Source: a bacterium | GTDB taxonomy: Bacteria > Patescibacteriota > Minisyncoccia > Phycocordibacterales > Phycocordibacteraceae | Direction of reading: 5' to 3' | Assembly (NCBI GenBank): GCA_021794425.1 | Contig: JAJYQV010000027.1 | Coordinates: 1 to 41,561 of the forward strand | Length of the DNA stretch: 41,561 bases | In this document: piece after piece, positions 1 to 41,561 of the stretch | Position numbering within the stretch: the first letter of the stretch is position 1 | How the letters are laid out: the number at the start of each line of letters is the position of its first letter | Notes under the pieces: generated by a model | Database searches by the model: none | Seen by the model: only the letters and a program-made list of their open reading frames with translations | What the model was told of the DNA's origin: nothing | Made by a program: the position numbers and the translations under genes

Positions 1-147
1 TCCGTGCATCACCGCATTCCGGGCAGATTCTCCCGTTTTTTAAGGCGCATGTTAAATATTTGCTGTTTTAGCTTGTATGTACGCCACGGTATCACGAAAT
101 CAGCCTCCCAAAAGTTTCTTTAACCGAGCATAAACAAAAGAAGCGGC

Positions 148-258
148 AGCGCCAACGGCGCCAACGCGGAGAGTTCCTTCGTCTCAAGGAATCGCCTCCG
201 CCCCGGCTATGGCGCTGACCAGAAGCAGACTAGGCACCCTCCTAGTCTCTTTTAATTT
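148..258 (+). ncRNA. Candidate structured RNA ending in a Rho-independent terminator, downstream of dnaE
   Basis: Nested pairings AGCGCC(148-153)/GGCGCT(211-216), GCGGAG(166-171)/CTCCGC(196-201), TTCCTT(174-179)/AAGGAA(186-191), then AGACTAGG(227-234)/CCTAGTCT(241-248) followed by CTTTTAATTT. No matching family recognised. Confidence 0.3.
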
Positions 259-3200
259 ATAGAGGCTTGAGCTCGTCGAGGGCGAGGGTGGTTTCGCCGT
301 TTCGTATGGAGATCTTGCCTTTGGCGAGGATGCACGTGCCGGGAGTAATCGCGGTGGCGTGCTCCTTGAAGAGCTTGGTGAAGACGACTGTCTCGATCGA
401 GTCGCTCGTATCCTCGACGGTGACGAACGCCATCTTCTCGCCGCTTTTCGTGAGGATGGGGCGGACGACGGAGATGAGGAGCGGGAGGATGAATGGCGCA
501 CCGTTCCTCGGCTCTTCTTTTATCTGCGCGATAGTCGTGCCGGCGCGCGCGGTCTTATCCTTATGAGCGTCAAGCGGGTGGCCGCTCACATAGATGCCGA
601 GGAGCTCTTTCTCCCACGCGAGCTTCTCGGTGAGCGAAACAGGCTCGCTCGGCGCGAGCGAGAGTACCGGCGCGCTCATCATCGATCCGAAGAGGGAATC
701 CTGCGGTGCCACTGCGGTCGCTTCGCGGTGGTAGGCGAGCAGGGTCTCGATATTGTCGAGCAGGGTGCCGCGCCCGCCCGCGTCGAGGGCGAGCGAGTCG
801 AGGGCGCCGCATTTGATGAGGGACTCGAGCGACTTCCTATTGAGGTTCTTCGAGCCGACGCGCGAGAGGAAGTCGGCGAGTGAGGCGTAGGGGCCGCGGG
901 CGAGCCGCTCGTCGAGGATCGCCTTGGCGATGCCTTCGCCGAAATTCTTTATTGAACTCAAGCCGAATCTTATTGCATTAGGGTATTGCGGCTCGCTCGG
1001 AACATCACTCGCCGGGTACGGAATATTCGCCTGCTGGCGAATTTCCTCCTGCACCACATGGGCACTTCTTGTTTCGTAGCTCGCTTCGCTCGCAACGAAA
1101 CAATGTCGCTCGTCGCCTTCGCTCCTGCGCAGAGCCCCGTCTCGTGATGATTCCTCGCTCGCCGCCTTCGTGCGCACCACCGTAAACACGCTGCCGCTCT
1201 CGTTTACGTCCGGTGGGAGGACGGGAATCTTCATGCGCTTCGCTTCGGCGACGAATTTCGCGATTTCTTCGGTGTCGCCACTATCAGCGGTGAGGAGCGC
1301 CGCGAGGTACTCGACGGGGTGGTTCGCTTTGAGGTAGGCGGTCTGGTAGGCGACGCGGCCGTAGGAGGCGGAGTGCGCCTTATTGAAGCCGTAGGCGGCG
1401 AATGGCTCGATCCATTCCCATACCTGCTGGGCTTTCTTGAGCGGCCAGCCGGAGTGCTCGACGCAGCCTTCGATGAACTTGTCTTTCTGTTTCTGCATCT
1501 CTTCGGGAATCTTCTTGCCGACCGCCTTGCGGAATTTGTCGACCTCGCCCCACGAGTAGCCGGCGAACTCATGCGCCATGATGAGGAGGTCGTCCTGGTA
1601 GACGAGGATGCCGTAGGTCTGCTTCAGGATAGGCTCCATGGCCGGATCGAGGTAGGTGATGAGGCGCGGGTTCTGCTTGCGTTCAATGTACTCGGGGATG
1701 AACTGCATAGGCCCGGGGCGGTAGAGCGCGACCATGGCGTTGATATCGTGGATGGTGGTGGGTTTGAGGTCCTTCAGCCAGCGGGTCATGCCGGAACCGT
1801 TGAGTTGGAAGACACCCTCGGTGTCGCCTCTGGCGAGCATGCGATAAGTCTTTTCATCGTCCATCGGGACCGTCTCGATGTCGATACTCTCGCCGCGCGT
1901 CTCTTTCACGCGCGCGATGGTATCGGCGAGGATAGCGAGGTTCTTGATGCCGAGGAAGTCGAACTTGGTGAGACCGACGCCGTCTTCGCCCACCGAATAC
2001 ATATCGTACTGGGTGATGACTTTGCCGGTGCCTTTGGGGTCGGGCATGAGCGGGGTCCACTCGACGAGCGGGGTGGGAGAGACGACGACGCCCGCCGCAT
2101 GCACGCCCACGTGTCGCACGCAGCCTTCGATGCGCCGCGCGAGGTCTATGGTCTCGTGCGCGTCCTCATCCTCGTCATAGAGTGCCTTCAGGTCGGGTTC
2201 GAGCTCGAGCGCCTTCTCTATGGTCATCGGGAATCCTTGCGAACCCATGGGGATGAGCTTTGCGATGCGGTCGCCGGTCGAGTAAGCGTGGCCGAGCGCG
2301 CGCGCCACGTCGCGCACCGCGGCGCGCGCCATCATGGTGCCGAAGGTGCCGATCTGCGCGACGTGGTCGTCGCCGTACTTCTTTCGGGCGTACTCGATGA
2401 CCTCGTCGCGGCGGTTATCGGCGAAGTCCATGTCGATATCAGGGGCCGACGGGCGTTCGGGGTTCAGGAAGCGCTCGAAGGGGATTTTGTATTCGAGCGG
2501 GTCGATCTTGGTGATCTGCAGCAGATAGGTGGTCATCGAGCCCGCGACCGAGCCGCGGATATTGGTGTAGATGCCGTGTTCGGCAGCGAACCGCACGAGG
2601 TCTTCGACGACGAGGAAGTAGGCGGCGTAGCCCTTGAACGCGATGATGCCGAGCTCGTAGTCGAGGCGCTCGAGCACATCGGGGCGGCCCTCAAGGCCGC
2701 GCGCCGCGAGGCCTTTGAGGCAGAGCTTCCGCAACTGCTCGTCGGCGGTGACGCCCTCGGGGAGCGCGAACTCGGGAAAGACGAACTTCCCGATGGTGAG
2801 TTCCACGTCGCAACGGTCCGCGATCTTCCGCGTATTGTCGACGGCTTCGGGGATGTCCTTGAAAAGTTTGAGGACATCCTTTTCGCTCAGGAACGAAAAG
2901 TCCTCCTGCTCATTGCGCCGGTCGCGGCCGCCCAGGCCGATGCGGCGGAGGATCTCGGTGGCTTCGCGGTCTTCAGGGTTGAGATAGTACACGTCGTGCT
3001 GCGCGACGAGCGGCACGCCGCTCTCTTTTGAGAGCCCGATGATGCGCTGCATGAGCTCCTCGTGGCCCTCGACGCTCGGGTGGTGCGTGATCTCGAGGAA
3101 GAGGTTCCCATCGCCGAATATCGACTTGAATTCCTCAAGCGCCGCGCGCGCGCCTTCCTTGTTGCCCGCGCGCAAGAGGAGCGAAGTGTCGCTCGAGAAA

Positions 3201-3616
3201 GAAGGGAGGAGTGCGATGAGTCCTTTCGCGTGCGCGCGCAACAGCTCCTTGTCGATGCGCGGACGCTCGAAAAATCCTTCCGTCCACGAGCTTGTCACGA
3301 GCGCGAGGAGGTTCTCGTAACCCTCCTTATTTTCGGCAAGCAGCACGACGCGCGAGCGCTTCGCGTCGAGCGTCGCATCCTTGTCGAACCGCGTGCGTGG
3401 GGCGAGGTACGCGTCGACGCCGAGAATGGGTTTGATGCCGGCTTTCGTCGCCGCTTTGTAGAATTCAATAGCGCCGTGCATGTTACCCGTGTCGGTGAGC
3501 GCGAGCGCGTCCATGCCCTCGGCTTTCGCCTTCTTGACGAGCTCGGGGATCTTGGGGAGCGCCTGCAGGAAGGAGTAGTGACTATGAGCGTGGAGGTGAA
3601 TAAAACGCGAAGCCAT
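257..3616 (-). CDS. dnaE: DNA polymerase III subunit alpha
   Basis: PHP domain start (FIHLHAHSHYSFLQ), PDIDMDFADNRRDEVIEYARKKYG, YRPGPMQFIPEYIERK; carries an unusual in-frame insert before IRFGLSSIKNFGEG. Confidence 0.97.
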   Translation of the reverse strand: MASRFIHLHAHSHYSFLQALPKIPELVKKAKAEGMDALALTDTGNMHGAIEFYKAATKAGIKPILGVDAYLAPRTRFDKDATLDAKRSRVVLLAENKEGYENLLALVTSSWTEGFFERPRIDKELLRAHAKGLIALLPSFSSDTSLLLRAGNKEGARAALEEFKSIFGDGNLFLEITHHPSVEGHEELMQRIIGLSKESGVPLVAQHDVYYLNPEDREATEILRRIGLGGRDRRNEQEDFSFLSEKDVLKLFKDIPEAVDNTRKIADRCDVELTIGKFVFPEFALPEGVTADEQLRKLCLKGLAARGLEGRPDVLERLDYELGIIAFKGYAAYFLVVEDLVRFAAEHGIYTNIRGSVAGSMTTYLLQITKIDPLEYKIPFERFLNPERPSAPDIDMDFADNRRDEVIEYARKKYGDDHVAQIGTFGTMMARAAVRDVARALGHAYSTGDRIAKLIPMGSQGFPMTIEKALELEPDLKALYDEDEDAHETIDLARRIEGCVRHVGVHAAGVVVSPTPLVEWTPLMPDPKGTGKVITQYDMYSVGEDGVGLTKFDFLGIKNLAILADTIARVKETRGESIDIETVPMDDEKTYRMLARGDTEGVFQLNGSGMTRWLKDLKPTTIHDINAMVALYRPGPMQFIPEYIERKQNPRLITYLDPAMEPILKQTYGILVYQDDLLIMAHEFAGYSWGEVDKFRKAVGKKIPEEMQKQKDKFIEGCVEHSGWPLKKAQQVWEWIEPFAAYGFNKAHSASYGRVAYQTAYLKANHPVEYLAALLTADSGDTEEIAKFVAEAKRMKIPVLPPDVNESGSVFTVVRTKAASEESSRDGALRRSEGDERHCFVASEASYETRSAHVVQEEIRQQANIPYPASDVPSEPQYPNAIRFGLSSIKNFGEGIAKAILDERLARGPYASLADFLSRVGSKNLNRKSLESLIKCGALDSLALDAGGRGTLLDNIETLLAYHREATAVAPQDSLFGSMMSAPVLSLAPSEPVSLTEKLAWEKELLGIYVSGHPLDAHKDKTARAGTTIAQIKEEPRNGAPFILPLLISVVRPILTKSGEKMAFVTVEDTSDSIETVVFTKLFKEHATAITPGTCILAKGKISIRNGETTLALDELKPL
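1016..1136. repeat. Dispersed palindromic repeat, copy 1 (inside dnaE)
   Basis: First 97 nt match 13498-13594 with 8 mismatches by hand alignment; contains hairpins ATTCGCC-TGCT-GGCGAAT and GTTTCGT/ACGAAAC. Confidence 0.9.
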
Positions 3617-3639
3617 GCGTCTCAGTATATACTCTTCAT

Positions 3640-4356
3640 ATGCGATGGGTAATTGGCGTGGATGAAGCGGGACGGGGGCCGCTCGCAGGGCCGGTGGCGG
3701 TGGGGCTCGTGGCGGTGGCGGAAGGGTTCGACGTTGCGGTCGAGTTCCCAGGCGTCGCCGACTCGAAGAAGCTGTCGGAAAAGAAGCGGGAGGCGATTTT
3801 CCAACGGCTCGTTGCGATGGCGGGCGGGGCAGAGGGCTACCTCGGTACCACAGGCTCGCTTCGCTCGCTTGGCTACGGGGCAGGCGTGCGCTTCACCGTC
3901 GAGTTCGAGAGCGCCGAAGCGATTGACCGCGACGGCATCGCGGTGGTGATACGCCGCGCGCTTGCGCGCGGCGTGGAGAAGCTCGCAAAAGATGAAAGCG
4001 GGGACGAACGTCGAAGTCAGACTTCAAGGGCATTTCAGAAGTCTGACTTCCCGGATTCAGACGTTCGTTCTCGCTTTCATCTACTGCTCGACGGCGCGCT
4101 GCGCGCGCCGCCTGAGTACGCGCAGGAGACGATCATCGGCGGCGACGCCTCTGTGCCGCTCATCTCGCTCGCGTCGGTCGCAGCAAAAGTGGTGCGCGAC
4201 CGCTTGATGTGCGCACTGGCGCGACAGCATCCGGCATATGGGTTTGAGCGTCACAAGGGCTACGGTACGCGCGCGCACTACGACGCGCTCAAGCGGCACG
4301 GCCCTTGCACGCTTCACCGCCGCTCTTTCCTGCACCTTGATTTTATGGGTAAATAG
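3640..4356 (+). CDS. rnhB: Ribonuclease HII with in-frame palindromic insert
   Basis: MRWVIGVDEAGRGPLAGPV, DSKKLSEKKREAIF, SLASVAAKVVRDRLM, HKGYGTRAHYDAL. Confidence 0.95.
   Translation: MRWVIGVDEAGRGPLAGPVAVGLVAVAEGFDVAVEFPGVADSKKLSEKKREAIFQRLVAMAGGAEGYLGTTGSLRSLGYGAGVRFTVEFESAEAIDRDGIAVVIRRALARGVEKLAKDESGDERRSQTSRAFQKSDFPDSDVRSRFHLLLDGALRAPPEYAQETIIGGDASVPLISLASVAAKVVRDRLMCALARQHPAYGFERHKGYGTRAHYDALKRHGPCTLHRRSFLHLDFMGK
3992..4080. repeat. 89-nt cruciform-like inverted repeat inside rnhB
   Basis: 21-bp outer stem ATGAAAGCGGGGACGAACGTC / GACGTTCGTTCTCGCTTTCAT (two G.T wobbles) enclosing GAAGTC-A-GACTTC (4013-4025) and GAAGTC-T-GACTTC (4038-4050). Confidence 0.9.
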
Positions 4357-4432
4357 GGCTATGATTTTCAGCTGTGTCCAGCGATGATGCTCGGCACAGT
4401 GATCTTTTAAGAAAATTAAGGAGGGATAGAAA

Positions 4433-4705
4433 ATGACAGAGTCGGTGAGAGTGGTAACAAAAGGAAACGACCAGGAGTACCCGCTCACCCGAATGCGCGA
4501 TCCAAAAATTGCGCACGAAGTTCTCAACCGGAGCGGTTTCAACGAGGTGTATCTCTGCGTCATTTGCGTAAAACATGGCGATGAGTCATGCGTGCATCTC
4601 GGGAACGAACCGGCCGGTCCCTGCAGGTCCTTTGTCCTTGACGAAAGGGACATGTCTGCCATGTGCAATAAAGTGATGGAAATGTTGCTGGGGAATCAGA
4701 CCTGA
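4433..4705 (+). CDS. Hypothetical small Cys-containing protein
   Basis: Open frame preceded by AAGGAGG and followed by a terminator; VYLCVICVKHGDESCVHLG. Confidence 0.6.
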   Translation: MTESVRVVTKGNDQEYPLTRMRDPKIAHEVLNRSGFNEVYLCVICVKHGDESCVHLGNEPAGPCRSFVLDERDMSAMCNKVMEMLLGNQT

Positions 4706-4725
4706 GATTCTCCGCAACGCTGAGA

Positions 4726-4761
4726 GTGCCGCCTCAAAAGGGCGGCGCTTTTTGATTTTTT
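4726..4761 (+). terminator. Rho-independent terminator
   Basis: GCCGCC-TCAAAAG-GGCGGC followed by GCTTTTTGATTTTTT. Confidence 0.8.
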
Positions 4762-4788
4762 AAGGGGCTTATGGTAGGGTTACGGGAT

Positions 4789-5145
4789 ATGTCAGTACGC
4801 ATGCGCCACACCCGAGGACACACCGGCAATCGCCGGTCGCATCACGCGCTTGAAGCGACAAAAGTCGTCGTGGACAAGGAGAGCGGCAACCTCCGTCTCC
4901 CGCACCGCCTTGATGAGGCGACGGGCATGTATCGCGGCCGGCAGATCGCTCCCGCCAAGGTCGCGCGCGTAGCGAAGCCAAAACTGAAAGGTCCGTCGAC
5001 TGAAGTTGCGGTTGCCGAGCACGTGCACGAGCACGCTCACACGGAACACGCCAACGCCGAGGTGACGAGCTCGAAGGGCGTTTCGGGAAAGGTCGCGACG
5101 GGCGGCCGTCCGAAAGCGAGGAGCGGTTTTGGCGGGGGCGCCTAA
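4789..5145 (+). CDS. rpmF: 50S ribosomal protein L32 with His-rich C-terminal extension
   Basis: MSVRMRHTRGHTGNRRSHHALE.. L32-type N-terminus; tail HVHEHAHTEHANAEV. Confidence 0.8.
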   Translation: MSVRMRHTRGHTGNRRSHHALEATKVVVDKESGNLRLPHRLDEATGMYRGRQIAPAKVARVAKPKLKGPSTEVAVAEHVHEHAHTEHANAEVTSSKGVSGKVATGGRPKARSGFGGGA

Positions 5146-5170
5146 ACCGTTTTCAATATTTTCAACACGA

Positions 5171-5202
5171 ACAAAACAGCCGCGCTTGCGCGGCTGTTTT
5201 GT
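5171..5202. terminator. Rho-independent terminator (hairpin symmetric, may act bidirectionally)
   Basis: ACAAAACAGCCGCGC-TT-GCGCGGCTGTTTTGT. Confidence 0.85.
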
Positions 5203-5234
5203 CTGCTATACTGCAGGGGTAACCAGATCTTTTC

Positions 5235-6134
5235 ATGGCCAATCGACACCTAGCACGCTCTATCGTTTTACAAACCCTCTTTGAATGGGACACTACCCAC
5301 GCGCCTGCGAAAGAAGTACCGGCAATTCTCGCGCGCAACGCCGCCGAGTTCGGGGGCGACGATGTCGATCATCCGTTCATGAATCAGCTCATCGACGGCG
5401 TGCTCGCCAAGAAAGAGGACGTCGACCTCGTCATCAGCAAGGCCGCGCCGGAGTGGCCGCTTGAGCGCATTGCCCCGGTCGACAGGAACATCCTGCGGCT
5501 CGGGCTCTATGAGCTTCTCTTTGCCGACCGCTCCCAAGTGCCAGCGAAGGTGGCTATCAATGAAGCCATTGAGCTCGCAAAGACCTTCGGCGGCGACTCC
5601 TCCGGCCGGTTCGTGAACGGCGTCCTCGGCGCCGTCTACAAGGAGCTCGGCGAGCCGGGCAAAGATGACCAGGGCGCAAAGAAAGCGAAGCGCGAAGAGC
5701 TGCCGCTCGAAAAGATGGGCGGTGCTATCGTGTATGCCAAGCATGACGGCCAATACTACCTCGCGCTCGTGCATGACGTCTTCGGCCACTGGACGCTCTC
5801 GAAGGGGCACATCGAAGAAGACGCATCGCCCGAGGCGGGCGTTGCGCGCATCGTCAAAGAGGAGCTCGGCCTTGAGGTGAAAGTCGAGAATCAGATCGGC
5901 GAGAATGAATACGTCGCGAGCCATCCCGAGAAGGGGAAGGTCAGGAAGCACGTGTGGTTTTTCCTCGCCTCAAGCGACTTCGAGCCCTTGGTGCTGAAGA
6001 AGAGCGGAGGGCTCGACGACGCAAAATGGTTCCGCCTGCAGGACATCATTGACCTTAATTTCTATGATGATATGCTCCCCATCGTTACGGTAGCCGTTCA
6101 GAAGCTCCTCGACCACGCGAGCATTCATGCCTGA
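5235..6134 (+). CDS. nusB: NusB antitermination domain fused to a C-terminal Nudix-like domain
   Basis: N-terminal NusB motifs (RHLARSIVLQTLFEWD, APVDRNILRLGLYELLF, KVAINEAIELAKTFGGDSSGRFVNGVLGA), then Nudix-like GHWTLSKGHIEEDASPEAGVARIVKEELGLEV. Confidence 0.88.
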   Translation: MANRHLARSIVLQTLFEWDTTHAPAKEVPAILARNAAEFGGDDVDHPFMNQLIDGVLAKKEDVDLVISKAAPEWPLERIAPVDRNILRLGLYELLFADRSQVPAKVAINEAIELAKTFGGDSSGRFVNGVLGAVYKELGEPGKDDQGAKKAKREELPLEKMGGAIVYAKHDGQYYLALVHDVFGHWTLSKGHIEEDASPEAGVARIVKEELGLEVKVENQIGENEYVASHPEKGKVRKHVWFFLASSDFEPLVLKKSGGLDDAKWFRLQDIIDLNFYDDMLPIVTVAVQKLLDHASIHA

Positions 6135-6816
6135 TTTTTCACCACTACAACAACGCCTCGGCACTTCTTTTGCGAACCTCGACCTGCTCGTCGAGGCTTT
6201 GACGCATCGCTCCTACCTGAACGAGCACCGCGAGTACGCGGGCTCTCATAACGAGCGCCTCGAATTCCTCGGCGACGCGGTGCTTGAGCTCGCTACCACC
6301 GATTTCCTTTTCAAGAAGTTTCCCGCAAAACCGGAGGGCGACCTCACGAGCTACCGCGCTGCTCTGGTGAACACCGTATCGCTCGCCGAGAGCGCGCAGG
6401 CGCTTGGCGTGGGCGAATTCCTCCTGCTCTCAAAAGGCGAAGCCAAAGACACCGGCCGAGCGCGTGACGTGATCCTCGCTGACGCGTTTGAGGCGGTCAT
6501 CGGCGCACTCTACCTCGACGCGGGCTATGCGGCGGCCGAGGCGTTCATACTGAAGAACCTCTGTTCAAAGATCGACACGGTCATCGCGAAGCGTTCGTAT
6601 CAGGACGCGAAGAGTCGCTTCCAGGAAGCCGCGCAAGAGAAGCGCGGCATCACCCCTGCGTATGAGACGCTCTCTGAGGTCGGCCCCGACCACGACAAGG
6701 TCTTCACCGTCGGCGTATACCTGGGCGAAAAGGAAATCGCCAAAGGAGAAGGGAAGAGCAAGCAGGAAGCCGAGCAATCCGCCGCCCAGGCGGGGCTTGA
6801 CAAGATGGGGTGGTAG
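6127..6816 (+). CDS. rnc: Ribonuclease III
   Basis: HNERLEFLGDAVLEL, C-terminal dsRBD (GEGKSKQEAEQSAAQAGL). Confidence 0.96.
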   Translation: MPDFSPLQQRLGTSFANLDLLVEALTHRSYLNEHREYAGSHNERLEFLGDAVLELATTDFLFKKFPAKPEGDLTSYRAALVNTVSLAESAQALGVGEFLLLSKGEAKDTGRARDVILADAFEAVIGALYLDAGYAAAEAFILKNLCSKIDTVIAKRSYQDAKSRFQEAAQEKRGITPAYETLSEVGPDHDKVFTVGVYLGEKEIAKGEGKSKQEAEQSAAQAGLDKMGW

Positions 6817-6877
6817 TGGCCCCTCCTTCTTAAGGGTTGCGGAAAGGGTGTTTCAGGGCGTTCACTATATTATGCGC

Positions 6878-6883
6878 TATAAT
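6878..6883 (+). promoter_or_regulatory. Possible -10 box upstream of smc
   Basis: TATAAT 9 nt upstream of the start codon; -35 unclear. Confidence 0.3.
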
Positions 6884-6891
6884 GCAGAGCA

Positions 6892-9099
6892 ATGCTCAAG
6901 CGGCTTGAAATAGTCGGATTTAAATCATTCGCGAAGAAGACCGTGCTCGACTTCGCGAACGCGACCACCGCCATCGTCGGCCCCAACGGGTCAGGAAAGA
7001 GTAATGTTGCCGAGGCGTTCCGCTTCGCGCTCGGCGAGCAGTCGATGAAGAGCATGCGCGGCAAGCGCACCGAAGACCTTATCTGGGGCGGGTCGCACGT
7101 GGCACCGCGCGCCAATCGTGCCGCCGTTACGATCGTCTTCGATAATAGCCGCCGACAATTCAAGATTGACTTTGATGAGGTGGCGATCGAGCGGGCCGTC
7201 TTCCGTGATGGCACGAGCGAGTATTCCATCAACGGCTCGCGCGTGCGCCTGCGCGACGTTGTCGAGCTTTTGGCGGGCGCGAATATCGGCGAGACGGGGC
7301 ACCACATCATTTCCCAAGGCGAGGCCGATCGCATCTTGCTCTCCTCGTCGCGCGACCGCCGGCTCATGCTCGAAGATGCGCTCGGGCTGAAAGTGTATGA
7401 GTTCAAGAAGCAGGAGGCGCTCAAGAAACTCGAGAAGACCGACGAGAACATCGCCCAAGTGAATTCGCTCCGGCGCGAGCTCGCGCCGCACCTGCGCTTC
7501 CTTGAGAGCCAGGTAAAGAAGCTCGAGCGCGCCGACAGCCTGCGCGCCGAACTCATCGAGCTCGCGCAGACTTATTTCGCGATAGAAGACGCCTACCTCG
7601 CACAAGAGAAAGAGCGCGTCGCGCGAGAGAAGCAGGCTGCCGCCGAGCGGCTTGCGGCGGCTTCCGCCGAGCTCGCGTTCATAGAAGAGCGCGCGACCAC
7701 TGACGCCGAGGGGACAAAGCGGCTCGAGCAAGTGCGCAGGGATGAGCGCGAGGCCGAGCGTCTCGGCGGCGAGCGGGGGAGCCTTGCGCGCGAGCTCGGG
7801 CGCGTCGAGGGAGCGCTTGCCGCAGTCAAAGAACGCAATGCGCGTGTCGCGCGCGAGCCCTATGCGAAAGTGCCGCGCGAGGACTTGCTCGCGCTTGCGC
7901 AGGAAGTGGAAAGGCAGACAGGCGAAGCGGCGACGCCCGAGGGGCTACGCGCCGCACTCGACTCGGTGGGGAGGCTGGTCAAGCTTTTCGTCAGCCGTTT
8001 CGCCGCACCCGCCGATGATCTCCTGGCGGAGGAAGAGCAAGCCGCCGAAGCGCTTGAGAACGAGCGGGCTGCGCTCCTCGCAAAGGACGCCGAGCTTGCC
8101 GGAGCGCTTGAGGCGGCACACCTCGCGCTCGCGCGCGCGCGCGAAGCGCTCACGGCACACGACGAGACCGGGCGCGAACTGCGTCACCGCATCCTCGACC
8201 TCGCGCAGGCGAAAGCGCACGAGGAAAGCGCACTCGCCGCAAGCGAAGCCCGCGCGCGGGAGATCGGCCTCTTTGCCGAAGCGCTCGATCGCAATAAAGC
8301 CGAGGCGGGGATGCTCGCCGGCATGGCCGCTGTTTCCTATGAGCCGCTTGCGAGCCTGCCCCAAGAAGACCGCCGCGCGCAGGAGGAACGCAAGCGCACG
8401 CTCGAGCGCCTGCAGATCCGCCTCGAAGAAGCGGGCGGCACCGGCGAAGACATTCGTCACGAATATAAAGAGACGAAAGAGCGTGAAGCCTTCCTCGCTA
8501 CCGAGCTCGAAGACCTCGCGCGGTCGGCCGAGAGCCTCAAAGCGCTCGTGGGCGACCTCGACGAAGAGCTTGCAAAGCATTTTTCTGACGGGCTTGCGAA
8601 GGTTAACGCATCGTTCGGCGAATACTTCGCACTCATGTTCGGTGGCGGCGGTGCGCGCCTTGCGCTTGAAGAGCTCGACACCGAAGACGCCGAAAACGAA
8701 GAGGACGAGCTGGCTGACGAGAGGGGAAAGAGCCCCGCGGCCAAGGCGGGCATCGAGATCGCGGTCAACCTGCCCAAGAAGAAAGTGCGCTCGCTCATGC
8801 AGCTCTCGGGCGGCGAGCGCGCGCTCACCTCAATCGCGCTCATCTTCGCGATGAGCCAGGTTAACCCGCCACCATTTTTGATACTCGACGAGACCGACGC
8901 CGCGCTCGACGAGGCGAACTCTCGCCGCTATGGCGACATGATCGAGAACCTCGCCAAGAAGTCCCAGCTCATCGTCATCACCCACAACCGCGAGACCATG
9001 AGCCGCGCCGGCATCCTCTACGGCGTCACCATGGGCAACGACGGCGTCTCCAAGCTCCTTTCGGTCAAGTTCGACGAAGCCGTCGCCGTGGCGAAATAA
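6892..9099 (+). CDS. smc: Short SMC-like ATPase (735 aa)
   Basis: Walker A GPNGSGKSNV, signature LSGGERALTSIALIFA, Walker B FLILDETDAALDEANSRRY; no recognisable hinge. Confidence 0.9.
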   Translation: MLKRLEIVGFKSFAKKTVLDFANATTAIVGPNGSGKSNVAEAFRFALGEQSMKSMRGKRTEDLIWGGSHVAPRANRAAVTIVFDNSRRQFKIDFDEVAIERAVFRDGTSEYSINGSRVRLRDVVELLAGANIGETGHHIISQGEADRILLSSSRDRRLMLEDALGLKVYEFKKQEALKKLEKTDENIAQVNSLRRELAPHLRFLESQVKKLERADSLRAELIELAQTYFAIEDAYLAQEKERVAREKQAAAERLAAASAELAFIEERATTDAEGTKRLEQVRRDEREAERLGGERGSLARELGRVEGALAAVKERNARVAREPYAKVPREDLLALAQEVERQTGEAATPEGLRAALDSVGRLVKLFVSRFAAPADDLLAEEEQAAEALENERAALLAKDAELAGALEAAHLALARAREALTAHDETGRELRHRILDLAQAKAHEESALAASEARAREIGLFAEALDRNKAEAGMLAGMAAVSYEPLASLPQEDRRAQEERKRTLERLQIRLEEAGGTGEDIRHEYKETKEREAFLATELEDLARSAESLKALVGDLDEELAKHFSDGLAKVNASFGEYFALMFGGGGARLALEELDTEDAENEEDELADERGKSPAAKAGIEIAVNLPKKKVRSLMQLSGGERALTSIALIFAMSQVNPPPFLILDETDAALDEANSRRYGDMIENLAKKSQLIVITHNRETMSRAGILYGVTMGNDGVSKLLSVKFDEAVAVAK

Positions 9100-9148
9100 A
9101 AAAGTCAGTGCTATAGTGCCGGCACCTCAACCAACCAAGGAGGCTGTG

Positions 9149-9394
9149 ATGTGGCTCTTTCGTCCAAAACCGAAATTCGATGTGGGTCAGCTTGTCCACT
9201 TGATTTCAGTCCTCTCGATGGTATCCCCTCGGTATATGTCGATAAGGCGCCGCCGTTGGATTGTCCCGAATGGCGGCACGACAAGACGCTGGGTGTACGA
9301 TGGCACTATTTATGAAGTGCAGGAAGGAGAAATGGTTTGGGCAACCTACGGTTCGTGTTGGTTCGAGGAACATCTCGCGCCGATTCCCGAGTGA
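9149..9394 (+). CDS. Hypothetical small protein
   Basis: Strong Shine-Dalgarno AAGGAGG upstream of ATG 9149; followed by a terminator. Confidence 0.6.
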   Translation: MWLFRPKPKFDVGQLVHLISVLSMVSPRYMSIRRRRWIVPNGGTTRRWVYDGTIYEVQEGEMVWATYGSCWFEEHLAPIPE

Positions 9395-9404
9395 TTCAGG
9401 CTAA

Positions 9405-9440
9405 CGCGGCAAGGTCGAAGACCTTGCCGCGAAATCTTTT
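9405..9440 (+). terminator. Rho-independent terminator
   Basis: CGCGGCAAGGTC-GAA-GACCTTGCCGCG followed by AAATCTTTT. Confidence 0.85.
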
Positions 9441-9450
9441 ATCACCGCGC

Positions 9451-9492
9451 GGTATCAAAAATACAATGCGGCCGCACTGTATTTTTGATACC
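9451..9492. repeat. 42-nt near-perfect palindrome
   Basis: GGTATCAAAAATACAATGCGGCCGCACTGTATTTTTGATACC; one mismatched pair in 21-bp arms. Confidence 0.9.
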
Positions 9493-9502
9493 GTATTAAT
9501 TT

Positions 9503-9583
9503 TTATGCCGGCACGAAGTCGAGCTCTTTTCGGCGACGCGGGCGGCGGTGAGCTTCACTCTGATCGGGTCGCCGAGACGGCAG
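9503..9583 (-). pseudogene. Duplicated, diverged 3' tail fragment of rnr
   Basis: Matches the rnr 3' end (from 10486); encodes RLGDPIRVKLTAARVAEK then, after a 1-nt deletion, ELDFVPA*, versus RLGDPIRVKLAAARIMEKELDFVPVA*. Confidence 0.85.
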
Positions 9584-10335
9584 TGTGCAACACCAGGTGT
9601 TGCACACGAGGCGCGACCGCGAGAAGATGGAGATATGCCAATACGGACTACAGTGTTCGCGCCCGGAGAACATTATCACCTCTGCATACGGGGGAATAAC
9701 AAACAGCCTATCTTTAGGAACAATGCCGACAGGATGCGCATGCTCTTTCTCGTCACGCATCTCCAGTCACCTGAATCGATACGGAACATGAGCAGGGAAA
9801 TTGCGAAGCTCAGCGTTAACGAGGTATGGGATACGACCACGGACCTGATCTCGCAAATCATAAAGACGCGGTATGTCACGCTCGAAGCGCTCGCGTTCAT
9901 GGACAATCACTTGCATCTGCTGGTTCGTGAGGATGAGGAGTCGGGCATCGTCCGGTATATGCAGAGAGTCTTGAATGCGTATGCGAAATATTCGAATACG
10001 AAATATGAGACGGTCGGGCATCTTTTCCAAGGGCCATATCGTGCCGTGCATGTCGAAGATAACGATCAGCTGCTCTATCTTTCTACGTACATCCATCGCA
10101 ATCCTCGAGAACTCCCTGGAGTGGCGGGCAGAGAACATGCGTATGCATGGTCAAGCTATCGCGATTATCTCGGCCCGAATCGTTTCGGAGCGTTGCTCGA
10201 CCCGGCCATCATTCTTGACCAGTTCAAGACAACGGATGAGTATCGGACTTTTGTTGATTCGAGCATAGCAAAAGACGAGGCGTACCTATTCGACCCGTTT
10301 TGATTGAGGAAATGTGCAACACCTGGTGTTGCACA
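9584..10335 (+). mobile_element. RAYT/Y1-type transposase unit bracketed by 23-nt palindromes
   Basis: TGTGCAACACC-A-GGTGTTGCACA at 9584-9606 and TGTGCAACACC-T-GGTGTTGCACA at 10313-10335 flank the transposase CDS; the two copies are exact reverse complements. Confidence 0.88.
9635..10303 (+). CDS. REP-associated tyrosine (Y1/HUH) transposase-like protein
   Basis: MPIRTTVFAPGEHYHLCIRGNNKQPIF, HUH motif DNHLHLLV, GHLFQGPYRAVHV, YLSTYIHRNPREL. Confidence 0.92.
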   Translation: MPIRTTVFAPGEHYHLCIRGNNKQPIFRNNADRMRMLFLVTHLQSPESIRNMSREIAKLSVNEVWDTTTDLISQIIKTRYVTLEALAFMDNHLHLLVREDEESGIVRYMQRVLNAYAKYSNTKYETVGHLFQGPYRAVHVEDNDQLLYLSTYIHRNPRELPGVAGREHAYAWSSYRDYLGPNRFGALLDPAIILDQFKTTDEYRTFVDSSIAKDEAYLFDPF

Positions 10336-10340
10336 AACGA

Positions 10341-10404
10341 CAACGACGGCGTCAGCAAGCTCCTCTCCGTCAAATTCGACGAAGCCGTCGCCGTGGCGAA
10401 ATAA
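10341..10404 (+). pseudogene. Duplicated 3' tail of smc
   Basis: Encodes NDGVSKLLSVKFDEAVAVAK*, identical at protein level to the smc C-terminus, with synonymous codon changes only. Confidence 0.9.
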
Positions 10405-10485
10405 TGATCGTTTTAAATTAAATGTTTAACATTTAAAAATAACATTTAAAAATATGTCTAATGCGTGGCGTCGGGGCGGTATTTT

Positions 10486-12480
10486 TTATGCAACTGGGAC
10501 GAAGTCGAGCTCCTTCTCCATGATGCGGGCGGCGGCGAGCTTCACACGGATCGGGTCGCCGAGGCGATAGGACTTGCGCGTGCGCTTGCCGAGGAGCTGA
10601 TAATGCTTCTCATCGTATTCGAAATAGTCGTCCCCGACATCTTTGATGCGGATCATGCCGTCGGCATGAGTGGTCTGCTCCTCGACGTAGAGGCCGCGTT
10701 CGGTGACGCCCGAGATGACCGCGTCGAATTCCTCGCCGACCTTGTCGGCGAGGAATTCTACCTGCTTCATCTTGATCGAATCGCGCTCGGCAGAGGCGGC
10801 CGCGACCTCGCGCTCAGAGGCGTGGACCGCGAGCCGGTCGAACTCCTGCATCTCCTCCTCGCGGATAGGGTCGCCACCGGCGTGCGCTTTTACGAGCCGG
10901 TGGATGATGAGGTCGGGGTAGCGGCGGATGGGGGACGTGAAGTGTGTGTAGAAATCGAAGGCGAGGCCGAAGTGGCCGATGTTGCGGGTCGTGTAGACAG
11001 CTTTGCTCATGGAGCGCAGCGCGGCAGTCTTTACGAGGTACTCTTCGGGCTTGCCCTTTACTGCCTCGAGAAGCCGGTTGAGCTCGGTGCCGGTAACCTG
11101 GCCCGCGCCGGAGGTCTGCAGGTGGTAGCCCATGACGCGCAGGAGGTTTGCGAGGTTCTCGATGCGGTCGGTGTCGGGCGCATCGTGCACGCGGTAGAGC
11201 GAATGGAAGTGCGGGCCGCCATTCTGGGTGAGCTTCGCCAAGTGCTTGGCCACCGCCTCGTTGGCCAGGAGCATGAAGTCCTCGATGAGGAGGTTCGTAT
11301 CCTTGCGTTCCTTTAGGCGGATCGCGATGGGCTTGCCGGCGGCGTCGAGCTCGACCTTGACCTCGGCGGTGTCGAATTCGATAGCGCCACGCGCCTGGCG
11401 GCGGGCACGGATCTTCTTTGAAAGGTTGAGGAGCAGAGAGAGCTCGGTGTGGAACACTCCTTCGCCGCGGTCGAGCACCGCCTGCGCTTCCTCATAGGCG
11501 AAGCGCTTGTCGGAATGAATGACGGTTTCGCCGAACCACTCATCGATGATGTTTGCGTCGCCGTCAAGGGTGAAGACGGCCGAGACCGCGAGGCGGTCCT
11601 GGTCGGGGTTGAGCGAGCAGAGATCGGTCGAGAGGATCTCGGGGAGCATGGGGATGGTGCGATCGACGAGGTACACGGAAGTCGCGCGCTCGCGCGCCTC
11701 GGTATCGAACGCGTCTCCCGGCCTCACGAAGAACGACACGTCGGCGATGTGGACGCCGACCTCAAACGTGCCGTCGCCTTTCGCGCGCACCGAGAGCGCG
11801 TCGTCGAAATCCTTCGCGTCGAAGGGGTCGATGGTGCAGGTGGGCGCGTCGCGCATGTCGCGTCGCTTCGGGTTTTTTGCTTCTTCAGCGAGGAGCGCAC
11901 GGCCCTCGGCCTCGAGCCGCTTCGCCTCGGCGACGACGCCTGGCGGGAAGGTGGGCGAGAACCCCTGGTCGAGCGCGAGCGCACGCATCTCGGTCTCGTG
12001 ATCGCCGGCCTTGCCGATGACTTCTTCGATGGTCCCGAGCGGGTAGTCCTTGTCGGCGTCCCAGCTCACCATGCGCACCACGACCTTGTTGCCCAGCGCA
12101 GCGTCGCCGCGGTCTTTCACGACGATCGGCACGTGCATCTTTTTATAATCGGGAATGAGAAGCGCGCCATGGTCTTCCTCGACTTGCCCCGTTAGTGCCT
12201 GCCCGGAACGGGCCGTCTCTAATGGGGCGAGCGTGCCGACAAAGGTCTCTCTCGCGCGCGAGACTACCTCGACGACCTTGCCTGAGGCGCGCGGCGGCAT
12301 TCGCCCCGACGGGTCGCGGTAGGCGCCCAGGGGGGCGACCTTTACGATGTCACCCGAGAGCGCGTGGAGGGTCAACTCGGGCGGTATGAGCAGGTCCTCC
12401 TGGTCGTCACCCAGGGCGAAAAAACCGAACCCTTTTCGCGTCATCGTGATGGGGCCTTCGTGGAACTCGTCAGAGGTCAT
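10486..12480 (-). CDS. rnr: Ribonuclease R
   Basis: CTIDPFDAKDFDDALSVR, HIADVSFFVRPGDAFD, YTHFTSPIRRYPDLIIHRLV, C-terminal S1-like region. Confidence 0.96.
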   Translation of the reverse strand: MTSDEFHEGPITMTRKGFGFFALGDDQEDLLIPPELTLHALSGDIVKVAPLGAYRDPSGRMPPRASGKVVEVVSRARETFVGTLAPLETARSGQALTGQVEEDHGALLIPDYKKMHVPIVVKDRGDAALGNKVVVRMVSWDADKDYPLGTIEEVIGKAGDHETEMRALALDQGFSPTFPPGVVAEAKRLEAEGRALLAEEAKNPKRRDMRDAPTCTIDPFDAKDFDDALSVRAKGDGTFEVGVHIADVSFFVRPGDAFDTEARERATSVYLVDRTIPMLPEILSTDLCSLNPDQDRLAVSAVFTLDGDANIIDEWFGETVIHSDKRFAYEEAQAVLDRGEGVFHTELSLLLNLSKKIRARRQARGAIEFDTAEVKVELDAAGKPIAIRLKERKDTNLLIEDFMLLANEAVAKHLAKLTQNGGPHFHSLYRVHDAPDTDRIENLANLLRVMGYHLQTSGAGQVTGTELNRLLEAVKGKPEEYLVKTAALRSMSKAVYTTRNIGHFGLAFDFYTHFTSPIRRYPDLIIHRLVKAHAGGDPIREEEMQEFDRLAVHASEREVAAASAERDSIKMKQVEFLADKVGEEFDAVISGVTERGLYVEEQTTHADGMIRIKDVGDDYFEYDEKHYQLLGKRTRKSYRLGDPIRVKLAAARIMEKELDFVPVA

Positions 12481-12512
12481 GTAGCTACTCTAGCAGATTC
12501 CGCGCGAGGTGC

Positions 12513-12596
12513 TATGATTTGAATGCGTGGCGTGAGCAACCGCGCGGAGAGCAGTTTTTGGGGCGGCCGATTGTGGTCCGCCCCTTTTTTTATTTG
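12513..12596 (+). promoter_or_regulatory. Possible short leader RNA/attenuator upstream of rpsP
   Basis: TATGAT -10-like box (12513-12518), stem GCGTGG/CCGCGC, then GGGGCGG(12560-12566)/CCGCCCC(12578-12584) followed by TTTTTTTATTTG. Confidence 0.5.
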
Positions 12597-12635
12597 TTTG
12601 CGATTTCGTGCGGGTTCTGGTAAGCTGACCTCCAC

Positions 12636-13112
12636 ATGTTGATGATTCGATTCCAGCGCATCGGACGGACCAATGATCCGGCGTTTCGCATTGCCGTACT
12701 TGAGAAGGAGCGGGCCGCCAAGGCGGGCAATGTCGTCGAGCTGCTCGGCACCTACAACCCCAAGACCAAGGCGCTCACCCTGAACGAGGCTCACGTCAAA
12801 GAGTGGATTGCCAAAGGCGCTCAGCCGACAGACTCGATTCGCAACCTCCTTATCAATAAGGGCGTCATCGAGGGTAAGAAAGTGAATGTGCTCCCCAAGA
12901 AGACCCCGCAGAAAAATGAGGCGGCGATAGCGGCTGAAGCCGCCGCAGCGGCAGCTGCAAAGGCAGCAGCCGAAGCTGCGGCGGCGCCGGCGCCGATCGA
13001 GGCTGCTCCCGAACTCCCGACCGAAGCTGAGGTCGCTGCAGAAGCGGAACCGGCAGCCGAAGAAGCTCCCGCCGCAGAGGCTCCGGCCGACGCCGAAACC
13101 CCCGCCGGATAA
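12636..13112 (+). CDS. rpsP: 30S ribosomal protein S16 with long Ala/Glu/Pro-rich tail
   Basis: MLMIRFQRIGRTNDPAFRIAVLEK, VVELLGTYNPKTK. Confidence 0.95.
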   Translation: MLMIRFQRIGRTNDPAFRIAVLEKERAAKAGNVVELLGTYNPKTKALTLNEAHVKEWIAKGAQPTDSIRNLLINKGVIEGKKVNVLPKKTPQKNEAAIAAEAAAAAAAKAAAEAAAAPAPIEAAPELPTEAEVAAEAEPAAEEAPAAEAPADAETPAG

Positions 13113-13149
13113 CGCGCCCGCCCGCGCGGCGGTGCTACTATATACTCCT

Positions 13150-13464
13150 ATGGAACCAGACCAGGCATTTCTCGAATACGCCGTGAAGGCGCTCGTCGAT
13201 CACCCCGAGAGCGTCGAGACGACGCGCGCGATTGACCAGATGGGCGTACTCCTCACGCTTTCTGTGCACCCGGACGACATGGGCAAGATTATCGGCAAGA
13301 GCGGCAAGACCGCCGAGGCGCTCCGCATCCTCTTGCGGGTGGTCGGCATGAAAGGGAACGCGCGCGTGAACCTCAAGATCAACGAGCCGGTGGGCGGGGC
13401 GCACGCTCTGACCGGGCAAGCCCCCGAGATGAAGACGGTCGACGAGGTCGTCGATACGCTCTGA
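13150..13464 (+). CDS. khpA: KH-domain RNA-binding protein (KhpA-like)
   Basis: HPDDMGKIIGKSGKTAEALRILLRVVGMK between rpsP and trmD. Confidence 0.88.
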   Translation: MEPDQAFLEYAVKALVDHPESVETTRAIDQMGVLLTLSVHPDDMGKIIGKSGKTAEALRILLRVVGMKGNARVNLKINEPVGGAHALTGQAPEMKTVDEVVDTL

Positions 13465-13497
13465 TTGCAGCGCTCGCTCGCGGCCGGCGATTTCGGA

Positions 13498-13616
13498 GTA
13501 CGGAATATTCGCCTGCTGGCGAATTTCCTCCTGTACCACAAGGGCACTTCTTGTTTCCTAACTCACTCCGCTCGTAAGGAAACAATGTCGCTCGGTCCGT
13601 CGACCTGCGCAGAGCC
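13498..13616. repeat. Dispersed palindromic repeat, copy 2 (khpA-trmD intergenic)
   Basis: Same element as 1016-1136; hairpin arm GTTTCCT/AGGAAAC shows a compensatory change relative to copy 1. Confidence 0.9.
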
Positions 13617-13643
13617 TCAAGAATCGCCCGCGCATCACTCCCT

Positions 13644-14303
13644 ATGAAATTCCACCTCATCACCCTGTTTGAAGAAGCATGCGACGCCTATCTCTCGGCG
13701 TCGATCGTGGGCCGCGCGCGGAGGGAGAAAAAGATTTCCATAACGTACCAGACGCCGCGCGATTTCGTAGATAACCGATGGGGCAAGGTGGACGAGCGCC
13801 CTTACGGCGGCGGCCCGGGCATGGTGATGACCGCGCTGCCGGTGGTGCGTGCGGTCGAGAAGTCGCTCAAGAGCCGCAGCGCGAAGCCGCGCAAGCCAGT
13901 CATCATATGGTTTTCGCCTGCGGGCAAGCAGTTTGATAACGCGGCGGCCGACGCGCTCGCAAAAAAGTATGACGACGTGGTGCTCGTGTGCGGCCGCTAC
14001 GAGGGCATCGACGAGCGCGCCAAGAAGATGCTCAAGACCATCGCGCCGGTCAAAGAATTCGCGGTGGGCACTGCGGTCTATACCGGCGGGGAAGTGCCGG
14101 CCATGGCGATCGTCGACGCAGTGACGCGCCGCCTGCCGGGCGTGCTCGGCAAAGACGCCTCGGTTGAGGAGCGCCGCGTCGCCTCAAGCGCGGTCTACAC
14201 CCGCCCCGAGACTATCGAATACAAAACGAAAAAATACCGCGTCCCCAAAGTCCTCCAGACCGGCCACCACGCGAACATTGACAAGTGGCGAGAAAATAAA
14301 TAA
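13644..14303 (+). CDS. trmD: tRNA (guanine37-N1)-methyltransferase
   Basis: RPYGGGPGMVM, VCGRYEGIDERA, SVEERRVASSAVYTRPE. Confidence 0.95.
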   Translation: MKFHLITLFEEACDAYLSASIVGRARREKKISITYQTPRDFVDNRWGKVDERPYGGGPGMVMTALPVVRAVEKSLKSRSAKPRKPVIIWFSPAGKQFDNAAADALAKKYDDVVLVCGRYEGIDERAKKMLKTIAPVKEFAVGTAVYTGGEVPAMAIVDAVTRRLPGVLGKDASVEERRVASSAVYTRPETIEYKTKKYRVPKVLQTGHHANIDKWRENK

Positions 14304-14340
14304 ACGAAACCGCCCCGGAACATCGGGGCGGCTTCGTTTT
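14303..14340 (+). terminator. Rho-independent terminator after trmD
   Basis: AACGAAACCGCCCCG-GAACAT-CGGGGCGGCTTCGTTTT. Confidence 0.85.
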
Positions 14341-14342
14341 AT

Positions 14343-14363
14343 GAGAGACCTCCGAGGTCTCTC
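14343..14363. repeat. 21-nt perfect palindrome with single-base centre
   Basis: GAGAGACCTC-C-GAGGTCTCTC. Confidence 0.9.
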
Positions 14364-14376
14364 AATTTCGTTAAGG

Positions 14377-14640
14377 TCAGTCGTACACCTCGTGGTCGCC
14401 GATGGTGAGGAGGGCGGCTTCGGTCTTGGAGAGGAAGATGAATACCACGCGAGTGTGGTAATCGACTGAGAAGCTCCACAGTCCGTTCATCTGTCCGTGC
14501 AACTTGTGAACGCGCAAGGGCTCATGATTGACCGGGTTTTTGAACTCCTCGATCCTGGCCGCGATGATTTCCTGGAATCGTTTGTCATATTTGCTGAATC
14601 GTTTCGAGAAGCGACGCGTGTACGAAATCTCGATGGTCAT
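14377..14640 (-). CDS. RelE/YafQ-like type II toxin
   Basis: MTIEISYTRRFSKRFSKYDKRFQEII...LHGQMNGLWSFSVDYHTRVVFIF; overlaps the upstream antitoxin by 4 nt. Confidence 0.8.
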   Translation of the reverse strand: MTIEISYTRRFSKRFSKYDKRFQEIIAARIEEFKNPVNHEPLRVHKLHGQMNGLWSFSVDYHTRVVFIFLSKTEAALLTIGDHEVYD

Positions 14641-14858
14641 GCGAACTTCTTTGCGATTTCTCGGATATCGCCGCGCAGGAGGATGCCGGCACGCGCTTCG
14701 CGTTCAGCATCGCGCACTTCTTGGACGGCCGCGTCTTCAATCGCTTTCTCAATCGCGCGGCGGGCGAAGTCGGCCTTGCTCGAAGCGTAGCCGCTCTTCA
14801 AGAGGGAAGTGATGCCTTCTTCGAGTTTCGGAGTGAGCGGGACGGAAAGGGTGGACAT
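14637..14858 (-). CDS. Ribbon-helix-helix-like antitoxin
   Basis: Small ORF MSTLSVPLTPKLEEGITSLLKSGYASSKADFARRAIEKAI coupled to the toxin. Confidence 0.75.
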   Translation of the reverse strand: MSTLSVPLTPKLEEGITSLLKSGYASSKADFARRAIEKAIEDAAVQEVRDAEREARAGILLRGDIREIAKKFA

Positions 14859-14985
14859 GGCAGTAGTGATTTATAATATGAAAATATAATACCACGAGGC
14901 TGGTTATCCCCACAAGGCTTGCGCTTAGCGAGGGCGGAATGGTAGAGTGTCAGGGATTAGATACGACTGAGTCACGGAGGGCTAA

Positions 14986-15040
14986 ATCATTTTGTGAGAA
15001 CAAAATGATCGCCCGACCGCCGAAGAGGCGGTGTAGGGCG
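14986..15040 (+). promoter_or_regulatory. Structured leader region upstream of rpoB
   Basis: ATCATTTTGT-GAGA-ACAAAATGAT (14986-15009) followed by CGCCC-GA-CCGCC-GAAGA-GGCGG-TGTA-GGGCG (15010-15040). Confidence 0.4.
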
Positions 15041-15150
15041 GGGCAGACCAATACGAGAAACAGAATGAACGCGATAGCGAGAGCGGACTATGTCCGTGCG
15101 TTTGCATTTCTATATATTATATTTTTAATCACCCTCACGACGATACCCCT

Positions 15151-18330
<3,180 letters not shown>

Positions 18331-18354
18331 TTTTATCCAATTCTCGAAACTACC

Positions 18355-21300
18355 ATGGCATTCACCCCCCGCAAACTCCCGCCCCGCGACGCTTGGAACG
18401 GCCTGCGCCTCACGCTCGCCTCGCCGGAAAAGATCCTCTCCTGGTCGCAGGGAGAAGTGACGAAGCCCGAGACGATCAACTACCGCACGCAGCGTTCCGA
18501 GAAGCACGGCCTCTTTGACGAGAAGATCTTCGGTCCGGAAAAGGACTACGAGTGTTACTGCGGCAAGTACAAGGGTATCCGCTACAAAGGCATCGTCTGT
18601 GACAAGTGCGGCGTTGAGATCACGCGCTCTATCGTGCGTCGTGAGCGCATGGGCCACATCGAGCTCTGCACGCCGGTCGCGCACATCTGGTTCCTCCGCT
18701 CCGTGCCTTCTCGCATGGCGCTCCTCCTCGGTTCATCAGCGACCGACCTCGAAAAGGTCGTCTACTTCGCCGGCTACATCGTGACGAAGATCGCTGAAGA
18801 CGAGAAGAAACGGCTGCTCGCCGAGCTCGAGAGCGAGTACAAGTCAAAGTACAAGTCGCTCAACTCTGACAAGGAGCGCGATGCGCTCAAAGAGAAGATG
18901 ACCGGAACGAGAACCGAGATCGAAGGTCTCGTCGTCGGAAAGATCCTCGACGAGCTCGAGTACCACCGCTTCTCCGTGAAGTACGGCGGCCTCTTCGAAG
19001 CGCGCATCGGTGCGGAGGCCATTTATGACATTTTCACCAAACTCGACCTCAAGGAACTCGAGAAGACACTTTCGGCGCGGTACGAGACGGCCGGCGCCGC
19101 CGAGCGTGAGAAGCTTGCGAAGCGCCTCTCGCTCATCGCGGGTCTCATTGCTTCCGGCGTGCGCCCCGAGTGGCTCTTCCTCACGAGGATCCCCGTCATC
19201 CCGCCGGCGCTCCGCCCCATGGTCGCCCTCGAAGGCGGCCGTCACGCGACCTCCGACGTGAACGACCTCTACCGCCGCGTCATCAACCGCAACAATCGCT
19301 TGAAGAAGCTCATCGACATCCACGCGCCGGAGGTGATCCTCCGCAACGAGAAGCGCATCCTCCAGGAAGCCGTCGACGCCTTGCTCGACAACTCCATCAG
19401 GAAGAGCGGCGCCTCGGCCGGTGCGATGACCGCCGCGCAGCGCCGACCGCTCAAGAGTCTCGCTGACTATCTCAAGGGCAAGCAGGGCTACTTCCGCCAG
19501 AACCTCCTCGGCAAGCGCGTCGACTACTCGGGCCGTTCCGTGATCGTCGTCGGTCCGGACCTCGAGCTTGATGAGTGCGGCCTTCCGAAGCACATGGCGC
19601 TTGAGCTCTTTCGCCCGTTTGTCATCGCGGGACTCCTTGAGCGCGAGCTCGCCTTCAACATCCGCGGCGCGGGCCGCTTGATCGAAGACGGCGTTGCCGA
19701 GGTGTGGGAGATCCTCGAGGAGGCGATCCAGGGCAAGTACGTGATGCTCAACCGCGCTCCGACGCTGCACCGCCAGGGGATCCAGGCGTTCCGTCCGCGA
19801 CTCATCGAAGGCGACGCGATCCAGCTCCATCCGCTCGTGTGTAACGCGTTCAACGCGGACTTCGACGGCGACCAGATGGCCGTACACGTGCCGCTCTCTG
19901 AAGAGGCGCAGTGGGAGGCAGCGAACATCATGAGCGCCAACAAGAACATCCTGAAGCCTGGGAGTGGCGACATGATCGTGCTCACCGGCAAGCCGCTCGA
20001 TATCATTCTCGGCGTGTACTGGCTTACGAAAGAGGTCGAAGGGGCGAAAGGCGAGGGCGGTCATTTCTCCTCGCCCAACGCGGCCATCCTCGCGTCTGAG
20101 TACGACGCTATCGACGCACGCGCAAAAGTCATGGTCCTGCCGGTCGATGGCAAAGAGAAGTACGCCGCATTCGAAGGACATCCGTTCGAGACGACCGTCG
20201 GTCGCCTGCTCTTCAACACGGTGCTCCCGTCCGACTACCCGTATGTGAACGAGACCATCACCAAGAAGGTGCTCGCGCGCATCGTGACCGACTGCATCAG
20301 CCGTTACGGCATCGATGCGGTGCCGGACATCGTGAACAAGGTCAAGCGTTTCGGTTTCGATTATGCGACGCGTTCGGGCATCTCGTGGGCGATTGATGAC
20401 GTGGCCGTGCCGACCGAGAAGAAGCGCCTCATTGATGAAGCCGCAAACAAGGCAGCCAGCATCGCCGCTGACTACCAGAACGGTCTCCTCTCGGAGGACG
20501 AGAAGCGTCGCATCACGATAGAACTGTGGCAGGGCACCAAGCAGGAGCTCGAAAAACTTGTCGGCGAAAAGCTCGACCCGATGGGGTCGGTCGCAGACAT
20601 GGTGTTCTCGGGCGCGCGCGGTTCGCTCGGCCAGATCAACCAGATGGCCGGCATGAAGGGTCTCATCCAGAACACCGCCGGCGTCACGATGGAGGTGCCA
20701 ATCACTTCCTCGATGATCGAGGGCTTGAATCCGATCGAGTACTTCATGAGCACGCACGGCGCGCGTAAGGGTCTCACCGACACGGCCCTCGGCACTGCCA
20801 AGGCCGGCTACCTCACCCGCCGTCTCTTTGACGTCGCGCAGGATTCAATCGTCACCGAACACGATTGCGGCACCTCTCGCGGCGTCAAGATTAATCGCGT
20901 GAGCGCCTCGGGCATCCAGATCGACTACGCTGAAGCGCTCCGCGGCCGCACGCTCGCCGAAGAGGTGCAGGACGCTGACGGCGTGACGCTCTTTAAGAAG
21001 GGCCACTACCTCACCATCGAAGATGCCGAGACGCTCGCGGCGACCCCGTCGGTCGCGACCGTCGTCGCCCGTTCGCCGATGAGCTGCGAGACGCGCTACG
21101 GCGTGTGCCAGACCTGCTACGGCATGGACCTCACCACGCGTGAGATCGTCGACTTGGGCGAAGCCGTCGGTACCGTCGCCGCGCAGGCCATCGGCGAGCC
21201 GGGTACCCAGCTCACCATGCGTACCTTCCACGCCGGCGGTGTGGCCTCGGTGGGCGGCGATATCACGAGCGGTCTCCCGCGCGTTGAGGAAGTCTTCGAG

Positions 21301-22065
21301 AAGCGCTCGCCGAAGAATCCGGCCGTCATCAGCAAGTCGGACGGCCTTGTGACCGAGATCAAAGAAGAAGGCCGCGAGAAGGTCATCGTCGTCGCGCCCG
21401 AGAAGGGCCAGGGCAAGAAGGACGGCAGTGCGTACGAGTATCTCGCGCCGTATCCGCGCGTGCCTCTCGTGAAAGAAGGCGACACCGTCGTGCGAGGGCA
21501 GATTCTCACCGACGGTTCCGCTGACCTTGATGACCTCTTCGAGTATGCCGGGCGCGCGCTCACCCAGGAATACATCATCACCGAAGCGTCGAAGATCTAC
21601 GAGCTCCAGGGCGCGCCGGTCTCGCGCAAGCACCTCGAGGTGGTGGTGAAGCAGATGTTCAGCCGCGTGAAGATAACCGAGGCGGGCGATACTGACTACT
21701 CGGTCGGCGACGTCGTCGAGGACTGGGAATTCGCGAAGGCGACCAAAGAGATGGAAGACGCAGGCAAGATGCCGCCTGCCGCGAAAGAGATCGTGCTTGG
21801 CATCAAGGAGAGCGCGCTCTCGCGCCGCTCGTTCCTCTCGGCGGCGTCCTTCGAGCAGACGACGAAGATCCTCATCAACGCATCCTTGCGCGGCTCCATG
21901 GATCGTCTCCGCGGCTTGAAGGAGAACGTCATCCTCGGACGCCTCATTCCGTCAGGTACCGGATTCGCGGGGAGCCAAAAGCACTCCGCTATCACGAAGC
22001 TCCAAGCGGAGCGCCCGGTGCCCGAGCCGACCGAGCGTACAAGCTTTGCTCCGCGTGCGCTCTGA
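18355..22065 (+). CDS. rpoC: DNA-directed RNA polymerase subunit beta'
   Basis: [50 protein letters not shown]. Confidence 0.98.
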
Positions 22066-22099
22066 TTAAATAGGGAAGTGTGAAAGCCCGATTTTCGCG

Positions 22100-22147
22100 A
22101 AGGCGAAACGCGCGCGGCCCCTTTGGGGCCGCGCGCGTTTCGCCTTT
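22100..22147 (+). terminator. Strong Rho-independent terminator of rpoBC
   Basis: AAGGCGAAACGCGCGCGGCCCC-TTT-GGGGCCGCGCGCGTTTCGCCTT, 22-bp perfect stem, abutting the next palindrome. Confidence 0.9.
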
Positions 22148-22954
22148 GTGGATATCCGATATCCACAAAGTACGCCATACTATTCTTGTCTTGATGTTAT
22201 TCGAAGATCCCTATGGTATGTGCTCCGACTTCTTCGTCAATCGGATTCCTGCCGAGGATAACGTCACGCGCGAACTCTCGGTATTCGCTGGGTGCATACA
22301 GTGAAGATAAAAACGCTCGCTCTACAAGCGGACGCTCGAACGTGCGGTTGTAGTCGCCAAGGCTCGTGTAGGGATAAGAACAAGCCCAATCGTACGCTTC
22401 GTCGAAATGGTCCCGTGCCCAAAGATACCCTTTCGGATGAACGTCAAACGCATTCTTAACTTGGATATACACGCTCACATAACGGAGATAATCGTCACTG
22501 TCGATAATTTTGCTACGGTACCCGCTCTGGAAAAGGGAGCCGGACTCCCGATGTCGTTCATTGAAGCGTTTCGCCATTCCGATACCGATCCGTTGCATGA
22601 AGCGCGGGACGCTTTTTTCGACCAGTCCGCGCAAGAGGAGATGAAAGTGGTTTTCAACGAGAGCAAATGCGATCATCTCCACTAGTGGCTTTTGCTCCGG
22701 CCAGCTGAGAGGCCGATCGAGGGAAGTGTGAAGCCCTTCGTCCTGTATGTCGCGATACCAGTTGAGAGAAGAAAAGTGATCGTTGGCATGCGTTAGCATG
22801 AGCAAGAAACGGAAGCGGTCCGACTCATCACGCACGATGGGCAAACCGCGCGTCCCGCGTTTGACGATATGCAAATACGGTCCTGCCTCCTGGCCATCAT
22901 CCATGCTTCTCATCCTATCAGTGGCATACTTTGTGGATATCCGATATCCACAAA
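22145..22954 (-). mobile_element. Second RAYT/Y1-type transposase unit bracketed by 25-nt palindromes
   Basis: TTTGTGGATATC-C-GATATCCACAAA at 22145-22169 and 22930-22954; inner flanks continue as inverted AGTAYGCCA. Confidence 0.88.
22197..22913 (-). CDS. REP-associated tyrosine (Y1/HUH) transposase-like protein
   Basis: YLHIVKRGTRGLPIVRDESDRFRFLLML, HUH motif ENHFHLLL, GSLFQSGYRSKII, LRYVSVYIQVK. Confidence 0.9.
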   Translation of the reverse strand: MRSMDDGQEAGPYLHIVKRGTRGLPIVRDESDRFRFLLMLTHANDHFSSLNWYRDIQDEGLHTSLDRPLSWPEQKPLVEMIAFALVENHFHLLLRGLVEKSVPRFMQRIGIGMAKRFNERHRESGSLFQSGYRSKIIDSDDYLRYVSVYIQVKNAFDVHPKGYLWARDHFDEAYDWACSYPYTSLGDYNRTFERPLVERAFLSSLYAPSEYREFARDVILGRNPIDEEVGAHTIGIFE

Positions 22955-23095
22955 AGGAGCGGCCGTGCTTTGGGTCATAGAAATAATGCCGCGCGGATGC
23001 GTTCGGTGGGTAAAAGTTCGCGATAAAGTCTTTGATAAGTTTGCCACGGTATTATGTTTTGTCAAACTTCGTCACGGCGAGGTAGGATAGAAGTA

Positions 23096-24778
23096 ATGGC
23101 AAAGGATACGGTGGCGGAGATAAAAGAACGACTGAGCGTACAGGACATCATCGCGCCGTATGTGAAGCTCTCGCGAGCGGGGAGGTCTTTGCGCGGGCTC
23201 TGTCCGTTCCATAAGGAGAAGACGCCTTCGTTCCACGTCTCGCCGGAGCGGGGCAGCTGGCACTGCTTCGGGTGCGGGGAAGGCGGCGACGGGTTTTCGT
23301 TCATCGAGAAGATCGAGGGGGTGGATTTCCGGGGTGCCCTGAAGATCCTCGCCGAGCGCGCGGGCGTGCAGATAGAGGAGTACCACGGCAATAGGGAAGT
23401 GTCGGAGGCGCGGGACCGTTCGCGCGCGCTTCTGGCGCGCGCGTCGCAGTGGTATGCTGCTCAGCTGCCCGGGAGCCCTGCCGAAGCGTACGCGAAGCAG
23501 CGCGGACTCTCGCAGAAGACGATACAGGAGTGGGAGCTCGGCTTTGCGCCGGATGCCTGGCGCACGCTCCTCGAAGCGATGGGTGCGGAGGGGTACTCCG
23601 TGCCGGAACTCATCGCAGCCGGTCTCGTGAAGGAAGCGGACGGGAAGCCCGGCACCTACTACGACCGCTTCCGGAACCGGCTCATGTTTCCGATACGCGA
23701 CGCGGCCGGGCGCGTCGTCGCCTTCACCGGCCGCACGCTCTCGGCGGATGAGCAGGCGAAATACCTGAACTCGCCCGAGACCGACCTCTACCACAAGTCG
23801 GACATCCTCTTCGGCATGGACCGCGCGAAAGACGCCATCCGGACGCGCGGCTTCACGATGCTCGTGGAGGGCCAGATGGACGTGCTCCATTGCCACCAGG
23901 CGGGATTCGGCAACGCAGTCGCGCTTTCGGGCACCGCGCTCACGGAGCGGCACTTGAGTCTCATGAAGCGCTTCAGCGAGAATCTCATGCTCGTGCTTGA
24001 CGCAGACCCCGCTGGACTCAAAGCGACCGCGCGCGCGGCGGCGCTCGCGCTTGGCGCTGGGCTGCGCGTGAAAGCCGCACGTCTCCCGAAAGGGAAAGAC
24101 CCCGCAGACCTCATGAGCGAAGACGCCCCGGATTTCGGCAAGCGCGTCGCGGCCGCCAAACCGATCGTCGAATTCTTTCTTGCCGAGCTCGCAGACGCCG
24201 AGCGCGATCCGCACCGGCTCTTGCGCCTCGCCGAAAGCATCGTGCTCCCGCTCATAAAAGCGATACCAAGCCCGATGGAGCGCGAGCATTTCGTCCAGGT
24301 GGCCGCGCGGGCGCTTGGGCTCTCAAGCGAGGCGGTACGGGAGTCGCTCAAGCGGGTGCCGACGCTCTTGGAAACGGCGGGTGCCGTCTGGGTGGTCGCC
24401 GCGGCGCCGGCCGCGCGCCCTTTGCGCGCCACGCGCGCCGAACAGCTCCTCGCGGTTGTCCACGCCTATCCCGACACCCCCCTTGCCAGCCGCGTCAAAT
24501 CGGAGTATTGTCGAATTACTGAAGCTGAGCAGCTGTCAAATGACGTACCCCCGGAGGCGGTCTTGTTCCAAGCGGAACAGACGTTCGGCGAGGATCCTAC
24601 GGAAGGCGCTGCGGACGAGCTTATTCGCGCCTTTGAAGAAGCGGTGATCCGCGAGGCGTATCAAGAAGCGGTGATGAATTTGCGAAGGGCTGAATCGGCG
24701 GGCGTCGAGTCTGAAATCAACGATGCGCAAGCGGTTTGTGCGCAACTCTCATTGCGTCTCGCCGCTCTCGGGCGCTAA
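23096..24778 (+). CDS. dnaG: DNA primase
   Basis: CHC2 zinc finger [50 protein letters not shown]. Confidence 0.96.
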
Positions 24779-24807
24779 CACAACCCTCTTATTTTTTTAT
24801 TTTCGAT

Positions 24808-26109
24808 ATGGCGAAACCTGCTACAAAGAAGAAAAAAACCGTCTCGCGGCCCAGTTCTGGCAGCGTAAAGAAACCCACCGTCACGAAAAAGCCGGTCAAG
24901 AAAGCGCCGCCCAAAAAACCCGCCCGCAAGCTGGTGCCCAAAAAAACGCCGGCAAAGAAAGCCGCCACGAAAGCGCGTCCGAAACTGCGTTCTGCAAAAC
25001 AGGTCGTCCGCGTCGTCGCGAAAGGCGCGAAGGCGAAGGCACTCGTCCAAAAAGCGCTCTCAGCGGAGCAGCTCATCGAAAAGGGCAAGGAGCGCGGGTA
25101 TGTCACCTACAACGAAATCCTGAAGTCATTCCCGCATGTCGAAGAAGACGTGAATTTCCTCGAGTCGCTCTATGAGCGGTTCGCCATTGCCGGCGTCGAC
25201 GTGCTCGAGGGAGGCATGCTCGAAGATGCCGCTGACGAGTACCTCGCGACGCGCAACATCAAGGACCGCCACTCCACGAGCTACGACTCTATCCAGATCT
25301 ACCTGCGCGAGATCGGGCAGTACCCGCTTCTTACCGCCGCCGAGGAACGCGAGCTTGCCAAACGCATCGAGAAGGGCGATGCGGAGGCGCGCAACATCCT
25401 CGCGCGGAGCAACCTGCGCCTGGTCGTCAGTATCGCGAAAAAATACGTTGGCCGCTCGCCCGACCTCACCCTCCTCGACCTTATCCAGGAAGGGAACCTC
25501 GGGCTTTTCCGCGCCGTCGATAAGTTCGATTGGAAAAAGGGGTACAAGTTTTCTACCTATGCGACGTGGTGGATCCGCCAGGCGATCACGCGTGCCCTCG
25601 CCGACCAGTCGCGCACCATCCGTATCCCGGTGCACATGGTCGAGACCATCGCCAAATACAAGCAAGTCTCCCGTCGCCTCTCGCAGGCGCTCGGCCGCGA
25701 CCCGCAACCGGAAGAGATCGCTATCGAGATGGGCGTCGAGCCGGAGAAAGTCTATCAGATAGAGAAGATCAACCAGGACACGCTTTCCTTGGAGAACCCG
25801 ATCGGCAGCGACGACGACGAGAAGTCAACGCTCGGCGATTTCATCGCCGATGACCGCATTCCTTCGCCGGTACAGGAGTCGTCAGAGCGCATCCTCTCTG
25901 AGCAGGTGAAAGAGATTTTGAGCGGCCTCTCGCCCAAGGAGCGCAAGATTCTTGAGATGCGCCACGGGCTCATGGACGGCGTGTACCACACGCTCGAAGA
26001 GGTGGGGAGGGAATTCGGCGTCACGCGCGAGCGCATTCGCCAGATCGAAGCCAAGGCTTTGGAAAAAATCCGGACCCACGACAAGGCGCGGCACTTGAAA
26101 TCGTACTGA
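24808..26109 (+). CDS. rpoD: RNA polymerase primary sigma factor with Lys/Pro/Ala-rich N-terminal tail
   Basis: [57 protein letters not shown]. Confidence 0.96.
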
Positions 26110-26244
26110 GTGGCAAACATCGCTCTGGTCGGCCAAACCGGAACGGTGTTATTTGTGGGCGTGCCGATCCTTTGGCGGGGCAGGGGCCCGTGTTCGGAGG
26201 AGTGGTATTTTCGGTAAAGGAGGCGTAGTATAACGTTCATTCCT

Positions 26245-26766
26245 ATGTTTAGCATGATTACAAAGATTCTCTCGACTGGCTCTCTTCCGGAGCCGGTTTC
26301 GCTTCACGAGCGCGGCGAGGAACCAATTGGCAAATCACTCCAGGCTGCCATCAAGACGCTCTATGGCGGACGGTCGCTCCGGATCCGTCACGTCGATGCC
26401 GGATCGACCAACGCTGAAGAGTGTGAGCTGACGGCGCTCGGGAATGCGTATTACGATGTCGAGCGGTTCGGCATCTCGTTTGTCGCGTCGCCGCGGCACG
26501 CGGACATCCTGACAGTCTCGGGCCCGGTGACGCGTAACATGGCGCATGCGCTCAAGACCGCCTATGAGCTGATGCCATCGCCGAAGGTGGTCGTGGCAAT
26601 CGGCGATGGCGCGATCACGGGAGGCATTTGGAAGGATGCATATGCGGTCGCAGGACCGGTCGACGCGATCATCCCCGTCGATGCCGTCATCCCGGGAGAT
26701 CCGCCCTCGCCGGGCGACATCCTCTCCGGGCTGCTTTCAATAATCGCCGCCGCGCGGCGCGCATAA
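26245..26766 (+). CDS. NuoB/HyfI-like small subunit lacking canonical Fe-S ligands
   Basis: RHVDAGSTNAEECELTAL..YYDVERFGISFVASPRHADILTVSGPVTRNMA..VVVAIGDGAITGG..DAVIPGDPPSPGDIL; Cys positions of the family replaced by T/E/G/D. Confidence 0.85.
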   Translation: MFSMITKILSTGSLPEPVSLHERGEEPIGKSLQAAIKTLYGGRSLRIRHVDAGSTNAEECELTALGNAYYDVERFGISFVASPRHADILTVSGPVTRNMAHALKTAYELMPSPKVVVAIGDGAITGGIWKDAYAVAGPVDAIIPVDAVIPGDPPSPGDILSGLLSIIAAARRA

Positions 26767-26777
26767 GTAAGCGAGGT

Positions 26778-28721
26778 ATGATAGCGAGCCTCGTTACCAT
26801 TTCTTTCGCGTTCCTGGCTGCAGGCGCGCTTCTCGCATTCGTCCCGTCGCGCACCGACGCGACGCACCGGGTCACCTACGGCGCGTTCGCGTTTGCGGGT
26901 GTTGCTGCGCTTTTCGCCGCCGCGTGGTCTCTCGCGGCACCGCAAACGCTCGGCGCGCTCCCGATGACCCCGGCTTTCTTTTTCGGAATCATCGGTGCGG
27001 GGACTCTCCTCGCCTCGATCTACGCTGTGGGGTATTTGCCACTTTACCGAGACACATACGCTCTGCCATGGCTTGCGGCCGCGTTCGCGGTATTTATCAT
27101 AGGGATGGAGGCGGTCGTGCTTGCGCCGTCGGTGCTATTATTCCTCGTGTCGTGGGAGGTCATGTCGGTCGCGGCGTATTTCCTCGTCATCGCGGATAGC
27201 TCGGAGAGCTCTCTTCACGCCGGCCTCGTTTACCTGATCATGACGCAGATCGGATTTGCGGCAATCGCGAGCGGCTTGCTGCTGCTTGCCGACGGCGCGC
27301 CGTTTGCCACGTGGCCCATGGTCGCACAGACTGCTTCGCACCTCTCGCCGCCGGAACTCGCGATCGCGTTCGTCCTGCTTCTCATCGGCTTCGGATCAAA
27401 GGCCGGGCTCGTGCCGTTCCACCAGTGGTTGCCGCACGCGCACCCGCAAGCTCCGAGCCATGCTTCAGCGCTCCTCTCGGGCGTGATGCTCAAGGTCGCG
27501 CTCTTCGGGTTCTTGGTCTCACTCTCCTTTTTCCCGAGCATACCGCTCCCGCTCGCGGCGCTCGTCATCGCGCTCGGTCTCTTATCGGCGTTCTTTGGCG
27601 CGCTCCACGCGGCTGTTGAGGATGATCTGAAGCGGCTGCTCGCGTGGAGCAGTATCGAGAACATGGGGCTTATCTTCTCCGCGCTCGGCGTCGTGTTGGC
27701 GGTTGCCGCGATGCCCTCATCACCGCTCTCTGCGGCGGTGGCTGCCGGAGCGGCTGTTTTTGTGGTCCTGCACACCTTGAATCATTTCTTGTTCAAATCA
27801 GGTTTGTTCTTTGCCGCAGGCACGATTGCGGCAAAGACGCATACCCGCGATCTCGATGCGCTCGGCGGGCTCGCTGCCCGCTGGCCGTTCTTCTCGGGGG
27901 TTGTCCTCGCACTCTCGCTCTCGGCCGCCGCGCTGCCGCCGCTGGGGACCTTCTTTGGCGAGTGGGTATACCTGCAGTCGCTCGCGCTCGGATTTGCCGC
28001 GCCGATGCCGCTCGCAGTCGTCGCTCTCGTGATGCTGGGGACCATCGGTCTCGTGGGGGGTCTCTCGATATTTGCCTTCAGCAAGCTTTTCAGCACGGCG
28101 TTCCTCGGGCGTGCCCGCTCCGCGCGCGCCGAAAATCCAGGGACGCTCTCGCCGTCCCTAATCATTCCTCCGCTGGTCGGCGCCGTTGCGCTCATGGGCT
28201 CAAGCTTGCTCGCTTTCCCGCTCCTCTCTTCGATAGGGGCTGCCAGCGCGCGCTCCATCTTCTCCGACACGACCATCGCCCCCGGAGCCGCAATGAACGC
28301 GTGGCTCGTCTCGGGGCTTCTTGTCGCGGCACTCGGTATCGTGTTTCTCGGCAGACGCGCGCTCGTTTCTGCGCGCGGCGTGCGGGTAACGGGTACGTGG
28401 GATTGCGGCGCGCCGCTTAGTCCACGTATGGAGCAGACGGCGACCGGCTTCGCGGCACCGATCCGGTTCTTCTTCCGAGCAATCGTGCTCGCACGCAAGG
28501 AGTTCATTGTCGAGCCGGTCGTCGCGTCGAATCCATGGATCGCCGAGCGGCAGCTCTTATGGAGCGTGGCCTCGTTCTGGGAGCGATTCTTCTATCAGCC
28601 GATTAGTGCGCTGGTGCTTCGCGCGGCGCGGACGATGCGTTCCCTGCAGAGCGGGGTCGTGCAGCTCTACCTCCTGTTCATGCTCGTTGCGCTCATCCTC
28701 GTTCTCGTCATTGCCTTATGA
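26778..28721 (+). CDS. HyfB/NuoL-type proton-translocating membrane subunit
   Basis: Polytopic; FGSKAGLVPFHQWLPHAHPQAPSHASALLSGVMLKVALFGF. Confidence 0.88.
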   Translation: MIASLVTISFAFLAAGALLAFVPSRTDATHRVTYGAFAFAGVAALFAAAWSLAAPQTLGALPMTPAFFFGIIGAGTLLASIYAVGYLPLYRDTYALPWLAAAFAVFIIGMEAVVLAPSVLLFLVSWEVMSVAAYFLVIADSSESSLHAGLVYLIMTQIGFAAIASGLLLLADGAPFATWPMVAQTASHLSPPELAIAFVLLLIGFGSKAGLVPFHQWLPHAHPQAPSHASALLSGVMLKVALFGFLVSLSFFPSIPLPLAALVIALGLLSAFFGALHAAVEDDLKRLLAWSSIENMGLIFSALGVVLAVAAMPSSPLSAAVAAGAAVFVVLHTLNHFLFKSGLFFAAGTIAAKTHTRDLDALGGLAARWPFFSGVVLALSLSAAALPPLGTFFGEWVYLQSLALGFAAPMPLAVVALVMLGTIGLVGGLSIFAFSKLFSTAFLGRARSARAENPGTLSPSLIIPPLVGAVALMGSSLLAFPLLSSIGAASARSIFSDTTIAPGAAMNAWLVSGLLVAALGIVFLGRRALVSARGVRVTGTWDCGAPLSPRMEQTATGFAAPIRFFFRAIVLARKEFIVEPVVASNPWIAERQLLWSVASFWERFFYQPISALVLRAARTMRSLQSGVVQLYLLFMLVALILVLVIAL

Positions 28722-29671
28722 ACCTCTCCTCGCTCACGATGCTTCTTGCAGAGAGCGCGGCGGTCATGCTCGCGGCACCGCTCGTGGTCGGCACGGTTCA
28801 TCTGGTGAAGGCACGGTTCCAGAATCGCCGCGGCGCGTCAATCGTGCAGCCGTACTGGGCGCTTGCGTCGCTCCTGCGTAAAGAAATGACCGTTCCGGAG
28901 CATAGCTCGTGGGTCTTCCGTTTCGTGCCGTACGTTGTGCTCGCGACAACGATTGTCCTTGCCGTAGTGGTGCCGAGCGCGGGCATCGGAGCGTGGCCCG
29001 CGGCGGCTTCAAACATCTTCCTTGTCGCGGCCCTCGCGACGCTCGGTTCGGTCTTTCTGGCGTTGGGCGGCATGGATACAGGGAGTACGTTTGGCAACAT
29101 GGGCGCGAATCGCGAGATGACGCTTGTGGCGCTCGCCGAGCCGGCGCTGCTCATCGTGCTCGCGACACTCGCGTTCTTTGCCGGAAGCGCGAATCTCGAC
29201 GGCATCGTGGCGTTCTTTGCGGCCGCCCCCTGGCGCGCGAGCATGCTCATGGCGCTCCCGACGCTTCTCGCGCTGCTCCTCGTGGTGCTTGCGGAGAATG
29301 CACGATATCCGGTCGACAATCCCGCGACGCATCTGGAGCTCACGATGGTGCACGAGGCAATGGTTCTCGAATACTCAGGACCGTACCTGGCGGCGCTCGA
29401 GTACGCGAGCGCGCTCCGGCTCACGGCTTTCGGGTCGCTCTTCATGAATATCGTTTTCCCGTTTGGGATTGCTACGGTAGGCACTGGTGTTGAAATGCTT
29501 GCCGTCGGGGTGCTCTCGCTCGTGCTCAAACTCGGTTTCTTCGCGCTGCTCATCGGGAGCCTCGAATCGCTCCTCGTGAAAATGCGTTTCTATCGCATGC
29601 AAGAGTACTTCACGCTCGCGTTCCTCATCGCGTTCGCGGGTGCCGTGCTGGCATTCGCTCATACTTTCTGA
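28718..29671 (+). CDS. HyfC/NuoH-type membrane subunit
   Basis: GASIVQPYWALASLLRKE, ENARYPVDNPATHLELTMVHEAMVLEYSGPYLA. Confidence 0.9.
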   Translation: MNLSSLTMLLAESAAVMLAAPLVVGTVHLVKARFQNRRGASIVQPYWALASLLRKEMTVPEHSSWVFRFVPYVVLATTIVLAVVVPSAGIGAWPAAASNIFLVAALATLGSVFLALGGMDTGSTFGNMGANREMTLVALAEPALLIVLATLAFFAGSANLDGIVAFFAAAPWRASMLMALPTLLALLLVVLAENARYPVDNPATHLELTMVHEAMVLEYSGPYLAALEYASALRLTAFGSLFMNIVFPFGIATVGTGVEMLAVGVLSLVLKLGFFALLIGSLESLLVKMRFYRMQEYFTLAFLIAFAGAVLAFAHTF

Positions 29672-29674
29672 TCC

Positions 29675-30322
29675 ATGGCTCCGTCTCTGACCCCTCTCTT
29701 GATTCTTGCCGCGCTCCTGCTCGGGTCAGCTTTTTTGCTCTCCAGCCGCTTGCGTCTGCGCTCGCTCGTAGGGCTCTTTCAGTTTCAGGCATTTCTGCTG
29801 GTCGCGTATCTCGCGTGGTCGGCCGTGCTACTGAGAGAGGCGCCTCTCGCGAGCATCGCAGTATTCGTGTTCGTGCTGAAGGGGCTCGTCATGCCTTCGC
29901 TCCTGCTGCGGGTCGCTCGGCAAACCGGCGCGTCGGAGCGCTTGGCGACGTATGTCCGACCGGCGCTGCTCTCGTTCATCGCTATGGCGGCGATTGTCGC
30001 TGCGGCTGCGGCGGCCTCGGCGCTCCCGTTTGACGATAACGTTTTCTTCATCACCGTGTCGTTCTCGCTCATACTCATCGGTTTTGAGCTTCTCATCACG
30101 CACAAGAACCTCTTCGGCCAGAGCGTCGGGTTTCTCGTGCTTGAGAACGGCATCTTCTTCCTCGGATTGGTTATCGCGCGTACCTTGCCGGTCTTGGTCG
30201 AGTTCGGCGTCCTGTTCGACCTGCTCGCCTTGCTCGTGCTCGCGACCGCACTCATCCGGCGCGTGCAGAGGACGCACGCGTCCGTGGCGACCGATTATCT
30301 GCAAGCCTTGAATGACCTATGA
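29675..30322 (+). CDS. HyfE/NuoK-like membrane subunit
   Basis: Hydrophobic, located between HyfC- and HyfF-like genes; LFGQSVGFLVLENGIFFLGL. Confidence 0.8.
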   Translation: MAPSLTPLLILAALLLGSAFLLSSRLRLRSLVGLFQFQAFLLVAYLAWSAVLLREAPLASIAVFVFVLKGLVMPSLLLRVARQTGASERLATYVRPALLSFIAMAAIVAAAAAASALPFDDNVFFITVSFSLILIGFELLITHKNLFGQSVGFLVLENGIFFLGLVIARTLPVLVEFGVLFDLLALLVLATALIRRVQRTHASVATDYLQALNDL

Positions 30323-31797
30323 TGATTACCACGCTCATCCTGGCGAGTCTTCTGGCTGCTTTCGTGCCGTTTGTTTCCTCGCGCCCCGAGCGCATCGTGC
30401 GCCAGGCGATTGTCGCCAGCACGATCGTGCTCGCGCTCGGTCTTCTTGCAGGCGTGCCGCCGCTTTTCGGCAGTCCGCCAGTCGCGTGGGCGGGGTTGTG
30501 GTATGTCGACGCGTTCTCTGGACTCTTGGTGGTGCTCATCAGCGTGGTGCAGTGGACCGCGACGCTTACGAGCCGGCCGTTTCTCCTTGAGGAGCTGCGC
30601 GAGGAGGTCGTGTCGTTGCCGCTCGTGCGCCGGTACTACGCGCTGCTTGCGCTGTTCGTCACCGCGATGCTCGTGACGGTCGTCTCGGACAACCTTGGGT
30701 TCTTGTGGGTCGCGCTTGAGGCGACGACGCTCGCGACGACGTTTTTGGTGGCGTTCTATGCGCGCCCTTCGTCGCTTGAGGCAGCGTGGAAGTATCTGAT
30801 CATATGCTCGACCGGTCTCGCACTCGGTTTTGTCGGTCTCGTGCTTGTCTCGGCAGCAGCGACGCACGCGGGCGCGATGTCGGCGCTAACCGGGCTCAGA
30901 TGGAGCGCGCTCCATGTCGCGGCGCACGATTTTTCTCCGTCAATGATGAAGATAGCTTTCGCCTTCGCGCTTGTCGGGTTCGGTACGAAGGTGGGTCTCG
31001 TGCCGATGCATACTTGGCTGCCGGACGCGCACTCAAGCGCGCCCGCGCCGATCTCGGCGCTCCTCTCGGGCGTCTTGCTTAATGCGGCGCTCTTCACGGT
31101 GCTGCGGTACAAGGCGCTCACCGATGCGGCGCTCGGCGGGGGCGCGTACACGGACGGACTCCTCCTCGCGTTCGGCGTGCTCACGCTGGTCGTCGCGGCG
31201 GCGTTCATCCTTACCCAGACGGACTACAAGCGTCTTCTCGCGTATTCGAGCGCAGAACACATGGGATTCGTGGCGCTCTCTCTCGGCCTCGGTCCCGTTG
31301 GCGCGGTGGCGGCCGTTATTGAGCTCATCGGTCACGCGCTCGCCAAATCGATGCTGTTCTTCGGTGCGGGGAATATTCTCGTGCGGTTTCGTAGCACGAA
31401 GTTTTCGCGAGTGGCTGGCGTGCATCGCGTGCTCCCGTACACAGGAGGACTCTTCTTCGCGGGCATCCTGATGCTGCTCGCTGTCCCGCCATCGCCGCTT
31501 TTCATGAGTGAATATTTGGCGATTGCTGCCGGTATCCGAGCACATCCGCTTGCAATCATGGCCGCGCTCGGGGCATTCGTCGTCATCCTCTCCGGCTTCA
31601 TCCGGCTCGTGACGCCGTTTTTGTTCGCTCCGGTGCCGGAAGGGGGCGCGGCGCATCCAGTTGCGCGCGGCGAGTCGTGGAACCTGTCGCATACGGCGAT
31701 GCTGCTGCATCTCGTGCTGCTAGTCGGATTCTTTCTGCTCGTCTTGTCCGGCACCGCGCTGCCGTTTATCGAACGGGTAACCGCTATCATTTCGTAA
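30319..31797 (+). CDS. HyfF/NuoN-NuoL-type membrane subunit
   Basis: FGTKVGLVPMHTWLPDAHSSAPAPISALLSGVLLNAALF, DYKRLLAYSSAEHMGFVALSLG. Confidence 0.88.
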   Translation: MMITTLILASLLAAFVPFVSSRPERIVRQAIVASTIVLALGLLAGVPPLFGSPPVAWAGLWYVDAFSGLLVVLISVVQWTATLTSRPFLLEELREEVVSLPLVRRYYALLALFVTAMLVTVVSDNLGFLWVALEATTLATTFLVAFYARPSSLEAAWKYLIICSTGLALGFVGLVLVSAAATHAGAMSALTGLRWSALHVAAHDFSPSMMKIAFAFALVGFGTKVGLVPMHTWLPDAHSSAPAPISALLSGVLLNAALFTVLRYKALTDAALGGGAYTDGLLLAFGVLTLVVAAAFILTQTDYKRLLAYSSAEHMGFVALSLGLGPVGAVAAVIELIGHALAKSMLFFGAGNILVRFRSTKFSRVAGVHRVLPYTGGLFFAGILMLLAVPPSPLFMSEYLAIAAGIRAHPLAIMAALGAFVVILSGFIRLVTPFLFAPVPEGGAAHPVARGESWNLSHTAMLLHLVLLVGFFLLVLSGTALPFIERVTAIIS

Positions 31798-31799
31798 CT

Positions 31800-33341
31800 A
31801 TGTCCAAGACTATCGTTGAGCTCTGTCGCGATCACGGCCTCCCCTCCGGAGAGTCAGGGTCCGCGTCGCTGTCGCGCGATGTGCTGGCCGCCCGCGTATA
31901 TGACCTGGTCGAGGCTGGCGCGCCGCTCGTACTACTCTATGCGACCGATGAGCGGGCCGCCGCGCGTGGGTTCGTCGTGCACGCCGCGGTGCAAGCGGCA
32001 GACGGCCTACTGACGCTTGAGTCGGCGCTTCCGGCCGAAGACCCGAGATACCCGTCCATAACGCGGCTGGTTATGGCGGCACACTGGTTTGAGAGGCTCA
32101 TGCACGACCAGTTCGGCGTCATCGCGGAGGGGCACCCCGATTTCCGCCGACTCATGCACCACGAGAATATGCCGGCGGGCACGCACCCGCTCCGCAAGGA
32201 TTTCGCCTGGAACACGAAACTGCCGGTGGCAGATGAGCCGTCCCCGATGCATCGTGTCGAAGGGAAGGGCGTGTATGAGATCCCCGTCGGACCGATTCAT
32301 GCGGGCATCATCGAGCCCGGACACTTCCGCTTTAACGTGCGCGGCGAGCGCATCTTGTCACTCGAAGGGAAGTTGTTTTTTACGCACAAAGGCGTCGAAA
32401 AGCTCGTCGAGGGGAAGATGCCGGAGGAGGCGATGCGATTCGTGGAGCGCGTCTCGGGTGATATGGTCGTCGGGCACACGCTGGCGTATGCTCAAGCGGT
32501 GGAGCGCGTGACGGGGACGATTCCCAGCGCGCGCGCAAAAGCGTTGCGCGTGCTGTGGAACGAGCTGGAACGGCTGACGGCGCACCTCTTTGATATGGGG
32601 AATATGCCGGGCAACGGCACCGGCTTTTCGTTCATGGCGGCACAAGGATTCCGCATGGTGGAGGAGCTCAGGCGCATGCATGCGATGCTCGTTGGCCACC
32701 GCTTCTTGCGCGGCGCCATCGTGCTTGGCGGGGCGCACGACGTATCGACAGAGTCACAAGAACAGATCCTTGCGACGCTTGCAGAGACGGAACGCGATTT
32801 GAAGGAGGTCCTCAATATCGCCTTCACGAATGACGGTCTCATGGATCGCTTCGAGACTACGGGCGTGCTCAGCGAGGCGGCCGCGCGCGCCTACGGCGCG
32901 CGCGGCCCGGCCGCGCGCGCGTCGCGCGTAGCGACCGACCTGCGCGCGGAACTGCCCTACGCTGCTTATGCAACGCATGCGCCCGAGATCGTCACGGAGA
33001 AAGCGGGAGATGTCGCCGCGCGGTTCCGCGTGCGCGCTCGCGAGTGCGCCGAGTCTCTACGACTCATCCGTGCGGTGCTGGAAGAGCTGCCTGAAGGAGC
33101 GCCGGCCGTGCCGCTTGAGGGCGGCACGGGCAGTGCCTATGGCTGGAACGAGGCGTGGCGCGGCGCGGTCGTCGACTGGGTCGCGCTCGACGCGAAAGGG
33201 CGTATCGAGCGGCTCGTCATTACCGACCCGTCATTCATGAATTGGCCGCTTTTCGGCGAGATCGGCCCAGGCAACATCGTCCCCGATTTCCCACTCTGCA
33301 ACAAGAGCCTCAGTCTCTCCTACTCGGGGACTGATTTATAA
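31800..33341 (+). CDS. HyfG-like NuoC-NuoD fusion, large-subunit homologue without [NiFe] CxxC motifs
   Basis: HEPGHFRFNVRGE-type region (IIEPGHFRFNVRGERILSLEGKLFFTHKGVEKL), VERVSGDMVVGHT, C-terminus NIVPDFPLCNKSLSLSYSGTDL. Confidence 0.88.
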   Translation: MSKTIVELCRDHGLPSGESGSASLSRDVLAARVYDLVEAGAPLVLLYATDERAAARGFVVHAAVQAADGLLTLESALPAEDPRYPSITRLVMAAHWFERLMHDQFGVIAEGHPDFRRLMHHENMPAGTHPLRKDFAWNTKLPVADEPSPMHRVEGKGVYEIPVGPIHAGIIEPGHFRFNVRGERILSLEGKLFFTHKGVEKLVEGKMPEEAMRFVERVSGDMVVGHTLAYAQAVERVTGTIPSARAKALRVLWNELERLTAHLFDMGNMPGNGTGFSFMAAQGFRMVEELRRMHAMLVGHRFLRGAIVLGGAHDVSTESQEQILATLAETERDLKEVLNIAFTNDGLMDRFETTGVLSEAAARAYGARGPAARASRVATDLRAELPYAAYATHAPEIVTEKAGDVAARFRVRARECAESLRLIRAVLEELPEGAPAVPLEGGTGSAYGWNEAWRGAVVDWVALDAKGRIERLVITDPSFMNWPLFGEIGPGNIVPDFPLCNKSLSLSYSGTDL

Positions 33342-33346
33342 AATAG

Positions 33347-33375
33347 AATGGCGGCACGCAGGCGTGCCGCCATTT
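33347..33375 (+). terminator. Hairpin terminator after the HyfG-like gene
   Basis: AATGGCGGCACG-C-AGG-CGTGCCGCCATTT. Confidence 0.6.
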
Positions 33376-33386
33376 ACAATTATAAA

Positions 33387-34025
33387 TTATAATAGGTACT
33401 GTTTCAGGATTTTGAGGGCTTCCTCTCGACGCCCCTTAGTTGAGCGGCCTACGAGGAAGTGAGGGGGTTTCTGTCCGGTACCGTCGAAGTACCGCCGTAT
33501 CCCATCCGTCTCGTGTTCAAGCAAGATGGTCGTTTCGTCCACGCTGCGATGCGTGCGTTGCGCAATGACCTCTGCCTCGTCAAAAGCAAGAAGGTATATT
33601 GGCGGGCTGATACTCTGCGTTTTAAGGCGCGCTGTGACGAAATGATGATGCAGCGAAGACGTTTCTTCGCATTCGTCATCGGTAGAACAATGCGCTATCG
33701 CGTGCAGATAGGCGTCGAGGCCGAAGCCGTCGGTAAAGACCGTCTTGCCAGCCTCAAGGGCTGGACGAAGTCTCCTCCCGACAAATTCATTCAGTTGCGC
33801 CCAGCTCTCGAAGAGCCGAGAAGAGGAAAGAAGGCCTCGCCTGCGGGCACCCCAATACTGCGGGTGCTCGAGAGTACCAAACGGATTTCCCAGAAACGCG
33901 AACGCGTGCATCGGATAACGCTCCGGAAGCATGGACTCGAGTTCCTGGTATAGCGCCGTTCTCCCGGCGCCCCGGGGCCCAGAAATAGAAAAGACCCGCT
34001 GAGGCCTTGAAAGAGCTTCACCCAT
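33387..34025 (-). CDS. P-loop NTPase, thymidylate-kinase-like
   Basis: ISGPRGAGRTALYQELE Walker A; FTDGFGLDAYLHAIA; AGGAG ahead of ATG 34025. Confidence 0.55.
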   Translation of the reverse strand: MGEALSRPQRVFSISGPRGAGRTALYQELESMLPERYPMHAFAFLGNPFGTLEHPQYWGARRRGLLSSSRLFESWAQLNEFVGRRLRPALEAGKTVFTDGFGLDAYLHAIAHCSTDDECEETSSLHHHFVTARLKTQSISPPIYLLAFDEAEVIAQRTHRSVDETTILLEHETDGIRRYFDGTGQKPPHFLVGRSTKGRREEALKILKQYLL

Positions 34026-34167
34026 TTTTTTCTCCTGGTGAGTGGTTTGTAATAATTCCAAGCACTAGCATACGCTTTCCCCACACGAAAGCAACTGGCC
34101 TTATTAGGGCCGGGGCGTTTGAAAAGAGACGAGCCGCTTTTGGGGCGGCTCGCGTGATTTGGCGGGG

Positions 34168-34548
34168 TCATCGAATGTTTCCGTGGTGCCGTTCAGCGGT
34201 TGTTAGGTGGATGGTCACGCGGACCTTAAACACGGCGTTGATTTCTCCGGCAATTTTCCTGGCCGCTTCCGCATTTTCTTTTCCGTATACGTCGAGGACC
34301 CAGTGCCGGTCGTTTGCGCCTTTCTCGACGTTACTGAACCAGATTGTCCCGAGAATGGATTGTCTCGGAACGTCTCGGCAGAAACGCGAGAAATCCCACC
34401 ACGGCTTTTTCTCACGTTTCTGCAAAATGTGCAGAGAATCATTCGGTGCGGCATCATGCGTGGCGCATGAATATTGCGTGAGTCCCCGCAGAAGAAAGAA
34501 CCTCCCGATAGCCTCGACGGGGCGGTGTGTGTCTGATCGTGCGTCCAT
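34168..34548 (-). CDS. Hypothetical protein
   Basis: AAGGAG upstream of the ATG (complement 34548); terminator-like GAGCCGC-CCCAAAA-GCGGCTC + TCTCTTTT downstream. Confidence 0.55.
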   Translation of the reverse strand: MDARSDTHRPVEAIGRFFLLRGLTQYSCATHDAAPNDSLHILQKREKKPWWDFSRFCRDVPRQSILGTIWFSNVEKGANDRHWVLDVYGKENAEAARKIAGEINAVFKVRVTIHLTTAERHHGNIR

Positions 34549-34671
34549 ATGCCTCTCCTTAGCGTGTGTCGTGGTCGGCCTCGGGCTTCCGGCCCTGCCC
34601 CCCTGGGAGATTGGCACTGGTGGTGCCGCTTGTCAAATGCGCATCCTTTCCGGGCGCGGTACACTGGAGGC

Positions 34672-37584
34672 ATGGCGACCACGATGGCATTTGAAGAAGC
34701 GTACGGGAAACTCAATGCGAAACAGAAAGAAGCGGTGGATACCATCTACGGCCCGGTTGTAGTCGTGGCCGGTCCCGGCACGGGGAAGACGCAGATGCTC
34801 GCGCTCCGCATCGGGAACATCCTCCAGAAATCGACCGGTACCAAGCCGGACGAGATTCTCGCGCTCACCTTCACGGAAAGCGCTGTGGCGACGCTGCGCA
34901 CGCGCCTCGCGTCTTTCATAGGCGGTGCCGCATACCGCGTGCGCATCCACACCTTCCACGGCTTCGCTCAGTCAATATTACAATTGCGCCCCGACCTCTT
35001 TCCGCGTATCGCGGAGGGCGCGCCGCTCGGCGAGGTGCGCGGCATCACGCTCATGGAAGAGCTGCTCGACGCAGGGTCGTACGCGAAGATACGCAGCCCG
35101 AAAAACCCGCACCGGAGCGCGCGCGCTCTGCTCAATTTCATGAGCAAGCTGAAGCAGGAGCACTACACGCCCGAGGAGTATCTCGCCGTGCTTACCAAAG
35201 AGTACGAGCTCATACTCGCCGACCCGGAGCGCGTCCATGAGGGCGGGCGATACGCGGGCCAGGAAAAAGGCGATTTCATTCGTCGCCGCGAACGGCTTGA
35301 GAAGCATATTGAGGTCGCGCATCTCTTTGCCGCCTATCAAGAAGCGCTTCAGCGCGAGTCGCTTTATGATTACGAGGATCTCATCAACGATGCGATTCGC
35401 GGACTTGAGAGCGATGAAGGTTTCCGCGCCCAAGTGGGGGAGCGCTCGCAGTTCGTGCTCGCCGACGAGCACCAGGACGCGAACCCGGCGCAGAACCGCT
35501 TGCTTGAGCTTGTGACCGATTTTGACGGCTCGCCCAACGTGTTCATCGTTGGCGACGAGAAGCAGGCGATTTACCGCTTCCAGGGCGCGTCGCTCGCGTC
35601 GTTCTTTTATTTCAAGGAAAAATACCCCGCTGCGAAACTCATCTCGCTCGACGAGAATTATCGCTCGACCGAGAAGATACTCGCCGCCGCGCACGACCTC
35701 ATCGCTCCCGCGCCGGTACCAGACCCCACTCTGCGCCCGCAGCTGCGCGCGGTGCGCGGCGCGGGCGGCATGGTCGAGGAGGCGGCGTGCGACACGCCGC
35801 GGCAGGAGCAGGAGACTATTTGCGCGCATATCGAGAAGCTGCACGAGTCAGGCGTATCGTACGAAGACATCGCAATCCTCACCAAAAAGAATGCCGACGT
35901 GCTCGCGCTTGCCGAGGCCCTGCGCCGCGCTGGTATCCCCGAAGATCACGCGAGCGCCGAGGCGAGCGCGCTTGGGCACCCTGCGGTCCTGCTCTTCATC
36001 TCGCTCGTGCGCGCGGCGGCTGATCTCTCGCAGGATGCGCAGCTTGCCCGCGCGCTCTTCCTGCCGGGGTTGCCCCTGCCGCTTGGGGAGCGTTTGCGGC
36101 TGCTCGTCCATCCGCGAGACGGGAGACCGCTTCTGCGCATGCTCAAGGAGTGCGATGCGCCCGAGATGCGGGCGTGGGCGAGGAAACTGGAGGCGCTCGC
36201 CGAAGAGATGCCCGCGACGCCGGTGGTTGCGTGGCTTGCGCGGCTTGCTCTTGAGAGCGGGTTTGTCGCCGGACTGCTCGCGCTTGGCGAAAGCGAAGAG
36301 GCATACGAAGCGTACGAAGGATTCATGGGGGAGGCGGCGCTCCTCGCGCGCGAAAACCCGGGTGCGACTGCGCGTGACCTCCTCGCTCGGCTAGACATCA
36401 TCGAGAAGCATGAGCTGCGGGTGAAGCGTGCGCGCACGCGGCACGCGGGCGTTCGCCTCATGACCGTGCACGGCGCAAAAGGGCTCGAATTCCCGTACGT
36501 TATCATCGCGCACGCGACCGACGAGAAGTGGCTGCGCGGGAGAACCGACGAGTTCTCGCTCCTTCTGGAAAAAGAAGACGACGAGCACGACGAGCGTCGC
36601 TTGCTCTACGTCGCGCTCACGCGCGCGCGAGACGGCGTGCTCATCACTCGCGCGGCCGTGACGGATGAGGATCGCGCGCAGACGCCGCTGCGGTTTCTCG
36701 CTGACATGGCGGAGCATGCGGCCGCAAGGGTTCCCGCAGCGGGAACCCTTGCGGCCGCGCCCTATGAGGCGCGCACCGTCCTGGACGCGAATTTCTTGAA
36801 AGAGCGTCTGCTTGCGCGCGGTTTTTCACCAACCGGTTTCAATAACTACATGCAGTCGCCGTGGCAGTATTATTTCCGCACGCTCCTGCAGCTCCCCGAT
36901 GCGCCGACCCTGCCGATGATGTTCGGCACGGCGATGCACGCAGGGCTCAAGGCCTATGCCGACAAGCTGCCGGGCGGCGACGCGACCATCGACGCAGCCG
37001 TTGCAGCATTTGTGGGCGAACTCTCGCGCCTGCCGCTCTCGCCGCTCGATCGACAAGAGCTCGCAAAGAAGGGCGAAGACGCACTCCGCGCGTACCTCGC
37101 GCAAGAAGCTTCCGGCATGACGCGCGCACACGAGTCAGAATTCTCAATCACCGTGCCGCTCAGCGTGCCGGGCCTGGGCGATATCCCGCTCACCGGCAAG
37201 CTCGATCGGCTCGACCTGCGCGACGACGGTACGGTCGCGGTCATCGACTACAAGACCGGCAAGGCGCGGAGTGACAACGACATCAAAGGCCTTACGAAAT
37301 CGAGCGACGGCGGCTACTACCGCCAGCTCGTGTTCTATAAATTGCTGCTCGACCGCGACGGGCGCTATGACATGCGCGAAGCGGCGCTCCATTTTGTGGA
37401 GCCCGACGAGAAAGGGAAGTGCGTCATCCGCACGTTCGCCATCACCTCTGCCGAAGTCGCGGCCCTCGAAGCCGAGCTTGTCGCAGCTGCGCAGAAAATC
37501 GCCGACGGCTCGGCGTTCGCAACCCCCTGCGACCCGGGCTCATGCGACTACTGCCCCCTCGTCGGATTTTTGCTCGCGCGATGA
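34672..37584 (+). CDS. UvrD-family helicase with C-terminal PD-(D/E)XK nuclease domain
   Basis: LNAKQKEAVDTIYGPVVVVAGPGTGKTQMLALRI, DEHQDANPAQNRLLEL, TVHGAKGLEFPYVIIAH, VAVIDYKTGKA, Cys-rich CDPGSCDYCPL. Confidence 0.92.
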   Translation: MATTMAFEEAYGKLNAKQKEAVDTIYGPVVVVAGPGTGKTQMLALRIGNILQKSTGTKPDEILALTFTESAVATLRTRLASFIGGAAYRVRIHTFHGFAQSILQLRPDLFPRIAEGAPLGEVRGITLMEELLDAGSYAKIRSPKNPHRSARALLNFMSKLKQEHYTPEEYLAVLTKEYELILADPERVHEGGRYAGQEKGDFIRRRERLEKHIEVAHLFAAYQEALQRESLYDYEDLINDAIRGLESDEGFRAQVGERSQFVLADEHQDANPAQNRLLELVTDFDGSPNVFIVGDEKQAIYRFQGASLASFFYFKEKYPAAKLISLDENYRSTEKILAAAHDLIAPAPVPDPTLRPQLRAVRGAGGMVEEAACDTPRQEQETICAHIEKLHESGVSYEDIAILTKKNADVLALAEALRRAGIPEDHASAEASALGHPAVLLFISLVRAAADLSQDAQLARALFLPGLPLPLGERLRLLVHPRDGRPLLRMLKECDAPEMRAWARKLEALAEEMPATPVVAWLARLALESGFVAGLLALGESEEAYEAYEGFMGEAALLARENPGATARDLLARLDIIEKHELRVKRARTRHAGVRLMTVHGAKGLEFPYVIIAHATDEKWLRGRTDEFSLLLEKEDDEHDERRLLYVALTRARDGVLITRAAVTDEDRAQTPLRFLADMAEHAAARVPAAGTLAAAPYEARTVLDANFLKERLLARGFSPTGFNNYMQSPWQYYFRTLLQLPDAPTLPMMFGTAMHAGLKAYADKLPGGDATIDAAVAAFVGELSRLPLSPLDRQELAKKGEDALRAYLAQEASGMTRAHESEFSITVPLSVPGLGDIPLTGKLDRLDLRDDGTVAVIDYKTGKARSDNDIKGLTKSSDGGYYRQLVFYKLLLDRDGRYDMREAALHFVEPDEKGKCVIRTFAITSAEVAALEAELVAAAQKIADGSAFATPCDPGSCDYCPLVGFLLAR
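36718..36758. repeat. 41-nt perfect palindrome inside the helicase-nuclease gene
   Basis: GCGGCCGCAAGGGTTCCCGC-A-GCGGGAACCCTTGCGGCCGC, 20-bp arms with single-base centre. Confidence 0.95.
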
Positions 37585-37585
37585 T

Positions 37586-38266
37586 TTATCGCGCGTCCTG
37601 GAGTGCGGTATCGACGAGCTGCTGCACGGCGGCGTAGGGGTAGGCGCCAGGAATGACGACGGGCGGCTTGCCGGTGACGAGTATGAGGGAGTAGGGCGTG
37701 CCTTGCGCGCCGATGTCGATCGCATTTTGTCGGTCGGCCATGATGCGCGCGTCGACAGTGGTTGAGGCGTCGGCATAACAGGAGGCAAACGCGCCGCCGG
37801 GGATGCCTATCTGCTGCGCAAACGTGCCGTAGCGCGACGCGTCGGCCGGTTGGTTCGCGAAAAGGTCGTCAGCGAACGCCCAGAAGGCGTCGTTGCCGCC
37901 GGCGCTCGCGGCGCACTCGGCCGCTTCGGCGTTGCGCATCGCGTCGGGGTGGATTTCCGTGAGCGGGAATTCTCGGAAGACCCACGCGACATTCCCGTCG
38001 GCTCCTTCGTTTGCGATGATTTGGTGGAGCGTGTCGTTGAACCCTTTGCAATAGGTGCAGTCGAAATCGGAATACTCGACAATCATCACGGGCGCAGCCG
38101 GATTCCCGAGGATGTGGTCGCTCGCATCGACCGGGCGCACCAGAGCAGGGTTGCCCGAGCCCGACGCGGTCGACGACTGTTGCCGGGGTGTCGAGACGTA
38201 CACGGCGACAGCAACGATAATGCCGCCGAGCACGATCGCGAGGGGGATGGTGTACGAGGATTTCAT
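37586..38266 (-). CDS. Membrane-anchored DsbA-like thioredoxin-fold protein
   Basis: N-terminal TM segment; VEYSDFDCTYCKGFNDTL; GTPYSLIL. Confidence 0.88.
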   Translation of the reverse strand: MKSSYTIPLAIVLGGIIVAVAVYVSTPRQQSSTASGSGNPALVRPVDASDHILGNPAAPVMIVEYSDFDCTYCKGFNDTLHQIIANEGADGNVAWVFREFPLTEIHPDAMRNAEAAECAASAGGNDAFWAFADDLFANQPADASRYGTFAQQIGIPGGAFASCYADASTTVDARIMADRQNAIDIGAQGTPYSLILVTGKPPVVIPGAYPYAAVQQLVDTALQDAR

Positions 38267-38847
38267 AATTGGAGGGCGTGGGTGAGGGAAGGCGTCTCGG
38301 CGAAACGGGTGCCCCAATCGGTGGTGTCGAGCTTTATGTCGCGCTTCTCGCGCAGGTCTTTGTACTTGAGCTTGCCGTGCTCGATCGCGTAGTCGTAAAG
38401 TTCGCGGGTGATGCGCACATCCTCGATGCAATACTGGCGCACCAAGTCCTTCTGCCCCTCGCGCCACCACTGCCCGGCCTTGAGTCCGTCGCCGGACTTA
38501 CCGCGCCCGAGGGTCGCTTCGGCGAGGGATTGGAGCCGGATGCGCCGGCCGAGCACCTTCTGTACCTCGACGAGCAGGTCGAGCGACGGCACGTGGGAGA
38601 GTTCGCCCGGATAGTAGCGGTTCAGGAGCGGGATGTCGAACGAGTCAGAATTGAAGCCGATGAGGAAGTCGGCATGCTCGATGATGGGCCAGAGCTGCGG
38701 CAGCTCTTCGCGCGAGAACGATGTGTATTCGTCGGTGAGCGAATCGTGGATGCCCACGACGATGAGCTCCTGCTCGTTCACGTCGACGTGGCCGCGCACG
38801 ACGGAGTCGGAAATGGATTCAATATCGAAAGTGATGGCGCGCGGCAT
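38263..38847 (-). CDS. RNase H-like 3'-5' exonuclease
   Basis: ITFDIESISDS, IGFNSDSFDIPLLNRYY, YCIEDVRITRELYDYA. Confidence 0.8.
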   Translation of the reverse strand: MPRAITFDIESISDSVVRGHVDVNEQELIVVGIHDSLTDEYTSFSREELPQLWPIIEHADFLIGFNSDSFDIPLLNRYYPGELSHVPSLDLLVEVQKVLGRRIRLQSLAEATLGRGKSGDGLKAGQWWREGQKDLVRQYCIEDVRITRELYDYAIEHGKLKYKDLREKRDIKLDTTDWGTRFAETPSLTHALQL

Positions 38848-38859
38848 ACTAATGAGCGG

Positions 38860-40125
38860 CTAGCTGCCCGTGCGCAAGCGCAAGGGCAGCTCAGAGACGG
38901 GAAGACCAACTTCTTCGCCGGTCGCGAGGACTTTCATACGGACCGTCTGGCTCGCCACTTCGTTTGCGCCGTAGGCGAGGAAAAGCGGGATGCCCCGCTT
39001 GACCGCGTCTTTGATCTGGTCGCCGAGATTCTTTTCGGTGAGGTTCACGAAGACGCGAGAGCCCTGCGCGCGCAAGGTCGCCGCAAAGGCCTGCGCGCCG
39101 GGAATGTCCTCGGGCGAGGGGGTGCCCAGGTAGAGCTCGGGGCGGCCGTCCGTGTCGGCGACGGTGAGCCCGTGCGTCAGGAGGAAGTCGGCGAGCGTGA
39201 CATCGCCCATGCCGAAGCCGACAGCGGGAATCGGGTCGCCGCCAAAGAGCGCGACGAGCCGGTCGAAGCGCCCGCCGCCGAAAAGCGCGCGCGGGTTCTC
39301 GGGGTTCGTATCGAATATCTCGAAGACGATGCCGGTGTAGTAGTCGAAGCCGCGGGTGAGGGTCGGGTCGAAGACGGCGTTGCCCACGCCGCGGCGCGCG
39401 AGCGCTTCGATGGTGTCGAGGAGCGCTTTCTTTTCTCGTGCCACGTCGGGCGACGTGCCGGCGTCCTCGATGAGGGCGAGCGGGTCCTTCGCGGTGATGG
39501 CGGCTTGCGCTGCCGCGAACTCTTCTGCGGGCATCTTGTTTTTCTTGTCGAGGAGGTGCAGGTACGCGCGCGATGCTTCGGCGTTGAGCTCGGCTGCGGT
39601 GCAGGCGGCGGTGAGGAGCGCGCGAGAGTTCACGCGCACGACAAAATCGCTCTCCTTGGCGCCGAAACTCTTCAGGAGGTCGGTGGCGACGGTGATGACT
39701 TCGAGGTCTGCTTCGGCGCTTCCCGCGCCGACGAGGTCGACGTTCAGCTGATAGTGTTCGCGCAAGCGGCCTTTTTGCGGCCGTTCGTAGCGGAAGACGT
39801 TCGGGATCGAGAACCAGCGCGCCGGGAGCGGCATCTCGCGGCGCTTGCCGGCGATCATGCGCGCGAGCGTCGGGGTCATCTCGGGGCGGAGCGTCACACG
39901 CCGGTCGCCGCGGTCGGTAAAGGTGTAGGTCTGCTCGGAGACGATCTCCTCCGAGGTTTTCGCTTCGTAGAGCTCGGCGCGCTCAAGCGGGGAGGCGGCG
40001 TACTCCTCGTAGCCCCACTGGGCGAGGGTCGCGCGCATGCGCGTAAACATCGCCTGCATCCGCGCCCAATCAGTGGGGTAAAAATCACGAACACCCTTGT
40101 ACGGGTCGGTGGAAAGGTCGGTCAT
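38860..40125 (-). CDS. hisS: Histidyl-tRNA synthetase
   Basis: TLRPEMTPTLARM, FRYERPQKGRLREHYQLNVDLVG, RGFDYYTGIVFEIF, FGGGRFDRL. Confidence 0.93.
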   Translation of the reverse strand: MTDLSTDPYKGVRDFYPTDWARMQAMFTRMRATLAQWGYEEYAASPLERAELYEAKTSEEIVSEQTYTFTDRGDRRVTLRPEMTPTLARMIAGKRREMPLPARWFSIPNVFRYERPQKGRLREHYQLNVDLVGAGSAEADLEVITVATDLLKSFGAKESDFVVRVNSRALLTAACTAAELNAEASRAYLHLLDKKNKMPAEEFAAAQAAITAKDPLALIEDAGTSPDVAREKKALLDTIEALARRGVGNAVFDPTLTRGFDYYTGIVFEIFDTNPENPRALFGGGRFDRLVALFGGDPIPAVGFGMGDVTLADFLLTHGLTVADTDGRPELYLGTPSPEDIPGAQAFAATLRAQGSRVFVNLTEKNLGDQIKDAVKRGIPLFLAYGANEVASQTVRMKVLATGEEVGLPVSELPLRLRTGS

Positions 40126-40172
40126 ACCCGGGTATAGTATCACGAACACCCCTGGCGCATCCACAGAAATAT

Positions 40173-40200
40173 TTGACAAACAACATATAGTCTGTATTAT
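40173..40200 (+). promoter_or_regulatory. Sigma70-like promoter for the DGR target gene
   Basis: TTGACA (40173-40178), 16-nt spacer, TATTAT (40195-40200). Confidence 0.7.
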
Positions 40201-40231
40201 AGTGCTAGCTTAGTCTGCTCTTTGCATCAGC

Positions 40232-40284
40232 GTTCGCCACAGCAGAAAGGAGCTCACCCGGGGCCGCTTTCTGCTGTGGCGAAC
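40232..40284 (+). promoter_or_regulatory. Long 5'-leader hairpin of the DGR target gene
   Basis: GTTCGCCACAGCAGAAAG (40232-40249) / CTTTCTGCTGTGGCGAAC (40267-40284), 18-bp perfect stem, 17-nt loop. Confidence 0.85.
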
Positions 40285-40330
40285 CCTGAAGGGAAGCTTG
40301 AACAGCACAACCACCCAAGGAGAAAACGTC

Positions 40331-40948
40331 ATGACGACGAAAACCTATGACGGGCAAACAGCCCGTTTCATTGCCTCTGTTGCAACGTGCATGCCGGCGC
40401 TTTCGGGCGAAGTCATGCAAGGCTGGATTGACAACCCGCAGGCACTCAAGAAGTTCCTGAGAGGGCTCAGCCCGAGCAAAGAAAAACACGCGCCCGATGA
40501 CGTCATCCGCGTTGACCGCTCGATCCGTCCGGCATACCCGAAATGGGCGGACCCGGAGTGGATCAACGACCCGGGTTTCATCGCTCTCGAGCAGACCGGT
40601 CCCGCTGAGTATCCAATCGGCAGTCTGGAGCAATGGCTCCACGACGGTCAGAAGAACGGCGGATTGGAGCGAGGCCACGCAATCTACGAGCACTTGGAGA
40701 GCAATAACATGCTCGTAAGCTGTCTCGGCCTCACCGATCTCCTGGCCATCCAGAAGCTCGGTGTTGAGGTCTTCCGCCGGTATTTCGCCGACAAAGCGGT
40801 GTTCGGTTGGAAGTCCGTCGTCCGGCACCGTGATGGCGACCTGGACGTGCCGTGCCTCGTTGGGGACGTCGGCGAGGTCGTGTTGGACTGGCACTGGCTC
40901 GACTACGACTGGGATGGCGATAGTCCGGTGCTCCGCTTCGCAAGTTAG
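40331..40948 (+). CDS. DGR target (variable) protein
   Basis: AAGGAG upstream of ATG 40331; C-terminus encoded by the VR: RHRDGDLDVPCLVGDVGEVVLDWHWLDYDWDGDSPVLRFAS. Confidence 0.85.
   Translation: MTTKTYDGQTARFIASVATCMPALSGEVMQGWIDNPQALKKFLRGLSPSKEKHAPDDVIRVDRSIRPAYPKWADPEWINDPGFIALEQTGPAEYPIGSLEQWLHDGQKNGGLERGHAIYEHLESNNMLVSCLGLTDLLAIQKLGVEVFRRYFADKAVFGWKSVVRHRDGDLDVPCLVGDVGEVVLDWHWLDYDWDGDSPVLRFAS
40819..40943 (+). repeat. DGR variable repeat (VR)
   Basis: 125-nt gapless match to 41265-41389; 14 mismatches, 13 at TR adenines. Confidence 0.92.
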
Positions 40949-40949
40949 A

Positions 40950-40983
40950 TCTGGGTGCTCAGACGCTTTGCTCAGCACTCAGA
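40950..40983 (+). promoter_or_regulatory. Hairpin immediately 3' of the VR (possible DGR target-recognition cruciform)
   Basis: TCTGGGTGCT / AGCACTCAGA, 10-bp stem with one G.T, 6 nt after the end of VR identity. Confidence 0.65.
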
Positions 40984-40997
40984 CCCTCGGACCTTTC

Positions 40998-41026
40998 GCC
41001 CCGCGTGTCTTCACGCGGGGCTTTTG
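40998..41026 (+). terminator. Rho-independent terminator of the target gene
   Basis: GCCCCGCGTG-TCTT-CACGCGGGGC followed by TTTTGC. Confidence 0.85.
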
Positions 41027-41034
41027 CATGTAAA

Positions 41035-41561
41035 ATGGGAAGCGGGAGTAGGCGAGTACGAGGGAGATTACGGTTTCCTTCTGCCGAATCCAGTATCCAT
41101 GCGTCCAGAGTCTTGCAGGTTACGGCTTGCACGAGCGTGTCGCATGCAGAACCTTCGAAAAACGAAGACACTTGGTGCAAGGTGTCCTGGCATTATGATG
41201 CCGAATACGATTCAAGCCGGAGAGTACTCGATGGCTGGTGGCGTGGATGGCACTTTGCACATATCGTCCGGAACCGTGATGGCAACCTGAACGTGCCGTA
41301 CCTCGTTGAGAACGACGGCAAGGTCGTGTTGAACTGGAACTGGCTCGACAACGACTGGAATGGCGATAATCCGGCGCTCCGCTTCGCAACTCTCTTCGTC
41401 CCAAACCCTGCTAACGCGTGGTTTGGTTTTGTCGCGCAAGCTGACCGTACCAGCCGCCAAGTTGTCGTCCGGTGTCCTCAACCACCTCTGAGATTGCCGC
41501 GTACTTTTTTGTGTCAAGTGCGCGTGTTTCCCAAGCGACCATCAAAAGGACCCGGAGGGTA
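41035..41561 (+). other. Open frame without stop running off the window and containing the TR in the VR reading frame
   Basis: ATG at 41035; no in-frame stop seen to 41561 by manual translation; includes DGWWRGWHFAHIVRNRDGNLNVPYLVENDGKVVLNWNWLDNDWNGDNPALRFAT. May be non-coding TR context. Confidence 0.35.
41265..41389 (+). repeat. DGR template repeat (TR)
   Basis: Adenine-rich AAC/AAT codon positions relative to the VR; followed by hairpin CCAAACC(41401-41407)/GGTTTGG(41420-41426). Confidence 0.92.

Follow-up and report, generated by a model that had tools for sequence, protein, structure and literature searches.

A cell-encoded diversity-generating retroelement of a Patescibacterium with a conserved structured leader 5' of its template repeat

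The window analysed here (the whole 41,561-nt stretch of DNA, which forms the end of contig C43 in a 688-kb genome of 45 contigs) carries the variable repeat (VR) and the template repeat (TR) of a genuine, cell-encoded diversity-generating retroelement (DGR) of a Patescibacterium. The DGR itself is of a known kind, and Patescibacteria are among the richest carriers of such elements (PMC8144416). We consider it probable that in this cell-encoded system TR is part of its own short RNA, in which a structured 5' domain, as scaffold and/or RT stop, takes the place of the 3' spacer (Sp) of the phage prototype. As far as Rfam 15 and the literature examined show, the architecture of this leader RNA is a new variant, although an earlier description may exist in the literature on CPR DGRs.

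The target gene (positions 40331–40948, plus strand) is an open reading frame of 205 aa, with an ATG at 40331 that follows an AAGGAG motif. VR (40819–40943, plus strand) occupies its C-terminal end and stops 2 nt ahead of the stop codon (40946–40948), in agreement with the initial annotation, which had placed VR at the extreme 3' end of a gene. It aligns without gaps with TR (41265–41389, plus strand) over 125 positions with 14 mismatches, 13 of which fall on TR adenines (9 A>G, 2 A>C and 2 A>T), the single exception being C41375T (1 change in 96 non-adenine positions). The mismatch list given in the initial annotation was reproduced in full, with all 14 at the same coordinates on re-alignment; its hand count of about 29 adenines proved exact (29 in the 125 nt of TR), and its binomial chance estimate of ~6e-8 was recomputed as 6.2e-8, while the hypergeometric P-value for the same bias is 5.4e-9. 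Every substitution in VR changes the first or second base of a codon in the target ORF. The pair was also recovered by a repeat search (126 nt, 89% identical, spacing 446). The 14-nt 3' ends of VR and TR are identical (GCTCCGCTTCGCAA, at 40930–40943 in VR and 41376–41389 in TR) and are predicted to serve as IMH and IMH*, respectively. Six nucleotides past VR there is a stem-loop (40950–40983, plus strand) with a 10-bp stem (TCTGGGTGCT/AGCACTCAGA), and the corresponding region (40944–41000) folds with -17.3 kcal/mol; by analogy, this element could be the counterpart of the BPP-1 target hairpin, with the role described for the latter (PMC3240598). A search of the whole assembly with the TR DNA revealed no further VRs, the only matches being the VR of the window and a TR variant on contig C8.

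The initial annotation had assigned the pair to a DGR and proposed that the genes for a reverse transcriptase (RT) and Avd be looked for past the contig end; both are indeed present on contig C8, beside the second copy of TR. The last 635 bases of the window (40927–41561) align with the end of C8 (L002:5894–6529), with 100% identity over the last 147 bp (the avd flank) and ~91% in the middle. Because the two ends overlap and C8 is single-copy outside the overlap, the most plausible interpretation is a single locus represented by two strain haplotypes that were assembled together. The break of C8 inside VR would be compatible with variation of VR having interrupted the assembly. The local divergence between C43 and C8 is centred on TR, the leader and the hairpin. 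Joining the two contigs by synteny of the flanking genes (hisS, prmC) was attempted and abandoned: none of these is conserved in the relatives, where the DGR is found at differing sites.

In the window, avd is represented by its 3' end, antisense to TR and truncated by the contig end (ORF at 41411–41561, minus strand), a feature that the initial annotation had missed, while the whole gene lies on C8; its product matches NCBIfam DivGenRetAVD with E 1.1e-12 and PHROG Avd with 5.5e-13, scoring below the NCBIfam and Pfam curated cut-offs. The RT on C8, which adjoins the second TR copy, belongs to RVT_1 (E 1e-23) and possesses the motifs LPLGNLTSQ and YADD. The same RT occurs in 24 of the 59 related genomes, most of them with TR/VR pairs mismatched at A. 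The adenine-specific pair, the DGR-type RT and Avd together are the reason for the DGR assignment, which the RT-bearing relatives with their own A-specific pairs back further. An assembly artefact or a chance similarity might be suspected, as the pair is situated at a contig end and the overlapping ends of C8 and C43 are 91% identical in the middle; this explanation is practically negligible, given the adenine specificity (P 5e-9), the otherwise single-copy character of C8 and the fact that dozens of independent assemblies have this layout together with A-specific pairs, and the relatives already refute it.

The frame of the C8 RT contains a TAG (L002:5473–5475, minus strand) at the position of a Tyr that is invariant in 18 relatives, and one codon is missing beside it; judging from the sequence, this allele is probably inactive. 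A genetic code with TAG read as Tyr was used solely for aligning the RT and was otherwise rejected, since TAG ends the target gene. The RT is intact in most relatives. The nonsense codon and the adjacent missing codon, together with broken RTs in some relatives (G050, G053; L024, L025, L029), could be taken to mean that the element has recently decayed into a pseudo-element whose VR is a frozen remnant. We regard this as less likely than not, since the TAG-bearing RT resides on the same contig as TR variant 2 and is not tied to the VR/TR haplotype of the window, TR adenines are unchanged between the strains, and VR has only 1 non-adenine mismatch in 96 positions, so any loss of DGR activity must be recent. 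The VR of the window was written from the TR beside it: its non-adenine mismatches number 1 against this TR (variant 1) and 10 against variant 2 on C8. The two TR variants differ from each other at 10 sites, none of which touches any of the 29 adenines; 8 of the differences affect the third base of a codon and a single amino acid is altered, a pattern that would be expected from selection on a protein template.

The genuine DGR of the window shares its order of parts with its relatives: target/VR, TR, antisense avd and RT follow one another in 24 of 26 related loci, and avd is antisense between TR and RT in 78 of 80 loci, a set drawn nearly entirely from Patescibacteria (Kaiser-, Jorgensen-, Zambryski-, Yanofsky-, Uhr-, Doudna-, Levybacteria and others). 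In the DGRs from IMG/VR (RT identity of 41% or less), by contrast, avd was detected in 63 loci, and in every one of them it has the sense orientation and separates VR from TR; a conserved spacer, GCCAGAAG..CCnnnGGG..CAGTGC, follows TR in these DGRs. With BPP-1 (mtd/VR, avd, TR, Sp, brt) our locus has in common the A-specific transfer from TR to VR, the DGR-type RT and Avd, as well as the location of VR at the 3' end of the target gene, the hairpin just past VR and the position of TR downstream of VR. The two differ in three respects: avd of BPP-1 is in sense and 5' of TR (between VR and TR), whereas here it is antisense and 3' of TR, between TR and RT; BPP-1 has the Sp motif 3' of TR, whereas here there is a terminator-like hairpin and no Sp motif; and the place 5' of TR, taken by the end of avd in BPP-1, is held here by a conserved structured leader (PMC12875486). 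The CPR DGRs of RT clade 2 of Roux et al. 2021 (PMC8144416) are similar in host group, in being cell-encoded and in having targets without recognisable domains, a likeness drawn from their published description; we found no mention of template-RNA structure or avd orientation in that paper.

The leader comprises ~220 nt 5' of TR (window ~41051–41260) that are conserved across Patescibacterial loci and have a covarying structure; the initial annotation had overlooked this part, the most unusual one of the locus. It begins with two hairpins, A (41051–41085, plus strand, covarying helices 1–2 of alignment A4, apical ATTACGGT) and B (41098–41146, plus strand, helices 3–4 of the same alignment, apical GGTTACGGCT), which have the apical consensus GGYTAMGGYT in common. 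They are followed by a 3' domain (41167–41270, plus strand) that matches our covariance model R1 with 90.1 bits and E 8e-19, the window being part of the training set. In this domain a 12-bp helix P1 (41175–41186/41249–41260) encloses P2 (41190–41193/41198–41201) and P3 (41215–41218/41233–41236), all on the plus strand; P1 closes 4 nt ahead of TR, and the internal core AATAARATWCARCC is highly conserved. In a MAFFT alignment of 34 loci, made from sequence alone, 18 of the 20 pairs of P1–P3 exhibit two-sided changes and 98.1% of the cells are paired, with a covariation score of 0.768 versus 0.310 in shuffles and at most 0.221 when the alignment was slid; hairpins A and B (alignment A4) have two-sided changes in 19 of 30 pairs, and no shuffle reached the observed score for either leader alignment. 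The folding energy of the whole 385-nt RNA has a z-score of only -1.6, hence our claim of a structured leader is based on covariation and not on energy. A search of Rfam 15 found no match covering the leader in the window at E<=1, and in 12 loci no gathering matches other than two tRNAs.

The excess of G-U over A-C pairs (90:5 and 150:6 in the two leader alignments) shows that the leader acts as RNA in the sense of TR, and not as DNA or in the sense of avd. Its location just past a promoter-like -10 might suggest that it regulates how TR is transcribed, or that it is a homing element acting as DNA, in either case unrelated to reverse transcription; we deem this improbable, as the G-U asymmetry indicates pairing at the RNA level, the TR boundary marks the end of the domain in all loci, and even solo cassettes that lack avd and RT have retained it.

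Searches with R1 identified the 3' domain in 60 of 69 loci, all of them except the window outside the training set. Within the class, 63 of 191 genomes have a match, and within the phylum 51 of 290 do; 66 of the 85 copies in the class have an RT 129–698 nt (~0.5 kb) downstream on the same strand, an event with a chance of ~0.0007 per match. Eleven R1 matches have no detected RT: several of these correspond to contig ends or RT remnants, and three are solo VR-leader-TR cassettes (L224, L231 and L233, in G225:C16, G152:C6 and G142:C2, respectively) with no avd or RT within ~1.7 kb downstream. In an 80-nt test window the solo cassettes have 15–20 mismatches at A and 0 elsewhere, and they are presumably served in trans by an RT encoded at another site; no RT was found in genome G225, which harbours L224. 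Conversely, no R1 match lies upstream of 44 of the 103 near-full-length RTs of the class (e.g. G152:C4:230058, G083, G223), for which contig ends, losses through filtering or a third kind of RNA architecture may account. Canonical viral loci yielded no R1 match (best 16.9 bits, E 0.5), and a model of the canonical spacer, R2, which describes the Sp motif 3' of TR, recognised 33 of the 45 canonical loci that had been held out, whereas the 59 loci of the Patescibacterial type, the window among them, gave no match. R1 does match four viral-labelled contigs, all with the Patescibacterial layout; the IMG/VR contigs L143, L144, L146 and L153, with this layout and the leader RNA, are either phages of Patescibacteria or misfiled cellular contigs.

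Signals for a separate transcript flank the leader and TR. Of 66 loci, 38 have an extended -10 ~240 nt upstream of TR, versus 4.1 expected; the match in the window itself is weak. This site lies past the target gene's own intrinsic-terminator-like hairpin (40998–41021, plus strand, predicted from sequence). Directly 3' of TR there is a fold with a T-rich tail resembling a terminator (41401–41426, plus strand), which overlaps the last codons of avd; over 66 loci it has -14.2 versus -6.8 kcal/mol in shuffles, and it shows compensatory changes between C43 and C8. Because of the -10 upstream and the terminator-like hairpin downstream we infer that TR is part of its own RNA of ~380 nt.

In the mechanism that we propose, the RT and Avd encoded just past the contig end would copy TR by error-prone reverse transcription with adenine specificity and so rewrite the VR of the target, which lies 446 nt upstream. 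The template RNA would be built of two hairpins behind its promoter, the P1–P3 multi-stem domain, TR and the terminator-like hairpin, with avd convergent from the opposite side and RT lying beyond avd. BPP-1 relies on its 3' spacer for the recruitment of RT-Avd and the priming of cDNA, whose synthesis is stopped by the end of avd located 5' of TR (PMC12875486). Neither element is in place in the Patescibacterial layout, and P1 closes 4 nt ahead of TR; on the simplest interpretation, the 5' domain replaces the phage-type Sp as the element recognised by RT-Avd and/or serves as the cDNA stop. The TAG in the C8 RT, the RTs of the class without an upstream R1 match and the weak -10 of the window speak against this model. 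The transcript boundaries, the binding of RT-Avd, the cDNA stop and the priming site are all deduced from the nucleotide sequence and should be taken as predictions.

A narrower function would be that of a cDNA-termination element only, with the P1 domain halting RT when it reaches the 5' end of TR, a task that in BPP-1 falls to the avd 3' sequence, and the docking scaffold and primer located elsewhere, e.g. in the 3' hairpin or the antisense-avd stretch. This agrees with the 3' strand of P1 abutting TR, with RT running towards P1 and with the presence of the BPP-1 stop motif at the same place (PMC12875486), but three conserved structured elements over 220 nt and the core AATAARATWCARCC exceed the needs of a stop, and we consider such a restricted role rather unlikely. 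We give an even chance to the most far-reaching form of the scaffold-first model, in which the template RNA would constitute a new RNA family, RT-Avd would assemble on the ~220-nt 5' domain and prime or stop cDNA unlike in the phage prototype, and leader, TR and VR would make up a minimal unit able to move and to be served in trans. Retron msr-msd RNAs likewise have a structured scaffold first and a template second. The predicted RNA would resemble them in the order of parts only, the RT here being DGR-type.

The mechanistic DGR literature that we found concerns one phage system, in which an RNA spacer 3' of TR governs both priming and the choice of template. The Patescibacterial loci are devoid of that spacer motif, and their leader is a testable candidate for the element that selects and bounds the template. 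As a search model, R1 can also locate template repeats at loci that lack an RT, and a DGR of the leader type might become a second chassis for targeted mutagenesis in the laboratory.

The target gene is preceded by a sigma-70-like promoter (TTGACA-16-TATTAT, 40173–40200, plus strand), predicted from its consensus match of 11/12. Between this site and the start codon there is a 30-nt inverted repeat (window 40220–40296, 87% identity, 17-nt loop), possibly a regulatory hairpin in the 5' leader of the target. The target protein has no family match in Pfam, NCBIfam or PHROG and no match to the PDB by sequence; in other Patescibacteria it has homologs that are DGR targets. AlphaFold modelled it with a mean pLDDT of 86.6, and despite this value the model has no structural match in the PDB or BFVD at E<=0.001. 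According to the model, a strand, helices and further strands follow one another in the C-terminal half, an order that might correspond to a reduced C-type lectin. L111, a contig labelled Planctomycetota, harbours a DGR of the Patescibacterial type together with the full-length homolog nearest to the target (37%), a case of either misbinning or transfer. Elsewhere in the window, a perfect 20-bp inverted repeat with a 1-nt centre (36718–36758) is situated within a gene for a UvrD/PcrA-like helicase.
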